NCBI GenBank assembly: GCA_024226935.1
Contig: JAAELK010000509.1
Coordinates: 62,001-126,000, forward strand
Source: Desulfobacteraceae bacterium
GTDB lineage: Bacteria > Desulfobacterota > Desulfobacteria > Desulfobacterales > Desulfobacteraceae
Reading direction: 5' to 3'
DNA length: 64,000 bases
Both the position numbers and the translations under genes were made by a program. The notes beneath the pieces are model-generated. The model ran no database searches and had not been told where the DNA came from. It worked only from the letters and a program-made list of their open reading frames with translations. Positions within the stretch are counted from its first letter, which is position 1; every line of letters begins with the position of its first letter. Positions 1 to 64,000 of the stretch are shown piece after piece.

Positions 1-2624
1 TCACCTGTTTTCTTTACACCCTTGCCGTCCAAGACAAAACCATAGGCAAGGCGGATGGGTCCCATGGGAGAATTCCAGCGAAGCTCCAACCCGGCACTGG
101 AATACTGATCCATGAGATCGATACTCTCACTTGCCGTGTACACGTCCCCCCGGTCATAAAAGAGAACCCCTGCCACCCCCATATCTTCCTGGATGGGAAA
201 AATCATTTCCGCATTGAACTGAACAAATTTTTCCCCGCCACGGGTAACAGTCTTATTGCCAACTGTCTTATTGCAATTGATATCGGTGTCATCAAAACCC
301 CTAATGGAGTTGATACCCCCTAGATAAAACCGTTCCCAGTCAAGATCTGGGTTGCCGTCGGTCCTGTCGTCAAGGTATCCTCCCTTAAAATGCAGGGCCC
401 CGGTTAATTTCCATAAAAGCGGGAAGAAAATCCCCGATTCCACACGGTACTTGGTAAAATCGATCTCACCTCCCAGAAATCTGCCGGCATATTCAACGGA
501 AAATTTATCAAAAACCCCTTCCGTGGGCAGAAAATAATGATTTCTTGAATCATAGCTGATATAGGGCTTAATACTGGAAGTCAAAAATGTTCCCGGAGTA
601 ACACTGGTATTATCCGAATCAACATCATCGATGGTAAAATGTTCGATATTATATTCCACACCCATGGCCGTATAATCCCAGAACTGCCGATAACCTGTCT
701 TAAGGGTGAGCCCTACTGCATCCTTGTCATAATAGTCGTACTCTTTTTCAAATTTATAAAGATCGGCCCCCGCAGAGATGGGTTTATCAAAGAGCCAGGG
801 TTCGTTAAAACTTAAATTGTAAAGGGCTGTTGCACCGGATATTTTTGTGGCAAGCTTTAAGTTTTGTCCCCGGCCCAGCAAATTACGCTCCTCTACTGAA
901 ACCTGACCAAAGGGACCGTCATCACTGCTGAACCCTCCACCAAAGGCAAAGTTACCAGTGGCTTTTTCCGTAACCTTTACTTCAAGGTTGCGCTTATTTG
1001 GCTCATCGGTTTTAACGGGTTTGATATCGACATTCTGAAAATACTCCAAAAGACCCAGGTTCCTATAACTTCTCTGGATGCCGGACATGCTGAAGCGCCC
1101 CTGCTCCTGGACGGCCATCTCCCGGCGAATAACCTTATCCCGGGTTTTTGAATTGCCCGTGATAATAATCTGGTTAAAATAAACCAAGTCACCCTGGGCA
1201 ATCTTAAAGGAGATATTCACTATCTTGTTTTTTTCATCTTTATTGATCAGGGGAGCCACATTGACATTGGCATATCCCCGGTTTGAATAAAAATCGGTCA
1301 GGGTTAGTAAATCTTTACGGATCAACTCACGATTGTAAAGACCTGATTTATTTAAAGACAGCTTTTTAATCAGGGCTTTTTTAGTGGTCAAAATATCACC
1401 GATAATATCAAGGGTCCCTATTTTATACTGGCCGCCTTCATCGATCTTAAAATTTATGGTGATACTGTGTTTACCGAGAGTAACCTGGGCATCAGAAACT
1501 TTTACATTAACAAAACCATTATTTTTATACAATGATTCTATGCGGATCACGTCATTGTCCAACTCGGTTTCTTTTAAATCACCCGAAGAGGTGATAATTG
1601 ACCAGAACCCTTTTTCCCGGGTTGCCATGACGTTCTTAATTTCTTTGTCACTAAAATAGTGATTTCCATCAAAGGAAATACTTTTAATCTTGACTTTATC
1701 ACCCTCTTTGATGGTGAATACAACATCTGCCTGATCATTTTTAAGTGACTTTATTTCATAGCTGATCTTACAATTATGATAATTTTTTTCCGTATAAAGA
1801 CGTTTTATTTTTTCCACATCATTATTAAGCTTATAGACATTCAAGATGGACCCGCTGCTGGTATCCACCACATCGAATAATTCTTCGTCCTTATATACAT
1901 TATTGCCTTGAAATTTAACATTTCGAACACTTGGTTTTTCCGTTACCGCAAAAACGATCTCAACCCCGCGATCAAGATTATTCTTTTTGACAATCACATT
2001 ATCGAAAAAACCCATTTTATAAACAAGGTCAAGATCCTCAGACAGGGTCTGGGGATTCACAATTTCTCCCGTCTTGGATGTGATCACCCGTAAAATGGCA
2101 TCCTCTTCGATTCTTTTATTACCGGTAACAGAAATACTTGAAATGATTTTTTTCTGGAAAAGTTCCCCTATAATATCTTTGCCAAGCCCAGCTGCTGCCG
2201 AATAAAGATTTTCAATACTTTTAACCTGGGAGAAAAATGTTAAAGGAGGCTGATTCTCATAGACATTAAGCATTTGAGCATCAACACTAATCCCTTGCCC
2301 GGCAATAAAGATATTACCGGTGATGATTCTATCAACCCCCAGCTTAATACCTTCCTGGCGAAATTTTGAATAGGCCCAGGATTCCTTGCCGGAAAAATCC
2401 TTAACAAAAACAACTTTAACTCCGTCTTTTTCAAGCTTTTTTGTAAGCATTAAACCCAGGGTTTCACTTAATTTTTTATCAGCCTGATGATTACTTTGAC
2501 TGGCCTGGATCGAAAAAGGAAAAATAGCAACTACTACCTGCTGCTCGGCGAATACATTACTGACCAAAATTAGATAAACAAGACTTGCCAACCCTAGGGC
2601 TCGTTTCAACACTCTATTTTCCAT
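1..2624 (-). CDS. bamA: BamA outer-membrane assembly factor (3' end cut by window edge)
   Basis: Outer-membrane beta-barrel insertase of the BAM complex. 874 residues are visible and the reading frame runs off the window, so only the last barrel strand or two is missing. Residues 1-26 form a signal peptide ending near VFAEQ. Residues of about 28-150 form an extra domain (starting VVVAIFPFS) that precedes the first POTRA; it resembles TolB-N or FlgO-type folds. POTRA repeats follow, the first beginning at ISSISVTGNKRIEE. The 16-strand barrel has the conserved loop-6 signature SIRGFDD. The ATG at 2624 was chosen for its GGAAGAG ribosome site and signal peptide. It lies downstream of lolD on the same strand, consistent with a lolCD-bamA envelope operon. 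Family assignment is firm; the nature of the N-terminal domain is inference. Confidence 0.93.
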   Translation of the reverse strand, partial: MENRVLKRALGLASLVYLILVSNVFAEQQVVVAIFPFSIQASQSNHQADKKLSETLGLMLTKKLEKDGVKVVFVKDFSGKESWAYSKFRQEGIKLGVDRIITGNIFIAGQGISVDAQMLNVYENQPPLTFFSQVKSIENLYSAAAGLGKDIIGELFQKKIISSISVTGNKRIEEDAILRVITSKTGEIVNPQTLSEDLDLVYKMGFFDNVIVKKNNLDRGVEIVFAVTEKPSVRNVKFQGNNVYKDEELFDVVDTSSGSILNVYKLNNDVEKIKRLYTEKNYHNCKISYEIKSLKNDQADVVFTIKEGDKVKIKSISFDGNHYFSDKEIKNVMATREKGFWSIITSSGDLKETELDNDVIRIESLYKNNGFVNVKVSDAQVTLGKHSITINFKIDEGGQYKIGTLDIIGDILTTKKALIKKLSLNKSGLYNRELIRKDLLTLTDFYSNRGYANVNVAPLINKDEKNKIVNISFKIAQGDLVYFNQIIITGNSKTRDKVIRREMAVQEQGRFSMSGIQRSYRNLGLLEYFQNVDIKPVKTDEPNKRNLEVKVTEKATGNFAFGGGFSSDDGPFGQVSVEERNLLGRGQNLKLATKISGATALYNLSFNEPWLFDKPISAGADLYKFEKEYDYYDKDAVGLTLKTGYRQFWDYTAMGVEYNIEHFTIDDVDSDNTSVTPGTFLTSSIKPYISYDSRNHYFLPTEGVFDKFSVEYAGRFLGGEIDFTKYRVESGIFFPLLWKLTGALHFKGGYLDDRTDGNPDLDWERFYLGGINSIRGFDDTDINCNKTVGNKTVTRGGEKFVQFNAEMIFPIQEDMGVAGVLFYDRGDVYTASESIDLMDQYSSAGLELRWNSPMGPIRLAYGFVLDGKGVKKTG

Positions 2625-2647
2625 AAGTCTCTTCCAAAAGTTTTCCT

Positions 2648-3337
2648 TTAAGCTGATACGATCTTGCCCCTGCGAAGGGTCACGGTTTTTTCCATCATTT
2701 TGGCAAGCTTGCTATTGTGGGTTACTACAACAACAGTCATGTCAAATTCCTTATTAAGATCATTTAATAAGGCATGAACACTATCACTATTTTTTTGATC
2801 CAGATTACCCGTAGGTTCGTCAGCAAGAAGCAGTTCCGGTTTCAAGACAAGCGCCCTTGCTATGGCCACCCGCTGCTGCTCTCCTCCGGAAAGGTCTTCT
2901 ACCCTATGGGAACTGCGTGAATCAAGACCTACTCTTTCAAGCATATTGGCAGCTTGTTTTTTAATAATCTTTTTATTCATCCTGGCTATCAATCCTGGAA
3001 CCATGACATTTTCAATTGCCGTAAATCCCTGGAGAAGATAGTGAAACTGAAACACAAATCCGACCTGTGCATTTCGAAATTGTGCCAATTTTTCATCACC
3101 AAAGGCAAAAAGGTCCTGGCCACGGTATAAAAGCCTACCTGTTTCCGGCTTATCAAGGGTGCCTATAATATTCAGCAGGGTTGACTTGCCGATTCCAGAA
3201 GGTCCCACCACAGCAATGGTCTCCCCCTTGTAGATATTAAAGTCGGTTTCTTTCAGGATCTCGATGGTGGAATTTTTGCTGACAAACTGCCTTGTGACAG
3301 TCTCCAGGGAAATTAAAGGCAGACGATTATCATCCAT
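2648..3337 (-). CDS. lolD: Lipoprotein-releasing ABC transporter ATPase LolD
   Basis: ATPase of the LolCDE complex, which extracts lipoproteins from the outer leaflet of the inner membrane and passes them to LolA. At 229 residues it has the usual LolD length. Visible motifs are Walker [10 protein letters not shown], the Q-loop [11 protein letters not shown] typical of the MacB/LolD group, signature [15 protein letters not shown], Walker [13 protein letters not shown] and the switch His in VVVTHN. Its start overlaps the end of the lolC/E gene by 8 nt, indicating translational coupling. FtsE and MacB are the nearest alternatives, but the neighbouring permease settles the assignment. Confidence 0.93.
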
Positions 3338-4553
3338 AACGAATAGCCTCGACGGGATCCATCTTGGATGCCTTATAGGATGGATACAAAGTGGATAAGA
3401 AACAAATAAGAATGGAGCTGGCTGAGATTATCAACACATCCATATATTCCAATTGTACCGGCAGTGTTGAAAATGGATAGGCCTTGGGAAGCTGAATAAA
3501 ATTGTATTTTTTTAAAAAATAACAGACAACTATCCCCAATAAGGTCCCTAATAAGGTCCCCAAAAAACCAATGATCATTCCCTTTATCATGAAGATACGC
3601 CGGATCATGGAGTTGGTAGCTCCCATGGCTTTGAGCACGGCAATATCTTTTGTCTTTTCCATGACCATCATAATTAATGCACTTGCAATATTAAAGGCCG
3701 CCACCAGTATAATCAGAGTTAAAATGATGAACATGGCGGTTTTTTCAAGCTTTAAAGCAGAAAAAAGGCTGTGGTTGATATCCATCCAGTCCCGGACATA
3801 AAAGGGATATTCAATGGAACTAAAATATTTTTCCTGTATCTGCTTGACATTAAAGACCTTATCCACCCAGATACCGATGGCGGAAATTTTATCCTTTGCC
3901 GAAATCAATTGCTGGGCCTGGTTCAATTGAACATATGCAAGCATTCCGTCATATTCGGACATGCCCGATTCAAAAGTCCCCTTCACAACAAAACGTTTCA
4001 TGGATGGGATTTGACCGATGGGGGATATAAAACTTTTAGAAGACATGAGAATGACCTTCTCCCCCTTGACAACCCCCACAGAATTTGCCAGGGCTTTTCC
4101 CAGAATAATACCGGGCAAAGCCCCCGGTTCAGGGGCCTTGCCCAGTGCTTTTTCAAGCTGGGCCGGGGTAAAACCCTTGATAAGAGCCGATCCACTTTCA
4201 GGATTGATCCCTCTGACCATGACGCCGGAAAAAGAATGATTTGTCCGTATCATGGCCTGGCCAAAAAGGATGGGAGAAGCCCCTTTAATATGGGGATTAT
4301 CCTTAACAGATGCCAGCAAAGGACCATAGTTATCATAATTACCTTTATAATTCATGATCAAAATATGGGGTTCAAGCCCCAATATCTTTTGCCGAAACTG
4401 GGTTTCAGCCCCGCTCATGACCGCAATAACAATTACAAGGGCCATCACACCCACTGTAACCCCGGCCACCGCGAGAAAAGTAATCAAGGAGATGAACCCT
4501 TCTTTCCTCTTGGCCCTCAGATATTTTTCCGCTATAAAAAATTCAACAGCCAT
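3330..4553 (-). CDS. Lipoprotein-releasing system permease LolC/LolE family
   Basis: Inner-membrane permease of the lipoprotein export system. The 407-residue protein has one N-terminal membrane helix (about residues 20-48), a large periplasmic MacB-type domain (about 49-265) and three C-terminal helices, ending with the PVEAIRYG motif common in this family. Only one permease gene accompanies lolD, so a homodimeric LolC/E (often called LolF) is likely, as in many non-enteric proteobacteria. The start lies 5 nt after the lysS stop and the end overlaps lolD, so the three genes are probably cotranscribed. Because the single gene cannot be assigned to LolC or LolE, I give no symbol. Confidence 0.92.
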   Translation of the reverse strand: MAVEFFIAEKYLRAKRKEGFISLITFLAVAGVTVGVMALVIVIAVMSGAETQFRQKILGLEPHILIMNYKGNYDNYGPLLASVKDNPHIKGASPILFGQAMIRTNHSFSGVMVRGINPESGSALIKGFTPAQLEKALGKAPEPGALPGIILGKALANSVGVVKGEKVILMSSKSFISPIGQIPSMKRFVVKGTFESGMSEYDGMLAYVQLNQAQQLISAKDKISAIGIWVDKVFNVKQIQEKYFSSIEYPFYVRDWMDINHSLFSALKLEKTAMFIILTLIILVAAFNIASALIMMVMEKTKDIAVLKAMGATNSMIRRIFMIKGMIIGFLGTLLGTLLGIVVCYFLKKYNFIQLPKAYPFSTLPVQLEYMDVLIISASSILICFLSTLYPSYKASKMDPVEAIRYG

Positions 4554-4558
4554 TTATT

Positions 4559-6037
4559 TTAGGCATTCTGCTTCATATGGGGAAAAAGAATCACCTCTCT
4601 GATTGACGCTGCATCAGTCAACAACATAACCAGACGGTCTATACCGATACCTTCTCCTGCGGTTGGCGGCATTCCATATTCAAGGGCCTCAACATAATCT
4701 GAATCCATGATATGGGCTTCAGGATCTCCTTCATCCCTCTGGCGGCTCTGCATGGCAAATCTATCGTACTGATCTTCGGGATCGTTGATCTCAGAAAACC
4801 CATTGGCAATTTCCCTGCCTGCAATAAAAAGCTCAAATCTATCGGTCAGTTCAGGATTGGTATCGGATTTTCTGGAAAGGGGGGATACTTCAACGGGATA
4901 CCCGGTAATAAAAGTTGGTTGGATCAATTTAGGTTCAACCAGAGTATCAAAAAGCTTGGTCAAAATTTTTCCAAAACTATCTTTTTTGGTGATCGTAATT
5001 TGATTATCCCCGGCATATTTTAAAAGAGCCTGTTTATCATCGAGAATGGCAGGGTCCATACCACCAATTGCTGAAAGGGATTCAATCATTGGAATTCGTT
5101 TCCATCCCTTTGAAAAGTCAATGGTCATTCCCTGGTAGCTGACTTTAGCCGTTGTGTTAACCTGCTTGGCAATGGATTCAAACATCTCTTCGGTAATATC
5201 CATCAGGTCTTCATAGTTGATATAGGCCTGGTAGAATTCCACCATGGTAAATTCCGGATTGTGCCGGGTGGAAACACCTTCATTTCTGAAATTTCTATTA
5301 ATTTCAAAGACTTTTTCAAAACCACCAACCACCAGACGTTTAAGATAAAGTTCAGGGGCAATCCGCAGAAAAAGTTCCATTCCAAGTGCATTGTGCCAGG
5401 TTTTAAAAGGAGCGGCTTCGGCACCTCCTGGCAGGGGCTGCATCATTGGAGTTTCAACCTCCATGAACCCTTTGTCTTCAAAAAATCTGCGCATGGCTGC
5501 CACAATCTGACTTCGTTTTTGGAAAATAGTACGGGATTTTTCGTTCATAATCAGATCCAGGTATCGTTGCCGATATCTTTTTTCCGGATCTGTTATTCCA
5601 TGAAATTTTTCAGGAAGGGGCCGGACTGCCTTGGATAAAAGCCTGAACTGGGTTGCAAGCAGTGTCCATTCACCTGTGCGGGTTTGAAACAAAGGACCTG
5701 AAACACCAATAAAATCACCAATATCCAGTTTTTTGAAAATAGTGTAAATTTGCTTTCCCACCTTGTCCTGCTGGATATAAACCTGCATCTGGTCCCCGCC
5801 ATCCTTAAACCGGACAAAGGATGATTTTCCCATTTTATTAATGGCCATCATCCTGCCGGCCAGACTAAATTGTCTGCCTTCCTCGCCCAATGTGTCCGGT
5901 TCATCGCGAACAACTTTTATGACCTCGGAGATGGAACAGGATGGTTTAAAATCATTGGGATAAAGGCAAACTCCATTTTCCTTTAGCTCATTAATCTTCT
6001 CTTTTCGAACCTGTAACAACTTGCTTATTTTATCCAT
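4559..6037 (-). CDS. lysS: Lysyl-tRNA synthetase, class II
   Basis: Charges tRNA-Lys with lysine. It has an N-terminal OB-fold anticodon-binding domain (about residues 50-160, FSLAGRMMAINKMGKSSF) and a class II catalytic core. Motif 2 is FRNEGVSTRHNPEFTMVEF and motif 3 is GIGIDRLVMLLT near the C-terminus. The length of about 492 residues is normal. I prefer the ATG at 6037 (MDKISKLL); a GTG three codons earlier is possible. It is the first gene of a lysS-lolC/E-lolD-bamA run with very short gaps. Confidence 0.96.
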   Translation of the reverse strand: MDKISKLLQVRKEKINELKENGVCLYPNDFKPSCSISEVIKVVRDEPDTLGEEGRQFSLAGRMMAINKMGKSSFVRFKDGGDQMQVYIQQDKVGKQIYTIFKKLDIGDFIGVSGPLFQTRTGEWTLLATQFRLLSKAVRPLPEKFHGITDPEKRYRQRYLDLIMNEKSRTIFQKRSQIVAAMRRFFEDKGFMEVETPMMQPLPGGAEAAPFKTWHNALGMELFLRIAPELYLKRLVVGGFEKVFEINRNFRNEGVSTRHNPEFTMVEFYQAYINYEDLMDITEEMFESIAKQVNTTAKVSYQGMTIDFSKGWKRIPMIESLSAIGGMDPAILDDKQALLKYAGDNQITITKKDSFGKILTKLFDTLVEPKLIQPTFITGYPVEVSPLSRKSDTNPELTDRFELFIAGREIANGFSEINDPEDQYDRFAMQSRQRDEGDPEAHIMDSDYVEALEYGMPPTAGEGIGIDRLVMLLTDAASIREVILFPHMKQNA

Positions 6038-6178
6038 ACACTTCACATTTCCATATAATTAATACAATTTACAATATTTTATACCCAATGATTCCAACTT
6101 ACATTGGAGACCAAAACATAACTAACTATCCTGATTTACCTTTAATTGTCAAGATTTTGTTGTGAATACCACATTTTA

Positions 6179-7495
6179 TTATTGGATCATCGGTGGGGAA
6201 GTATTTTTAAAAATAATGGTGAAAAGGGTTCCTCTGCCGGGGATCGACTCAAAATCTATCACCCCTCCGTAACTGTCAATAATACGGTGAATGATAGATA
6301 ATCCCAACCCGGTTCCTTCCAGTTTTGTAGTATAAAAAGGATCAAAAATATGATTTGCTTTTTCAGGTTCAATACCCAGGCCGTTATCTCTTATGGTCAA
6401 GTAGATTCTCTTATTTCTCGGGGAGTTCAAACTGATAATAATTTTACCTTTATTCCTGATGGATTCCGCTGCATTCTTGATAAGATTCCACAAAATTTGT
6501 TTTAAATGAACCGGATCAATGGTTACGAAAAGATTTTTTTCCATTTTAGTGAAAATTTGAATTCGAGTCTTCCATTTTTTTGTGTTTAAAAACAAGGCCA
6601 CCACGTCTTCAATGGCACAGGTCATATCCACCCGGCTCGCATTTATTTTACTGGGTTTTGCAAACAACCTGATATCATTGGAAATCTGTTTAAGACGCTC
6701 GGTTTCCCTCAAAATAATCTGCATGAGTTTATCTTCATAGGATCCGGATTTTGTATCTTCTTTGAGCAATTGAATGGACCCGGATAAAGATGCCAGAGGG
6801 TTCTTTATCTCATGGGCAACCCCCGAGATCAGCTCATCCATGGCTGACATTTTTTCCACCCGCTTGAGGTGTTCCTGGGTTATTTTCAAGTCCTGCCTTG
6901 CACTCTTGAGCTGGAGAGAAAGGATACCCGAAAGGATTGCCACGGCAAAACAAGCGGCAATAATAATTATGATCTTGTATGTAATCTGATTTTCATTAAT
7001 GGTCAGAAAAATTGGATATTGCTCCATAAAGGGAGTGATCACCTGATAATACTCCAACTCGATCAACAGGGCGTATTGAAGACTTGAAAGGGTGGCCGTG
7101 ACAAAACTTCCCCTTTGAAGCAAAAGCATGGAAGCATAAATGATGACTAAAAGATAAAGAAAAGTAAAAACACTGTCAAAACTACCTGTCACAAAAATAA
7201 TACCTGTCACAAGAAAGGTATCCACAATGATTTGAAAATAAGCAAGAACCAGCATTTTTTTTTGCTGCTTTAACCAAAAACCGTAGAAAGTAGACAAGAC
7301 AAGCACAAGGGCCGCCAGATTATACAGGGATAAAAAAGGCTGGGAAAAGATGGACAGATTAACTTGAGTGGAAAAAAGGAGACTGGAGAATATCAACACA
7401 ATGGCAAAGACCAGCCTTGCCAGAACAATCCATTTTATATGGGTATAAAGATCAAAATTGTACTCCAGAGAATCTGCCTTGACCAGGTTATCCAA
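6179..7495 (-). CDS. PilS-like membrane sensor histidine kinase
   Basis: Two-component sensor kinase. About six N-terminal membrane helices are followed by a coiled linker, an H-box (MDELISGVAHEIKNPLASL), an N-box (LIKNAAESI) and G-boxes (DNGLGIEP and GTGLGLSI). The catalytic part is intact. The position directly after pilC and the NtrB-like architecture suggest PilS, which controls pilin transcription through the response regulator PilR. No pilR is present in the window. The open frame extends to an ATG at 7561 inside pilC; I chose the TTG at 7495, which overlaps the pilC stop by 8 nt, but the start is uncertain. Confidence 0.8.
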   Translation of the reverse strand: MDNLVKADSLEYNFDLYTHIKWIVLARLVFAIVLIFSSLLFSTQVNLSIFSQPFLSLYNLAALVLVLSTFYGFWLKQQKKMLVLAYFQIIVDTFLVTGIIFVTGSFDSVFTFLYLLVIIYASMLLLQRGSFVTATLSSLQYALLIELEYYQVITPFMEQYPIFLTINENQITYKIIIIIAACFAVAILSGILSLQLKSARQDLKITQEHLKRVEKMSAMDELISGVAHEIKNPLASLSGSIQLLKEDTKSGSYEDKLMQIILRETERLKQISNDIRLFAKPSKINASRVDMTCAIEDVVALFLNTKKWKTRIQIFTKMEKNLFVTIDPVHLKQILWNLIKNAAESIRNKGKIIISLNSPRNKRIYLTIRDNGLGIEPEKANHIFDPFYTTKLEGTGLGLSIIHRIIDSYGGVIDFESIPGRGTLFTIIFKNTSPPMIQ

Positions 7496-8699
7496 TGGCG
7501 CCTGCCATGGAGAAAATAGGAAGATACATGGCAATAACAAGCCCCCCCACAACCACACCAAGAAAAACCAGCATGAAGGGCTCTATCATATCGGTCAGGT
7601 TTTTAACGGCCTGGTCCACCTCCTCATCATAAAAATCCGCTATTTTTTCAAGCATGGTGTCAAGGGCACCTGTGGATTCACCCACGGCTATCATGGAACA
7701 GACCATGGAAGGAAACACCCCGCTTTCAAGGAGAGGATCAGCCATGGATCGACCTTCTGCAATTCCTTCCTTAACGTCGTTTATGGCAAACTCCACAATT
7801 TTATTCCCCGATGTTTTAGCCACAATATCCAAGACTTCCAAAATTGAAACTCCGCTGGAAAGCATAGTGCTAGAGGTCCGGGTAAATTTGGCAACTGACA
7901 CTTTTCGGATCAACATACCCATAACCGGCAACCGCAGGAACATGGCATCCATGAAAACCCTGCCCTTTTGGGTAGAATAGGTTCGTTTTAAAAGAAAAAT
8001 TGTTACAATAAGACCAATGATTATATACAAGATATTAGCAATCACAAATTCACTCATGACCACTACTATCTGGGTCGGTATAGGCAGCGCCGATCCGAAA
8101 CTTGCGAACATCTCTTCAAATACCGGAATAACAAATACCAGGATAATAGCCACAACAATAATAGCCACAACAAAAGTAATGGCCGGATAGGTCATGGCAC
8201 CCTTGACCTGACTCTTAAGCTTTGCCATTTTTTCCATATAGGCAGACAAACGCCCCAGAATGACGTCCAATATTCCCCCGGCCTCACCGGCCGCAATCAT
8301 GTTGACAAACAATTCATTAAAGACTTGGGGAAATTTTTTCAGGGAAGCTGCGAAGGTTTCACCGGACTCAACTGATTCTTTAATTTTTTTCAAAATCTTT
8401 TTAAAGGTCGGATTATCCTGCTGGCTCTGCAATATATCCAGACACTGGAGCAGGGGCAAACCTGCATCAATCATGGTAGAAAATTGTCTGGCAAAAATAA
8501 TGACATCGCTATCTTTAACCTTGGGTTGAAGAAATTGAATATTTTCAAACAGATCTTTGGGTTTCTTTTTTACCTTTGTCGGAGTAATCTTTCTTCTCTG
8601 GAGGCTTAAGCGGACCTGTTCGGTGCTTTCAGCTTCCATTTCACCTTTTACCGTATTGCCCTTTGGATTTTTTCCTTTCCATTGATATGTGACGGCCAT
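7488..8699 (-). CDS. pilC: Type IV pilus inner-membrane platform protein PilC
   Basis: Polytopic platform protein that couples the PilB and PilT motors to pilin assembly. At 403 residues it has the usual length. It carries two repeated T2SSF domains: the first starts DSDVIIFARQFSTMIDAGLPL and the second VSVAKFTRTSSTMLSSGV, with the paired GE..G motifs (AAGEAGGILD and AVGESTGALD). Three hydrophobic helices separate and end the repeats. The ATG at 8699 is preceded by AAAGGAT; an upstream frame to 8768 lacks family similarity. Together with the downstream PilS-like kinase and the PilB-type ATPase at the other end of the window it indicates type IV pili. Confidence 0.94.
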   Translation of the reverse strand: MAVTYQWKGKNPKGNTVKGEMEAESTEQVRLSLQRRKITPTKVKKKPKDLFENIQFLQPKVKDSDVIIFARQFSTMIDAGLPLLQCLDILQSQQDNPTFKKILKKIKESVESGETFAASLKKFPQVFNELFVNMIAAGEAGGILDVILGRLSAYMEKMAKLKSQVKGAMTYPAITFVVAIIVVAIILVFVIPVFEEMFASFGSALPIPTQIVVVMSEFVIANILYIIIGLIVTIFLLKRTYSTQKGRVFMDAMFLRLPVMGMLIRKVSVAKFTRTSSTMLSSGVSILEVLDIVAKTSGNKIVEFAINDVKEGIAEGRSMADPLLESGVFPSMVCSMIAVGESTGALDTMLEKIADFYDEEVDQAVKNLTDMIEPFMLVFLGVVVGGLVIAMYLPIFSMAGAIG

Positions 8700-8831
8700 G
8701 GCAGATCCTTTTTCTAAGGTTTGAATACTGCTGACACCATGAAAACAAGTATACCAGAATCGGACCATTTGTAAAATTGAAACAGATATACTATATAAAA
8801 TTCATTATTTAATTTCAAAAGGAGTTAGTTT

Positions 8832-11507
8832 TTGAGGAAAAAAAATAAGGCTGTTAAAGCAAAAACCATTATAACCAGCCATGTGAACGCTGATTTTGAT
8901 GCCATCGGCGCCATGCTGGCCGCCCAAAAACTTCACCCCGATGCGATTATCATTTTTCCAGGGTCCCAGGAAAAAAACCTGAGGGACTTTTTTATCCGTT
9001 CAATGAGCTATTTATTCAACATGGCGGATCCGAACATGATTGATTTTTCGGAGGTCACCACCCTGGTCATTGTGGACACCCGTCAAAAAAACAGATTGAT
9101 CGGCGTCTCCCAGCTATTGGAAAATAAAGATATTTTTATAGAAATCTATGATCATCACCCCCCCATGGAGGGAGATATCAAAGCCAATGTGGATATTTCA
9201 AAAGCCTATGGCGCCACCACCACCATATTAAGCCAGATAATAGAGAAGCAACAGATCAGGCTGACGCCGGAAGAAGCAACTGTCATGGCCCTGGGTATCT
9301 ATGAAGACACAGGTCTTTTTACCTATTCTTCCACGACAAAAGCAGATTTTATCCAGGCCGCTTTCCTGCTTTCCTGCGGAGCCAACGTAAACACCATCGC
9401 CAACTTGGTGGTAAAGGAGATCAAAACAGAACAGGTAACCTGGCTCAACGAATTGCTCAACGAAATGAATGTCCACAGAATAAACGGGCTTGATGTAAAT
9501 ATTTCCACCATCTCTTCTCCATCATTTATTACGGATCTAGCCGCAATTGTCCAGAAAATTATGCGAATGGAAAATCTGGATATTTTTTTTGCCATTGTTC
9601 TCATGGGAACCAAAATAAATATTATTGCCAGAAACCGTCTGCCCGGAGTAGATGTGGGAAAAATCATGTCTGAATTTGGAGGAGGCGGACACGCCTACGC
9701 CGCATCAGCCAGAATTGATAACCAGACCCTGTCCCAGGTGGAAATAATCCTTTTGGACAAATTACACCAGGAAGTTAAAAACATCCAGATCGCTAAAATG
9801 CTCATGTCATCCCCTGCTATTACCGTTGAACCCTGTACAACCTGCAAAGAAGCCGGAAAAACCATGACCCGGTATAATGTGAATACTCTTCTGGTAGTGG
9901 ATATTAAACTCAATTCTTACGAAGGGTATATTACCCGGCAGGTGGTGGAAAAATTATTGTTCCATAAACTGGGAGGACAACCGGTTTGTGAATATATGGA
10001 TTCGGAAACCCATTTTGTATCCCCCGATGCCGACATGGCCGAAATTGAGTTAAAAATCATCGAAGGCAAGCAACGGATTATTCCTGTCATTGACAACACT
10101 CACATAAAAGGGGTCATCACCCGATCAGATCTACTCCATCATCTTGTTCAACACAATTGGGAAATATCCCATACTCAAAATATTGTTTCAGAAAGACAAC
10201 ATGTTAAGAAACGGCATATTAGCAATCTTCTTAAAAAGCGCCTTGCCCCCAAAACAAAGAAATTATTAGAAAGTATCAGCACAGCTGGAAAAAATCTTGG
10301 AATAAACCTTTATGTTGTCGGGGGATTTGTCCGTGATCTTCTGCTGGACCGAGAAATTGAAGATATTGATATCGTGGTGGAAGGAGATGGTATCAAGTTT
10401 GCAAAATTTTATGCAAGACAACAGGGATGCCGGGTAAATACCTATAAAAAATTTGGAACGGCTGTCATTATTTTCCCTGATAATTTCAAGGTGGATGTAG
10501 CCTCGGCCCGCCTGGAATATTATACTACTCCTGCAGCTTTGCCCATTGTTGAAAAAAGTTCCATTAAAAAAGATCTTGCCCGGCGGGACTTTACCATAAA
10601 TACCCTGGCCCTTTCTTTGTCCCAGGACGATTTTGGAACAATGATCGATTATTTCGGGGCAGCCCGGGATTTAAAAGATAAGACCATACGTACCCTCCAT
10701 AATTTAAGTTTTGTGGAAGACCCCACACGGGTATTTCGAGCCATTAAATTTGCAAACCGCTTTGGATTTAATATTGGAAAAGTTACTTCCACCCTGATTA
10801 AAAATGCCGTAAAAATCAATTGTTTCAAGCATTTGAGCGGACTTAGGGTCCTATCGGAACTCAAACAGATTTTTGGAGAAGAAAACCCAATCCCTGCCAT
10901 TCGCACCATGGAATCCTATGGCCTTGAAAAAGTTCTTCACAATCAATTATTGATAACCGACACCACATATGAACTATTTGAGTCCGTGAACAAAACATTG
11001 ACATGGCATGACCTGCTCTACCTGGATGAAGAATATCCCCGGTGGGCAATCTATTTTATGGCAATTTTAAATCGATGTTCCTATCGGGTGTGCGAGCAGA
11101 TCTGCCTGAGACTCATGGTACCGGCAAAAGAAAAAGATCTGTTACTTGGAAAAAGATACAAAGCGGAAAACAGACTAAATCTTATTGAAGAAGCCTTTCC
11201 CCTCACCCACCAGGAATTGTACTGGGGGCTTATACACTTTAAGACGGAATTCATCTTGTATATAATGGCATTGACAAAAAATGAAGCTATCAGAAAAGCC
11301 ATATCCAATTTTTATACCCATCACAGACATATCAAACCAATTGTTTGTGGAAAAGATCTTCTGGCAATGGGGATCAAACCAGGTTCCGTGTACACTAAAA
11401 TATTAAACCTGATTCTTAACGAAAAACTGGACAATAACCTTGAGACAAAAAGGAAAGAACTCAATTTTGCAATTGAATATGCCCGCAAAAATAAACTTAT
11501 TGATTAA
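8832..11507 (+). CDS. DHH phosphoesterase - CBS pair - tRNA nucleotidyltransferase fusion
   Basis: An 891-residue multidomain protein. Residues of about 8-165 form a DHH phosphoesterase domain (HVNADFDAIGA, VIVDTRQ, DHHPP, YEDTGLF). Residues of about 200-305 are DHHA1 with GGGGHAYAAS. Two CBS repeats follow (about 312-435). Residues of about 460-620 are a class II tRNA nucleotidyltransferase or poly(A) polymerase head (YVVGGFVRDLLLDREIEDID, then RRDFTINTLAL), followed by the RNA-binding body. The same architecture is known from Aquificales and deltaproteobacteria, where it acts as an A-adding or CCA-adding enzyme. The start is a TTG at 8832, placed by an AAAAGGAG site 7 nt upstream. A CC-adding partner, if one exists, is not in the window. 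Confidence 0.9.
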   Translation: MRKKNKAVKAKTIITSHVNADFDAIGAMLAAQKLHPDAIIIFPGSQEKNLRDFFIRSMSYLFNMADPNMIDFSEVTTLVIVDTRQKNRLIGVSQLLENKDIFIEIYDHHPPMEGDIKANVDISKAYGATTTILSQIIEKQQIRLTPEEATVMALGIYEDTGLFTYSSTTKADFIQAAFLLSCGANVNTIANLVVKEIKTEQVTWLNELLNEMNVHRINGLDVNISTISSPSFITDLAAIVQKIMRMENLDIFFAIVLMGTKINIIARNRLPGVDVGKIMSEFGGGGHAYAASARIDNQTLSQVEIILLDKLHQEVKNIQIAKMLMSSPAITVEPCTTCKEAGKTMTRYNVNTLLVVDIKLNSYEGYITRQVVEKLLFHKLGGQPVCEYMDSETHFVSPDADMAEIELKIIEGKQRIIPVIDNTHIKGVITRSDLLHHLVQHNWEISHTQNIVSERQHVKKRHISNLLKKRLAPKTKKLLESISTAGKNLGINLYVVGGFVRDLLLDREIEDIDIVVEGDGIKFAKFYARQQGCRVNTYKKFGTAVIIFPDNFKVDVASARLEYYTTPAALPIVEKSSIKKDLARRDFTINTLALSLSQDDFGTMIDYFGAARDLKDKTIRTLHNLSFVEDPTRVFRAIKFANRFGFNIGKVTSTLIKNAVKINCFKHLSGLRVLSELKQIFGEENPIPAIRTMESYGLEKVLHNQLLITDTTYELFESVNKTLTWHDLLYLDEEYPRWAIYFMAILNRCSYRVCEQICLRLMVPAKEKDLLLGKRYKAENRLNLIEEAFPLTHQELYWGLIHFKTEFILYIMALTKNEAIRKAISNFYTHHRHIKPIVCGKDLLAMGIKPGSVYTKILNLILNEKLDNNLETKRKELNFAIEYARKNKLID

Positions 11508-11568
11508 AATCAAAGTTTTTGATACTCCCCTTTGTCAATTAACTCAATTATTACCCTAGGATAAATAA

Positions 11569-12579
11569 ATGAAAAATGCAGATTTTTTAACCGGTATCAC
11601 AACCAGTGGTACCCCCCATCTGGGAAATTATGTGGGTGCCATTCGCCCCGCAGTTGAATCCAGCAAAAACCCGGATCTTAACTCCTACTATTTTTTAGCA
11701 GATTACCACTCCCTGATCAAAAACCATGATCCCAAAAAACGTCAACAATCCACCCTTGAAATTGCAGCTGCCTGGATTGCCATGGGACTGGATTATAAAA
11801 ATTGCGTTTTTTACCGCCAGTCTGATATTCCAGAAATTCCGGAACTCACATGGATAATAACCTGTCTGACAGCCAAGGGATTAATGAATCGTGCCCACGC
11901 CTATAAAGCTGCAGTCCAGGACAATGAAGCCGATAAAAACACTGATTCGGACAAAGCAATTACCATGGGGTTGTTTTCATACCCGATTCTCATGGCAGCC
12001 GATATTCTAATGTTTAACGCAAAAAACGTACCGGTTGGTAAAGATCAGATCCAGCATATTGAGATGACCCGGGATATTGCAGCCCGTTTCAACCACCAAT
12101 ACAAAAAACTGTTTATCCTGCCCGAGGCTAAGGTGGATGAATCATCGGCGATTTTAGCCGGGCTGGACGGAAGAAAAATGAGCAAGAGCTATAATAACTT
12201 TATTCCTCTGTTCGGCACCCAAAAACAATTGCGAAAAATGATAATGAAAATTACCACCAATTCTCTGGCGCCAGATGAGCCCAAAGATCCTGCCACCTGT
12301 ACCCTGTTTTCCATTTATAAGGCCTTTGCCACCCAAGCCCAAACTCGAGATATGGCAGCCCGTTACAGCCAGGGTATCGGCTGGGGAACCATGAAACAAG
12401 AGCTGTTCGAATATATCGACCAGATATTGAAAGAGCCCAGAACCCGCTACAATGAACTGATGGAGAACCCTTCCGATATCGAAACCATATTACAAGAAGG
12501 AGCTGCCAGGGCCAGACAGTTTTCGGTTCCCTTTCTGGATAAAATCAAAAAATGCGTGGGGCTTACCTCACTTGGTTAA
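11569..12579 (+). CDS. trpS: Tryptophanyl-tRNA synthetase
   Basis: Class I synthetase that charges tRNA-Trp. At 336 residues it matches the bacterial family. It has the HIGH-like signature TSGTPHLGNYVGAIRP at residues of about 10-25 and the KMSKS loop as GRKMSKSYNN. It follows the DHH-CBS nucleotidyltransferase gene by 61 nt on the same strand, so two tRNA-related enzymes may share a transcript. Its last 12 nt overlap the convergent pseudouridine synthase gene. Confidence 0.96.
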   Translation: MKNADFLTGITTSGTPHLGNYVGAIRPAVESSKNPDLNSYYFLADYHSLIKNHDPKKRQQSTLEIAAAWIAMGLDYKNCVFYRQSDIPEIPELTWIITCLTAKGLMNRAHAYKAAVQDNEADKNTDSDKAITMGLFSYPILMAADILMFNAKNVPVGKDQIQHIEMTRDIAARFNHQYKKLFILPEAKVDESSAILAGLDGRKMSKSYNNFIPLFGTQKQLRKMIMKITTNSLAPDEPKDPATCTLFSIYKAFATQAQTRDMAARYSQGIGWGTMKQELFEYIDQILKEPRTRYNELMENPSDIETILQEGAARARQFSVPFLDKIKKCVGLTSLG

Positions 12580-13257
12580 AACTTTTATTTCCTGGTCCGT
12601 CAGGTAACGCCAGCCATTTTCCTTCAAACCACCAAGGTTGATATTTGCCATTCGAATTCGCTTAAGCGTATCAACCTTGTTATTGGTTTGATCCACCATT
12701 TTCCGGATCTGCCTGTTTCGGCCCTGCTTCAAGATTATGGAAAATTGATTTTTTGCGACACGTTCAACTTTGGCCCTGCGGGTTTTAACCCCTTCTATAA
12801 CCATGCCGTCCGCCATAGCCTTCAGATCCTCATCTCCTATGGGGGCAAATGTTTTCACCAGATACTCTTTTTCATGGTTATGGGAAGGGTGGGAAAGCCT
12901 ATTATGAAGCTCACCGTCATCAGTTAACAGAACAAGCCCCACAGAATCCTTGTCCAGGCGGCCAATTGGATAAACCCTTTTTTTGATTGGTACCAGATCC
13001 AGGATGATCCTGGCGTTTTTCTGGGAACAAGAAGTAACAACCCCCCGGGGTTTATTCACGGCAATATAAGTATACTCAGGTTTGGGCGGAGATACCGGTT
13101 TATTGTCAAAAACAACCCGATCTGTTTCCGGATCAACCTGGGTGCCAAGAGTAGTGATTTTTACTTCATTAACCTTTACCCGCCCTTCCAGAATAAAGGT
13201 TTCAGCTTTTCTTCTGGAACAAACACCGGCATGGGCCAAAAATTTTTGTAACCGCAT
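12568..13257 (-). CDS. RluB/RsuA-family rRNA pseudouridine synthase
   Basis: Site-specific pseudouridine synthase, probably for 23S rRNA. An N-terminal S4 domain (MRLQKFLAHAGVCSRRKAE) is followed by the catalytic domain with the active-site Asp in GRLDKDSVGLVLLTDDGE and the substrate motif QGRNRQIRKM. At 229 residues it is the compact form of the family. RluB is the best guess; RsuA or RluE cannot be excluded. It lies 2 nt downstream of argJ, so it is probably cotranscribed with it. Confidence 0.88.
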   Translation of the reverse strand: MRLQKFLAHAGVCSRRKAETFILEGRVKVNEVKITTLGTQVDPETDRVVFDNKPVSPPKPEYTYIAVNKPRGVVTSCSQKNARIILDLVPIKKRVYPIGRLDKDSVGLVLLTDDGELHNRLSHPSHNHEKEYLVKTFAPIGDEDLKAMADGMVIEGVKTRRAKVERVAKNQFSIILKQGRNRQIRKMVDQTNNKVDTLKRIRMANINLGGLKENGWRYLTDQEIKVLTK

Positions 13258-13259
13258 CT

Positions 13260-14456
13260 TTAAGACCTGTAATCCGCATTAATTTTAACATAGTTTTCAC
13301 TGAAATCGCAAAACAGAAAACTATCTGTTTCATCCCCCAGATTTAAATCAAGGAGGATATTAATCTCAGAAGCTTTCATAATCCCGGCAGCTTTTTTTTC
13401 CGCATCGGGCCCCTGCCAGCAGCCCTTGATAACCAAAGGGACCTTCTCAAAATACAGATCCATCCTATCGGGATCAACAAAGGCCCCGGAACGTCCGGCG
13501 GCCGCAGTAATTCTGCCCCAATTGGGATCTTCCCCATAAATGGCTGTCTTGACCAGATTGGAATGGGCAATGGCCTCACAGGCTTTAAAGGCATCTTGCC
13601 CGGTTTTAGCTCCCTTTACGGTAATCTGGACCACCTTAGTAGCCCCCTCCCCGTCTTTAACAATCATTTTGCCAAGCCTACAACATACCTTTTCAAGCAG
13701 ATCCCGGAACACCTTCAAAGAGGCTTCATCCCGGATACAAACTCCACTTTCACCGCTGGCAAGACAAAGCAGGGTATCATTGGTGCTGGTATCCCCGTCC
13801 ACCGTGATCCGGTTAAAAGATTTTTCATTGGCCCGGGTTAAGGCAGAATTCAGATCCCCAACGCCAATATCGGCATCGGTCAGGACATAAGCCAGCATGG
13901 TGGCCATGTCCGGCCGGATCATACCAGAGCCTTTGGCAACCCCTGTCATGGAAAACTCTTTGGCCCCCTGGGGGGTATCAATACAGCCCTTCATACTGAC
14001 TATTTTCCGGCAGGTATCGGTGGTGAGAATCGCCTGGGCAAAATCTTCCAGGGTGCCGGTATTAATATGTTCTTTCACCAGAGGAATGCCGGTCTTAAAT
14101 TTATCCATGGGCAATGGTGCCCCGATCACGCCGGTGGAAGACACCATGACAAAATCCCGGGGGATATCAAAAGTCCTGGCCACCATCTGGGTTGTTGCCC
14201 TGGCATCCGCAAGCCCTTGGGTTCCGGTAAAACAATTGGCATTCCCCGAATTGACCAACACTGCCTGACACTTTGCCTTTTTAATTGTCTGTTTACCAAG
14301 AATTACCGGGGCTGCCACCACCCGATTCCTGGTAAACAAAGCTGCCGCCGTGGCAGGTTTCTCACAAAGTATCATTCCAAGATCACTGCCGTTTTCCTTA
14401 ATACCGGCGTGGACACCGGCAAATTTAAACCCTTTCATCCCCAAGGCTCCTGTCAT
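13260..14456 (-). CDS. argJ: Bifunctional glutamate N-acetyltransferase / ornithine acetyltransferase
   Basis: Arginine biosynthesis enzyme that recycles acetyl groups between N-acetylornithine and glutamate, and may also make N-acetylglutamate from acetyl-CoA. The autocleavage site with the nucleophilic Thr is visible in GMIRPDMATMLAYVLTDA. Other family motifs are VNSGNANCFTG and GEDPNWGRITAAAGRSG. The 398 residues are full length. Whether it is bifunctional or monofunctional cannot be read from sequence alone. The ATG at 14456 gives a short lead (MTGALGMKGFKFAG); the second Met is an alternative start. Confidence 0.94.
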   Translation of the reverse strand: MTGALGMKGFKFAGVHAGIKENGSDLGMILCEKPATAAALFTRNRVVAAPVILGKQTIKKAKCQAVLVNSGNANCFTGTQGLADARATTQMVARTFDIPRDFVMVSSTGVIGAPLPMDKFKTGIPLVKEHINTGTLEDFAQAILTTDTCRKIVSMKGCIDTPQGAKEFSMTGVAKGSGMIRPDMATMLAYVLTDADIGVGDLNSALTRANEKSFNRITVDGDTSTNDTLLCLASGESGVCIRDEASLKVFRDLLEKVCCRLGKMIVKDGEGATKVVQITVKGAKTGQDAFKACEAIAHSNLVKTAIYGEDPNWGRITAAAGRSGAFVDPDRMDLYFEKVPLVIKGCWQGPDAEKKAAGIMKASEINILLDLNLGDETDSFLFCDFSENYVKINADYRS

Positions 14457-14859
14457 ATTTATTGAAAATGATGTAAATTCATCAGGGCAGGCATTATACC
14501 CGTGAAATTGACGGGTGTAAATGATTTATAGATATTAGCATTGGGGTTCCAGAATTAAAGCCTTCAAACCAGTAAACCTGCCGGTGCTGTCATGCCCGTG
14601 CTATTTTTTTTTCTTCATACTTGAATGGTAATACGCCTTGTGTCATATTATGTTTCACCTCGTTGATGATAGTTTTTTTGTCGCACAAACATTCTATCAG
14701 CTTGAACAATCAAGCCCAACGAGATTTTTTTTTGCTGGTGGATTGGGGAGAAAGACACGAAAACGATACAAAATACTGATAGTAAAATTCATGCTATATT
14801 TACACCTGCTATATTTACACTTATAGATGAAGTATCGCAAAAAATTATAAAAGGAAAAT
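14457..14859. other. Intergenic region upstream of orphan gene; no supported gene
   Basis: About 400 AT-rich bases between divergent argJ and the orphan gene. A 62-codon frame at 14638-14826 has no good start or ribosome site and ends in a low-complexity stretch, so I do not call it. The 12-base direct repeat ctatatttacac occurs twice between about 14790 and 14822, just before the orphan gene. I see no RNA gene. Confidence 0.5.
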
Positions 14860-15408
14860 ATGTTAAAGATTTCAGATTTAAATTTTAAGGTAAGGTCGGC
14901 TATTCTGGAGGCCTATATTGATAAAAATGACATGGAAATCAAATGGGGACTAAATATTCAAACAAAATCTGACAAAGGTAAATTTTCCCATTGGTATCCC
15001 ATGGCTTGTGCAAAAAATTTTATAGTGAGTCCTCCAATGCAGTTGAACCATTGGCTTGATCTTGCAGGAACAAATGTATCATGGAAAAAACCCTATGGAC
15101 CTGATGATGACCCTTATGCAACTCTTTATGTCTTCGAACACGAACCTATTTTTAATAGTAAGATAACTATAAATAGAAAGGAAAAATCTCTTTATATTAA
15201 ATGGGGTGGTCTGTCTGATGTCAATTGTAATTTGAAATATGGACAATCTCTTTCCTTAGAAATTGAAACAGAATTATTTTTTAAAGGTATCTGGTTTGGC
15301 AGAGAGTCCGAAGCCGACAGCAAAGCTTTGCTATCCCAATTTTTAGATCCAAACTTGTTTAAATTTATCAAAACTGAACATGAAATTTCTCTATTTCAAC
15401 CTAAATAA
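14860..15408 (+). CDS. Hypothetical protein, 182 residues, unrecognised
   Basis: I do not recognise this protein. It has no signal peptide or membrane segment and looks like a soluble, beta-rich domain with many aromatic residues (HWYPM, LNHWLDLAG, SWKKPYGPDDDPY, YIKWGGLSD, KGIWFG). An AAAAGGA site precedes the ATG. It stands alone, with its own terminator downstream at 15531 and no close neighbour on its strand. This could be a horizontally acquired single gene. No function is proposed. Confidence 0.75.
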   Translation: MLKISDLNFKVRSAILEAYIDKNDMEIKWGLNIQTKSDKGKFSHWYPMACAKNFIVSPPMQLNHWLDLAGTNVSWKKPYGPDDDPYATLYVFEHEPIFNSKITINRKEKSLYIKWGGLSDVNCNLKYGQSLSLEIETELFFKGIWFGRESEADSKALLSQFLDPNLFKFIKTEHEISLFQPK

Positions 15409-15530
15409 AAATATATATTCAAACTAAATGCAACTGCTCAAATTATGATCGCATTTTTTTACAAATCAACTACCATAAGATTAAGCAGATATCCCCCCCC
15501 CAATTAAAATTCCAAACTTTCATGATAAAA

Positions 15531-15565
15531 GGGGCTGATTATGACCATTCAGCCCTCCTCTTTTT
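15531..15565 (+). terminator. Rho-independent terminator after the orphan gene
   Basis: GGGCTGA at 15532-15538 pairs with TCAGCCC at 15549-15555 across a 10-nt loop, followed by a T-rich tail (ctcctcttttt). It separates the orphan gene from the promoter of the transporter gene. The rest of the 15409-15739 gap holds this hairpin, the promoter at 15581 and a leader of about 125 nt with nothing else recognised. Confidence 0.7.
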
Positions 15566-15580
15566 CAGTAAAAAACTATC

Positions 15581-15607
15581 TTGACATTGGTTCTACTATA
15601 CTATAAT
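15581..15607 (+). promoter_or_regulatory. Sigma70-type promoter for the OFA transporter pair
   Basis: TTGACA (15581-15586) and TATAAT (15602-15607) are both perfect consensus hexamers, but the spacer is only 15 nt. This would give a leader of about 125 nt before the transporter ATG at 15740, which has an AAAGGAG site upstream. The short spacer suggests that activity may depend on an activator that distorts DNA; that is inference. Confidence 0.6.
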
Positions 15608-15739
15608 CCCTTGTGGATGCATTAATGGATAAAGCAATCTTTAGTGTTTGTTCTAATCTCTTGTCTTATCTCTTTATGCACAAAGGTATCTAAAAGCTGA
15701 CGCCCTCCGAAATAAGAAAGGAGTTAAAAGTCATATTCA

Positions 15740-17038
15740 ATGAACAAACCAAATAATTCCAATACCCATATTACGATTTCCTTTTCCAGGGGATGGCTTG
15801 TAACTGCTGCAACCATGGGCCTTGGTATACTCGGTGGTGTGCTTTATGTGTGGAGTGTTTTTAAGGTTGGAATTCCCGATACCTGGGGATGGTCCAATGC
15901 AGAAAAAGCCCTACCCTATTCTGTTATGGCCATTATTTTTTCCCTTGTAATGATACCGGCGGGTCAGTTGCAGGATCGTTATGGCCCAAGACCCATGGTG
16001 ATGGTGGGGGGATTTCTGGCGGGTCTTGGATGTATTATAGCAGGCTTGGGTGGAAATACCGTCTGGACATATATTCTTGGGTTCGGCATTGTTACGGGTA
16101 CCGGTGTCGGTTTTGCCTATGCTGCCCTAACCCCGGCGGCCATCAAATGGTTCCCCCGGGAAAAAACCGGATTTATTGCAGGACTTGTTGTGGCTGGCAA
16201 TGGGTTTGCTCCCATGATTCTGGCTCCATTGGCAGCCTTTTTATTAAATTTTTATTCAGTAACTAATTCGGCAGGAGAGGTTGAAAAAGGAGTAGCTCTG
16301 TCTATGGTCACTGTGGGAGGGCTTATCTGGTTAGTCTCAGCTTGCCTATCTTGGTTTGTCTATAATCCTCCGCCTGGTTTTGTGCCTATCTCCATTGTTC
16401 CTGTTCAAACCTGGAAGGAAGAACAAAAAATTTTATTAGGTGATATGCTCAAGGAACTTCAATTTTGGCTGTTTTTTGTCATGTTTTTTTCAGGAGCCTC
16501 CGCTGGCCTGGTATTTATCAGCGTGGCAGCCGATCTAGGGGCAAAGGCACTAGGCGAGTGGACATTTTTTACCGTGGTGGTCCTTTCCCTGGGCAACACC
16601 ATGGGGCGAATCATCGCAGGCATTGTCTCCGACAAAGTTGGCCGACAAGTTACCCTCATGGGACAGTTTTTATTCCAGGCATCCATGATCGGCCTCTTGT
16701 ATCTAATTACCAGTCACAAGGATGGGTCTACTGTTCTAATCCTCGTATCGGTCTTTCTCATCGGGATGAATTACGGGTCCAATCTCACTATTTTTCCTGC
16801 GGCTTGCAAAGATTATTTTGGTCTGGTAAATTTTGGACTCAATTATGGATGTCTGTTTGCTGCATTTGGCCTGGCCGGTTTAATCATGCCCTGGCTCAAT
16901 GGCTTAATAATAGATATTACAGGTAAAGCTGATTTGTCTTATTTGCTCATAGTTTGTATGTTGGTTTTATCTGCTGGGTTGGCATTCATAAGTCAACGGT
17001 TAGGACCACCTGTTAACAAATCTCAAAAGGGAAAATAA
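15740..17038 (+). CDS. OFA-family MFS transporter (oxalate/formate antiporter-like)
   Basis: Inner-membrane carrier of the major facilitator superfamily, 432 residues with about 12 hydrophobic segments. The N-terminal WLVTAATMGLGILGGVLYVW and the loop QDRYGPRPMVMVGG are typical of the oxalate:formate antiporter family, whose members also carry other small carboxylates. The matching loop between helices 8 and 9 is IVSDKVGRQVTLMG. The substrate cannot be read from sequence. The next gene starts 4 nt after the stop, so the two are cotranscribed; this pairing suggests a regulatory link with the kinase-like partner. Confidence 0.88.
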   Translation: MNKPNNSNTHITISFSRGWLVTAATMGLGILGGVLYVWSVFKVGIPDTWGWSNAEKALPYSVMAIIFSLVMIPAGQLQDRYGPRPMVMVGGFLAGLGCIIAGLGGNTVWTYILGFGIVTGTGVGFAYAALTPAAIKWFPREKTGFIAGLVVAGNGFAPMILAPLAAFLLNFYSVTNSAGEVEKGVALSMVTVGGLIWLVSACLSWFVYNPPPGFVPISIVPVQTWKEEQKILLGDMLKELQFWLFFVMFFSGASAGLVFISVAADLGAKALGEWTFFTVVVLSLGNTMGRIIAGIVSDKVGRQVTLMGQFLFQASMIGLLYLITSHKDGSTVLILVSVFLIGMNYGSNLTIFPAACKDYFGLVNFGLNYGCLFAAFGLAGLIMPWLNGLIIDITGKADLSYLLIVCMLVLSAGLAFISQRLGPPVNKSQKGK

Positions 17039-17041
17039 TTC

Positions 17042-17857
17042 ATGACAATTATTAGTATCTCAAGGGGAACTTTTGGAGGAGGCAAGGCAGTAGCAGAAAG
17101 TCTGGCAGAAAAACTTAATTATTTGTGTGTCAGTCGGGAGGATATTATTCAAGATGCAGCATCAGCCTTTCATATAAAAAAATCTTCGCTGCGAAGTGTT
17201 ATCCTGACAGCTCCAAAGCCTCTATCCTTGGGAGCTGTAAATCATATTGCCAATATAAAATTCTTACAGGCGGCTTTACTTGAGAAAGCTAAAGCCCATG
17301 ATTTAGTTTATCACGGATATGGAGGGCATCTGCTTTTAGGGGGGGTGCCTAATTTATTAAAAGTAAGGGTTATAGCTGGTATGGAATATCGGATTTCCAT
17401 TGTTATGGAAAAAAAGAATTTTAACCGGAAAAAAGCGATTAATCATATCATGGGAATTGATCATCAACGAGCCCATTGGTCCAAAACAGTTTGGGGGATT
17501 GACTGGAATGATTCATCCCAGTTTGATCTTGTTCTTAATTTGGATCATATTAAGATAACGAGTGCTGTTAATTTAATTATTCAGACTGCCGCCCTACCGG
17601 AATTCATTTGTGATGCTGATACAATTTCGATTTTTGAAGATGAACATATAGTTGCAAAAATTTGGGTGGCATTAATTATGAACAGACCCACTCGATCCGT
17701 AAGAATTCTTATTGACTGTAAAAAGGGCTGTGTCACCCTTTCCGGAGATGTTGGATCTATAAAATTAAAAGATACCATTATAAATATTGCCAAAGAAGTG
17801 CCTGGTGTCAGCCAGGTGATCAATCATTTATCCATTGGTGCCGGCTGGCAATGGTAA
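17042..17857 (+). CDS. Cytidylate kinase-like domain fused to a BON domain
   Basis: A 271-residue fusion. Residues 1-190 resemble the cytidylate kinase-like family (start MTIISISRGTFGGGKAVAE, where the usual P-loop is degenerate as SRGTFGGGKAV). Residues of about 200-268 match a BON domain (VRILIDCKKGCVTLSGDVGS, then VPGVSQVINHLSI), a small fold often found in periplasmic or membrane-associated proteins. No signal peptide is present, so the BON domain is cytoplasmic here. It follows the OFA transporter by 3 nt and may sense or modify something linked to its transport. The function is unknown, and genuine CMP kinase activity is doubtful. Confidence 0.82.
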   Translation: MTIISISRGTFGGGKAVAESLAEKLNYLCVSREDIIQDAASAFHIKKSSLRSVILTAPKPLSLGAVNHIANIKFLQAALLEKAKAHDLVYHGYGGHLLLGGVPNLLKVRVIAGMEYRISIVMEKKNFNRKKAINHIMGIDHQRAHWSKTVWGIDWNDSSQFDLVLNLDHIKITSAVNLIIQTAALPEFICDADTISIFEDEHIVAKIWVALIMNRPTRSVRILIDCKKGCVTLSGDVGSIKLKDTIINIAKEVPGVSQVINHLSIGAGWQW

Positions 17858-17963
17858 GCTAAATAAAAAAGACCCATGTTATGTTTCAAGGTCTTATTCA
17901 ACAAGCAGTCAAAATTTCCTTAACAATATCAATATATTTTGATGGGCTGCTTATAACATATTT

Positions 17964-18117
17964 TTAGATCGAAATAGAATCCACCGCAAATTCATCTTCA
18001 ACTTCCTTATGATGACGGCGATCGCTCTTGGTCTTTGCAAGCGTCACCTGTTTGTTTTCTATCACCTACCCCACAATACTGGAAAGTTTCACACCTCTTC
18101 CAATGATATTTAGCCAT
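17964..18117 (-). pseudogene. Possible gene relic with an in-frame TAG
   Basis: On the minus strand a frame reads as ordinary protein: WLNIIGRGVKLSSIVG, then a TAG at 18066-18068, then 33 more codons (VIENKQVTLAKTKSDRRHH and on to AVDSISI) ending in TAA at 17964. The charged, non-repetitive composition after the stop contrasts with the AT-rich surroundings. It may be the 3' remnant of a decayed gene. No family is recognised and chance is possible. The rest of 17858-18355 shows nothing else. Confidence 0.25.
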
Positions 18118-18355
18118 ATATAATCAAATATAAAATATCGTCAGTTAAATAAAACCAGTAAATCTTCGCAAACGTTATTTTCCACACCCCATAACAAAAT
18201 ATATCGAATAATTTCAATAAGATCAAATATCCTCTTATTACCCTGGCACAAAAAATGAACTAAAAATAATTAATAAGAATAGAACAATAAAAATAAACCG
18301 ATAAAAGTTTAATAAATACAACAAACTGGTTCAACAAGAATCAAAGGAGCAGAAG

Positions 18356-18487
18356 ATGAAACAAAAAATTATAATTACTACCCTGGACACGGCCCGGCTT
18401 ATCCGCCCCGAATCAAACAAAATGAAACAACATAAAATCATACACCCCTTGCATCATCCTTATTTTGATATGATCGTAATAACTTGA
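18356..18487 (+). CDS. Small ORF, 43 residues, upstream of chitinase
   Basis: An ATG at 18356 with a strong AAAGGAG site (18343-18349, 6-nt spacing) opens a 43-residue frame beginning MKQKIIITTLDTARLI, with a His-rich end (HKIIHPLHHPYF). It has no signal peptide or recognised domain. Its stop overlaps the -35 box of the promoter at 18484. The ribosome site is the main support. It could be a leader peptide or a chance frame. Confidence 0.35.
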   Translation: MKQKIIITTLDTARLIRPESNKMKQHKIIHPLHHPYFDMIVIT

Positions 18488-18511
18488 CAAATAATCATTT
18501 TTCAATATACA
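18484..18511 (+). promoter_or_regulatory. Candidate promoter of the chitinase leader
   Basis: TTGACA at 18484-18489 and TATACA at 18506-18511 with a 16-nt spacer form a good sigma70-type promoter. An 18-bp palindrome lies just downstream at 18532. The next open frames are a 28-codon ORF at 18588 and the chitinase at 18757. Confidence 0.55.
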
Positions 18512-18531
18512 CACACCCATATGTTTTATTA

Positions 18532-18549
18532 TGTTTCTTAAATGAAACA
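18532..18549. promoter_or_regulatory. Operator-like palindrome in the chitinase leader
   Basis: TGTTTC (18532-18537) and GAAACA (18544-18549) are perfect inverted half-sites around TTAAAT. The site lies about 20 bp after the candidate -10 box, where a bound repressor would block transcription. The regulator is unknown; a LacI, GntR or MarR-type protein would fit a site of this size. Confidence 0.5.
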
Positions 18550-18587
18550 CAACAAAACGATAATATATCAATACAAAGGAGGACTAT

Positions 18588-18674
18588 ATGAAACAAACTA
18601 CAACCTTAACAATAATGATATTCAGGAAAAGTTTCGGTATTGATTCAAAAAGGCTTGGACTAACACAACAATAA
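18588..18674 (+). CDS. Small ORF, 28 residues, candidate leader peptide
   Basis: The ATG at 18588 follows an excellent AAAGGAGG site. The 28-residue product starts MKQTTTLTIMIFRKSF and ends GLTQQ. It lies inside the untranslated leader of the chitinase gene and is followed by a hairpin. Its position suggests a leader peptide or a remnant of a truncated gene. No similarity is recognised. Confidence 0.4.
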   Translation: MKQTTTLTIMIFRKSFGIDSKRLGLTQQ

Positions 18675-18680
18675 ACAAAG

Positions 18681-18714
18681 GTGTATGTTTTCCAAAGTGA
18701 TAATAACCATACAC
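18681..18714 (+). promoter_or_regulatory. Hairpin between leader ORF and chitinase
   Basis: GTGTATG at 18681-18687 pairs with CATACAC at 18708-18714 across a 20-nt loop. It starts 6 nt after the leader ORF stop, so ribosomes translating that ORF would influence its folding. No T-run follows, so it is not a simple terminator. Confidence 0.4.
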
Positions 18715-18756
18715 AAACACCATATTTGATATTATTAATTTCAAAAAGAGGTTCGG

Positions 18757-21700
18757 ATGAAAAAAATACAACAAAAGACTAAATACAATAGAAACAAACT
18801 GATACTGGCGTTAAACTTGCTGGCAATAATATTGCTATACTCAATAGCTGATTCCCACGTGAATACAGGAGGCAGCGCAACAACCGGAGACCACTCAAAA
18901 CAGATTGTCGGCTATATAACCAATTGGGATGCATGGAAAAGTACTAACGCAGGCGTACCGGCCCAGGGAGCTCTCACCCATTTAAACATCGATTATAATA
19001 AATATACCATATTAAATTACTCTTTTTTCGGTGTTGCCAGTGACGGATCACTTCATAGTGGTGATCTTAGGAATAAAGACATCTGGCAATCAGATGAGAA
19101 TCAAGAACCAGCAGATCTGCTGTATACTGATATATACAGCAGCTGGGATCTTCATATTCTTTTCGGAGAAATTGAACCCATACATTATATAAACGACACC
19201 ATAAAACTTCGGTGCGAAGCCCAGGGATTTAAAGTTGAAACAGGAGGCAGCTCATGGACACATCCCACATGGGGCCTTTCAGGATCTCTTCCAGTCCCCC
19301 TTCACAAAGAAGGAGGTGCCCCCGGCTTGCTGGAATTGGCCCATGAAAAAGGCGTAAAGGTAATGGCATCCATCGGCGGCTGGAGCATGAGCAAACATTT
19401 TCATGAAATGGCCGGCGACCCCGCAAAACGTCAGCGGTTTATTGATGACTGCAAAAAACTTATGAAAATAGGATTTGATGGTATTGATCTGGACTGGGAA
19501 TACCCCGGTCCATTCGAGGGCATGAACTTTACAGGAACCCAGGCAGACTACGATAATTTTCTGACACTGGTCAAAGAGATAAGAGCAGCCATCGGACAGA
19601 ATAAATTGATCACTGCTGCTTTTTCAGTTTCCCCTGCCAAACTTCAAGGGTTTGACTGGCAAGAACTCAATTACTATATGGACCATTTTAATTTTATGAC
19701 ATATGATTTTAATGGAGGATTCTCGGATATTACAGGATTCAATTCAAATATTTATGATTATAATGGCTCTGAATCTCCGGGGTTCAACTGGGAAACCCTT
19801 TACAAGTTCATTGCAAATCAATCCATCCCCCTTGAAAAAGTAAATTTCGGCCTACCTTTTTATGGCCGGGGAATGATAACCAAAAACACTGCCGAACTTA
19901 ACGGTCAAACAATAAAAACATCCCATTTCATCCAACCGGACGGCCAAATCAAAACATCGGCTGATTATACAAATTGGCCCAAAGACGTGTATGACGGCAC
20001 TCCCAATTATTTTTTCATTAAACAAACAGCGATTGACAACAACTGCCCATGGAATTATCACTGGAACGATGAAGCCAAAGTTCCATATCTGACCAAGGGA
20101 AACTATTTTTTAACCTATGATGATGTTGATTCAATTGGCATCAAATCCCAATTTATCATGGATCATAACCTGGGAGGGGCAATCGTCTGGACGGTATACG
20201 GTGATCTTGAATTAAGCGGAACCGTCACCTCCTTTGGAGCCAAACTCAAACAATGGTCCGATGTAAAATCTCCCTTGATAAATAAGACAAATGAAGTGTT
20301 TGCAAGCGATAACAGCTTGAGAGCAAATACGGGCGGGCCATATACAGGTGTTATCGAAACAGCACTCCAGCTTACTGCACAAGCCCATGGCGGTGATGAA
20401 CCCTACACTTATTCATGGGATTTTGGAGACAACACATCCGATTCCGGGAAAACCGTCTCCCATATCTACGATTTGGAGGGATCATACACCGCAACTCTCA
20501 CCGTTACCGACAGCGCCAATAACATGGTCACCGATTCTACGACGGTCAATATCACAGGGATTACCCCGTTGACCTGCAATATCGGCGGCCCATACAGCGG
20601 AACCATTAATACCGGCATAACCATTACGGGTCAAGCGTCCGGCGGAACTCCTCCATATAATTTTGTCTGGAATTTTGGGGACGGTTCTGATGGCTTGGGG
20701 GCTGACACCACCCATACCTATGATTTGCAAAATACATATACATTAACCCTTACAGTCACAGACAGTTCCAACACAGAGTCCACCGATTCCACCACGGTCA
20801 CCGTTATACCCGGAATATCATGTGATGCACCGGCCTGGGACGCCGCCAAAACCTACCTAGGTGAAAATGAAGTGTCTTATAACGGGCATCTTTATAGAGC
20901 AAAATGGTGGACAAAGGGAGACGAACCAGGAAACACAGGACCATGGGGAGTGTGGGAAGATTTAGGTTTGTGCGGCAGCACTGAAGGCCCGCCTTCCGTG
21001 GCCATAACTTCTCCCCATGACGGAGCTGTCCTGGAGGCAGGATCTCCTCTTATGATTCAGGCTGAAGCTGACGACAACGGCAGTGTAACCCAGGTGGAAT
21101 TCTTCCAAAACGATATATCCATCGGAATCGATACAAACTCACCCTACAGTGTATCTTTGCCTTTGATTTCAAAAGGAGAATATTCTTTCAAGGCTATTGC
21201 AACGGATAATGACGGATTGACAACAACTTCCAAAGAAATTTCCATTACTGTTTTAGAACAGGACGGCGAATGTCCCAATCTATGGCAAAGCAACGAGATA
21301 TACAAAGAAAACAATACCGTTTCACATAATGATCATACCTGGAAAGCAAAATGGTGGACAAAGGGTGATGAACCCGGAACAACAGGCCAATGGGGAGTGT
21401 GGGAAGATTTAGGCCTTTGCGGCGACGGGGGCAATGAAGCTCCAAATGTAAATATCGATTCACCGGAACAAGGAGATAGCTTTTCCGAGAACGTTGACAT
21501 CCTCATCACTGCGACGGCAACTGACAACGACGGCAGTATCGTCAAGGTGGAATTTTTTACAGGCTCCAAGTCCCTGGGTATCGCCACATCACCGCCATAT
21601 GGTATAACCTGGTCAAATGTCGACCCAGGCCGATATACACTCACTGCTATTGCAAAAGATAACGAGGGTGCGGTTACCACATCTTCCGAAGTATCCATTT

Positions 21701-22731
21701 GTGTAGGAGAATGCACCGGGACCGTCGATAACAAAAAATTAGTTATCGGATACTGGCATAACTGGAACGATTATTCGGCTCCTTATATCAGGTTGATTGA
21801 TCTTCCAAATTACTACGATGTCATTTGCATTGCATTTGCCGAACCTATTTCCCATGACAATATGACACTTCGTTTTATCCCTGATTTTATTTCGGTGGAG
21901 CAATTTAAAAACGATGTTAAAACTCTCCAGAACGAAGGTAAAAAAGTCCTTATTTCCATTGGCGGCGCCAATGCCCATGTGAGCCTTGACACCACCGCCG
22001 ATAAAGAAAATTTTATCAGCTCGTTGAAAACTATTATCGATGAATACGGTTTTGACGGCTTTGACATCGATCTTGAAGGCTCCTCGCTTCTTTTGCAAAG
22101 TGGCGATACAGATTTTAAAAACCCCACAACCCCCCGGGTCATCAATTTCATCGATGCATGCAAAACAATATACGATTCATATGGAAATGATTTCATGCTG
22201 ACGGCAGCTCCGGAAACAGCCAATGTCCAGGGAGCATATTCAAGTTATTCAGGTGTGTACGGCTCATATCTTCCATTAATATATGCATTAAAAGATAGGC
22301 TTTCCTATGTCCATGTACAGCATTACAACACCGGCTCCATGTACGGCCTTGACGGACAAATCTATAACTCAGCTACTGCAGATTTCCATGTGGCCATGGC
22401 GGAAATGCTCTTGAAAGGCTTTCCGGTAGCGCTTGATAATAACAACTTGTTTCCGGCATTGAGATCCGACCAGGTCGCCATCGGCCTGCCCATGTCATCA
22501 CAGGCTGCAGGATCAGGATTTACAATGGAAACTGAAGTAAAAAAAGCACTGGATTATCTTATTAGCGGAAAATCCTTCGGCGGAAATTATCAACTCCAGA
22601 ATCCAGATGGATACTGCAGCATGAAAGGTATTATGGGTTGGTCAGTAAACTGGGATGCAACCCGCAGTTATACCTTTGGAAACTTTTATTCAGGACTGCT
22701 GGAAACCTATCCTGAATGTTCCGAGAATTAA
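18757..22731 (+). CDS. Secreted multidomain chitinase with two GH18 catalytic domains
   Basis: A 1324-residue secreted glycoside hydrolase. In order: signal peptide (residues 1 to about 33); GH18 domain 1 (about 48-500) with the DxxDxDxE motif FDGIDLDWEYPG and catalytic Glu248; two PKD repeats (about 522-600 and 605-686, WDFGDN and WNFGDG); a CBM5/12-type chitin-binding module (about 689-740, YRAKWWTKGDEPG); an Ig-like repeat (about 747-835); a second chitin-binding module (about 839-888, WKAKWWTKGDEPG); a second Ig-like repeat (about 895-985); and GH18 domain 2 (about 992-1324) with FDGFDIDLEG and catalytic Glu1107. Both catalytic motifs are intact, so it should cleave beta-1,4-GlcNAc polymers outside the cell. 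It is monocistronic, with a terminator at 22760. A polysaccharide hydrolase of this kind is unusual in a sulfate reducer. Confidence 0.93.
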   Translation: MKKIQQKTKYNRNKLILALNLLAIILLYSIADSHVNTGGSATTGDHSKQIVGYITNWDAWKSTNAGVPAQGALTHLNIDYNKYTILNYSFFGVASDGSLHSGDLRNKDIWQSDENQEPADLLYTDIYSSWDLHILFGEIEPIHYINDTIKLRCEAQGFKVETGGSSWTHPTWGLSGSLPVPLHKEGGAPGLLELAHEKGVKVMASIGGWSMSKHFHEMAGDPAKRQRFIDDCKKLMKIGFDGIDLDWEYPGPFEGMNFTGTQADYDNFLTLVKEIRAAIGQNKLITAAFSVSPAKLQGFDWQELNYYMDHFNFMTYDFNGGFSDITGFNSNIYDYNGSESPGFNWETLYKFIANQSIPLEKVNFGLPFYGRGMITKNTAELNGQTIKTSHFIQPDGQIKTSADYTNWPKDVYDGTPNYFFIKQTAIDNNCPWNYHWNDEAKVPYLTKGNYFLTYDDVDSIGIKSQFIMDHNLGGAIVWTVYGDLELSGTVTSFGAKLKQWSDVKSPLINKTNEVFASDNSLRANTGGPYTGVIETALQLTAQAHGGDEPYTYSWDFGDNTSDSGKTVSHIYDLEGSYTATLTVTDSANNMVTDSTTVNITGITPLTCNIGGPYSGTINTGITITGQASGGTPPYNFVWNFGDGSDGLGADTTHTYDLQNTYTLTLTVTDSSNTESTDSTTVTVIPGISCDAPAWDAAKTYLGENEVSYNGHLYRAKWWTKGDEPGNTGPWGVWEDLGLCGSTEGPPSVAITSPHDGAVLEAGSPLMIQAEADDNGSVTQVEFFQNDISIGIDTNSPYSVSLPLISKGEYSFKAIATDNDGLTTTSKEISITVLEQDGECPNLWQSNEIYKENNTVSHNDHTWKAKWWTKGDEPGTTGQWGVWEDLGLCGDGGNEAPNVNIDSPEQGDSFSENVDILITATATDNDGSIVKVEFFTGSKSLGIATSPPYGITWSNVDPGRYTLTAIAKDNEGAVTTSSEVSICVGECTGTVDNKKLVIGYWHNWNDYSAPYIRLIDLPNYYDVICIAFAEPISHDNMTLRFIPDFISVEQFKNDVKTLQNEGKKVLISIGGANAHVSLDTTADKENFISSLKTIIDEYGFDGFDIDLEGSSLLLQSGDTDFKNPTTPRVINFIDACKTIYDSYGNDFMLTAAPETANVQGAYSSYSGVYGSYLPLIYALKDRLSYVHVQHYNTGSMYGLDGQIYNSATADFHVAMAEMLLKGFPVALDNNNLFPALRSDQVAIGLPMSSQAAGSGFTMETEVKKALDYLISGKSFGGNYQLQNPDGYCSMKGIMGWSVNWDATRSYTFGNFYSGLLETYPECSEN

Positions 22732-22759
22732 CAAAAAATTTATCAGGATATTGAAATTT

Positions 22760-22795
22760 CAGGGCAGCCCTTGTGGCTGCCCTGTTTCATTTCTG
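22760..22795 (+). terminator. Rho-independent terminator after the chitinase
   Basis: CAGGGCAGCC (22760-22769) and GGCTGCCCTG (22775-22784) form a perfect 10-bp GC-rich stem with a 5-nt loop, followed by tttcatttct. It lies 29 nt after the chitinase stop. Confidence 0.85.
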
Positions 22796-22855
22796 CCGGA
22801 ACAAGGTTCAGGATATAAAGGAAACTATATTGACATGGAAGGAAAAAAATAATAC

Positions 22856-22867
22856 TTGTACATACAA
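22856..22867. promoter_or_regulatory. Palindrome upstream of the MarR gene, possible autoregulatory operator
   Basis: TTGTA-CA-TACAA is an interrupted perfect palindrome placed 17 bp before the MarR ATG and just upstream of its AAAAGGAG site. A TTGACA lies at 22830-22835. MarR proteins commonly bind TTG-CAA-type palindromes that overlap their own promoter, so autoregulation is likely by analogy. Confidence 0.45.
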
Positions 22868-22884
22868 TATAAAAGGAGAAAATA

Positions 22885-23358
22885 ATGAATATGGAAACCC
22901 CAAAACACAATTTTCTTGATACATGTCTATTTTTTAATACCAACGCATTTTACCGGCAATTGCTCAAACTGGCCGAAGTTGAGTTTAAACCCTTAAAACT
23001 GTCTCCTGCCCACGCTTCCTTATTATTATTGGTTTTTGAGACACCGGGAATCGGACCAAAAGAGCTGAGCCGCCTATTACAGCTCACCCCCTCCACCATC
23101 ACCCGTTTCATCGATTCCCTGGTTAAAAAAAAACTGGTTCGACGTAAATCCAAAGGTAAAACGGTTTTTATCTTTCCGACACAAAAAAGCATGGATATGC
23201 AAACACCCATTGCTTTAGCCTATAAAAAGTTGTACTTAACCTACTCTCAAATTTTAGGCACAACCAAAGCCATGGAACTCTCCCATAATATTGCCACGGC
23301 CAATAAACAAGTAATTGAAACCATAAGCACCCTGGAAAAGCATGAAACACAATTTTAA
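22885..23358 (+). CDS. MarR-family transcriptional regulator
   Basis: A 157-residue winged-helix regulator. The helix-turn-helix region is visible at about residues 50-95 (GIGPKELSRLLQLTPSTITRFIDSLVKKKL), followed by the wing (VRRKSKGKTVFIFPT). Flanking helices would form the dimer interface. It carries one Cys, in the N-terminal segment. It lies between the chitinase and truA, whose start overlaps its end by 17 nt. Its target could be the chitinase, its own promoter or an unlinked gene; the sequence does not decide. Confidence 0.88.
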   Translation: MNMETPKHNFLDTCLFFNTNAFYRQLLKLAEVEFKPLKLSPAHASLLLLVFETPGIGPKELSRLLQLTPSTITRFIDSLVKKKLVRRKSKGKTVFIFPTQKSMDMQTPIALAYKKLYLTYSQILGTTKAMELSHNIATANKQVIETISTLEKHETQF

Positions 23359-24103
23359 ACTGGTCATTGAATATGACGGCACCTCGTTTTTTGGCTGGCA
23401 GCGACAAAAAAAGGAAAAGACTATCCAGGGGGAATTGGAATCTGCCCTGGGCCATATTTTAAACCAGAAAATACATATCCGCGGCTCCGGACGCACAGAT
23501 GCCGGCGTTCACGCTCTGGGCCAGGTTGCCCATTTCCATGCCAACACCCAATTAGATCCCATGTCTTTAAAAAAAGGACTAAATTCCCTGATAAAAGATC
23601 CCATCGTAATCCGTGAATGTTCAATTACAGATGAGACATTTCATGCCCAATATCATACAAAGTCCAAGGAATATAACTATTATATTCTAAACAGGACTGA
23701 CCCCTGTGCCATTGGTGCCTCCTACCTATGGCAGATAAAAAAGCCCCTGGATATTGCCCGAATGAATCAATGCTGTGATCTAATCACAGGAGTCCACGAC
23801 TTTAAATCCTTTGAAAATACCGGCAGCCCCAGAACTTCCTCCATACGAGAAGTCTTTTTTGCCGTCATGGAACCCCGTAAAAACACCGGCCCCATGGAAG
23901 ATGATATGCTTATTTTTAAAATATCAGCCTCGGGATTTTTAAAAAATATGGTACGAAATATTGTGGGAACTTTAGTGGATGTGGGATTAAAAAAAATTAA
24001 TCCAAAGGAATTTGAAACAATTCTTATGGCAAGGGACAGAGCCCTTGCCGGCAACACAGCTCCGGCAAGGGGATTATTTTTAAAACAGGTAAATTATTCC
24101 TAA
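23342..24103 (+). CDS. truA: tRNA pseudouridine(38-40) synthase TruA
   Basis: Converts uridines 38-40 in the tRNA anticodon stem to pseudouridine. The catalytic Asp lies in GSGRTDAGVHALGQVAHF at about residue 52. Other family motifs are YDGTSFFGWQRQ and FLKNMVRNIVGTL. At 253 residues it is the normal length. The start overlaps the MarR gene, so the two are translationally coupled, although their functions are not obviously related. Confidence 0.95.
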   Translation: MKHNFKLVIEYDGTSFFGWQRQKKEKTIQGELESALGHILNQKIHIRGSGRTDAGVHALGQVAHFHANTQLDPMSLKKGLNSLIKDPIVIRECSITDETFHAQYHTKSKEYNYYILNRTDPCAIGASYLWQIKKPLDIARMNQCCDLITGVHDFKSFENTGSPRTSSIREVFFAVMEPRKNTGPMEDDMLIFKISASGFLKNMVRNIVGTLVDVGLKKINPKEFETILMARDRALAGNTAPARGLFLKQVNYS

Positions 24104-24128
24104 AGACCCCGTTTCTTTGACATAATCA

Positions 24129-25913
24129 TTATCCTTGATCACTAATATTTTTAACATAACTATTATAGTAAGAGATTATATCCCGCCTGTAAATTAATCC
24201 CAGGAAGATCCCGGGAGCATCCTCCTTAACAACGGGCAAGGCATCAATATTTTTCTGGGTCAGCTTTAAGAGTACCGTATTTAAATCCTCGGATGGAGTG
24301 GTGGTAATAATATTTGAGATCATAATATCCTTCATTACCACAAGGTTTTCAGGGTAACTTGTGAAAATCACCTCCCGGATATCCGTGGATGAAAAAATCC
24401 CAGAAAGCTCTCCGCTACCGTCCATGACGGGAAAATAATGCTGTTTGGTGGTCTGAAAAATTTTTTTAAATTCACTGAAGGGCATCTCTTCATTCACACA
24501 CCTCACATTTTTAACCATGGATGTTAAATTTTCCAACTTAATGGTCTGAAGAATATCCATCATGAACTCACCGGCATGGGCCGGGGAATCAACCCTTGAT
24601 TTGACCTGATTTTCAAAAATAGTCCATCGTTGGGCCAACAGATAACAAAGAGAACAAACCAACAGACTTGGCAGCAATAGATGATAGGAATTGGTCATTT
24701 CACTGACAAAAATAATGGTGGAGATGGGGGTATTGGAAACCGCCGTAAAAAAACCGGCCATACCTACGATAACAAAGGCTCCAGGCTGGGTTACAATAGC
24801 GGGAATAAACATGTGAAAAATTTTACCAACAGCACCACCAACGGCACCGCCTATGACAATGGAAGGACCAAAAACCCCTCCACTGCCGCCGGATCCGATT
24901 GAAAAAGAGGTGGTGAATATCTTACCGATGGCAAGAGCTATCAAGGTGGGAATAGCCACCTTATTAAAGATAGCATTCTGGGCTATTCCATACCCGAAGG
25001 CAAGGGTATAGGGAAGATAAAACCCGACCATGCCGGTTAAAAGCCCGCCAATGGCAGGTTTTATATGGTCGGGAACTTTTAGTTTTTTAAAAATATCTCT
25101 CACCCCATAAAATACTTTTATATACAGGGCACCTATCACCACAAGAACACCGGCAAGGACCGTGTAAGGCCCAAGCTCCAGAGGGTTTTGAAATATAAAA
25201 TCAGGCGCACTGAACAATGACCCCCAACCCAATACCAGACAAAACAGGCAATAAGCTACCACGGAGGAAATTCCAGCGGGAATGATAACCTCCGATTCAA
25301 AATCAGGGTCACGGTAAAGAACTTCAGCAGCAAACAAGGCTCCTGCCAGAGGGGCACGAAAGATACTGCCCACACCAGCACCAATACCGGCCGCCATCAT
25401 GATTCGCCGCTCCCGCTCGGACAACTTCAGCCTGGTGGCCAAAAAAGATCCAAATCCAGCTCCTATCTGGGCAATGGGCCCTTCCCTGCCGCCGGATCCC
25501 CCCGTGGTCAAGGTAAGGGTGGAGGCAATGGTTTTCACAAATGGAACCCTGCTTCGAACTCGCCCACCTTTATAGTGATAGGCATCAATGGCGGCATCGG
25601 TCCCATGTCCTTCTGCTTCAGGGGCGAATGTATAAACCATCCACCCCGACACAATACCGCCCAGAGCAGGTACGATTAACAATATCCAACGATTGAACGG
25701 CGTCTGTGTCTGGGGCAACAGCAGATGTTCCCCTGCAGCTCCTCCGGGCCTGTACCCTGCCATTAAATCCAGAAAATAATGCATCCCAAGGTCGCACAAA
25801 TAATGGAAAAGGATGGCTCCAGCCCCGGCAATGAGACCAATAAGGACAAAATAGAAAAGCCATTTTCCTGCCCTGGCAAACTCAGCAGCCTTAGCACTCT
25901 TACTGATATTCAT
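24129..25913 (-). CDS. CLC-family chloride channel/antiporter with C-terminal CBS pair
   Basis: Integral membrane anion channel or Cl-/H+ antiporter, 594 residues. The selectivity-filter segments are present: GSGGREGPIAQIGAG, which contains the gating Glu, and GSGGSGGVFGPSIVIGG. About ten or more hydrophobic helices are followed by two CBS domains (about residues 460-590), which often bind adenine nucleotides and regulate gating. It follows the aminotransferase gene by 3 nt on the same strand, so they are cotranscribed. Whether it transports chloride, nitrate or fluoride is not determined; the filter does not look like the fluoride-specific CLC-F type. Confidence 0.92.
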   Translation of the reverse strand: MNISKSAKAAEFARAGKWLFYFVLIGLIAGAGAILFHYLCDLGMHYFLDLMAGYRPGGAAGEHLLLPQTQTPFNRWILLIVPALGGIVSGWMVYTFAPEAEGHGTDAAIDAYHYKGGRVRSRVPFVKTIASTLTLTTGGSGGREGPIAQIGAGFGSFLATRLKLSERERRIMMAAGIGAGVGSIFRAPLAGALFAAEVLYRDPDFESEVIIPAGISSVVAYCLFCLVLGWGSLFSAPDFIFQNPLELGPYTVLAGVLVVIGALYIKVFYGVRDIFKKLKVPDHIKPAIGGLLTGMVGFYLPYTLAFGYGIAQNAIFNKVAIPTLIALAIGKIFTTSFSIGSGGSGGVFGPSIVIGGAVGGAVGKIFHMFIPAIVTQPGAFVIVGMAGFFTAVSNTPISTIIFVSEMTNSYHLLLPSLLVCSLCYLLAQRWTIFENQVKSRVDSPAHAGEFMMDILQTIKLENLTSMVKNVRCVNEEMPFSEFKKIFQTTKQHYFPVMDGSGELSGIFSSTDIREVIFTSYPENLVVMKDIMISNIITTTPSEDLNTVLLKLTQKNIDALPVVKEDAPGIFLGLIYRRDIISYYNSYVKNISDQG

Positions 25914-25916
25914 CGG

Positions 25917-27233
25917 TTAACCTTTTCGAAGGTCGTTAATACCACTCAAAATAATATCAAACAAATTTTTCACATCTTTTTCTTCCAGACATGAAAAAGC
26001 CACCCGGATATTTTTTTCACCAATGGATATTAACCCGACACCATAATTTCCAAGCAAATGAAGCCGTAATTGTTCAGCATTGACCTCTTTTAAGCGAACA
26101 CACATGAAATAACCGGAATTAAAGGGATAGACATCAAAAGCATCGTCATATTTCGGATCTTTTAATACTCTTTTTATCTCCAGGGCCCGGTGTTTTAACA
26201 GGTTGAATTTTTCCTGTTTTAAGAGATCATAATTATCATCACACATGGATTTGAGCAAGATGGTCTGGCCCAAATGAGAGCAATTGGAAATATTACCCCG
26301 GATACATCCGGCAGTTTTTTGTTCCAATGCCCCAAGTGCAGGAATAATATCCTTATCACCGCCAATTGCGTAGGTGACAAATCCAATCCGAAAACCCCAG
26401 ACATAATCCTCTTTTGTTGCCCCATCCAGCTTTACCGCCAACAGCCGTTTATCTTTGCCGGCTATTTTTGCAAAGAGGGACTCTTTACTGGTTTCTTCTT
26501 CAAAGAAAAGACCAAAATATGCATCATCACATACGGCTACGACATTGGTGCCCTTCCGGGCAACATCAATCAAAATAGCTGCAACCCTCCGGGCCTCTGA
26601 TTTACTCAGAGTATAGCCACTGGGATTGTGGGGAAAATTTAATACTGTAATAATTTTTTTGTTTTCTTCAGCCTGGTGACGAATAACAGATTCAAAAGAA
26701 TCTATATTAAATTTTGTTAAATTTTCATCATAGGATTTATAATGGACAATTCTGGCTGAATTACGTACGCAAAAAGTCATATTGTAATTGCCCCACATCA
26801 TATCGGGCAACACAATGACATCCCCTTTATTCACCCACATATCCGATACCAGACTAACCCCATGGGTAATGCCCGAGGTAACAACCGGAAGACTTACCCC
26901 CAGATTGTCAAGGGAGGGGTTTTTTTCATACAAATTTGTTTTCCATTTTTCCCTCAGGGCCGGGACGCCAAAAGAAGAAGCGTAGGGCAGATAATCATCT
27001 GGTTCAATATCTTTGATATACCGAGTAATGGAAGACAGACTCAGAACAGAGTCTCCTTCTTTGGCAATGCCTATGGTTGCATTAATTTTATCGGCTTTTA
27101 CCTTGGCTTCAGCACTCTGGCTTAAAATACCCTTGGGAAAAAACAACGCTTTTCCCATATCCGACAACATTTCATAAATATGGGGATTCGATCCTTTGAT
27201 GGTTTTATTTAGTTCTTCTACAATTGCATTCAT
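25917..27233 (-). CDS. PLP-dependent aminotransferase, class I/II
   Basis: Fold type I aminotransferase of 438 residues. Typical segments are LPYASSFGVPALREKW, NFPHNPSGYTLS (the substrate and PLP pocket Asn-Pro) and VCDDAYFGLFFEE. The PLP Lys is probably in KLDGATKEDYVWGFRIGF, and the arginine for the substrate carboxylate is probably in FRIGF. The substrate is not identifiable; similar proteins are annotated as aspartate or aromatic aminotransferases. It is the first gene of a pair with the CLC channel. Confidence 0.85.
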   Translation of the reverse strand: MNAIVEELNKTIKGSNPHIYEMLSDMGKALFFPKGILSQSAEAKVKADKINATIGIAKEGDSVLSLSSITRYIKDIEPDDYLPYASSFGVPALREKWKTNLYEKNPSLDNLGVSLPVVTSGITHGVSLVSDMWVNKGDVIVLPDMMWGNYNMTFCVRNSARIVHYKSYDENLTKFNIDSFESVIRHQAEENKKIITVLNFPHNPSGYTLSKSEARRVAAILIDVARKGTNVVAVCDDAYFGLFFEEETSKESLFAKIAGKDKRLLAVKLDGATKEDYVWGFRIGFVTYAIGGDKDIIPALGALEQKTAGCIRGNISNCSHLGQTILLKSMCDDNYDLLKQEKFNLLKHRALEIKRVLKDPKYDDAFDVYPFNSGYFMCVRLKEVNAEQLRLHLLGNYGVGLISIGEKNIRVAFSCLEEKDVKNLFDIILSGINDLRKG

Positions 27234-27311
27234 AATTTATTTTTTCTCTCGGGATAATTGTTTAATAACAATACAACGGGTAAAATTCTGCTGAAAAATA
27301 GGCCTATCCGT

Positions 27312-27363
27312 AAAAAAACAAAAAACTCTGTAGCTTTGCATCTCAACCAAAACCACAGAGTTT
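27312..27363 (-). terminator. Rho-independent terminator after the PxxKW gene
   Basis: Read on the minus strand, AAACTCTGT (27363-27355) pairs with ACAGAGTTT (27331-27323) and is followed by a T-rich tract interrupted by one G. It ends the transcript of the small cysteine-rich gene and separates it from the aminotransferase. Confidence 0.8.
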
Positions 27364-27388
27364 ATATAAACTACAACTAAATAGAAAA

Positions 27389-27661
27389 TTATCTTCTCTT
27401 GGACGCCTTGATTGGATTGATTTTCTGTTTTTTAGCAGATTCAGCAATCTTAACATGGGTTGCAACATTGCAATTTCCATTTTTCCATTTAAGTGAGGGA
27501 TCTGGAGCTGCGGCACAATAGGTGCCAGTCTTTAACTCAGAAGCTCTCTGACATCCCTTACATTGATCGACTATCGGCAGGCAATGGCCTTCATTATAAC
27601 CGCAACCCTTTGCTGTCATCAATACACACTCATCGCCTTCTCTTACTGTTGTACAAATCAT
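27389..27661 (-). CDS. PxxKW-family cysteine-rich small protein
   Basis: A 90-residue protein with nine cysteines, several in CxxC or spaced pairs (CGYNEGHC, CKGCQ, YCAAAPDPSLKWKNGNC). It contains the PDPSLKW motif that names the PxxKW family, small proteins largely restricted to deltaproteobacteria. The pattern suggests a metal or Fe-S site; the function is unknown. The C-terminus is basic (KKQKINPIKASKRR). It has its own AGGA ribosome site and terminator and so is monocistronic. Confidence 0.8.
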   Translation of the reverse strand: MICTTVREGDECVLMTAKGCGYNEGHCLPIVDQCKGCQRASELKTGTYCAAAPDPSLKWKNGNCNVATHVKIAESAKKQKINPIKASKRR

Positions 27662-27858
27662 AATAAAAAATCCTGTTATTTTGAATTTATAAAATCAAAG
27701 ATACCAAAGCGTTTCTTTGGCACCATTATTTATTTTTTTTACCTTGAATTCAAGGACTATAAACCTTGAACAAGTATCACAAGATAGAGATTGTGTCAAT
27801 CAATGTTTTATTCAGGAGAAAAATTCCATAACCATGCTCTCCAAAAAAAACAAAAAAT

Positions 27859-29229
27859 TTATTTTGATTCAAGAAGTTCACTTATGGGACAGTTATCATT
27901 TGTGAAACAAAAAATTTTAGTTTCCAGATTTTTATAAAATGGATTAAAAGTTCCCCGGCGCAGGTAATCATAATTCAAGTGAAGACTGTCTTTGAGACCA
28001 TTAACATTTTTTTCTCCAAAAATATTATTGTTTTTGTTTGTCTGGCAGCCATTAAATTCTTGAACCGTTTTGTTTTTATCATAGGCCTTACAATTATGAT
28101 ATTTTCCATAAACACCGTAGTGTGGATCTTCCGGACTCATGGATACAGCTATATGGGACAGATTCAGGGTTTTAAAACCAGGCTTAATATCAGCAAGCCC
28201 AACCTCTATAATATTATCACACATCAGCCCTGGGGTATCCTTTGGGTTTATCCCGGAATTTACAGTCGGATCAATGGATTGGTACCAGATCAGGACACGC
28301 CGTTTAACATCGGTCGGATAACAAAAAAATTTTCTTGCCGCCTCGGCATCGATGGTTGCATCATCAGCGCTCACAGCCATCAACACAGGAACATCAAGGG
28401 CATATTCAGGACCGTCCATGCCCTGGGTCAATTCATAAAATTGTGCCCCTGCATTAAAAGAAAAGGATTCATAACGGGCCGCATCCCTTTCTTTAAATTT
28501 TGTCGCCCAGTCCATAACCCACGCAACCATCGGCGCCAGGCCAGCTACAGCGGATTTAGCTTTCACTGCCACAGACAACAAAACCAACCCCTTGATTTTA
28601 TCTTCCCGCAATTTCCCGCTTTCCACAGGAGTTTTTTTCATATAATTTATAATAAGAGATGTTCCAGTGGAAAAACCCACCAGATACAGATCCGATATTG
28701 ATTTATCCTTCCTAAAACTATTTACCCCATAATCAACGATGCGTTCCCAGTCCTTGTATCTCATTTTCAGTGAATCTCCTGGAATGGTACCATGACCTGG
28801 CAGCAAAACAGCCCGAATAAGTGCGCATGGATATTCACGGCTCAACGAATCACTAATACTACGCATCAGATAAGGAGAATCTGTCAAACCGTGAATAAGA
28901 AGAAAACCCTTCCCAGCTCCCCTTGAAACATCCAAACATCTGTCACTATCAAATTCAGGCACTTGAAACGGACTACGCATCGCTGCCGCTTCTTGATCTG
29001 TATAACCACCCAGGTATGATCGTTTTTCCAACCCGGGACGCAATTTATTCAGTATCTGCTCAATATTTTCACGGCTTTTTCTCACATATTGTGTAAATTC
29101 CACACCAGTTTCCGGAACAAAAGCGGCTCTACCCGTCGGTCTTAACAAAGGATCGGTATTAGAACATGCACTTAAAACAAAAAAAACACACCCAACACAT
29201 AAAATTATTTTTATTTTTGATATAACCAT
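27859..29229 (-). CDS. Alpha/beta-hydrolase lipoprotein
   Basis: A 456-residue exported lipoprotein with an alpha/beta hydrolase fold. The N-terminus is a lipoprotein signal with lipobox LSAC, so Cys at about residue 22 would be acylated. The oxyanion region is FLLIHGLTDSPYLMRS, the nucleophile elbow is LVGFSTGTSL with Ser as nucleophile, and a candidate acid and His lie in AVSADDATIDAEA and LNLSHIAVSMSPED. It resembles esterases or monoacylglycerol lipases. The substrate is unknown. An AGGGAGAT site supports the ATG at 29229. It is a single gene. Confidence 0.85.
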   Translation of the reverse strand: MVISKIKIILCVGCVFFVLSACSNTDPLLRPTGRAAFVPETGVEFTQYVRKSRENIEQILNKLRPGLEKRSYLGGYTDQEAAAMRSPFQVPEFDSDRCLDVSRGAGKGFLLIHGLTDSPYLMRSISDSLSREYPCALIRAVLLPGHGTIPGDSLKMRYKDWERIVDYGVNSFRKDKSISDLYLVGFSTGTSLIINYMKKTPVESGKLREDKIKGLVLLSVAVKAKSAVAGLAPMVAWVMDWATKFKERDAARYESFSFNAGAQFYELTQGMDGPEYALDVPVLMAVSADDATIDAEAARKFFCYPTDVKRRVLIWYQSIDPTVNSGINPKDTPGLMCDNIIEVGLADIKPGFKTLNLSHIAVSMSPEDPHYGVYGKYHNCKAYDKNKTVQEFNGCQTNKNNNIFGEKNVNGLKDSLHLNYDYLRRGTFNPFYKNLETKIFCFTNDNCPISELLESK

Positions 29230-29450
29230 TAAATTATCTCCCTTATTACTTGTAACTGCAATCTATAGAAAACCAACAATTTTTAACTTCTGCATATTCA
29301 GCGGTCTCCCTTTTGAAAAATATTATGGGAAATATTTACTTATATTATTACGAAGTTGTCAAGAACTGAGGTATCCATTAATTTTTAAATATTTGATGTA
29401 TAGGCCCATATATATTATTGTAATACAATAACCAACAAAAAAGGACCACC

Positions 29451-29924
29451 ATGGGAACATCATTTCAAGATCAGCTCCTTAAATCAGGGCTTGTTAATAA
29501 AAAACAGGTTAAAAAGGCTAAACATCAAAAACTTACCAATCGCAAAAAAAATCAAGGACAAAAACTTTCCCCCGAAATAAATAAAACATTACAAGACAAA
29601 CTGGCCAAAGAAAAACTTAACCAGGAGCTCAACAAAAAACTCAACAAAGAAAAACAAAGACTTGAAAACCTGGCACAAGTGAGACAATTCATTGTAACAA
29701 ACCGTTTGGATCTGGATAATTGCGATGACCCATACTACTTTGCCCAAGGCAAAAAAATCAAAAAATTGTTTGTTAATGAAATTATAGCTAAAAAACTAAG
29801 TTGCGGGCAACTAGGGATTGTCAAGCTTGATGACTGTTTTGAGATTGTGCCGGCCAAAGTGGCCAATCAGATTGCCGACCGTGATCAGGAGGCCTTAATA
29901 ATTCTACATAAACCAGAAAAATAA
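29451..29924 (+). CDS. DUF2058 (YaiL-type) nucleoprotein
   Basis: A 157-residue protein of the DUF2058 family. The N-terminal half is highly charged and helical (MGTSFQDQLLKSGLVNKKQVKK, then a Lys/Glu/Asn-rich stretch). The C-terminal half carries the conserved core RQFIVTNRLDLDNCDDPYYFAQ, followed by VNEIIAKKLSCGQLGIV. Members are described as polynucleotide-associated; the precise role is unknown. It is a single gene. Confidence 0.83.
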   Translation: MGTSFQDQLLKSGLVNKKQVKKAKHQKLTNRKKNQGQKLSPEINKTLQDKLAKEKLNQELNKKLNKEKQRLENLAQVRQFIVTNRLDLDNCDDPYYFAQGKKIKKLFVNEIIAKKLSCGQLGIVKLDDCFEIVPAKVANQIADRDQEALIILHKPEK

Positions 29925-30056
29925 CAAACATATATATTTTCACCCACTATACTTCCATTTTTCTATGGGAAAAAACCCTGGACTGGAGTATAATCACATC
30001 AAATAAATTAAATATAGAATGCCCATTAATTTTAACAATTAACGAAACGACATATT

Positions 30057-31040
30057 ATGATCATTGAGAATGCTAAAGAAGTTTTAAAGACGGAAGCCGA
30101 TAGCATCTTGAGTCTTATCGACAAAATAGATGGATCATTTGAAAAACTTATAAAAGATATTTGCCAATCCAGGGGAAGGGTCATCATCACAGGGATCGGA
30201 AAATCAGGGCACATCGGCAGAAAGATTGCCGCCACCCTGAGCAGCACCGGAACCAATGCATTATTTCTCCACCCGGTGGAAGCGGTTCACGGAGACTTAG
30301 GGATGGTAAGCCGTGACGATGTTGTCATTGCCATATCCAATAGTGGAGAAACCAATGAATTAAATCAATTGCTTCCAGTAATCCAGGATGTTGGTTGTCG
30401 ACTGGCCGGATTCACAGGAAACCTGTCATCCACCATGGCAGGATTTTGCGATCTTGTCATTGATACGGGCGTCAAAAAAGAAGCCTGCCCCCTTAACATG
30501 GCCCCCACCTCCAGCACTACAGCACAGCTGGCCATGGGAGATGCCATGGCCGTGGCACTTATCCACGAAAAAAAATTCAAAAAAAGCGACTTTATGAAAT
30601 CCCACCCGGGCGGGGCTCTGGGTCAAAGACTTTCCTGCAAAGTCGGAGAATTCATGTTTAAGGCGTCTACTATCCCCTATATAACAACGGGCTGCACCAT
30701 GGATATGGCCGTTAAAGAAATGGATAAATTCAAATTGGGAGCTGTAATTGTCTTAAATAAAGATCAACAGCTTGTGGGCATTATTACAGATGGAGATATC
30801 CGGCATTGTGTTGCTGTCGGCACCCTGGAGTTTGGAAAAATTGCCGTGGAAAAGATCATGACAGGAACTCCCCATTGTTTAAACATCGATTCCTTTCTCT
30901 ATGATGCACTGAACCTGATGGAAAAATACGAGATAACAGTTTTGCCTATTGTTAATCAAAACAACAAACTGGAAGGAATTTTACATTTACATGATATTCT
31001 TGGCAAAGGATCCTTTAAATTTAATGGAGGCAGTCAATGA
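30057..31040 (+). CDS. kdsD: D-arabinose-5-phosphate isomerase (KdsD/KpsF family)
   Basis: Converts ribulose-5-phosphate to arabinose-5-phosphate for Kdo and lipopolysaccharide synthesis. Residues of about 35-170 form a SIS sugar-isomerase domain (VIITGIGKSGHIGRKIAATL, ISNSGETNELNQLLP, then FMKSHPGGALGQRL). Two CBS repeats follow (about 205-325). The length of 327 is typical. The last 4 nt overlap the phosphofructokinase start, so the two sugar-phosphate enzymes are coupled. kdsC and lpt genes, which often follow kdsD, are absent here. Confidence 0.93.
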   Translation: MIIENAKEVLKTEADSILSLIDKIDGSFEKLIKDICQSRGRVIITGIGKSGHIGRKIAATLSSTGTNALFLHPVEAVHGDLGMVSRDDVVIAISNSGETNELNQLLPVIQDVGCRLAGFTGNLSSTMAGFCDLVIDTGVKKEACPLNMAPTSSTTAQLAMGDAMAVALIHEKKFKKSDFMKSHPGGALGQRLSCKVGEFMFKASTIPYITTGCTMDMAVKEMDKFKLGAVIVLNKDQQLVGIITDGDIRHCVAVGTLEFGKIAVEKIMTGTPHCLNIDSFLYDALNLMEKYEITVLPIVNQNNKLEGILHLHDILGKGSFKFNGGSQ

Positions 31041-32365
31041 ACATCGATGATTTTGGCACAAAAATTTCAGTTCTTGGTGAAGCAAAAATTGATTCCCCCC
31101 TGAAAAGCCACGGCCTTCCGGGGGAAACAGGCACCAGGTTTATTACCGATGATTCAAGGGTTTCCGTAAATGTTCAGATAGAAACCCTGAAGGGTTTTAT
31201 TGGGAAAAAACAACCCCCACCCAGCTTTGAACAGGCGGGACCCAGAGAAAAAATTTATTTTGATCCCAGCAAACTTAAATGTGCTATCAGCACCTGTGGA
31301 GGACTTTGCCCCGGACTCAATGATATTATCCGTTCCATTGTCCTTGAACTCTATCACATCTACCGTGTGACAAATATATACGGTATCCGTCATGGCCTCC
31401 AGGGTTTTGTTCCCGATTATGGCCATGATATCATGGAACTGAACCCGAAAAGTGTTTCCGGTATCCAGGATAAAGGCGGATCCATCCTGGGATCTTCCCG
31501 GGGCACCCAGGACATCGACACGGTGGTGGACTGCCTCGAGAGAATGAATGTGGGAATTTTATTCATGGTAGGAGGAGACGGCACCCTGATGGCATCCAAA
31601 AGGATAGCCGATGAAATTCTGAAAAGAGGATTAAAAATATCAGTAATCTGCATACCCAAAACCATTGATAATGATATCTTTTTAGTCTCCCGTTCATTTG
31701 GGTTTGATACAGCCGTTGATGTGGCAACTCTAGCCATTAAAGGAGCCCATAATGAGGCGGCGGCTTACCCCAATGGTATCGGCCTGATAAAGCTTATGGG
31801 AAGACACTCGGGATTTTTAGCAGCAACGGCCGCCCTTGCCCAGCAGGACGCCAATTTTGTACTGATTCCGGAAGTGGACATTTTTCTCGATGGAAAAACA
31901 GGATTTTTACAGGCCCTTGAAAACAGAATCAAACAAAGAAAACATGCGGTGATCATCGTGGCAGAAGGAGCCGGTCAAAATTTTTTCGATGACCAGGAAG
32001 ACCAGTATGATGCCTCGGGGAATGTGGTACTCAAAGATATAGGCATTTATTTAAAAGATAAGATTACCAAATATTTTAATGAAAAGGCTATCCCAATATC
32101 CCTTAAATACATCGATCCCAGCTATATCATCCGTAGCCTTCCTGCCAATGCCAATGACAGTGTTTTTTGCGGCTTTTTAGGAAGAGATGCCGTCCATGCC
32201 GGCATGGCAGGAAAAACAAACCTTTTGATCAGTTTCTGGAACAACCACTATATCCATGTACCCATGGAAGCCTCGGCCGGCAAGCGCAAAAAACTGGATA
32301 CCAGGGGAAGATTATGGCAATCTGTCCTGGAGACCACCGGTCAAAACACGTTTTTTAATGACTGA
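31037..32365 (+). CDS. 6-phosphofructokinase, ATP-type by signature
   Basis: Phosphorylates fructose-6-phosphate. The 442-residue protein belongs to the long PFK clade seen in spirochaetes and deltaproteobacteria. Motifs are CGGLCPGLNDIIRSIV, MVGGDGTLMAS, PKTIDNDI and MGRHSGFLAA. GGDG rather than GGDD at the phosphate site, together with IDND, indicates ATP rather than pyrophosphate as donor; this is family knowledge, not proof. An N-terminal extension of about 80 residues precedes the core. It is coupled to kdsD and overlaps the convergent lipoprotein gene by 11 nt. Confidence 0.9.
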   Translation: MNIDDFGTKISVLGEAKIDSPLKSHGLPGETGTRFITDDSRVSVNVQIETLKGFIGKKQPPPSFEQAGPREKIYFDPSKLKCAISTCGGLCPGLNDIIRSIVLELYHIYRVTNIYGIRHGLQGFVPDYGHDIMELNPKSVSGIQDKGGSILGSSRGTQDIDTVVDCLERMNVGILFMVGGDGTLMASKRIADEILKRGLKISVICIPKTIDNDIFLVSRSFGFDTAVDVATLAIKGAHNEAAAYPNGIGLIKLMGRHSGFLAATAALAQQDANFVLIPEVDIFLDGKTGFLQALENRIKQRKHAVIIVAEGAGQNFFDDQEDQYDASGNVVLKDIGIYLKDKITKYFNEKAIPISLKYIDPSYIIRSLPANANDSVFCGFLGRDAVHAGMAGKTNLLISFWNNHYIHVPMEASAGKRKKLDTRGRLWQSVLETTGQNTFFND

Positions 32366-34031
32366 TCTCCTTGAATTTTCCTTTTTTAACGGTGAGCAAA
32401 AACAGTTCCTTATGGGGGCTGCCGGTCTTATCAAAAATTGTATTCCCGGTTGCGCCTTCAAAGATCCGGGTTCCCTGGAGTACATTTTTCAGGCTTTGTC
32501 TTGAGTCGACATCATCACCCATGGCAGCCTTAAATAGAATGTTAACTGTGTCATAGGCAATGGCCTCAAGAAACCCTGGGCGGGTTCCGTAGAGCTCATT
32601 AAATTTTTTTTCGAATCTGGCTGTGATCGGATTTTTACTGTTTCCGAAGTATCCATCGGTGATCACAGCCTTTTTATTATACCCTTTTGCGCCGGTCAGC
32701 AAACCTGGTTGGTGCCAGAGATTTGTACCGAGAAGCACCATACCCTTGGCATCATTAAAGGTAAGCTGGGGAAGAATCAGATTTATCCGTGACACGGAAT
32801 CAGGGATAAAAAGAGCTTGAAAATCAATCCTATCTTTCGGTTCAATGGGAATAGCCGACCCCCGGGTAATATCATTTTGTAATTTTTTATTTTGTTCCAG
32901 GGCAACTTGCCTTCCTCCAGATATTTCCGGTATTAAAAAATTGGGGACATGATAATATTCTCCGGTAAGCTTCTTGATAGGGGTAGCAAAATCTGTGTTT
33001 TTTCCATCATAGGATTCAACCCCGACAATCTCCCCGTTAAATTTATTCACAGCATCCCAGAACAACTCCATATACCGCTTACCATACCGTTCATTGGGAT
33101 ATAAAATAGCAACTTTTTTTATGCCAAGCTTTGTAAAAATATAAGATGCCAACGCCTGAACTTGCATTTCGGGGGTAATAAAATTAGAAAAAAGATAATC
33201 TCCCTGGAGGGGAAAATCAGTTTTCTGTGTCAAAGCTATCATAGGGATACCAAGACTTTGAGCCCTACTTCCAGCCTGCTGGATTGCCAATATCGGGCCT
33301 AAAATACCCACTACCTTTTCCTGGTTCAATTCATCAACGCATTCGGCGGCTCTTTCCGGGTTTGACTGGGTATCTTTTATGATAACATGAAAATTTTGGC
33401 CATAGGTTTTTGATAATTCCTGTACGGCCAATTGGATACCCTCCAGGGCTCTTTGTCCGAAAACATGGTATTTTCCCGACAATGGCAATAAACATCCGAT
33501 GGTATTTTTTTTAAATCCTACCAATTTCATGGAAGCCAATAAATCCTGAGCATCTTCAACATAAGCATGATCAGGGTAGGTGGTAACAAAAAGATCCAGT
33601 GTCTTTTCAGCTTCGAGATAATTATTTTGTGCTGCATAGTCCAATCCCAGCCAATAAAGCAAAAGAGCCCGGGGAATACTCAAGTTTTTAATCTGGATAA
33701 ATTCTTCAATAACCTGGGGTTTGGTTTTGGTCAGCACCTTTTCAATACCAGACAAAATTTTCCCCCTGTCCCCGGGCTCTGCCAGGGCCAGGGCCTGATT
33801 ATAGACAAACAAAGCATCCTGATTATTGCCCTGGGCAGAAAACTTAGCAGCTTCCGCCATGAGAATCTGATGCAATGAAACATATTTTTCCAGGGATTTG
33901 TCTCCTTGAACAAAAGAGTTATCATAGAGATGTTTTACGGGAGCCTTTGCGCATCCCCACAAGCCGATAACAATAGTAATGATCAGAAGGTAACAGATTT
34001 GATTCAAGATAACCGTTAATTTTTTATTCAT
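32355..34031 (-). CDS. LppC/LpoA-like lipoprotein with TPR and periplasmic-binding domain
   Basis: An exported lipoprotein with signal and lipobox LWGC. Residues of about 45-165 are TPR-like helices. Residues of about 175-555 form a type I periplasmic-binding domain (NTIGCLLPLSGKYHVFGQRA, then VVGILGPILAIQQAGSRA). This combination resembles LpoA and the YraM/LppC family, known as activators of penicillin-binding protein 1A, and also branched amino-acid binding proteins. I chose the ATG at 34031 (MNKKLTV) over a TTG at 34043. No ABC permease lies nearby, which favours the LppC role. Confidence 0.82.
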   Translation of the reverse strand: MNKKLTVILNQICYLLIITIVIGLWGCAKAPVKHLYDNSFVQGDKSLEKYVSLHQILMAEAAKFSAQGNNQDALFVYNQALALAEPGDRGKILSGIEKVLTKTKPQVIEEFIQIKNLSIPRALLLYWLGLDYAAQNNYLEAEKTLDLFVTTYPDHAYVEDAQDLLASMKLVGFKKNTIGCLLPLSGKYHVFGQRALEGIQLAVQELSKTYGQNFHVIIKDTQSNPERAAECVDELNQEKVVGILGPILAIQQAGSRAQSLGIPMIALTQKTDFPLQGDYLFSNFITPEMQVQALASYIFTKLGIKKVAILYPNERYGKRYMELFWDAVNKFNGEIVGVESYDGKNTDFATPIKKLTGEYYHVPNFLIPEISGGRQVALEQNKKLQNDITRGSAIPIEPKDRIDFQALFIPDSVSRINLILPQLTFNDAKGMVLLGTNLWHQPGLLTGAKGYNKKAVITDGYFGNSKNPITARFEKKFNELYGTRPGFLEAIAYDTVNILFKAAMGDDVDSRQSLKNVLQGTRIFEGATGNTIFDKTGSPHKELFLLTVKKGKFKEISH

Positions 34032-34076
34032 TTTTTTTCGCAAATATTATTATATTAATAGGTACAATATATAATG

Positions 34077-34097
34077 AAAGCCATACATCCAGGCTTT
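34077..34097 (-). terminator. Weak hairpin between miaA and the LppC-like gene
   Basis: AAAGCC (34077-34082) and GGCTTT (34092-34097) form a 6-bp stem with a 9-nt loop. Read on the minus strand it is followed by a T/A-rich tract without a clean T-run. It could end miaA transcription only partially. Confidence 0.35.
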
Positions 34098-34127
34098 TAA
34101 GTGTCCAACTATATGTAAAATTATAAG

Positions 34128-35039
34128 TTATGTCAAAAATTCTTTTATCAGGGAAATTGCATTATCTATCTGTGAGGATTCAAGCCAGATCAAATCCGGT
34201 TCTTTGTTAAACCAGGTAAATTGTCTTTTGGCATAACGACGGGTATCCCTTTTCAAAAGCCCAATTGCTTCATCAAAATCAACTTCCCCTTTTAGAAACA
34301 TGCCCATGTGTCGGTACCCGATAGATTGCATGGGTTTAAGATCCAGTGAATACCCTTTATCAACCAGGCAATTAACCTCATTGAGCAACCCCTGGTTGAT
34401 CATAATATCAACCCGCTGGTTAATTCTTTCATATAATTTTTTCCGGTCCATATAAAGCCCTATGGTCAGACTTTTATATCTGGATTCTTCAAAATTATGA
34501 ACCTTTTGTTTGGCAGAAATAGTCTGACCCGTTGTTATAAAAACTTCAAGAGCCCGAATCAGCCTGAAACTATCATTGGGATGAATTTTTTCAGCTGCAC
34601 CAGGGTCACATATTTTTAATTGATCATGGAGAAATAAGTTGCCTTTTTCTTTATGAATACGAGTCAAATCAACCAGAGTTTTTTCACACACCGGCTGGGC
34701 CCTGAAGAGCCCATGGAGCAAAGCCCGAATGTAAAGACCGGTACCTCCGGCAATTATGGGAAGCTTATCCTTTTTGAAAAGAGACTCAATTGCCCGATCT
34801 GCCTTAGTGGCATAAAGGCCCGCATCAAACTCCTCTTTAGGATCCAGAAAACCGATCAGATGATGGGGAGCCATTTTTAATTCATCCGAATTGGGTTTGG
34901 CCGTGCCAATATCCATATGTTTATATATCTGCATGGAATCAGCCCCAATTATTTCTCCATTAAAATGGCGGGCAATGGCAATGGCAAAATTGGTCTTGCC
35001 TATACCTGTGGGACCACAGATGGTTATGATTTTTTTCAT
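34128..35039 (-). CDS. miaA: tRNA dimethylallyltransferase MiaA
   Basis: Adds a dimethylallyl group to A37 of tRNAs that read UNN codons. The P-loop is ICGPTGIGKTNFA and other family motifs are GADSMQIYKHMDIGTAKP, PIIAGGTGLYIRALL and the C-terminal RYAKRQFTWF. I chose the ATG at 35039 (MKKIITICGPTG); the frame extends to a TTG at 35069, which adds 10 residues outside the family core. It is a single gene on the minus strand, divergent from the hdrA operon. Confidence 0.94.
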   Translation of the reverse strand: MKKIITICGPTGIGKTNFAIAIARHFNGEIIGADSMQIYKHMDIGTAKPNSDELKMAPHHLIGFLDPKEEFDAGLYATKADRAIESLFKKDKLPIIAGGTGLYIRALLHGLFRAQPVCEKTLVDLTRIHKEKGNLFLHDQLKICDPGAAEKIHPNDSFRLIRALEVFITTGQTISAKQKVHNFEESRYKSLTIGLYMDRKKLYERINQRVDIMINQGLLNEVNCLVDKGYSLDLKPMQSIGYRHMGMFLKGEVDFDEAIGLLKRDTRRYAKRQFTWFNKEPDLIWLESSQIDNAISLIKEFLT

Positions 35040-35100
35040 GGGGAAAGTTGTGTTTAACCTTTTATTCAATAATAGTTGACAACATTTAACAGAAAGCTTT

Positions 35101-35146
35101 ATAACATAGTTTTTTCATTAATAAAAATTAATAAAAGCTATGTTAT
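35101..35146. promoter_or_regulatory. Inverted repeat upstream of the hdrA-flx operon
   Basis: ATAACATAG (35101-35109) and CTATGTTAT (35138-35146) are perfect 9-bp inverted arms separated by 28 AT-rich bases. It lies in the divergent miaA/hdrA region, about 90 bp before hdrA. A TATAAT at 35194-35199 is a possible -10 box for hdrA, without a clear -35. It may be an operator; no regulator is identified. Confidence 0.4.
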
Positions 35147-35232
35147 ACGCTACGTACAAAAATGATTATTATGAAAAACGCAATTTTAATTGATATAATT
35201 TGTTTTATGATTAGAAATAGGAGAGAATGACA

Positions 35233-38200
35233 ATGAATTTTAAAAAAACCGGATCTGTAGTGGTGATTGGTGGCGGTATCTCCGGCATGCTTTCAGCTCT
35301 TGATCTCGCAAATTCCGGATTTTATGTTTATTTGGTGGAAAAAGGCCCTTCAATCGGCGGCGTGATGTCCCAGCTGGACAAGACTTTTCCGACAAATGAC
35401 TGCGCAATGTGAATTATCTCACCTACACTGGTCGAGGTCGGCCGGCATTTAAACATCGAACTTTTAACCCTTTCTGAGGTTAAAAACGTCACAGGTGAAA
35501 AAGGTAATTTTCAAGTTGAAATCCTTAAAAAACCCCGGTATGTAAAAGAGGATTTATGCGTTGGCTGCGGGGTCTGCACTGAAAAGTGCCCCGGCAAATT
35601 TGAGGATCAATATAATGCTAATCTTGTCAAACGAACTGCCATTTATGTGGAGTATCCCCAGGCAGTTCCCCTCAAATACGGCATAAACCCCGAGGTCTGT
35701 CTAAAACTGACAAAAGACAAATGCGGGACCTGTGAAGAGGTCTGTCCTGCAAATGCCATTGATTACACCCAAACACAAGAAACAATCACTCTGGATGCCG
35801 GGGCTATTATTTTTTCCCCGGGCTTCAAGCCCTTTGATCCTTCTAAATTTGACAATTATCAATATGTCAATTATCCCAACGTGATCACCTCCATGGAATT
35901 TGAAAGAATTCTATCTGCATCTGGTCCCACCATGGGTCATGTCACCACCTTTCCAAAACTGCCCGCAAAACCCAAAAAGAAAAAAGATAAATTATTGGCC
36001 AAAAAACGGAAAAGTCCCAAAAGGATTGCCTGGTTTCAGTGCGTAGGCTCCAGGGATATGAACAAGTGTGACAATCCCTATTGTTCTTCTGTCTGCTGTA
36101 TGTATGCGGTGAAAGAGGCCGTTATAGCTAAAGAACACGCCGGTGGAGACTTGGATTGTTCTATCTTTTTCATGGATATGCGAACTCCCGGCAAAGAGTT
36201 TGAAAAATACTACCAGAACGCCAAAGACAAACACGGGATTAACTTTATCCGCTCAAAGGTCCATTCGGTAACAGAAGATCTGGACACCCATGACCTTCAA
36301 ATCAGGTATGTTGATGAGTTGGGACAAATTGTCACAGAAGTTTATGACATGATCGTTCTGTCAGTAGGCCTTGAGATAACACCTGAGACCAAAGAACTTG
36401 CCGATAAGCTTGGCATTGAAATGACCGCCAACGGCTTTTGTAAAACCGATTCCTTTGAACCGGTGGCAACTTCCAGGGATGGTATTTATGTATCCGGGGT
36501 ATTCAACAATCCCAAGGATATCCCGGAATCCGTTCTGGATGCCAGTGCTGCAGCATCTGCTGCCGGGGATGCCCTAAGTGAAGTACGGGACACCATGACA
36601 AAGCAGGTTGCAACAATCCCCGAAACCAATGTGGTGGGTGAAAGACCCAATATCGGTGTCTTTATCTGCGACTGCGGCTCCAATATCAAAGGAGTGGTGG
36701 ATTGTGCCCATGTTACCGAATACGCCAAAAGCCTTCCCTATGTCACCTTTGCCGATGAAAACATGTATGCCTGCAGCCAGGATGCCCAGGATAAAATGGT
36801 CGAGCAAATTAAAGAAAAAAAGCTCAACCGCATCGTGCTGGCTGCCTGTACCCCCAAGACCCATGAACCTTTGTTCCAGGAGACATTGAAAAATGCAGGG
36901 TTAAACAAATACCTGTTTGAAATGACCAATATAAGGAACCATAATTCCTGGGTTCATAAAAACAATCCGGAACTTGCCACTCAAAAGGCCAAAGATCTGG
37001 TCCGCATGGCTGTGGCCAAGGCCGCCCTTGCAGAACCCCTTAAAGAAGAAAAAATTGATGTAAACGCTTCTGTCATGGTAGTTGGAGGAGGCCTTGCCGG
37101 CTTAACGGCAGCAAAAAGCCTTGCCACACAAGGTTATGACACCCATATCATCGAGAAAAAAGACCAGCTTGGTGGAGAAGCATTAAAATTGTTTAAAACC
37201 GCCCAGGGCGAAGACGTGGGTGAAAAAGTAGCCGAGCTTATTGGTGCAATTGAAGCCAATGAAAAGATCACAGTTCACACCGATACCACCCTTGAAAAGG
37301 TGGAAGGATTTGTGGGCAATTTTAAATCTCTCCTTAAAACAGGAGATAAAACCTGCGAACTTGAACACGGGGTGGCTGTCCTTGCCACCGGGGCAAAATC
37401 TTCTGAACCAACCGAGTATGGATTTGGCCAGGATGACAGGATTATCACTGCCCTGGGCCTGGACAAACGACTCAAGGAAAATGACACCCAACTTGACGCA
37501 ATTAACTCAGCAGTTTTCATCCAATGCGTCGGATCAAGAGAGACTGATCGCCCCTATTGCTCCAGGGTCTGTTGTACCCATTCTGTTGACAATGCCATTT
37601 TATTGAAGACAAGAAAACCTTCCATGGACGTGTTTATCCTTTACAGAGATATTCGGACCTATGGTGAACGTGAGTTATTATACAAAGAAGCAAGAGAACT
37701 CGGGGTCATTTTTATCCGATACGAAGTTGATAAAAAACCTGTGGTAGTCATCGAAAAAGACAAGATTAAAATTTCATTGAATGACCATGTTTTGAACCAG
37801 CCCGTCACTCTGGAAACTGATCTTTTAACACTGGCGGCTGCCATTGTTCCCAGAAAAGATGAGAAACTTGCCAATTTCTTTAAAGTACCCTTAAATGACG
37901 AGGGATTTTTTATTGAAAAACACGCAAAATTAGGTCCTGCCGAATTTGCAACTGCCGGGGTCTTTGTGGCAGGGGCCGGTCACTATCCTAAACCTGTCAA
38001 TGAAGCAATTACCCAGGGAAGAGCTGCTGCCTCAAGGGCCGCAACCCTTCTTTCCAAAAAGGATAACCTGTTTACCAGTGGTACCATCGCCAATGTTAAT
38101 GTAGAAAAATGCAGCACCTGTGGTGTCTGCATATCCATTTGCCCCTATTCGGCACCACGATTTATAACCGAGGGACGTTTTGAAGGAAAAGCAGACATCA

Positions 38201-38325
38201 ACGCAGTTTTGTGTAAGGGTTGCGGACTTTGTGTGGCCTCCTGCCGTTCCGGTGCGCTGCATCTTAGAGGATTTGATACAAACCAGATTTTTTCACAAAT
38301 ATTTGCCCTGGGTGAAGTAGTCTAA
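35233..38325 (+). CDS. HdrA-like flavoprotein with two flavin domains, selenoprotein (UGA = Sec60)
   Basis: Iron-sulfur flavoprotein of the heterodisulfide reductase A family, 1030 residues when the in-frame TGA at 35410-35412 is read as selenocysteine. Without readthrough, gene callers give a 61-residue ORF and a truncated 892-residue ORF. In order: FAD-binding [18 protein letters not shown] (about 8-25); DCAM[15 protein letters not shown], where most HdrA have Cys that ligates the proximal [4Fe-4S]; ferredoxin clusters from Cys109 ([12 protein letters not shown]) and near 166; an HdrA N-terminal-like block ([17 protein letters not shown]); a second FAD site ([12 protein letters not shown], about 614); and a C-terminal 2x[4Fe-4S] ferredoxin from Cys960. 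The ATG at 35233 was chosen because AGGAGA lies 8 nt before it, too close to the ATG at 35227. It leads the flx cluster and probably carries the bifurcating flavin. Confidence 0.93.
35410..35440 (+). promoter_or_regulatory. Candidate SECIS hairpin in the hdrA-like gene
   Basis: Starting 9 nt after the TGA, ACCT (35421-35424) plus C35426 pairs with G35434 plus AGGT (35435-35438), leaving A35425 bulged and a 7-nt loop that contains GGTC. A short stem with a G-rich loop 15-25 nt after UGA is the bacterial SECIS form known from fdhF, where SelB recognises the loop. Folding here is by eye. Confidence 0.65.
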
Positions 38326-38341
38326 AGGAGATACTTATATA

Positions 38342-38764
38342 ATGGCTGATAACGATACAAAAATTGTAAGCTTTCTTTGTAACTGGTGCTCATACGGAGC
38401 AGCAGATCTTGCAGGAGTCAGCAGGATGGAGTACCCGGCAGATATCCGGGTTATCCGGATCCCGTGCACAGGCAGGATGAGTCCTAAATTTATTTTATCC
38501 GCTTTCAGGGAAGGTGCTGATGCAGTCTGGGTATCCGGCTGACATCCCGGCGAATGTCATTACCTGGATGGTAATTATTATGCACGCAGAAAATTTGCTT
38601 TAATGGGCAATCTCCTGGAACACATGGGAATTGAAAGAGATAGACTTCATTTTTCCTGGATCTCTTCGGCTGAAGCCACCAAGTTTGTGGATGTAGTCAA
38701 AGAGATTTCCGAGAAAGTGAGAGCGCTGGGCCCCAATAAAAAACTTGTAAAGGACTATAATTAA
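38342..38764 (+). CDS. MvhD/FlxD-type [2Fe-2S] electron-transfer subunit, selenoprotein (UGA = Sec67)
   Basis: Small iron-sulfur protein that passes electrons between a hydrogenase or flavin oxidoreductase and HdrA. Reading through the in-frame TGA at 38540-38542 gives 140 residues. Conserved cysteines lie in [15 protein letters not shown] and RIPCTGRM. The usual GGCHPGDCHY motif appears as SG-Sec-HPGECHY, so Sec replaces a conserved Cys. The sequence after the TGA stays in frame and matches the family to its end ([16 protein letters not shown]), which excludes a true stop. It sits 16 nt after hdrA and 13 nt before the next gene. Its ORF as usually called would be only 66 residues. Confidence 0.94.
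38540..38575 (+). promoter_or_regulatory. Candidate SECIS hairpin in the mvhD/flxD gene
   Basis: ATTACC (38559-38564) and GGTAAT (38570-38575) form a perfect 6-bp stem with the 5-nt loop TGGAT, whose centre is about 24 nt after the TGA. Distance, stem size and loop guanines fit bacterial SECIS elements. Confidence 0.7.
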
Positions 38765-38777
38765 AAAGGTTATTTTT

Positions 38778-39725
38778 ATGGATACCTGTATTAAAAAAAT
38801 CAGGGAGCTTTCTGCCGAGCTCCTTGAAAAAGGTGAAGTACAAAAAGTGATTGGGTTTGCCCAAGGAACCATTCCCATGGCAACCAGCCCCATTGCAATT
38901 GAGTCAAAACAAGATACCGAAAAACTTGTTTTTAATTCAACATGCGGACTGAACCTTGCTAATTATGCTTCCAAACAAAAAGGCAAAGTAGCAATCATTG
39001 CCAAGGGTTGTGATTCTCGAAATATTGTCACCCATATTGTCGAAAATCAAATCCAACGGGACCAGATTTATATTATCGGGGTTCCCTGCACCGGCATGGT
39101 GGACAAGTCTAAAATTGCAACTCTTTTTGAAGATGAAATCACGGGATTTACAGAAGACGGTAACACCCTGAGAGTCACATCATCTTCAAGGGAAGAGATC
39201 TTAAAAAAACAGGATTATTTAAGGGAAAATTGTCTTTATTGCACCCATAAGAATCCAATACTCTATGATGTTCTGGCGACAGAGCTTGTGGAAGAACAAA
39301 TGCTTGAAAAACCATTTCCCGACGTGGATAGGATTGAAGCCCTGGATACCGATGCCAAATGGCAGCATTTTGAAAATCTGACAAAAAATTGTATCCGGTG
39401 CTATGCCTGTAGAAATGCTTGTCCTCTGTGCTATTGTCCAACTTGTTTTGTGGACGAAGCCGGCCCCCAATGGGTAGGCAAAGGACAAAACAAAACAGAT
39501 GTGAATACCTTTCACTATTTAAGAGCCTTCCATTGCGCCGGACGGTGTACCGATTGTGGCGCCTGTGTTGAAGCCTGCCCCATGGGGATCAATGTCAGGG
39601 ATTTTACCCGAAAATTAAACAAAGATGCTTTGGAACTTTTTGGTTGGGAAGCCGGCCTTGACATCACCAAACGTCCTCCTCTGGATGCATATAGTCCGGA
39701 AGATCCTGATGATTTTATCAAGTAA
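38778..39725 (+). CDS. FlxC-like iron-sulfur subunit
   Basis: A 315-residue cytoplasmic ferredoxin-type protein. The N-terminal two-thirds (VIGFAQGTIPMATSPIAI, VAIIAKGCDSRNIVTHI, IIGVPCTGMVD) resembles the F420-hydrogenase/formate dehydrogenase beta family. The C-terminal part carries two cysteine clusters, CIRCYACRNACPLCYCPTC and CAGRCTDCGACVEACPMGI, for two [4Fe-4S] centres. By order and content it matches FlxC of the flavin oxidoreductase-Hdr systems described in Desulfovibrio. It probably links the NADH-oxidising FlxA/B pair to FlxD and HdrA. It carries no UGA. Confidence 0.82.
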   Translation: MDTCIKKIRELSAELLEKGEVQKVIGFAQGTIPMATSPIAIESKQDTEKLVFNSTCGLNLANYASKQKGKVAIIAKGCDSRNIVTHIVENQIQRDQIYIIGVPCTGMVDKSKIATLFEDEITGFTEDGNTLRVTSSSREEILKKQDYLRENCLYCTHKNPILYDVLATELVEEQMLEKPFPDVDRIEALDTDAKWQHFENLTKNCIRCYACRNACPLCYCPTCFVDEAGPQWVGKGQNKTDVNTFHYLRAFHCAGRCTDCGACVEACPMGINVRDFTRKLNKDALELFGWEAGLDITKRPPLDAYSPEDPDDFIK

Positions 39726-39741
39726 ATAAAAAGGGCATACA

Positions 39742-40794
39742 ATGAAATTCATAACAATTGATAAAAAGAACTGGACCAAAGGCATTGATAAATCCCGTGG
39801 GACCTATCGGCTTTTTGGCCCGGTTAAAGATAAAAACTGGTGCATGATCAAAGAGCTTGATGGGGATATTTTGCCCGATATGGAATACAACGAGTCTGTC
39901 ATGTCGGCAAAATCTGTTCTTTTCCCCCAGTCGGAAACCATTTTAAATACCAGCCTGAATGAATCGGTTGAAGACCACCATATCATGAAGCGGGCCAAAA
40001 ACGATTATACAGCCCGGGCGGTTTTGGGTATCAGGCCCTATGATGCAAAAGCCATACAGCTTGTAAAAATGAACTTTGATACCAAGGAATATAAAGACCC
40101 TTATTGGTGTGATGCCTACGAAGCCACAACTTTTGTTGGTATGGCCATTACCAAACCTGGCCCCTTTGATTTTTCTACTTCTGTAGATTCCGGCCCCTTT
40201 TGTGAAGAAGGGTTAGATATTCTTTTAGCAGATCTTGACGATAGCTTTATAGCAAAGATTCTCACCCCCAAGGGTGAAAGCTTTGCCGCTGCCTGCGGAT
40301 TTGACAGCACCATCGACGATAAGGAGAGCCAGGCATTATTTGATATTTTGAGAAAAGAAGCAGAAAAGAATATCAACTGCCGGGTGGAAACAGATAAGCT
40401 TAAGGAAAAAAATCTTCTGGACCTCCACGGAGCATCCTTCTGGGATGATCTGGCATTTTCCTGTATTAATTGCGGCACCTGTACCTATGTTTGCCCGACC
40501 TGCTGGTGTTTTGATATCCAGGATGAGGCTAAACTAAAGGAATCATCCAGATTCAGAAATTGGGACACCTGCATGTCTCCCTTGTTTACCCGGCATGCCA
40601 CAGGACACAATCCAAGGGGCGTCAAAGTTCAACGGGTCCGGCAACGGTTCATGCATAAACTCAAATATTTTCTTGATAAATATGACCAGGGAATTATGTG
40701 CGTCGGATGCGGCCGTTGTGTAAAAAGTTGTCCGGTTAACATCGACATCCGCGAGGTCTGCCATACCATGAACACTTATGAGAAAAAAGATTAG
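39742..40794 (+). CDS. FlxB-like iron-sulfur subunit (HydB / AsrA type)
   Basis: A 350-residue protein of the family that includes sulfhydrogenase beta and anaerobic sulfite reductase A subunits. An N-terminal domain of about 230 residues (GIRPYDAKAIQLVKMNFD) binds no obvious cofactor. The C-terminal part has two [4Fe-4S] motifs, CINCGTCTYVCPTCWC and CVGCGRCVKSCPVNIDI. In these systems it sits between the FAD/NAD subunit and the other ferredoxin subunits. It follows flxC by 16 nt and precedes flxA by 20 nt. Confidence 0.84.
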   Translation: MKFITIDKKNWTKGIDKSRGTYRLFGPVKDKNWCMIKELDGDILPDMEYNESVMSAKSVLFPQSETILNTSLNESVEDHHIMKRAKNDYTARAVLGIRPYDAKAIQLVKMNFDTKEYKDPYWCDAYEATTFVGMAITKPGPFDFSTSVDSGPFCEEGLDILLADLDDSFIAKILTPKGESFAAACGFDSTIDDKESQALFDILRKEAEKNINCRVETDKLKEKNLLDLHGASFWDDLAFSCINCGTCTYVCPTCWCFDIQDEAKLKESSRFRNWDTCMSPLFTRHATGHNPRGVKVQRVRQRFMHKLKYFLDKYDQGIMCVGCGRCVKSCPVNIDIREVCHTMNTYEKKD

Positions 40795-40814
40795 CGAACA
40801 AAGGAGCTAAATAC

Positions 40815-41660
40815 ATGGAAAACCCCTATATGCCATATCCAGTTCGCATTGACGATATTGAAATTGCAACTGAAGACAAATCCCTTAAGACATTTAAATT
40901 TGTCTTTCTCAATGAAGGGGATGAAGAAAAATTTGCTTATCATGCCGGCCAATTTGCAGAACTGTCCATTCCAGGTGTGGGCGAAATCCCAATTGGCATT
41001 GCCTCATCCCCGGTTGAAAAAGGATTTGTAAAATTTACAGTTTTCAAAACCGGGGTGGTAACTTCCCACCTTCACAACATGAAGGTCGGAGATATCATGG
41101 GACTGCGTGGCCCTTTGGGCAACTGGTATCCCTGGGACAAACTTGAAAACAAGAATGTGGTCATCATTGGTGGTGGATTTGCATTTACCACTCTGCGATC
41201 TTCCATCATCTATATGCTGGACCCTGCCAACCGATCCAAATTCAAAAATATTGATGTAGTCTACGGAGCCAGATCCCCAGGCATGCTGCTTTATCGCGAT
41301 GAGCTATTTGAATGGGAAAAACGAAATGACATCAACATGCATATTACCGTGGATAGCACCGATGATCCGTCTTGGAAATATCATACGGGCTTTGTTCCCC
41401 AGATAGTGGAACAAAACGCTCCCAAGGCCGACCAGGATACCTATGCCATCATTTGCGGTCCACCGATTATGATTAAATTCACCCAGCCCTCTTTGACCCA
41501 GTTGGGATATAAACCCCACCAGATTATCATGTCTTTAGAAAACAGGATGAAATGTGGAATAGGAATGTGCGGACGATGTAATATCGGAAAAGAACTGGTA
41601 TGCAAAGATGGACCGGTCTTTACTCTTGATGAAATTAATCAAACCCCGAAAGAGTATTGA
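40815..41660 (+). CDS. FlxA-like FAD/NAD(P)-binding oxidoreductase subunit
   Basis: A 281-residue ferredoxin-NADP reductase-type protein, similar to HydG of sulfhydrogenases and to dihydroorotate dehydrogenase electron-transfer subunits. It has the flavin-binding barrel (AGQFAELSIPGVGEIPIG), the NAD(P)-binding site (VVIIGGGFAFTTLRSSI) and a C-terminal [2Fe-2S] motif CGIGMCGRCNIGKELVC. It is the likely entry point for NADH electrons. It is the last gene of the hdrA-flxDCBA run; its stop is followed by small hairpins and the dsrC promoter. Confidence 0.87.
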   Translation: MENPYMPYPVRIDDIEIATEDKSLKTFKFVFLNEGDEEKFAYHAGQFAELSIPGVGEIPIGIASSPVEKGFVKFTVFKTGVVTSHLHNMKVGDIMGLRGPLGNWYPWDKLENKNVVIIGGGFAFTTLRSSIIYMLDPANRSKFKNIDVVYGARSPGMLLYRDELFEWEKRNDINMHITVDSTDDPSWKYHTGFVPQIVEQNAPKADQDTYAIICGPPIMIKFTQPSLTQLGYKPHQIIMSLENRMKCGIGMCGRCNIGKELVCKDGPVFTLDEINQTPKEY

Positions 41661-41691
41661 ATTTAACTCTTTTGGGGAGAGTAATTTTTTT

Positions 41692-41739
41692 ATACTTGTC
41701 TTATTCTTTGTTGACAAGTATCCGATGCTAAGATATGTT
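41692..41739 (+). promoter_or_regulatory. dsrC promoter overlapped by an inverted repeat
   Basis: TTGACA (41711-41716) and TATGTT (41734-41739) with a 17-nt spacer form a good promoter. ATACTTGTC (41692-41700) and GACAAGTAT (41713-41721) are perfect 9-bp arms, and the right arm covers the -35 box. The repeat may be an operator or the terminator stem of the flx operon. dsrC starts at 41830, giving a leader of about 85 nt. Confidence 0.6.
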
Positions 41740-41829
41740 GAGATCTCGATTATTGCTATGAAGATTGAAGCCAAGACAGCATGTCTTAAAAATGATAGAA
41801 CCAAAACTTTTTACTGGAGGAAATTTTAA

Positions 41830-42147
41830 ATGGCAACAACTGAAGTTAATGGAAAAACATTCGAAATCGATGAAGACGGATTCCTTCTTGATTACAATCT
41901 TTATTGTGATGAGTGGGTAGAATATGTAAAAAGCCAGGAAGGAATCGAAGAACTGACAGACGAACATTGGCAGTTGATTAAAGTTCTTCAAGACTATTAC
42001 GAAAAAAATGGTATTGCCCCCATGGTTCGTGTTTTGTCCAAACTCACCAAGTTCAAATTGAAACATATTTATGAATTGTTCCCTTCAGGACCTGGTAAAG
42101 GCGCCTGTAAAATGGCAGGGCTCCCTAAACCTACAGGATGTGTATAG
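41830..42147 (+). CDS. dsrC: DsrC sulfur-carrier protein (TusE/DsrC/DsvC family)
   Basis: A 105-residue substrate protein of dissimilatory sulfite reductase that carries the sulfur as a trisulfide between two C-terminal cysteines. Both are present: the first in GPGKGACKMAGLPKPTGCV and the second as the penultimate residue. The helical body (VNGKTFEIDEDGFLLD) is complete, and both cysteines distinguish it from TusE-only members. A strong GGAGG site precedes the ATG. Its place directly after an HdrA-Flx cluster is suggestive, because HdrABC-like and DsrMK complexes are thought to reduce the DsrC trisulfide. The dsrAB genes are not in the window. Confidence 0.95.
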   Translation: MATTEVNGKTFEIDEDGFLLDYNLYCDEWVEYVKSQEGIEELTDEHWQLIKVLQDYYEKNGIAPMVRVLSKLTKFKLKHIYELFPSGPGKGACKMAGLPKPTGCV

Positions 42148-42177
42148 TTTAATACATACCCTCACTTTTTTTAGTTT

Positions 42178-42212
42178 ATAAAGGCTCTGTTTTTTTTTAA
42201 CAGAGCCTTTAT
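42178..42212 (+). terminator. Terminator hairpin after dsrC
   Basis: A perfect 12-bp stem, ATAAAGGCTCTG (42178-42189) with CAGAGCCTTTAT (42201-42212), encloses an 11-nt loop of mostly T. No T-run follows the stem on the plus strand, so efficiency is uncertain. Confidence 0.65.
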
Positions 42213-42235
42213 GATTTACTGCCCGGGAGGCAATT

Positions 42236-42691
42236 ATGCCCTTACTTGACGAAACCAACAAAAAAATTCTCAACACGATTCAGCTTGATTTCCCCATTGA
42301 TCCACGGCCATTTAAAAAAATTGCCAAAAAACTTGATCTTTCTGAAGATGAACTTCTAGACAGGATCAAAACCATGAAAGACGAGATGCTGATCCGAAGA
42401 ATTGGTGGCAATTTTGTACCCGATCGGCTTGGATACCATTCAACCTTGTGTGCTGCCATGGTCGAGCAAGAAAAGATAGATCTGTTTACACAAACGGTTA
42501 ACTCATATTCAGGGGTTACCCATAACTACCGGCGGGATCATAATTTTAATATTTGGTTTACCTTTATAGCCCCCTCCATGGAAATTATACAAAAAAGCCT
42601 TAAAGAAATTTCAGTAAAAACCGGTGTAAAGACCATATTAAACCTGCCAGCCACCCGGGTATTTAAAATCTCTGCCAACTTTAAGGTATGA
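42236..42691 (+). CDS. Siroheme decarboxylase subunit (AhbA/AhbB, AsnC/Lrp family)
   Basis: A 151-residue AsnC-type protein. The N-terminal helix-turn-helix region (DETNKKILNTIQLDFPIDPRPF) is followed by a ligand domain with the family motif GVTHNYRRDHNFNIWFTF. In sulfate reducers, AhbA and AhbB form the siroheme decarboxylase that makes didecarboxysiroheme on the alternative heme pathway. The start RRIGGNFVPDRLGY fits too. I cannot decide between AhbA and AhbB, and no partner is adjacent. It overlaps the nitrilase gene by 4 nt. Confidence 0.8.
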   Translation: MPLLDETNKKILNTIQLDFPIDPRPFKKIAKKLDLSEDELLDRIKTMKDEMLIRRIGGNFVPDRLGYHSTLCAAMVEQEKIDLFTQTVNSYSGVTHNYRRDHNFNIWFTFIAPSMEIIQKSLKEISVKTGVKTILNLPATRVFKISANFKV

Positions 42692-43494
42692 AAGATCTCA
42701 GGGTGGCACTTGTGATTCAAAAGTGCATTCCAGGATCATTTGATAAAAACCTCTCTACAAGCTTAGAATTCATCTCCCATGCTGCCTCTCAAAAAACCGA
42801 CATAGTGGTTTTTCCCGAAATGAACCTGACCGGGTATCATGCAGGCCCAAAAATCTCATCCATTGCAAGACCCATAGATCAGCAATTGATTCAATCCCTT
42901 TCCAGGGCCGCTGATAAATTTGACATATCAATTCTGGTAGGAATAGCAGAACAGGCGGAAAACAACCATTTATATGCCTCACACCTCATCTTTTCACCCC
43001 AGATGCCATGGGGACGATACCGAAAAATCCATAGGGCTCCCAATGAGAAAGAATATTTTTCACCGGGAAATAAAGTAAAAACTTTTAAACACAAGACCCT
43101 TCATTTTGGAATTCAACTTTGCTATGATGCGCATTTCCCTGAACTTTCCACTGCCATGGCCTTAAAAGGGGTGGATATCATTTTTATCCCCCATGCATCC
43201 CCCCGGGGCAACTCCAAGGAGAAATACCAATCATGGATGCGACATTTAACCGCCAGGGCTTTTGATAACGGGATTTTTATCGCAGCCGTAAACCAGACAG
43301 GCAATAATACCCAGGGACTGATTTTTCCGGGATTAGCTCTTTTGATAGGCCCCGACGGAAAAGTTATTGCAGACTTTCTTGATCCAAATGAAAAAATCCA
43401 TTACGTCGACATTGACCTGACGGCCTTAGAAAGAGTCAGATCCCACAGGATGCGGTATTTTCTACCGAATCGACGACCCGATCTCTTCGGTTGA
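42688..43494 (+). CDS. Nitrilase-family carbon-nitrogen hydrolase
   Basis: A 268-residue amidase of the nitrilase superfamily. The Glu-Lys-Cys triad is visible: Glu in VVFPEMNLTGY, Lys in RYRKIHRAPNE and Cys in FGIQLCYDAHFPEL. A second Glu lies in NEKEYFSPG. The substrate could be an amide or carbamoyl compound such as N-carbamoylputrescine or omega-amides; it is not determined. It is translationally coupled to the siroheme decarboxylase-like gene. Confidence 0.87.
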   Translation: MKDLRVALVIQKCIPGSFDKNLSTSLEFISHAASQKTDIVVFPEMNLTGYHAGPKISSIARPIDQQLIQSLSRAADKFDISILVGIAEQAENNHLYASHLIFSPQMPWGRYRKIHRAPNEKEYFSPGNKVKTFKHKTLHFGIQLCYDAHFPELSTAMALKGVDIIFIPHASPRGNSKEKYQSWMRHLTARAFDNGIFIAAVNQTGNNTQGLIFPGLALLIGPDGKVIADFLDPNEKIHYVDIDLTALERVRSHRMRYFLPNRRPDLFG

Positions 43495-43504
43495 TGAAAC
43501 ATAA

Positions 43505-44374
43505 CTATCTTCCAATTTCGCTTCTACGATTTTGAATATAGGCATTTCTAATGGCCACATAGGGATCCAGAGACGCATTTTTTAACGCTTCGTAATCACC
43601 AATTCGAAAAGAGGTCCTATTAACTTTGTCGTAGGCATTTATGCCCAGGTTGGCCTCCCAGGGTTCCACATAATTGACAGGAGTAAGAAAGAAGTCTCCT
43701 GCCCTTCCCAGTGCATCCCGAAGGGTTGATGGACCAAGTATTGGTAATACCAGGTAAAACCCATCCCCAATGGAGTAGGACCCAAGGGTTTGTCCCAGGT
43801 CTTCGTCGGAAGTTTTCAAATCTAAATGTTTTTGAGCAAACTGATTAAATCCCAAAACTCCAACGGTAGAATTAACAAGAAAAACACCTATTTCATCGGA
43901 AGCCGCCTGGAGTTTACCCTGGAGAATATTATTTATGAATCTAACAGGAAACAAAAGATTATGAAAACAATTATTAACCCCCCGGCGCAGGACAGTAGGA
44001 GCAATAAATTTATACCCCTGGGCAACAGGTTTCAACGCATAAAAATAGAAAAAATCGTTGAATGAATACATGGCATAATTAAAATAATAAAGCGGATCAG
44101 CTACCATTTGTACATCTTCGGCCTGATTGTCATATTCATCAAAGAGATCCTGGTTAAGCATCTCTTCACTATCCACCCCACCGGCATTATCTTGATCTTT
44201 TTTTAAGCCCTCGTCCGTGATGGAAACAGGGGCAACAGCACCTTCTTTTTTCCCACCAGTATCAACCTGGATAATATCCGATTTAGAAAAAGCCTCCTTT
44301 GCACAACCTGTTAAGGCCATGAAAAAAATACCAATTAACAATGGGCAGAACAGGACAAAAACTGATTTTTTCAT
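43505..44374 (-). CDS. mlaA: MlaA/VacJ outer-membrane lipoprotein
   Basis: Component of the Mla system that removes phospholipid from the outer leaflet of the outer membrane. It has a lipoprotein signal (lipobox ALTGC), a Gly/Asp/Glu-rich linker and the MlaA core (DPLYYFNYAMYSFNDFFYFY, then GFYLVLPILGPSTLRDALGR). At 289 residues it is normal. It is the last gene of the mla run and overlaps mlaC by 4 nt. In E. coli mlaA is unlinked; linkage here is common in deltaproteobacteria. Confidence 0.92.
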   Translation of the reverse strand: MKKSVFVLFCPLLIGIFFMALTGCAKEAFSKSDIIQVDTGGKKEGAVAPVSITDEGLKKDQDNAGGVDSEEMLNQDLFDEYDNQAEDVQMVADPLYYFNYAMYSFNDFFYFYALKPVAQGYKFIAPTVLRRGVNNCFHNLLFPVRFINNILQGKLQAASDEIGVFLVNSTVGVLGFNQFAQKHLDLKTSDEDLGQTLGSYSIGDGFYLVLPILGPSTLRDALGRAGDFFLTPVNYVEPWEANLGINAYDKVNRTSFRIGDYEALKNASLDPYVAIRNAYIQNRRSEIGR

Positions 44375-45018
44375 TTTTCAACCTTTTCCATGAGTTCCTT
44401 GATAATAGCTTCCGGAGTTTGGGATACATGCTGCCTGTATTGTTCTCTGTAATTAGCAGCCATACTTACCCCTGCTACTTTTATATCATAAATTTTCCAA
44501 TTGGGTGTATTTTTTTTTATCAGCCGGTAAATTACCGGAATTTGTGTCTCTCCCTGGACAAGCAAGGTTGAAATATCTGTTCTAAAAATATTTTTTTTAG
44601 GTGCTAAAGGAGTATTCTTCAAATAACGCACATTGATATTTTGAACATCTTGTCCTGCAAGCTTAGCAAAATAGGTATGGCTGATTAATTTAGAAAAATA
44701 ATGAATAAACAGATCCCTTTGATCGCTGGAAAAAGATCGATATTTATTACCAAGGGAAAGCATGGAAAAAGTTTTAAAATCAAATAGCTCCATGGCTTTA
44801 TTATAAAGTATCTGCTCCTGTTCATTGGGAGCTTTTATTAATCTGGGATCCTGGATAGTTGCAAGAATTTCATCCACAGAAGTTTTTAAATAATTCTGGG
44901 CAGACTTTTCCAGGACACTTGTTTGACTTACCTGACCTACTTGACTCGCCAGGGCGATGGAAACCTGGGAAACACTTAAGAAAAGACCAAACAACAAAAC
45001 AAACACTTTTAAACGCAT
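44371..45018 (-). CDS. mlaC: MlaC periplasmic phospholipid-binding protein
   Basis: Periplasmic lipid shuttle between MlaA and the MlaFED complex. A signal peptide (residues 1 to about 24, LLFGLFLSVSQVSIALA) precedes an MlaC domain of about 180 residues (NKAMELFDFKTFSMLSLGNKY, then IPVIYRLIKKNTPNWKIYDI, GVSMAANYREQY). At 215 residues it is typical. It lies between mlaD and mlaA in one transcript. Confidence 0.92.
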   Translation of the reverse strand: MRLKVFVLLFGLFLSVSQVSIALASQVGQVSQTSVLEKSAQNYLKTSVDEILATIQDPRLIKAPNEQEQILYNKAMELFDFKTFSMLSLGNKYRSFSSDQRDLFIHYFSKLISHTYFAKLAGQDVQNINVRYLKNTPLAPKKNIFRTDISTLLVQGETQIPVIYRLIKKNTPNWKIYDIKVAGVSMAANYREQYRQHVSQTPEAIIKELMEKVEK

Positions 45019-45043
45019 AATCGTAACCTGTCTAGAATATATT

Positions 45044-45496
45044 TTAGGATTTATTACTATTAAAAATAAATTTTCTTACCAAAGATTCAATATCCAAAGA
45101 GGATTCTGTATTCGTTATTTCATCTCCATTGGTAAGCATCGTATCAGATCCACCCGGTGATATTTCTATATACTTTTGCCCTATTATACCAGAGGTTTTC
45201 ACCGAGGCAATACTATCTTCAGATAATTTCATGTCATTATTGATGCTGAATACGGCTTTTGCCACAAGCCGTTTCTTATCTATACTGATTTTTGAAACAT
45301 TTCCAATTTCAACACCGGCTACTTCCACCCGGGCTCCGTCTTTGAGCCCCGAAACGGAAGAAAAATAACCATAGACAGAATACCGGTTTTTAGGGAAAAA
45401 ACTAATTTCTCCAATGGAGATGACCAAGTATCCCATGCTGATCAAGCCAACAATGACAAATAGGCCCACATATAATTCTAATTTTTTTCTATTCAT
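45044..45496 (-). CDS. mlaD: MlaD MCE-domain lipid transport protein
   Basis: Membrane-anchored MCE protein that forms a hexameric ring in the lipid transport complex. An N-terminal helix (about residues 6-28, VGLFVIVGLISMGYLVISI) precedes one MCE domain (VYGYFSSVSGLKDGARVEVA, then IGQKYIEISPG). At 150 residues it is a compact form. The start overlaps the mlaF end by 8 nt, so they are translationally coupled. Confidence 0.93.
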   Translation of the reverse strand: MNRKKLELYVGLFVIVGLISMGYLVISIGEISFFPKNRYSVYGYFSSVSGLKDGARVEVAGVEIGNVSKISIDKKRLVAKAVFSINNDMKLSEDSIASVKTSGIIGQKYIEISPGGSDTMLTNGDEITNTESSLDIESLVRKFIFNSNKS

Positions 45497-46277
45497 ATTT
45501 ATCCTCTGGCTGATATTTGTCGGTATAGGAACTATTTCCTATTTCATCGCCCCTAATAAAGGCATTTACGGTATCGTTATGTGCGTCTAAGATGTCATCC
45601 TTGCTGCCTTCAAAAATAATTTTACCCTCATCAAGCATGGCAATATGCTGGGCAACATCAAAAATTTCTGGAATATCATGACTGACAATAACCGCAGTAA
45701 AACCAAATTGCTTCTGGTATTCTTCAATCATGGAATGAACCTTTTTTTTCCTCACAGGATCAAGCCCTGTGGTCGGCTCATCAAATAATACCACCTTGGG
45801 ATCTGTGACAAGCGCCCTTGCAAGGGCAACCCTTTTTCGCATACCACCGGAAAGTTGGGCAGGAAATTTTTCACCAATGGGTCCCAGACCCAATTGTTCC
45901 ATTCTTGTCTTTACTTTTTCTTCAATAATAAATTTTGTGTATTGGGATCTTTCTGCCAGGGGTAAGCCAATATTCTCAAAAACATTCATGGAATCAAATA
46001 AGGCATTTTCCTGGAACATATAACTAAGCTCTTCCCTGAAAAGAAAACTTTTTTTTTCAGACATTTTATGAAGAGGTTTTCCCTGGATGAGTATTTCTCC
46101 TGAATCTTGATGAATCAGTCCGATAATATGCTTGAGCAGAACAGATTTTCCGGTACCGCTCTTACCAATCACCGCCAAGATTTCACCTTTATGTATGGAT
46201 AGGTTAACCCCTGTAAGAACCTGATGTGCACCAAAGCTTTTTTTTACATCTACAAGTTGAATTAATGGTGAAGTCAT
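45489..46277 (-). CDS. mlaF: MlaF ABC transporter ATPase
   Basis: ATPase that drives lipid transport by MlaFED. Motifs are Walker A VIGKSGTGKSVLLKHI, Q-loop YMFQENALFDSM, signature LSGGMRKRVALARAL, Walker B VVLFDEPTTGLDP and the switch His in VIVSHDIPE. I placed the start at 46277 (MTSPLIQLVDVKKSFG), 5 nt after the mlaE stop; the open frame upstream overlaps mlaE and is outside the family core. Length is then 262. Confidence 0.93.
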   Translation of the reverse strand: MTSPLIQLVDVKKSFGAHQVLTGVNLSIHKGEILAVIGKSGTGKSVLLKHIIGLIHQDSGEILIQGKPLHKMSEKKSFLFREELSYMFQENALFDSMNVFENIGLPLAERSQYTKFIIEEKVKTRMEQLGLGPIGEKFPAQLSGGMRKRVALARALVTDPKVVLFDEPTTGLDPVRKKKVHSMIEEYQKQFGFTAVIVSHDIPEIFDVAQHIAMLDEGKIIFEGSKDDILDAHNDTVNAFIRGDEIGNSSYTDKYQPEDKYE

Positions 46278-46282
46278 TTTGT

Positions 46283-47137
46283 TTAAACCAGAAAATAAGT
46301 AATGATATAATCTACAATCAGTATAAAAATACAAGACTGGACTACAGAGTTTGTAGTTGCCATGGATACCCCCTTGGCACCATAACCTTTTTCAGTAGTT
46401 AAATGGGTGTAATATCCACGATAGCAACAGATTGTGGTCACCACAATTGCAAATACAAACGACTTAAAAAAACCGCCAGCAATATCGACCGTTTGCACAC
46501 TTGAAATCACCTTATCCATATAAACAGACTTGTTAATTCCCATCATTAAGGATCCCGTCAGATAACCGCCAAAAATTCCCACCACATCGAAAATAGCTGT
46601 TAAAAGAGGGAAACTGATAAGGGCAGCCACTATTCGTGGCGAAAACAAAAACCGAATGGGATCAATCTGCATGGTTTTCAGAGCATCAATCTGTTCTGAT
46701 ATCCGCATGACACCAATTTCAGCAGCCATGGCAGACCCGGCTCTTGCTGTAATCATAATAGCACAAAGAACAGGACCTAACTCTCTGATAATTGTCAAGG
46801 ATACGGCTGAACCTAATGCAGCTTCAGAACCGAAGGTAACAAGAGTGTAATACCCCTGAAGCCCCAGAACCATACCGGTGAATAATCCGGTCAATACAAT
46901 AACAAATAAAGATTTTGCCCCGATAAACCAAGTGTGATCAAGTACCTTGTCAAATTGAAATGGCCTGACAAAAATACTAACTACACCCGAAATAAAGAAA
47001 AGAACAATCCGGCCAATGGATTCGGTTGCACTCAAAGTTGATCCACCTATTTTTTCAATATATTTTGTACCCATAAGTCGCTTTATATAGGATTTATCAG
47101 TAAAACACAAGTTGCCTAGTATCAAATTATCCAACAT
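46283..47137 (-). CDS. mlaE: MlaE permease
   Basis: Integral membrane permease of the Mla transporter with about five helices. The family motif spans VSLTIIRELGPVLCAIMITA and ARAGSAMAAEIGVMRISEQI. The open frame gives 284 residues; Met22 (MGTKYIEKIGG, base 47074) is an equally plausible start closer to family length. It is the first gene of mlaE-F-D-C-A, where E. coli has F before E. No mlaB-like STAS gene is present. Confidence 0.9.
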   Translation of the reverse strand: MLDNLILGNLCFTDKSYIKRLMGTKYIEKIGGSTLSATESIGRIVLFFISGVVSIFVRPFQFDKVLDHTWFIGAKSLFVIVLTGLFTGMVLGLQGYYTLVTFGSEAALGSAVSLTIIRELGPVLCAIMITARAGSAMAAEIGVMRISEQIDALKTMQIDPIRFLFSPRIVAALISFPLLTAIFDVVGIFGGYLTGSLMMGINKSVYMDKVISSVQTVDIAGGFFKSFVFAIVVTTICCYRGYYTHLTTEKGYGAKGVSMATTNSVVQSCIFILIVDYIITYFLV

Positions 47138-47166
47138 ATCAAATTATCCAAAAATGTGAATATCAA

Positions 47167-47194
47167 TTGACACGTAGATAAAAAAATACTACGT
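47167..47194 (+). promoter_or_regulatory. Promoter-like element with inverted repeat before the RHH-like gene
   Basis: TTGACA at 47167-47172 runs into ACGTAG (47172-47177), which is repeated inverted as CTACGT (47189-47194) after 11 bases. The arms span the -35 to -10 interval of the likely promoter. Such a site could bind the ribbon-helix-helix-like product of the gene it precedes. The -10 box is not clear. Confidence 0.4.
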
Positions 47195-47251
47195 ACAATA
47201 GGATCTGCACATATATGCCATCAACTCATCCACCATTGACAGGAAATAACC

Positions 47252-47725
47252 ATGGCCCAAAAAATAACATTAAGCATACCGGATTTGCTCCATAAAAAAC
47301 TCAAAGAATGGAAAGATTCATTCAATTTTTCTAAAATGTTTCAGGAAGCGGTAACCGATGCTATTCAAAAGAAAGAAGAGTTTCAAAAACGCTTTTCTGA
47401 GGATTTTGATATGTCGGAAATCATTAAACGGCTTCGACAGGAAAAAATGATCTGGGAGAAACAATTTTTGAAATCCGGGAAAAATGAAGGGATGAAATGG
47501 GCGCGGTCTGCCAACTACGAAGATCTCTTATACGTAGTCAATTTTAAAGATACGTATAAATTAACCAATGACGCTAAATTTAAAGATTATTTTGATAAGA
47601 TTCACAATACAAATGAACTGGGAAAATATGCCAGTGATGGTGCTGTTGATCACGAACTGATGTTTATGGACGGATGGTTTTGCGGAGTAAATGAGTTTTG
47701 GACCCAGATAAAGGAACAAATTTAA
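47252..47725 (+). CDS. Small protein with RHH-like N-terminus, coupled to the activase
   Basis: A 157-residue protein. Residues 1-45 (KITLSIPDLLHKKLKEWKDS and following) look like a ribbon-helix-helix DNA-binding or antitoxin-like module. A charged helical middle follows, then an unassigned C-terminal domain with aromatic residues (HELMFMDGWFCGVNEFWTQI). No family is recognised with certainty. The stop is 1 nt before the next gene's ATG, so it is translationally coupled to the giant activase and may regulate it. Confidence 0.7.
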   Translation: MAQKITLSIPDLLHKKLKEWKDSFNFSKMFQEAVTDAIQKKEEFQKRFSEDFDMSEIIKRLRQEKMIWEKQFLKSGKNEGMKWARSANYEDLLYVVNFKDTYKLTNDAKFKDYFDKIHNTNELGKYASDGAVDHELMFMDGWFCGVNEFWTQIKEQI

Positions 47726-47726
47726 A

Positions 47727-50700
47727 ATGAATTCTGAAAGAAAACAAAATATAGCAGTTATCGGTATTGATGTTGGATCTGTATCTGTCAGCATTGCAGC
47801 CTTAGACGACACCGGAAAAATTTTTCATTTAGCTACAGCCTATCACTACGGAGATGTTAAACCATGTCTTTCAAATCTTTTAGCAGAAGATGCCCTTAAA
47901 AACATCGGCTATATATCCAAGACCGCGTCAAGCCCTTCCTATATTTTTTCCCAGGCAGTTTTTGATGAACAGGTTTCGATCATCCGAACATCTAATCACC
48001 TCCATACAAATTCATTTGGCGGCATTTTACACATAGGAGGTGAAAAATTTTCCTTAAGCCTGTTTGACCAATTAGGCAATTACATCGGTGCTAAACATAA
48101 CACCTCCTGTGCAGCTGGTACCGGTAGTTTTCTGGACCAACAAGCCGGGCGTCTCAATCTTGCAGGTTCCGAACAGATCAGCCAACAAGCGTTATCAAAC
48201 AAAAAAAATCGGCCTGATATTGCAACCAGATGTGCAGTTTTCGCTAAAACCGATTTGATCCATGCCCAGCAGGAAGGCTATGATATTGAACAAATTTGTG
48301 ATGGTCTTTGTTTTGGGCTTGCAAAAAATATTGCCAATACCCTGTTCAAACAAAAGACCTTGGTCAGACAGAACACCTTTGATTCAAAAATTTTATTCTG
48401 CGGCGGTGTATCCAAAAATATTTGCGTAAAAAACCACCTGGAATCCATCACCGGCATAAAATTTTTCATAGATGAGTACTCCCAGTTTTATGGCGCCATA
48501 GGAGCCGCCCTAAACCTTAAAGATCAATTAAACCAAGACATTCATGAATCCAAAAAATTTTCCTGCATTGATGACTATTTTAAAAAAAACAAGAAAAAAG
48601 AAAGCTATCGATATCCCCAATTGGAATTAAAACTATCTGATTACCCGGATTTTACCTGTTTTAAGTCCTATATCCTTGAAGGAGTGGAGATCGACATATA
48701 CAAAGATCCTCAAACCTGCTTTATTACCCAAGGATTTTTGGGGCTGGATGTAGGCTCCACCAGTACCAAAGCCATTTTAATTGACCAAACTAGTCAACCA
48801 ATTGCCGGATTTTATACCCAAACTGCATCAAGACCCGTTGAGGCAGTGAAAAAACTCTTCAAAACCTGTGATTCTTTTTTAAGTGATCACCATTTAAAAA
48901 TCGAGATTAAAGGCTGTGGAACCACGGGTTCCGGCAGGCGGATAGCCGGCAAAATTATTGGAGCGGATATTGAGCCCGATGAAATTACAGCCCACGCAAC
49001 TGCAGCCGTAAACCTGAACAATGAAGTGGATACCATTATTGAAATTGGTGGTCAGGATGCTAAATTTACTCTGATCAAGAATGGAATGGTAACCTCATCG
49101 GTCATGAACACAGTCTGCGCTGCCGGAACCGGTTCTTTCATAGAAGAACAGGCAAATAAACTGGATTGCCCCCTTTCAAACTATTCCGCAAGAACAGAAG
49201 GCGTAACTTCACCTGTATCAAGTGATCGATGTACAGTATTCATGGAGCGCGATATTAATTATTTTTTTGCCGAAGGATATGAGAAAAATGAAATCCTAGC
49301 TTCTGTACTCCATTCAGTACGAGATAACTACCTGACAAAGGTGGCCAATATAGGAAAAATCGGCAATACCATTCTTTTCCAGGGGGCTACCGCCAGAAAT
49401 AAGGCTCTGGTTGCCGCCTTTGAACAAAAACTCAACAAGCCCATCCATGTATCCAAATTCTGCCACCTGACCGGGGCCCTAGGGGTTGCTCTTTTAGCTC
49501 TGGAACAAAAAAGAAACCAGAAAATTGAACAGACCAATTTCAGGGGATTTGATTTATGGACAAAAGATATTCCGGTTCGCCAGGAAACCTGTCTTTTGTG
49601 CACCAACCACTGTAAATTAACAATTGCCGATATTGAAGGATCTCCCCAAGCCTATGGTTTTTTATGCGGAAGAGATTATGAAACAAAAAAAATGGTGCCC
49701 CAAAAAAACCGCTATGATCTCCTTAGGTTAAGAAAACAACAAACCCGCATCAATTGTGACACACCGGTTAAACATGATTTTACCATTGGAATTCCTGCAG
49801 CACTTCATCTATTTGAAGATCTAGAATTCTGGCAACATTTTTTTTCAAACCTTGGGATACGAACCATTACAAGTAAAGGATTAAAAAATCCTGTCAAACA
49901 AGGACAAACAATTGCCAATGCTGAATTTTGTGCCCCTGTTGTCTCTTTACACGGACACGTGTCCCATTTGATGAAAAAAGCGGACTATGTATTTCTTCCC
50001 TTTTATTTTGAAGACAAATTAAGGGCAAAGGAAACCCGGCGCCAACATTGTTATTATACCCAATTTACCCCTTCCATCATTGCCTGCCTCCAGACAGCGG
50101 ATAAAAAAAGGCTGATATCACCAATCATTCAATATTTATATACCAATTTTCATACCAAAATGGAGTTATATAAATCTTTAAAAACATTATCCTCTGAACT
50201 TTCTTTTTCTTTTTATGATCTTGTATTAGCCTATGACAGAGCAATTGAATTCAAACGCAAAACCCAGGAAAAATTAAAGGAACTATATCGACAAGAAAAT
50301 CAAGCAACCCCAGGCATAAAAGCGCTTTTTCTAGGACGCCCCTATACAATTCTCGCAGAATCCATGAACAATAATATCCCGGAAATTTTTACAAATCTCG
50401 GAATAAAAACATTTTTTCAGGACATGATGGATAACAAAAATCATGATTTTTCAATGATCCAGCCACTGCTCAAAGAAATTCATTGGAAACATGCAGCCAA
50501 GATTTTGGAAGTCACCTATATTGCCGCCACCACCAAGGATCTTTACCCGGTATATATCTCTTCGTTCAAATGTGCACCAGATTCATTCGCGGTTGATTAT
50601 TTTAAAGAGATCATGGAGCATTTTAATAAACCCTATCTAGTGCTTGAACTGGACGAACATGATTCAAGTGTAGGGTATGAAACAAGAATAGAAGCTGCTG

Positions 50701-51983
50701 TCCGCGCTTTTACAAATCATTATAATCAGGCCGATAATAAACCTGTTCTCCAGAACAAATCCTTTCAACCGTCCTATGCCACAGCCCTGAAACAAAAAAC
50801 CATTATTTTTCCCAACTGGGATTCATTTACAGGTCAACTGCTTGTGGCTACACTAAAAAATGAGGGATATGATGCCTTATTAATGGAAGAAACCCAGCAA
50901 ACTCTTAAACAGAGCATCTTAACCAATACGGGACAATGTATTCCCCTCAATGCCATTGGTGCAGGATTTATCCAAACAGTTAAAAACCACAATCTTAACC
51001 CTTCTAAGGCAGTTCTTTGGCTCAATCAGTCCGAGATTGCCTGTAACATAAAAATGTACCCATACCATATCAATAAAATTTTGGAACGGGAGAAAAATGG
51101 TTTTGAGCAGGCACAGATTTACAAGGGAGAGTTGTCATTATTTGACATCTCCTTTAAGGCATCCACAAATGCGTATTATGCCTATATGTTCGGTGGACTT
51201 TTTAGAAGTATAGGATGCAAAATACGACCCTATGAAGTCAACAAAGGAGAGACCGATCGAGTACTATCCTCGGCCCTATCCATAATTGGAGCGGCCTTTC
51301 TCACCGGCGGATCCAAGGAAAAGGCCTTAAAGGAAACCATTTCAATGCTTAGCAAAATTTCGATAAATAAAGGCAAAAAACGCCCTAAAGTAGCAATATT
51401 CGGAGATCTCTATGTCAGAGACAATGATACCATGAATCAGGATTTGGTTCATTTTATTGAGGAAAATGGTGGAGAAGTAGTCACCACACCCTATTATAAA
51501 TATATCAAAATTATTGCCAATTCATATTTTAAAAAATGGTTCAAGGAAGGCAAATACCTGAGTCTGATTTCAAACAAGGCACTGCTTACAGCCATGCAGG
51601 CAATGGAGAAAAAGTATTATAAATATTTTGAAGTCATCTTAAATGAATCCGATTTTATTGTGACCGATTCCTATGAAAAACTTTTAGAACAATATGGAAT
51701 CTTGCCTGAACACACGGGTGAATCCATGGATAATATTTTAAAAATTCACCACATCATCAACGAACACCCTGATTTAAGACTCCTGGTCCAGACCAACCCG
51801 GCATTTTGTTGTGCCGGACTTGTAACCGAAGCCATGGCAGCCAAAATAGAGGCGAAAACAAAGGTACCAATTGTCAGTATCACCTATGATGTATCAGGCG
51901 GTAATAAAAACAAGGTGATAATTCCCTTTCTCAAAGTCCGGCACAAATACACCTATTCCCATAACAAAAAAGTTTCGGTCTGA
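47727..51983 (+). CDS. Giant acyl-CoA dehydratase/reductase activase (BcrA/BadF/HgdC-like, DUF2229)
   Basis: A 1418-residue protein of the activator family for 2-hydroxyacyl-CoA dehydratases and benzoyl-CoA reductases. It has two ASKHA ATPase domains: the first at about residues 10-275 (IGIDVGSVSVSIAAL, CAAGTGSFLDQQAGR) and the second at about 333-600 (LGLDVGSTSTKAILID, IEIGGQDAKFTL, NTVCAAGTGSFIEEQA). Each carries the Cys pair that would hold a shared [4Fe-4S] in the small activators. A Cys-rich segment (CLLCTNHCKLTI) and a DUF2229 domain follow, then an HgdB-like C-terminal region (NPAFCCAG). The fused double domain could act as an intramolecular activator dimer. Such proteins are widespread but their substrate is unknown. 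No HgdAB or BcrBCD partner lies nearby. Confidence 0.86.
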   Translation: MNSERKQNIAVIGIDVGSVSVSIAALDDTGKIFHLATAYHYGDVKPCLSNLLAEDALKNIGYISKTASSPSYIFSQAVFDEQVSIIRTSNHLHTNSFGGILHIGGEKFSLSLFDQLGNYIGAKHNTSCAAGTGSFLDQQAGRLNLAGSEQISQQALSNKKNRPDIATRCAVFAKTDLIHAQQEGYDIEQICDGLCFGLAKNIANTLFKQKTLVRQNTFDSKILFCGGVSKNICVKNHLESITGIKFFIDEYSQFYGAIGAALNLKDQLNQDIHESKKFSCIDDYFKKNKKKESYRYPQLELKLSDYPDFTCFKSYILEGVEIDIYKDPQTCFITQGFLGLDVGSTSTKAILIDQTSQPIAGFYTQTASRPVEAVKKLFKTCDSFLSDHHLKIEIKGCGTTGSGRRIAGKIIGADIEPDEITAHATAAVNLNNEVDTIIEIGGQDAKFTLIKNGMVTSSVMNTVCAAGTGSFIEEQANKLDCPLSNYSARTEGVTSPVSSDRCTVFMERDINYFFAEGYEKNEILASVLHSVRDNYLTKVANIGKIGNTILFQGATARNKALVAAFEQKLNKPIHVSKFCHLTGALGVALLALEQKRNQKIEQTNFRGFDLWTKDIPVRQETCLLCTNHCKLTIADIEGSPQAYGFLCGRDYETKKMVPQKNRYDLLRLRKQQTRINCDTPVKHDFTIGIPAALHLFEDLEFWQHFFSNLGIRTITSKGLKNPVKQGQTIANAEFCAPVVSLHGHVSHLMKKADYVFLPFYFEDKLRAKETRRQHCYYTQFTPSIIACLQTADKKRLISPIIQYLYTNFHTKMELYKSLKTLSSELSFSFYDLVLAYDRAIEFKRKTQEKLKELYRQENQATPGIKALFLGRPYTILAESMNNNIPEIFTNLGIKTFFQDMMDNKNHDFSMIQPLLKEIHWKHAAKILEVTYIAATTKDLYPVYISSFKCAPDSFAVDYFKEIMEHFNKPYLVLELDEHDSSVGYETRIEAAVRAFTNHYNQADNKPVLQNKSFQPSYATALKQKTIIFPNWDSFTGQLLVATLKNEGYDALLMEETQQTLKQSILTNTGQCIPLNAIGAGFIQTVKNHNLNPSKAVLWLNQSEIACNIKMYPYHINKILEREKNGFEQAQIYKGELSLFDISFKASTNAYYAYMFGGLFRSIGCKIRPYEVNKGETDRVLSSALSIIGAAFLTGGSKEKALKETISMLSKISINKGKKRPKVAIFGDLYVRDNDTMNQDLVHFIEENGGEVVTTPYYKYIKIIANSYFKKWFKEGKYLSLISNKALLTAMQAMEKKYYKYFEVILNESDFIVTDSYEKLLEQYGILPEHTGESMDNILKIHHIINEHPDLRLLVQTNPAFCCAGLVTEAMAAKIEAKTKVPIVSITYDVSGGNKNKVIIPFLKVRHKYTYSHNKKVSV

Positions 51984-52789
51984 CGTTTTCCGGGAAGATA
52001 GGGTTTGATATCCGGATATTTGAGCAAAAATTTATTTTGAAATTCAATCCTCTTGACATTAAACTTATTATGGGCATCAACAGCCCTGCGGTATCTAATA
52101 TAATACTCATCATAATTTTTTAAAATATCTTTGCTTTTTAACTTTGTAATATTATAAAAATTGGTGTGGGTGTAGATGAGCAGGGCTTCAAAATTATCCA
52201 GATATGCCTTAAGACTTTTATAATGAATCAATACATTACGATTGGTATAAAACAATTGAATCTGGTAAACCCAATTGAGATCTTTCTTAACAAAATAGGA
52301 TTTATAATCGCTGGTAAACTTGACAAGCTGCTTGATGGATGTCTGATTTTTAGCCATAATTACCCTGAGCTTTTCAATAAACTCAATGGTATGTTGCAAC
52401 TCTTTGAGCCGTGATTCAACCTTTGAAATTATTTCAAGCCTCACCAGGGCTTTATCTAACTCAAGTGTAGTTTTCTTTACGGAATCACTCAACCGAATAA
52501 TCTGGCGGGTGATGGGGGGAAGATGGGCAAATCTGTTTTTTTCCCTCATATCGATATATGTATAAAACTCATAGGCAGCCATCCCCGCAAAGCTAGCCAA
52601 AAATATCATAAATATGATCATTCCTTCGGTCTTCCGGGATTTAAAAATAAAATAAGGGGTGGTGATGGGAGCCATAAGAACCACGCCTGCCCACCACCTA
52701 GGATGCTTTTTTTTATGACATTCAAAAAGCATCAAACCTGCCAGAAGCAAAACATAGGGAAAATAGATATAGTACAAGCTTTTATCCAC
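51953..52789 (-). CDS. Hypothetical membrane protein, 278 residues
   Basis: I do not recognise a family. Two or three N-terminal hydrophobic segments (YFPYVLLLAGLMLF, WAGVVLMAPITTPYF, MIIFMIFLASFAGMAAYEF) precede a long charged, coiled-coil-like cytoplasmic or periplasmic part (about residues 95-278, many Lys, Glu, Leu). It overlaps the comEC stop by 8 nt and is coupled to it. It converges with the activase gene, overlapping its end by 31 nt. Confidence 0.72.
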   Translation of the reverse strand: MDKSLYYIYFPYVLLLAGLMLFECHKKKHPRWWAGVVLMAPITTPYFIFKSRKTEGMIIFMIFLASFAGMAAYEFYTYIDMREKNRFAHLPPITRQIIRLSDSVKKTTLELDKALVRLEIISKVESRLKELQHTIEFIEKLRVIMAKNQTSIKQLVKFTSDYKSYFVKKDLNWVYQIQLFYTNRNVLIHYKSLKAYLDNFEALLIYTHTNFYNITKLKSKDILKNYDEYYIRYRRAVDAHNKFNVKRIEFQNKFLLKYPDIKPYLPGKRQTETFLLWE

Positions 52790-55220
52790 CTTTATGGGTT
52801 AAAATGTTGTAGACAATACCATCAGAGGATATGGTGACAGCACCATCAATATCTGTCCTGAATATCCCATATCCCATGTTGTTGTACCGTTTCAGGACAT
52901 CTGGGTGTGGAAAACCATATTGATTACCAAAGCCACAAGATATTATTACACTTTCAGGGTTAACTTTATCAAGAAAAATTTTACTACTTGAGGTCAAACT
53001 GCCATGGTGGGGTGAAATAAGAAGGCTTGATTTGAGACCATGGACATACATATTTTGCCTGGCAAGTACCATTTCCCTTTCATTGAGTATGTCACCGGTA
53101 AAAAGCAGGGAAAATTTATTAAACCGAACCTGAAAAACCAATGAATTATTGTTCAGATTTTGACCGGACCCGGGAATATCCCGAAAAAAGATCAGACGGG
53201 TCCGATCAAAACCAAGGGTGGTATCACCAGTTGACGGGTGCCAGACCCTGATGGTGTTTTCACGGCACAAGGCCATTAAACCCTTATAGGCCCTGCTTGA
53301 AGCGGTGTCCCTATTTTTCACAACCAGATTGACCTTGAAATTTTCCAAAATATATAAAAGACCATTCATATGATCGGATTCCGGATGGGTCAAAATAACA
53401 GCATCCAGGCAAAAAATTTTCTGGGACCACAAAAAGGGTCCAACCACATAACGGCCAATATCAAAACTGGATCTGTCTGAAAATCCGCCGCCGTCCACCA
53501 GAATATTTTTCCCCTCAATGGTCTGAATTAAAGCTGAATTTCCCTGGCCCACATCCAAAATTGTAATTATCATTTTTTTTTGAAATAATTTTGTTTTAAG
53601 GCCAGTTGTAAAACTGAAAGAACCTGCCAAAACTGCAAGAATCACCAACACAAGACCTGTTTTTTTTTGATGAACAATATATAAAGCAACTCCAGCAAAA
53701 AAAAGATAGACCAATATCATCTCCGGGACATCAAAGGCGACAATTCGAGACCAGGATAATTTAAAACTGGTTAAAAATTGAATATAAGCGATGCAAAAAG
53801 AAAGTATTCCCTGGCAAAGATTGACCAGAAGTTCCGCCGGCACAGGGCATATAGGAAAAATTAAAAACACCATAAAACCTAGGGGCAGACAGATAAAACC
53901 CATCAAAGGGACAAGTACCAGATTTGATAATATTTGCACATATGAGATCAGGTTAAAATAATGGGCAATCAAAGGAAAGGTTCCAAGCCCTGCAAAAAAT
54001 GTTACCAGGGCTGCACTGGTGACTATTGTGATGAGCTTTTTCTTTGGTATCCAACCCCGAATTTTGATGAGTGAAAATCCAATTAAAATAAAAAGCAATG
54101 CACCAAAAGATAATTGGAAAGATATGGAAAAAAGAGCGGCACTATCGTAGATAAGAATAACTATCGCTGCCAGGGCAAGGGTGTTCAATGGATTATTTTC
54201 TTTTTCACTCAAAAAAGAGATCATGAAAATACTGATCATAATAAAAGCGCGCTGGGTAGAAGGCGAAAAGCCTGAAAAGACTCCATAAAAGCACAAAGGG
54301 ATCAAGGTTAAAATCCCAGCTGTTTTTTTAGCAATTCCCTTCATCAAAAACATGGGAACCCGGGCAAGAAGAAAATAAAAAAGACCAAAGAAACCCAGGG
54401 CGACGATGGAAAGATGAAGTCCTGAAATAGCAAGGAGATGAGAAGTCCCTGCCCTTGAAAACAGATCTTTTAATTTTAAGGGAATAGCTTCTTTTTTACC
54501 GGTAACCAGGGCCACCAGAATAGCTGCCGCATTCCTATTTTCCATTCCATCCATGACAAAATAAAAAAAGCGATTTCGAACCTGTTCAAGATTACGCATT
54601 ATTTTGATGTGAAAATCTATTGGACGGGGTATCACCCTGATCTTATCAGCACCCACATAGGCTGATCCAAACACCCCGGAAAATTTCATAAGTTTTTCAT
54701 AATCAAATCCATTGGGGTTTGAAAAATTACGAATGGGCTTTAAATAACTTGTAAATTGAATAAGATCTCCATATTGAAAGAGCTCCTTATTTTTATCATA
54801 AATATTTAAAATAATCCGGCCATGGACATTGACAGGCGGCATCCCCTTTTTTTCCACGCGATTACAAAATATAACAACTCTTTTTTTTCGGGAATAATCC
54901 TTTGAAAAAGAAACAATTTCTCCGGTAATGGTATACTTGGAAGAGTTAGAAAGCTGTGAAACAAGGTCCAGGGAAACATCAGGATTTAAAATCCTTGCAA
55001 GGGAAAAAAAACCCCAAACCATGGAGATAAAACTAATACCCATTACAAGGGGTTTTAATTTAAGAAAAAACCGGGAAACTGCGACAAGAAAAACCAATGC
55101 GACTGCAGCAAAAGCCCCCAACGGCAAACCAGGAAAACGATTACCAACCAAAATTCCTGTTATCAATGACAAGACCACAGGAATAAGCGGCGGAAAACCA
55201 AAATTTAGGATTTTTTTCAC
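52782..55220 (-). CDS. ComEC/Rec2 DNA-uptake channel protein
   Basis: An 812-residue protein for transport of single-stranded DNA across the inner membrane. It has N-terminal helices, an OB-fold region, the competence domain (GTSHLLAISGLHLSIVALGF) with many membrane helices, and a C-terminal metallo-beta-lactamase domain with ILDVGQGNSALIQT, LTHPESDHMNGLLY and SPHHGSLTSS. All expected parts are present. It may act with the type IV pilus genes at the window ends in natural transformation; that is inference. Confidence 0.93.
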   Translation of the reverse strand: MKKILNFGFPPLIPVVLSLITGILVGNRFPGLPLGAFAAVALVFLVAVSRFFLKLKPLVMGISFISMVWGFFSLARILNPDVSLDLVSQLSNSSKYTITGEIVSFSKDYSRKKRVVIFCNRVEKKGMPPVNVHGRIILNIYDKNKELFQYGDLIQFTSYLKPIRNFSNPNGFDYEKLMKFSGVFGSAYVGADKIRVIPRPIDFHIKIMRNLEQVRNRFFYFVMDGMENRNAAAILVALVTGKKEAIPLKLKDLFSRAGTSHLLAISGLHLSIVALGFFGLFYFLLARVPMFLMKGIAKKTAGILTLIPLCFYGVFSGFSPSTQRAFIMISIFMISFLSEKENNPLNTLALAAIVILIYDSAALFSISFQLSFGALLFILIGFSLIKIRGWIPKKKLITIVTSAALVTFFAGLGTFPLIAHYFNLISYVQILSNLVLVPLMGFICLPLGFMVFLIFPICPVPAELLVNLCQGILSFCIAYIQFLTSFKLSWSRIVAFDVPEMILVYLFFAGVALYIVHQKKTGLVLVILAVLAGSFSFTTGLKTKLFQKKMIITILDVGQGNSALIQTIEGKNILVDGGGFSDRSSFDIGRYVVGPFLWSQKIFCLDAVILTHPESDHMNGLLYILENFKVNLVVKNRDTASSRAYKGLMALCRENTIRVWHPSTGDTTLGFDRTRLIFFRDIPGSGQNLNNNSLVFQVRFNKFSLLFTGDILNEREMVLARQNMYVHGLKSSLLISPHHGSLTSSSKIFLDKVNPESVIISCGFGNQYGFPHPDVLKRYNNMGYGIFRTDIDGAVTISSDGIVYNILTHKGG

Positions 55221-55296
55221 ATATTCAAACCTATTAAAGATTTATTGAATACGCTGAACAAACAAGATTTAGATGCTCACACCTGCTAAAATCTTA

Positions 55297-56547
55297 TTAA
55301 ATACGCTGAATATCAGCCCCCAGGGATGAGAACTTTTTTTCTATGCCGTCATATCCCCTGTCCATATGATAGACCCGTGAAATCACAGTGGTGCCTTCGG
55401 CAATCAACCCGGCTATTACCAAAGAAGCGCTGGCTCGAAGGTCAGAAGCCATAACAGGAGCTGCCTGCAGTCTTTTAATTCCCCGGACCATGGCATAATT
55501 TCCCTTGGAAATGGTGATATCCGCCCCCATGCGCAACAACTCATTGGCATGCATGAACCTATTTTCAAAAATAGCCTCATGGATCATACTATTGCCCTTT
55601 GCAACCGTCATCATCGCCATGAACTGGGCTTGCATATCCGTCGGAAAACCTGGATATGGCTGGGTTTTAATATCGATACTCTTAATGATATCATTTCCCT
55701 GGACCCGGATCTGATTTTCACCAACTTCAAGAATGGTACCGGTGGCCCTGAGCTTGTTAATAATTCCACCAATTTGATCAGGAACGCAACCCTTTATCAG
55801 CACATCACCACGGGTTGCAGCTGCAGCCACCATGAAAGTGCCGGCTTCAATCCTGTCCGGAATAACATCTATCCTTGCCGGATGAAGGCTTTCCACACCC
55901 TCTATGGTGATAATGGCGGTTCCTGCACCTGAAATTTTAGCGCCCATTTCAATCAGAGCGTTAGCAAGACATACCACCTCAGGCTCCCTGGCTGCATTTC
56001 GTAATACCGAGGAACCCTTTGCCAGAACAGCAGCCATCATCAAATTTTCAGTCCCTGTAACCGTGGGGATATCAAAATAGATTTCATTACCAACCAACCG
56101 GTCGGCTTTTGCCTCTATATAACCATGATCAATGGTAATTTGAGCTCCCAGGGCTTCAAGCCCGGAAAGATGCATATTAACGGGACGTGCACCAATGGCA
56201 CAGCCGCCTGGCATGGAAACTTTTGCATGACCGAATCTGGCAACCAAAGGTCCCAAGACAAGAATAGAAGCCCGCATTTTACGGACAAGCTCATATTCTG
56301 CTTCGATTTTATTGATACCGCCCCCATCCACCGTCAAGGTGTTGTTGTCAAAGGCACAACTTGCTCCTAAATCTTCCAGCAGCATCTGAATGCTGACGAT
56401 ATCCATGAGATTTGGAACATTTGTAAATGTTGATTTTCCATTAACCAATATACTGGAAGCGATAAGAGGCAAAGCCGCATTTTTAGCACCACTGATAGTG
56501 ACTTCGCCCACAAGCCGCCTGCCGCCGTCAATCTGAATTTTATCCAT
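55297..56547 (-). CDS. murA: UDP-N-acetylglucosamine 1-carboxyvinyltransferase MurA
   Basis: First committed step of peptidoglycan synthesis. The 416 residues cover the full family. The catalytic, fosfomycin-sensitive Cys is present in [18 protein letters not shown]. Other signatures are [17 protein letters not shown] and [18 protein letters not shown]. It is transcribed away from tRNA-Leu, with a terminator between them. Confidence 0.96.
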
Positions 56548-56574
56548 AGGAAAGATTTGCTTTTCAATAATTTT

Positions 56575-56611
56575 AAAAAAGAAGGGTTTTGGTAAAAGAT
56601 CAAAACCCTTT
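56575..56611 (-). terminator. Rho-independent terminator after tRNA-Leu
   Basis: Read on the minus strand, AAGGGTTTTG (56610-56601) pairs with CAAAACCCTT (56591-56582) and is followed by C and six T. It terminates the tRNA transcript just before murA. Confidence 0.85.
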
Positions 56612-56622
56612 TCTTATCATAA

Positions 56623-56710
56623 TGGTACCTGGGACGAGAATTGAACTCGTACAAGCAATATGCTCGAGGGATTTTAAGTCCCTTGCGTCTACCAGTTCCG
56701 CCACCCAGGC
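56623..56710 (-). tRNA. tRNA-Leu (anticodon UAA)
   Basis: An 88-nt class II tRNA with encoded CCA (complement of TGG at 56623-56625). The acceptor stem is GCCTGGG (56710-56704) against CCCAGGT with one G-U pair. The anticodon loop CTTAAAA gives anticodon UAA. A long variable arm and the T-loop motif GTTCAATTC are present. The terminator follows 12 nt later. Confidence 0.95.
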
Positions 56711-56819
56711 GCACACAATTGGAGGTTAAATATAACATTTATTTTGATTTTACAAGATAAAAATAATCTTTCTTTACACCAGAGCAAATAAATACCGGTG
56801 GATGATTGTAATTTTAAGA

Positions 56820-58400
56820 TCATCCCAGATTAAAAAAATCATAAATTTCACTTATTACTGCGGTTGATGAAGTTGCCGCCCATACCCCAGTATCGACAGC
56901 ATACCTCGTGGTATCTGTAGCCCATTGCATAGCATTTTTTGTTTTATTAACAGCCCATGTTGCATTTTCTTTAACCCTATAGATTGTTCTTATGGTATTG
57001 ATAACATTATTTTCAAATACATCCCCGTGACCTTGGGAAACTTTTGCTTCCTCCAGAAGATATAATTGTTCGACCCCAACCTCCAATATCCTGAAAATTA
57101 AAAAGAAAAGCTTTTTTGTATCCTGGCTTATCCCCCTGGAATTTTTTGGCTTATAATTATCAAATATTAGATCTCGATCTTCTTCTCCCAGGGGAATGGC
57201 AGCAAATCTTTGCAATCCTATTCTTATATCTGTTGCAAAAAGGCTTATTATTTCTTCCTGGATGGAGCTTACAGTAACAAGGGATGATGTATCAATTCTA
57301 TCAAGAAGTAACAACGCTGTCGCAAGAGCATCTTTCAAATTTCCTTCCATGGAGATACGCATTAAAAAAGTATAAATTAACTTTTCTATAGCAGCACTCC
57401 CCACTCCTCGTTGAATTTTATCTATTATACCTTGATATGAATCATCACGATCATCTGCACTTGCATTTGCGAGCATTTTTATGAGTCTGTAATATCTTGA
57501 TCCAGGATCAAATTTTTTTTTAACTGATCCCCCCAAGATATTATAATACCTTAATATTCTTATATCTTGAGAAAGAATAAGCAAATTATTTTCCAGGGCA
57601 ATTCCAACTGGATATTTATCATTATAGTTTTTAAGTTTATGCAAGGATATTGTCAGCAATCTGCCTGTATTATTAACATCGGAACTAATCAGATTATTTT
57701 CTGAATCATAATAAACTTCTACTCTTCCCCTTTTTGGATAAAACAAGGAAGGCTTTGATTTGCCCACATAGGCCAAATAAAGAATTTTTTCTAACCTCTT
57801 GTTTTTAAAAAGCTCTCTCTTATTAATGCCAAAAGCGTCATACACCCAGCTAAAAGATTTATACTTACCCATATTCATCGAACAATTTATTTCGGATATA
57901 AAATCATCAAATGCGTAGAGTTCTGTGAAATTAGTATTGGGTATAATCGTCTTTGCAATTTTCTGAATTATAATTATCCCGGAGCTTTTTTTCGTAACCT
58001 GTCCATGAAATTTTATTTGCAATTCCTTGACTTGGGTGTAACTATTTTGCAAAAACATTAACATTCTTTCATGGGTTAACAAATTTTCTTCCATTGAAAG
58101 AGTCATGCTGAACAATAGCTGGTGAAATATCTTTTTTTGTCCTCCATAATATCTTGAATTCGGACCAGTTTTTTTTTCCCGCGATTCACACAGCCTCGCA
58201 CTGGACTTAATCATAGTTATAATTTTCATTGTTTGAGTTTGTGAGATGAGAACACTTTCCTGTAATAGCGGGGCAAGAATTGATATACATTTAGCAATCA
58301 TCTTTCCCGCCCTGCTGCAACCATGTTTTATAAACCTATTATTTTTTTGTTCAGTGAGTGTTACTAATCTTGAACTTGCAACATTTACCTTGGTTATCAT
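56820..58400 (-). CDS. Unrecognised protein, paralogue A (N-terminally interrupted)
   Basis: A 526-residue protein of a family I do not recognise. It is clearly homologous along its whole length to the protein encoded at 59617-61272. Shared segments include GINKRELFKNKRLEKILYL, YVGKSKPSLF, AAIPLGEEDRD and TKKLFFLIFRILEVGVEQ. It looks largely helical, with no signal peptide; the last 50 residues are Ala/Thr-rich and amphipathic (AMQWATDTTRYAVDTGVWAA). The frame extends 58 codons upstream to an ATG at 58574, but an ochre TAA at 58446-58448 interrupts it. Expression would need the internal ATG at 58400, which has a GAAGG too close for a good ribosome site. It could be a pseudogene. Confidence 0.65.
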   Translation of the reverse strand: MITKVNVASSRLVTLTEQKNNRFIKHGCSRAGKMIAKCISILAPLLQESVLISQTQTMKIITMIKSSARLCESREKKTGPNSRYYGGQKKIFHQLLFSMTLSMEENLLTHERMLMFLQNSYTQVKELQIKFHGQVTKKSSGIIIIQKIAKTIIPNTNFTELYAFDDFISEINCSMNMGKYKSFSWVYDAFGINKRELFKNKRLEKILYLAYVGKSKPSLFYPKRGRVEVYYDSENNLISSDVNNTGRLLTISLHKLKNYNDKYPVGIALENNLLILSQDIRILRYYNILGGSVKKKFDPGSRYYRLIKMLANASADDRDDSYQGIIDKIQRGVGSAAIEKLIYTFLMRISMEGNLKDALATALLLLDRIDTSSLVTVSSIQEEIISLFATDIRIGLQRFAAIPLGEEDRDLIFDNYKPKNSRGISQDTKKLFFLIFRILEVGVEQLYLLEEAKVSQGHGDVFENNVINTIRTIYRVKENATWAVNKTKNAMQWATDTTRYAVDTGVWAATSSTAVISEIYDFFNLG

Positions 58401-58574
58401 TCCTTCGATGGTAAGTTTTTTATCTCTGATACTTAAAAGAAGTAATTATGCAACTTGAGTCTTTTGAACAAACAATTTTTTATTATCAGTATATTTACAT
58501 TTCCTTCTGATATATGCTGAACTAATTTTATTAAGACTTTGCTTTGTCGATTGCCCCAATAGTAATTTTCCCAT
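58401..58574 (-). pseudogene. N-terminal relic of paralogue A with ochre stop
   Basis: From ATG at 58574 the frame reads MGKLLLGQSTKQSLNKI, then SAYIRRKCKYTDNKKLFVQ and KTQVA, then TAA, then LLLLSIRDKKLTIEG into the downstream ORF. The intact paralogue at 61272 begins MTKLLLRSSTKQSLDSI with DNKKLFSQKTQIA at the same place. Start position, length and reading frame match, so one substitution created the stop. Confidence 0.75.
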
Positions 58575-58591
58575 AATCAAACCTTTAAAAA

Positions 58592-58603
58592 GTGAATATT
58601 CAC
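58592..58603. promoter_or_regulatory. 12-bp palindrome upstream of paralogue A
   Basis: GTGAATATTCAC is a perfect palindrome 18 bp before the ATG at 58574, between the divergent paralogue A and lipoprotein genes. It may be an operator. The rest of 58575-58867 (about 290 bp) shows a TTGACA at about 58709 without a good -10 box, and nothing else. Confidence 0.35.
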
Positions 58604-58867
58604 ATCAGTTATCTATTACTCATAAGTAGTAATCCATAACTAGTCATTATTCAACCCCCGAGTATGGAAGCATATCTCAGTTTTTTACCCAAACTTTAGT
58701 CGGATTAACTTGACATGAAGCATTCTTTTATTCTAATTAAGACCGATTTGAACTGGATTTAATTCATTCAAAATCCAGCAGAAAAACCGGCAAATCCAAT
58801 AAAAGCTGGTTAGAATGGAAATTTTTGGGGTTGTTTTGCTATAAAACTCTACTTTAAACTAAGGAAA

Positions 58868-59536
58868 ATGATGATGAAAAAAAGCATTCTCGGTATTTTT
58901 ACATTAGTTGTACTGTCCAGTTGTGTGGCCAGAGAGCAGATAGTTGAAAAACAAGTATACACCTGTACCGTAAATCCAAAGGTAAGTTTAAAAATCAATG
59001 ATGAATTGACCTATATCGGTAATTTTGGCGAAAATAAATCCGTAGCGGCACCGGATGCTTCCCATCCCCAAAGAACCGAAGCCTACCTATTCGCCAAATC
59101 GGACACATCCAACTCCATCGAAAAAGCACTTGTCATAACCTCCCAGAAAATTCTCCAAGAAGATGTTTATTATCAATTAAAATGCAGTTGGTTTAATGAA
59201 AAACATACTTTTGTAAACGAATATACAAAATTTTTAAACCATAGAAGCTGTAGAGTCGTGAGTGCCGCCGGACCTAACTTTTTTCAAACACTGGGTGTAG
59301 ATCTGTCCGATTCAAAAGTGGATAAAGTAACGGGGAGCTATTATCTCGAATTTCATGAAATTATTGTAGGCGGGCAGCAAATCCACTACAACGTAGCTTA
59401 TCTTCAAAAGATCAAAAATCCAATTTATTTTTCATCTTTTTCCAATGGCTTATCGGTTGAGGAACTGAATCCTAAACAAAAAAAAGAGTATGAACAATTT
59501 TTAGAAAACTCAAAGAATATATTTAAAACATTATAA
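58868..59536 (+). CDS. Hypothetical lipoprotein between the two paralogues
   Basis: A 222-residue predicted lipoprotein: MMMKKSILGIFTLVVLSSC gives a signal with lipobox LSSC, acylated Cys at about residue 19. The mature part is soluble, rich in Ser, Lys and Tyr, with three further Cys (YTCTVNP, LKCSWFNE, NHRSCRVVS) that could form a disulfide in the periplasm. No family is recognised. Three Met codons at the start make the exact start uncertain; the AAGGAAA site favours the first or second. It is on the opposite strand from both flanking genes. Confidence 0.75.
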   Translation: MMMKKSILGIFTLVVLSSCVAREQIVEKQVYTCTVNPKVSLKINDELTYIGNFGENKSVAAPDASHPQRTEAYLFAKSDTSNSIEKALVITSQKILQEDVYYQLKCSWFNEKHTFVNEYTKFLNHRSCRVVSAAGPNFFQTLGVDLSDSKVDKVTGSYYLEFHEIIVGGQQIHYNVAYLQKIKNPIYFSSFSNGLSVEELNPKQKKEYEQFLENSKNIFKTL

Positions 59537-59543
59537 ATATACA

Positions 59544-59568
59544 AAACACTTTATTAAATAAAGTGTTT
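59544..59568. terminator. Bidirectional terminator between lipoprotein and paralogue B
   Basis: AAACACTTTA (59544-59553) and TAAAGTGTTT (59559-59568) form a perfect 10-bp stem with a 5-nt loop between convergent genes. The flanking T and A runs are modest, so it could end both transcripts. Confidence 0.65.
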
Positions 59569-59616
59569 GATTTGCCCATTTTAGTTACTCAACTTTTGAA
59601 GTCAAAATAGGTGAGT

Positions 59617-61272
59617 TCAGGTGGGCATATCAAACATCCCATAAAGCATTTTTTGCATAGTATAAACTCCTTTGGTTACATTACCGGTAACATTGGATAC
59701 CGTTTGCACAGTTCTGGAAATACTATTTACCCATGTATTTTTATTATTACCCGTGGTATTTCTTGCTACTTCTAAAGAATAAGCTTGCTCTAATCCAATC
59801 TCTAACACCCTGAAAATCAAAAAGAAAAGTTTTTTTGTCTCTTCGGTTATCCCCCTTGCCACTTCAGGCTTATAAGTTTCAAACACTTCATCTCTCTCCT
59901 TTTGTGACAAAGGTATAGCTGCATATTTCTGAAATTTTATATATACATCTGACCTAAGAAGCTTTACCATCTCGTCAAAGATTGTTTGTGTTGTAACTAG
60001 ACAAAATTCATCAAGCCTGTCAAAAAGTTCAAGGGTAGTCATGATGATATCTTTTCCTAAGTCCTCTGTACCAATACGCAACAAAAAACCATAGATCATT
60101 CTTTCCATTACAGCCCCGCCACGTCTTCTCTGAACTTCATCAACCTGAGCAAGATTTTGATCTGGAGATTTGCGCGACAACTCCTTTAAAAGTTTATAAA
60201 ATTTTGGCCCAAAGCCAAACTTTTTCCTTTCAATTGAGTCTTCACCTATCTTGTAACACTCCAGTATTTTGATTCCCTGGGAGACAATAAGCAAGTTCTT
60301 ATCTAGACCAACACCCACAGGATGATTTGGGTTATAGTTCTTGATTCTATCCACATGGATTCTTACCAGACGCCCTCCGTAATTGGCATTGGAACTCACC
60401 ATATTTTTGTCCAAAACACAATAAATTTTTACCTCCCCCCTATCTGGACGGAACAAAGAAGGTTTGACTTTTCCCACATAAATCAAATAAAGAATTTTTT
60501 CCAATCGATGATTTTTAAAGATCTCCCTTTTATTAATATTAAAAGCATTATATGCCCAAGCAAAAGGTTTATAACGCCCCATGGAACCCATTTCTGTTAT
60601 AAAATCATCGAAATTATAAAGATCCACAAAATTAGTATTAGGTACAACCATCCTTACTAATTGACGTATTTTAGTAATCCCGGTGCTATTAGTATTCTCA
60701 TTTCTATAACACTCTAATTGCAATTGCTTAAGTTGAGTATAACTATGCTGCAAAAATATCAGCATCATCTTATACGTCAAAGAAAAAGCGTCCATACTGA
60801 GAAGTAACAGGTCAAATATCTCTTTTTGTTTTGCATAATAAGATGAGACTAATGGACCAACGCCCCATATTTTTGCACGAAATTTACACCGATCTCTGTT
60901 GGATTTTATGATACCCATCATTTTGATTTTTTGGGTTTCAGGAATACGAACACTTGCCTGCAAGAGAGGAGAGAGAATTGATATACATTCAGTGATCATC
61001 TTTGCAGCACGTCCATGACCATGCTTCACAACCCAATTACTTTTTGCATCGGTAAGTGCTGCAAATCGCCAACTTACCGAATTGATATTAGCTACCATCT
61101 CTTCAACAGTAAGTGCTTCATTTTCAAGTTCTGAACGAAGCGCCACAGCAATTTGAGTTTTTTGAGAAAAAAGTTTTTTGTTATCTCTATATCTACGATT
61201 TCTTCCGATGTACGCAAAAATAATACTGTCGAGACTTTGCTTTGTCGAACTCCTCAATAATAACTTTGTCAT
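59617..61272 (-). CDS. Unrecognised protein, paralogue B (intact)
   Basis: A 551-residue, mostly helical protein of the same unrecognised family as the 56820-58400 product, here with a complete N-terminus (MTKLLLRSSTKQSLDSI). No signal peptide or obvious catalytic motif is seen. Central segments such as PNTNFVDLYNFDDFITEM, AYNAFNINKREIFKNHRLEK and GEVKIYC are shared with the paralogue, so a conserved domain of about 350 residues is likely. The C-terminal tail (TVSNVTGNVTKGVYTMQKML) is amphipathic. Two copies of GCAATTATA lie upstream at about 61300-61318. Confidence 0.78.
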   Translation of the reverse strand: MTKLLLRSSTKQSLDSIIFAYIGRNRRYRDNKKLFSQKTQIAVALRSELENEALTVEEMVANINSVSWRFAALTDAKSNWVVKHGHGRAAKMITECISILSPLLQASVRIPETQKIKMMGIIKSNRDRCKFRAKIWGVGPLVSSYYAKQKEIFDLLLLSMDAFSLTYKMMLIFLQHSYTQLKQLQLECYRNENTNSTGITKIRQLVRMVVPNTNFVDLYNFDDFITEMGSMGRYKPFAWAYNAFNINKREIFKNHRLEKILYLIYVGKVKPSLFRPDRGEVKIYCVLDKNMVSSNANYGGRLVRIHVDRIKNYNPNHPVGVGLDKNLLIVSQGIKILECYKIGEDSIERKKFGFGPKFYKLLKELSRKSPDQNLAQVDEVQRRRGGAVMERMIYGFLLRIGTEDLGKDIIMTTLELFDRLDEFCLVTTQTIFDEMVKLLRSDVYIKFQKYAAIPLSQKERDEVFETYKPEVARGITEETKKLFFLIFRVLEIGLEQAYSLEVARNTTGNNKNTWVNSISRTVQTVSNVTGNVTKGVYTMQKMLYGMFDMPT

Positions 61273-61431
61273 AATTAAATCTCTAAAAATATGTTAACAG
61301 CAATTATATGCAATTATACTCCGAAAAATACAATTTTCAATAAAAAAAACCTCCATGTATCACCGAATACTTCAAATAGGAATATTTTGCTGTCCATTGT
61401 CATATATTCTCTTTTCTGATAAAAAGAGCCC

Positions 61432-62055
61432 ATGAATAAAATGAACCAACTAAATAAAATAATCCAAAAGCCCATGATTCTGGCATCCAAATCTCCCAGA
61501 CGAAAAGAGTTATTGGGCCAGACAGGCCTCTGTTTCAAGACTTTGGCTGCAGATATTGATGAAAAATCTTTCCCACTGGAAAATCCCAAAGACTATGTCA
61601 GAAGCTTGTCCCAGATAAAAGCCGATCACATTGCAAAAATTTATCCCGACCACTGGGTGATCGGTGCAGATACCATTGTGGTGGTGGATGATCTTATCCT
61701 TGGAAAACCCAGGACCCAAGATGATGCCATCCATATGCTAAATACCTTGAATAACAGACAGCATTGCGTTTTTACAGGATTTACAATTTGCTGCCATGCA
61801 AAAAAAGAATCCATAACAAAATCCATTGAAACCAAGGTTTTTTTCAAGCAACTGTCCCAAAGTCAAATTCAATGGTATGCAGCCACGGATGAACCCTATG
61901 ACAAGGCTGGTGGCTATGGAATCCAGGGGATAGGTGCATTTTTGGTACGCAAAATTAACGGTTCCTATTCAAATGTAGTGGGTTTACCCGTATGTGAAGT
62001 TATGGAAACCCTGTTAACCCTGGGCATTATCCAATTTCAAGGAAAGCAAAAATGA
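61432..62055 (+). CDS. maf: Maf-family nucleotide pyrophosphatase
   Basis: House-cleaning pyrophosphatase for non-canonical nucleoside triphosphates, also linked to septum inhibition. The motifs ASKSPRRKELLGQTGL and VIGADTIVVVDD are clear, with DEPYDKAGGYGIQG near the C-terminus. The 207 residues cover the family; the first Met is chosen with moderate certainty, since MILASKSPRR is also a family-like start. It is the first gene of the maf-yggS-queH run. Confidence 0.92.
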   Translation: MNKMNQLNKIIQKPMILASKSPRRKELLGQTGLCFKTLAADIDEKSFPLENPKDYVRSLSQIKADHIAKIYPDHWVIGADTIVVVDDLILGKPRTQDDAIHMLNTLNNRQHCVFTGFTICCHAKKESITKSIETKVFFKQLSQSQIQWYAATDEPYDKAGGYGIQGIGAFLVRKINGSYSNVVGLPVCEVMETLLTLGIIQFQGKQK

Positions 62056-62738
62056 CAAATATAAACGAAAATATTGACGCAATACAAAAACAGATAAACA
62101 AAACTGCCCTAGCTTGCGGCAGGGACCCTGAAACCATCACACTTATCGGGGTAAGCAAACGTAAAAGCGCCGAAACAGTTTTGGCGGCTCTCGAAGCCGG
62201 AAGCACCCATCTGGGTGAAAATTATATCCAGGAGGCCGTGGATAAAATTGATACCCTGGGCAAAGATCTGGCATGCTGGCATTTTATTGGCCATCTCCAG
62301 TCAAACAAGGCCAAATTTGCCGTCCAATATTTTGATTATATCCATACCGTTGATAAAGTAAAATTAGCCCGGGAAATTAATAAACAGGCCGCTAAAATCG
62401 GAAAAATACAAAAAATTTTCCTCCAGATCAATATTGCACAAGAAGATACCAAGTCCGGAGCTTGCGCCCAACAAGCTGTTTTCCTTGCCCGGCAATTCAG
62501 CCAGTTTGAAAATTTATCCCTGGACGGACTCATGTGTATGCCTCCCTATTTTAGTGATCCCAAAAATGCCAGAATCTATTTTAAAAAATTAGCCCGGATT
62601 CAAGGGGAAATACGAGCTGCGGGCATGGATAATCTTACCCACCTGTCCATGGGTATGAGCAATGATTTTAAGGTGGCCATCGAAGAAGGCTCCACCATGG
62701 TCCGGGTGGGAACTGCTATTTTCGGAGGCCGGGATTGA
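62052..62738 (+). CDS. YggS-family PLP-binding protein
   Basis: PLP homeostasis protein (PLPBP/YggS), a single-domain alanine-racemase-like barrel without known catalytic activity. The PLP Lys lies in ITLIGVSKRKSAE; other motifs are GENYIQEA, WHFIGHLQSNK and LSMGMSNDFKVAIEEGST. At 228 residues it has the usual length. It overlaps maf by 4 nt and queH by 4 nt. Confidence 0.93.
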   Translation: MTNINENIDAIQKQINKTALACGRDPETITLIGVSKRKSAETVLAALEAGSTHLGENYIQEAVDKIDTLGKDLACWHFIGHLQSNKAKFAVQYFDYIHTVDKVKLAREINKQAAKIGKIQKIFLQINIAQEDTKSGACAQQAVFLARQFSQFENLSLDGLMCMPPYFSDPKNARIYFKKLARIQGEIRAAGMDNLTHLSMGMSNDFKVAIEEGSTMVRVGTAIFGGRD

Positions 62739-63277
62739 AACTACTGCTACATACCTGCTGCGGCCCCTGCTCTATTTACCCCCTCAAGGTACTTAAAGAA
62801 AAAAATATTGATGTTATGGGATTTTTTTTCCGCCATAATATTCACCCTTTTACCGAGTGCATGAAACGTGAAGAGACTCTGGAACAATATGCCCATAAGA
62901 TCGGATTAAAGATGATCTGGCAGCAGGGGTATGAGCTGGAAAAATTTATTCAGTCCGTGGTCTTCCGGGAAAAAGATCGATGCCGGTATTGTTACCATGC
63001 CCGCCTTAAGGCCACAGCCATGGTGGCTAAAAAAGGAAAATTTGACGCCTTTTCCACCACCCTGCTCTATAGCAAGTTTCAAAATCACCAGCAAATTATT
63101 GAAACAGGACAGGCCCTTGCAAAAGAATATGGACTTAAGTTTTTTTACCATGATTTCAGGCAAGGTTGGCAAGAAGGCATTAAAACTTCAAAAAACTTAG
63201 ATATGTACCGGCAGCAATATTGCGGGTGCATTTACAGCGAAAAAGACCGATATCACAAGAAAGAAAACAAAGCTTAA
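62735..63277 (+). CDS. queH: Epoxyqueuosine reductase QueH
   Basis: Non-cobalamin epoxyqueuosine reductase that catalyses the last step of queuosine synthesis in tRNA. At 180 residues it matches the family. The cysteine motifs are LLHTCCGPCSIYPL, DRCRYCYHARL and QQYCGCIYSEKDR, which bind an Fe-S cluster and metal. It is translationally coupled to yggS. Its last 4 nt overlap the convergent PilB-type gene. Confidence 0.93.
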   Translation: MKLLLHTCCGPCSIYPLKVLKEKNIDVMGFFFRHNIHPFTECMKREETLEQYAHKIGLKMIWQQGYELEKFIQSVVFREKDRCRYCYHARLKATAMVAKKGKFDAFSTTLLYSKFQNHQQIIETGQALAKEYGLKFFYHDFRQGWQEGIKTSKNLDMYRQQYCGCIYSEKDRYHKKENKA

Positions 63278-63999
63278 CCGGGGGGGGCTTTTCTTCGGAT
63301 CTGGTTATGAATATTTACAAGTTTTGTATCTGTCTGGTGAAGCCTTTCTGCAAGCACGGAAAAAAGATGTTTGGCCACCTCCGGATATTTTTCAATGATC
63401 TCCCCCAGTTTATCCCCGGGAAACCGCTTTACCTTGGATCTTCCCTTTGAAATAATTGAGGCCGATCTGACATCTTTGGTGATAGCTGCCATTTCCCCAA
63501 AATAATCTCCAGGTTCAGTGATTTCAGCAATTTTCTTGCCGCCTTTAACCACATGGAGGGCGCCCTGTTCCAATTTGAAAAAATCGATATCGGAATTTCC
63601 CTCCCGGATGATCACATCCTTATCCTCGTATTGTTCAATATCCGGATTTATGAGATAAGCCGGTAAGGCTTCCTTGGTAATGGTGGTTTTTTTCAAGACT
63701 TCTTCCAAGGAAGTTTCTCCGGACCTGATCTTTACAAGCCCTGCATCCCTTAGAGTGATCATGGCTTCCTGTATTGCTACTTTTCTAAGCTGATCTTCCG
63801 ACACCTCGGCACTGATAGCCTTACCCACTTCATCGGTCACTTCCATAAGCTCATAAAGTCCCACCCTGCCCTTATATCCTGTTCCATTGCAATTGTTGCA
63901 CCCAATAGGCCCATAAATTTTCAGATCCGGAATCTCCTCCTTTGAAAATCCATATAGTTCAAGATCCTTAGGGGCATGACCTGTAACAATCTGTTTGCA
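63274..63999 (-). CDS. PilB/GspE-type ATPase, C-terminal part, fused to a cyclic-nucleotide-binding domain (5' end outside window)
   Basis: Only about 241 C-terminal residues lie in the window; the frame is open to its edge. The first part carries the zinc motif and end of a PilB-type pilus assembly ATPase (GCNNCNGTGYKGRVGLYELM). After the last ATPase helices (about 95-125 residues from the edge) follows a cyclic-nucleotide-binding domain with the phosphate-binding cassette DYFGEMAAITKDVRSASI, which keeps the Glu and Arg used for cAMP or cGMP binding. This suggests that pilus extension is gated by a nucleotide signal. The ATP-binding core is not visible, so the exact subfamily is inferred. 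Confidence 0.85.
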   Translation of the reverse strand, partial: CKQIVTGHAPKDLELYGFSKEEIPDLKIYGPIGCNNCNGTGYKGRVGLYELMEVTDEVGKAISAEVSEDQLRKVAIQEAMITLRDAGLVKIRSGETSLEEVLKKTTITKEALPAYLINPDIEQYEDKDVIIREGNSDIDFFKLEQGALHVVKGGKKIAEITEPGDYFGEMAAITKDVRSASIISKGRSKVKRFPGDKLGEIIEKYPEVAKHLFSVLAERLHQTDTKLVNIHNQIRRKAPPG

Positions 64000-64000
64000 C

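Follow-up and report, generated by a model that had tools for sequence, protein, structure and literature searches.

A Probable Selenocysteine-Containing HdrA with a Conserved Coding-Region Hairpin as Its Likely SECIS in a Desulfobacteraceae Bacterium

Results

The window analyzed is a stretch of 64,000 nucleotides from a Desulfobacteraceae bacterium (assembly GCA_024226935.1, contig JAAELK010000509.1). Its forward strand includes a row of genes that starts with an hdrA-like gene interrupted by an in-frame TGA and continues with an mvhD-like gene that also contains a TGA. The features are the following.

35227..38325, + strand: hdrA-like gene, 1032 residues with predicted selenocysteine (Sec) at codon 62; two flavoprotein regions and ferredoxin domains
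35410..35412, + strand: putative Sec codon TGA at the second Cys of DCxxC; the TGA recurs in homologous loci
35428..35445, + strand: likely bacterial SECIS hairpin CTGGTCG-AGGT-CGGCCGG; 7 bp, loop 22 nt after the UGA, -9.1 kcal/mol
38342..38764, + strand: mvhD/flpD/vhuD-like gene, 140 residues with predicted Sec at codon 67; Pfam FlpD PF02662 at 180.3 bits; matches PDB 5odc chain D
38540..38542, + strand: second putative Sec codon TGA (VSG-U-HPGECH); TGA in 57 MvhD rows, Cys in 23
38559..38575, + strand: SECIS-like hairpin of mvhD, ATTACC-TGGAT-GGTAAT; 6 bp, loop UGGAU, 22 nt after the UGA
38778..39725, + strand: 4Fe-4S subunit of the same gene row with Fer4 domains; Flox/Flx-like by position only, presumed role
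39742..40794, + strand: 4Fe-4S subunit, weakly AsrA/sulfhydrogenase beta-like; Fer4_22, NF040829 at 121.4 bits against a cut-off of 690
40815..41660, + strand: FAD/NAD-binding subunit, AsrB/sulfhydrogenase gamma-like; NAD_binding_1, FAD_binding_6 and DHODB_Fe-S_bind, all NCBIfam matches below cut-off

The TGA at 35410-35412, codon 62, is the sole stop inside the frame 35227-38325, which is otherwise open over 1032 residues. Standard ORF calling divides it into two pieces, 35227-35412 (61 amino acids) and 35647-38325 (892 amino acids, GTG start), the short fragment and truncated gene that the first-pass annotation of this DNA had expected from automatic annotation. That annotation had also placed the TGA at the second Cys of an HdrA DCxxC motif, with HdrA homology on both sides and no frameshift, and the alignments agree with it on each point. 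Residues 10-112 align with residues 145-247 of PDB 5odc chain A without a gap across the TGA, and residue 62 falls on a Cys of the solved HdrA chains (Cys197 of 5odc chain A when positions are counted along the alignment). An in-frame UGA where homologues have Cys, which is a criterion for bacterial selenoproteins, is what the locus contains.

The FAD and Fe-S domains match solved HdrA chains (8rvu_a, E 8.3e-181; 5odc_A, E 4.4e-174), which supports the identity of the protein. The order of the matched parts differs from that in the archaeal chains. The region from residues 10-11 to 402-447 corresponds to their flavin and Fe-S body, residues from about 470 to 629 to their N-terminal part, and residues from about 891 to 1027 to their C-terminal part; a second flavoprotein region begins near residue 613. 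The best NCBIfam match was NF040770 (HdrA2) with 922 bits, below its cut-off of 1100 bits, and the cut-offs of the NCBIfam HdrA models NF041778 (708 against 1400 bits) and NF041891 (663.7 against 1300) were not reached either.

Matches to this HdrA at E 1e-250 or better were found in 137 of the 146 genomes of the order. Each of the best 44 rows, the window's own included, had one TGA listed, and the 42 that were fetched all carry it at residue 62. A total of 99 loci were then compared, 10 from the window's own genome and 89 from the order (29 best hits, 20 chosen for having no listed stop and 40 chosen for a listed TGA). Codon 62 is TGA in 71 of them and Cys in 26, with two misaligned; these numbers are not a frequency because the loci were partly picked by the presence or absence of TGA. 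A 180-residue query found matches at E 1e-40 in 207 of the 247 phylum genomes, and 69 loci of the phylum (29 best hits and 40 chosen for a listed TGA) gave 60 TGA and nine Cys, which is not a frequency either because the sample was partly picked by TGA. A sequencing slip as the source of the TGA is unlikely, given that 68 of the 71 TGA loci come from other genomes. One locus, L115, was rejected as a TGA row; its TGAs sit at the end and its codon-62 site is Cys. The TAG listed for another, L070, is located at the end of its frame.

The 131 rows with TGA at codon 62 (Sec rows) reduce to 125 distinct ones, since one place was duplicated (L280 is L288) and some of the phylum loci were already among those of the order. 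The entropy and hairpin counts kept 24 of the 26 Cys loci of the order, the two without the FPT motif being left out. In the 71 Sec rows of the order and own genome, codons +6 to +11 after the TGA read CTG GTC GAG GTC GGC CGG with one exception, and the GAG is present in 71 of 71; codons +4 and +12 of the same rows are variable. The synonymous entropy of codons +6 to +11 is 0 to 0.11 bits in these rows as opposed to 0.98 to 2.09 bits in the 24 Cys rows, where all six codons vary.

The invariant block coincides with the hairpin at 35428-35445. Its seven pairs are all formed in 118 of the 125 distinct Sec rows and in none of the 32 Cys rows, and the exact 18-mer is found in 109 and none, respectively. 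This difference is not a consequence of the encoded peptide: among rows with the identical peptide LVEVGR, all seven pairs form in 111 of the 113 Sec rows and in none of the 21 Cys rows, and with LVECGR in seven of nine Sec rows and 0 of six Cys rows. The LVEVGR-matched comparison shows cleanly that a SECIS is under selection within coding sequence. At the pair 35428-35445, T-A replaces C-G in two rows and T-G does so in six, and G-T occurs at another stem pair, pairing being kept in every case. Among the 60 phylum Sec rows, 44 have the same 18-mer, two the compensated T...A version, and two are otherwise changed and broken; 12 have Cys for the second Val, eight of which keep all seven pairs. 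At least one pair is broken in seven of the 125 Sec rows (L113, L273, L290, L299, L306, L308 and L317). In L317, a phylum Sec-HdrA, the 18-mer is unable to form the stem in register, and its SECIS may differ.

The bSECIS model (PMC13188914) describes a loop of 3-9 nt with a G in its first two bases, a stem of 4-16 bp, a spacing of 16-37 nt and an MFE of -7.5 or lower. The hairpin at 35428-35445 conforms to all four constraints, with a 4-nt loop (AGGU) that includes the G, a spacing of 22 nt and an MFE of -10.2. These rules are not specific: an MFE hairpin that follows them was found in 119 of the 125 Sec rows, in 14 of these in a different register, and also in nine of the 32 Cys rows. The folding energy is not outstanding with respect to shuffled sequences (z -1.20, with 27 of 200 shuffles folding as well), and a search of 35300-35600 against Rfam, with E up to 5, produced no match. 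On the strength of its conservation pattern, 35428-35445 is likely the SECIS. A hairpin a few bases upstream, 35421-35438, had been put forward in the first-pass annotation and did not hold up. It has -1.1 kcal/mol when forced, departs from the bSECIS rules (10-nt loop, no G in the first two bases, spacing 12 nt) and forms all four of its pairs in just 18 of the 125 distinct Sec rows. The hdrA SECIS is hence moved by a few bases from its first placement to what appears to be the right place.

Bacterial selenoproteins also presuppose a set of Sec genes, and selA, selB, selD and tRNA-Sec (selC), which the first-pass annotation had named as a check, were all found in the window's own assembly (6,087,995 bases in 590 contigs, completeness 95.23, contamination 3.84%). 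SelA was matched with 538.7 bits, SelB with 357.5 and SelD with 364.6, the latter two over their cut-offs. The tRNA-Sec scored 76.9 bits, where the gathering score is 47, and ARAGORN independently read tRNA-SeC(tca) of 98 bases. The model match alone is weaker than it looks, because five of 14 control genomes exceed the gathering score too. A point against is that the sel genes are located on other contigs than the window's, in an assembly of 590 contigs with 3.84% contamination. The selD gene (L358, contig C159) has one in-frame TGA listed within its frame. Three fdhA genes of the assembly (L281, L282 and L283; contigs C153, C161 and C505) have TGA at a conserved site, and two more HdrA-type proteins (L019, contig C544; L025, contig C253) have TGA at the same codon followed by the same 18 SECIS letters.

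Chain D of 5odc has a Cys at the site of MvhD codon 67. Synonymous change at codons +6 to +11 after this TGA is nearly absent among 56 distinct Sec rows, and 23 Cys rows vary there. The mvhD hairpin alone has -5.3 kcal/mol, weaker than the -7.5 of the bSECIS model; the 48 nt from the UGA fold with -9.3 kcal/mol and then hold two hairpins. In near relatives the HdrA and MvhD sites go together: 57 pairs are Sec/Sec, 20 Cys/Cys and one Sec/Cys (L019, own genome). This count excludes two misaligned HdrA loci and the 13 Sec and six Cys HdrA rows without an MvhD aligned at the site. The co-occurrence of Sec-HdrA and Sec-MvhD in the near relatives sampled suggests that the two Sec sites may share an electron path. 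A rule that Sec-HdrA is always accompanied by Sec-MvhD fails outside near orthologues, as the best MvhD within 6.5 kb downstream of the 119 listed exact-motif places is Sec in 28 and Cys in 28, with two unaligned and 61 absent or out of reach. In the window, the automatic splitting of hdrA is corrected and an adjacent second Sec gene, which the first-pass entry on hdrA does not mention, is added.

Discussion

The in-frame TGA at 35410-35412 is almost certainly a Sec codon, judging from the frame, the recurrence of the codon, the conservation of the hairpin against Cys controls, the Sec machinery and the gene row. The central claim of the first-pass annotation, an HdrA selenoprotein split by ORF calling, is therefore supported, with the Sec genes present and the TGA recurring in many genomes. 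The simplest competing idea would be that the TGA is a true stop, either in a pseudogene or in a split gene with separate N- and C-terminal products, and it agrees with the two ORFs that standard calling yields. This is highly improbable: the same codon is TGA in many genomes, the frame is conserved on both sides, and the synonymous freeze downstream accompanies TGA but not Cys. If near-cognate suppression or another code led to Cys or Trp at the TGA, this would suit the homologues that have Cys at this residue. Such read-through would not need a conserved hairpin, the genome has the full Sec gene set, and we regard this reading as extremely improbable.

It could also be proposed that the frozen 18-nt block is a binding site for a protein, a regulatory site or a shared recombination tract instead of a SECIS, since its letters are near-identical across genomes, some Bacillota-labelled assemblies included. 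Several observations make this very improbable. The exact block is confined to Sec rows in the comparison given above, its rare changes at two stem pairs maintain pairing, it shares the top rank in stability among the codings of its peptide, and the codons immediately outside it vary. Moreover, mvhD and fdhA also have a nearly frozen block after their TGA, in each case with other letters. With a Sec codon and a SECIS as the preferred reading, SelB carrying Sec-tRNA-Sec would bind the mRNA hairpin 35428-35445, and the UGA at codon 62 would be decoded as Sec in the cell to give a 1032-residue flavin and iron-sulfur protein in which Sec presumably has a redox role and, as the first-pass annotation suggested, may alter a [4Fe-4S] cluster next to the flavin; the alignment shows that the site corresponds to a Cys of solved HdrA chains.

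The genes that follow offer some indication of function. Because Fe-S and FAD/NAD genes come after mvhD, an NAD(P)H-linked HdrA complex, bifurcating or confurcating, is likely. Sec-HdrA, the adjacent Sec-MvhD and the Fe-S and FAD/NAD subunits would form a cytoplasmic complex in which flavin-based bifurcation or confurcation probably moves electrons among NAD(P)H, ferredoxin and an acceptor. We are confident in the overall reading of a bacterial Sec-HdrA in which the hairpin directs Sec at UGA 62 and which would act with Sec-MvhD and the Fe-S and FAD/NAD subunits. A comparable row, with HdrA and MvhD homology followed by Fe-S and FAD/NAD genes, is that of HdrA2 (NF040770) and the HdrABC-FloxABCD (FlxABCD) genes of Desulfovibrio (PMC4287179), for which NAD(P)H oxidation and transfer to HdrABC have been proposed (PMC4287179; Ramos 2015, cited in PMC5861303). 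The window differs from HdrABC-FlxABCD in that neither hdrB nor hdrC was found among the five proteins scanned at 35227-41660 and in that its HdrA remains below the NCBIfam cut-offs.

The kind of protein is not new. Sec in HdrA and FrhD of Deltaproteobacteria, encoded by clustered genes, has been in print since 2006 (PMC1794560), with further deltaproteobacterial cases in PMC2702500 and PMC5109826 and methanococcal ones in PMC11097638, in line with the first-pass annotation. The hosts named in the deltaproteobacterial reports include Syntrophobacter fumaroxidans, Desulfobacterium autotrophicum HRM2 (HdrA1 and HdrA2) and Desulfococcus multivorans (PMC1794560, PMC2702500, PMC5109826). CxxU is the motif given for HdrA in a review (PMC13188914), and hdrA of Methanocaldococcus is described as looking partial to gene callers due to its Sec codons (PMC12054007). 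The hdrA of the window is most likely a further case of this known kind. As in the window, deltaproteobacterial Sec-HdrA often has a Sec-FrhD/MvhD alongside, and in methanococci the HdrA and the VhuD of one operon both contain Sec (PMC11097638). The operon of PMC1794560 is hdrA-frhD-frhG-frhA with hydrogenase subunits, whereas Fe-S and FAD/NAD genes follow mvhD in the window. Archaeal SECIS elements lie mostly in the 3' UTR (PMC13188914), while the hairpin of the window is of the bacterial type, within the coding region.

The degree of the freeze deserves comment. LVEVGR has 4608 synonymous codings, 64 of which can form all seven pairs, 32 of them with the loop G (a G in the first two loop bases). 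The coding in the window ranks first in stability among those 32, followed by the compensated T...A version that occurs naturally. When all 4608 are ranked, the window's coding shares the top place, at -9.1 kcal/mol, with a GAA version that is without the loop G. Peptide, stem and loop G jointly go far to explain the freeze. Other genes make it less likely that the freeze is peculiar to HdrA: in the fdhA control, codons +6 to +9 hardly change synonymously (29 Sec rows of 30 loci, with entropies from 0 to 0.58 bits), and mvhD is nearly frozen too, both with other letters. We tentatively propose, while thinking it rather doubtful, that the coding-region SECIS of this family has been pushed to whichever synonymous coding of the peptide is the most stable with the loop G kept, resulting in about the same 18 letters across the phylum and in Bacillota-labelled assemblies. 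If this were true, the letters would be set by the peptide together with SelB, and not just by the loose hairpin that the standard model describes, and one could largely predict the SECIS of each family from its peptide. No report of such a letter-level optimum was found in a limited search of open-licence papers.

A pattern scan located the element with TGA in register at no fewer than 119 places in at least 116 database stretches, and all those listed are HdrA with the TGA at residue 62. These matches do not gauge invariance, because the pattern itself fixes the element; the entropy and row counts do. Among the stretches listed with the element, most are named Desulfobacterales, Desulfobacteraceae or Deltaproteobacteria. 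Desulfospira joergensenii DSM 10085 (L174 and L230) is among the carriers of the element. Six of the at least 116 stretches with the exact hdrA element bear Bacillota names (L135, L155, L184, L197, L202 and L241), for which a binning error is possible; we take Dethiobacter, Thermincola and Peptococcaceae to belong to the Bacillota. An exact hdrA element of the bacterial type was also seen, again with a possible binning error, at 4730-4764 of L138, a contig labelled Candidatus Bathyarchaeota.
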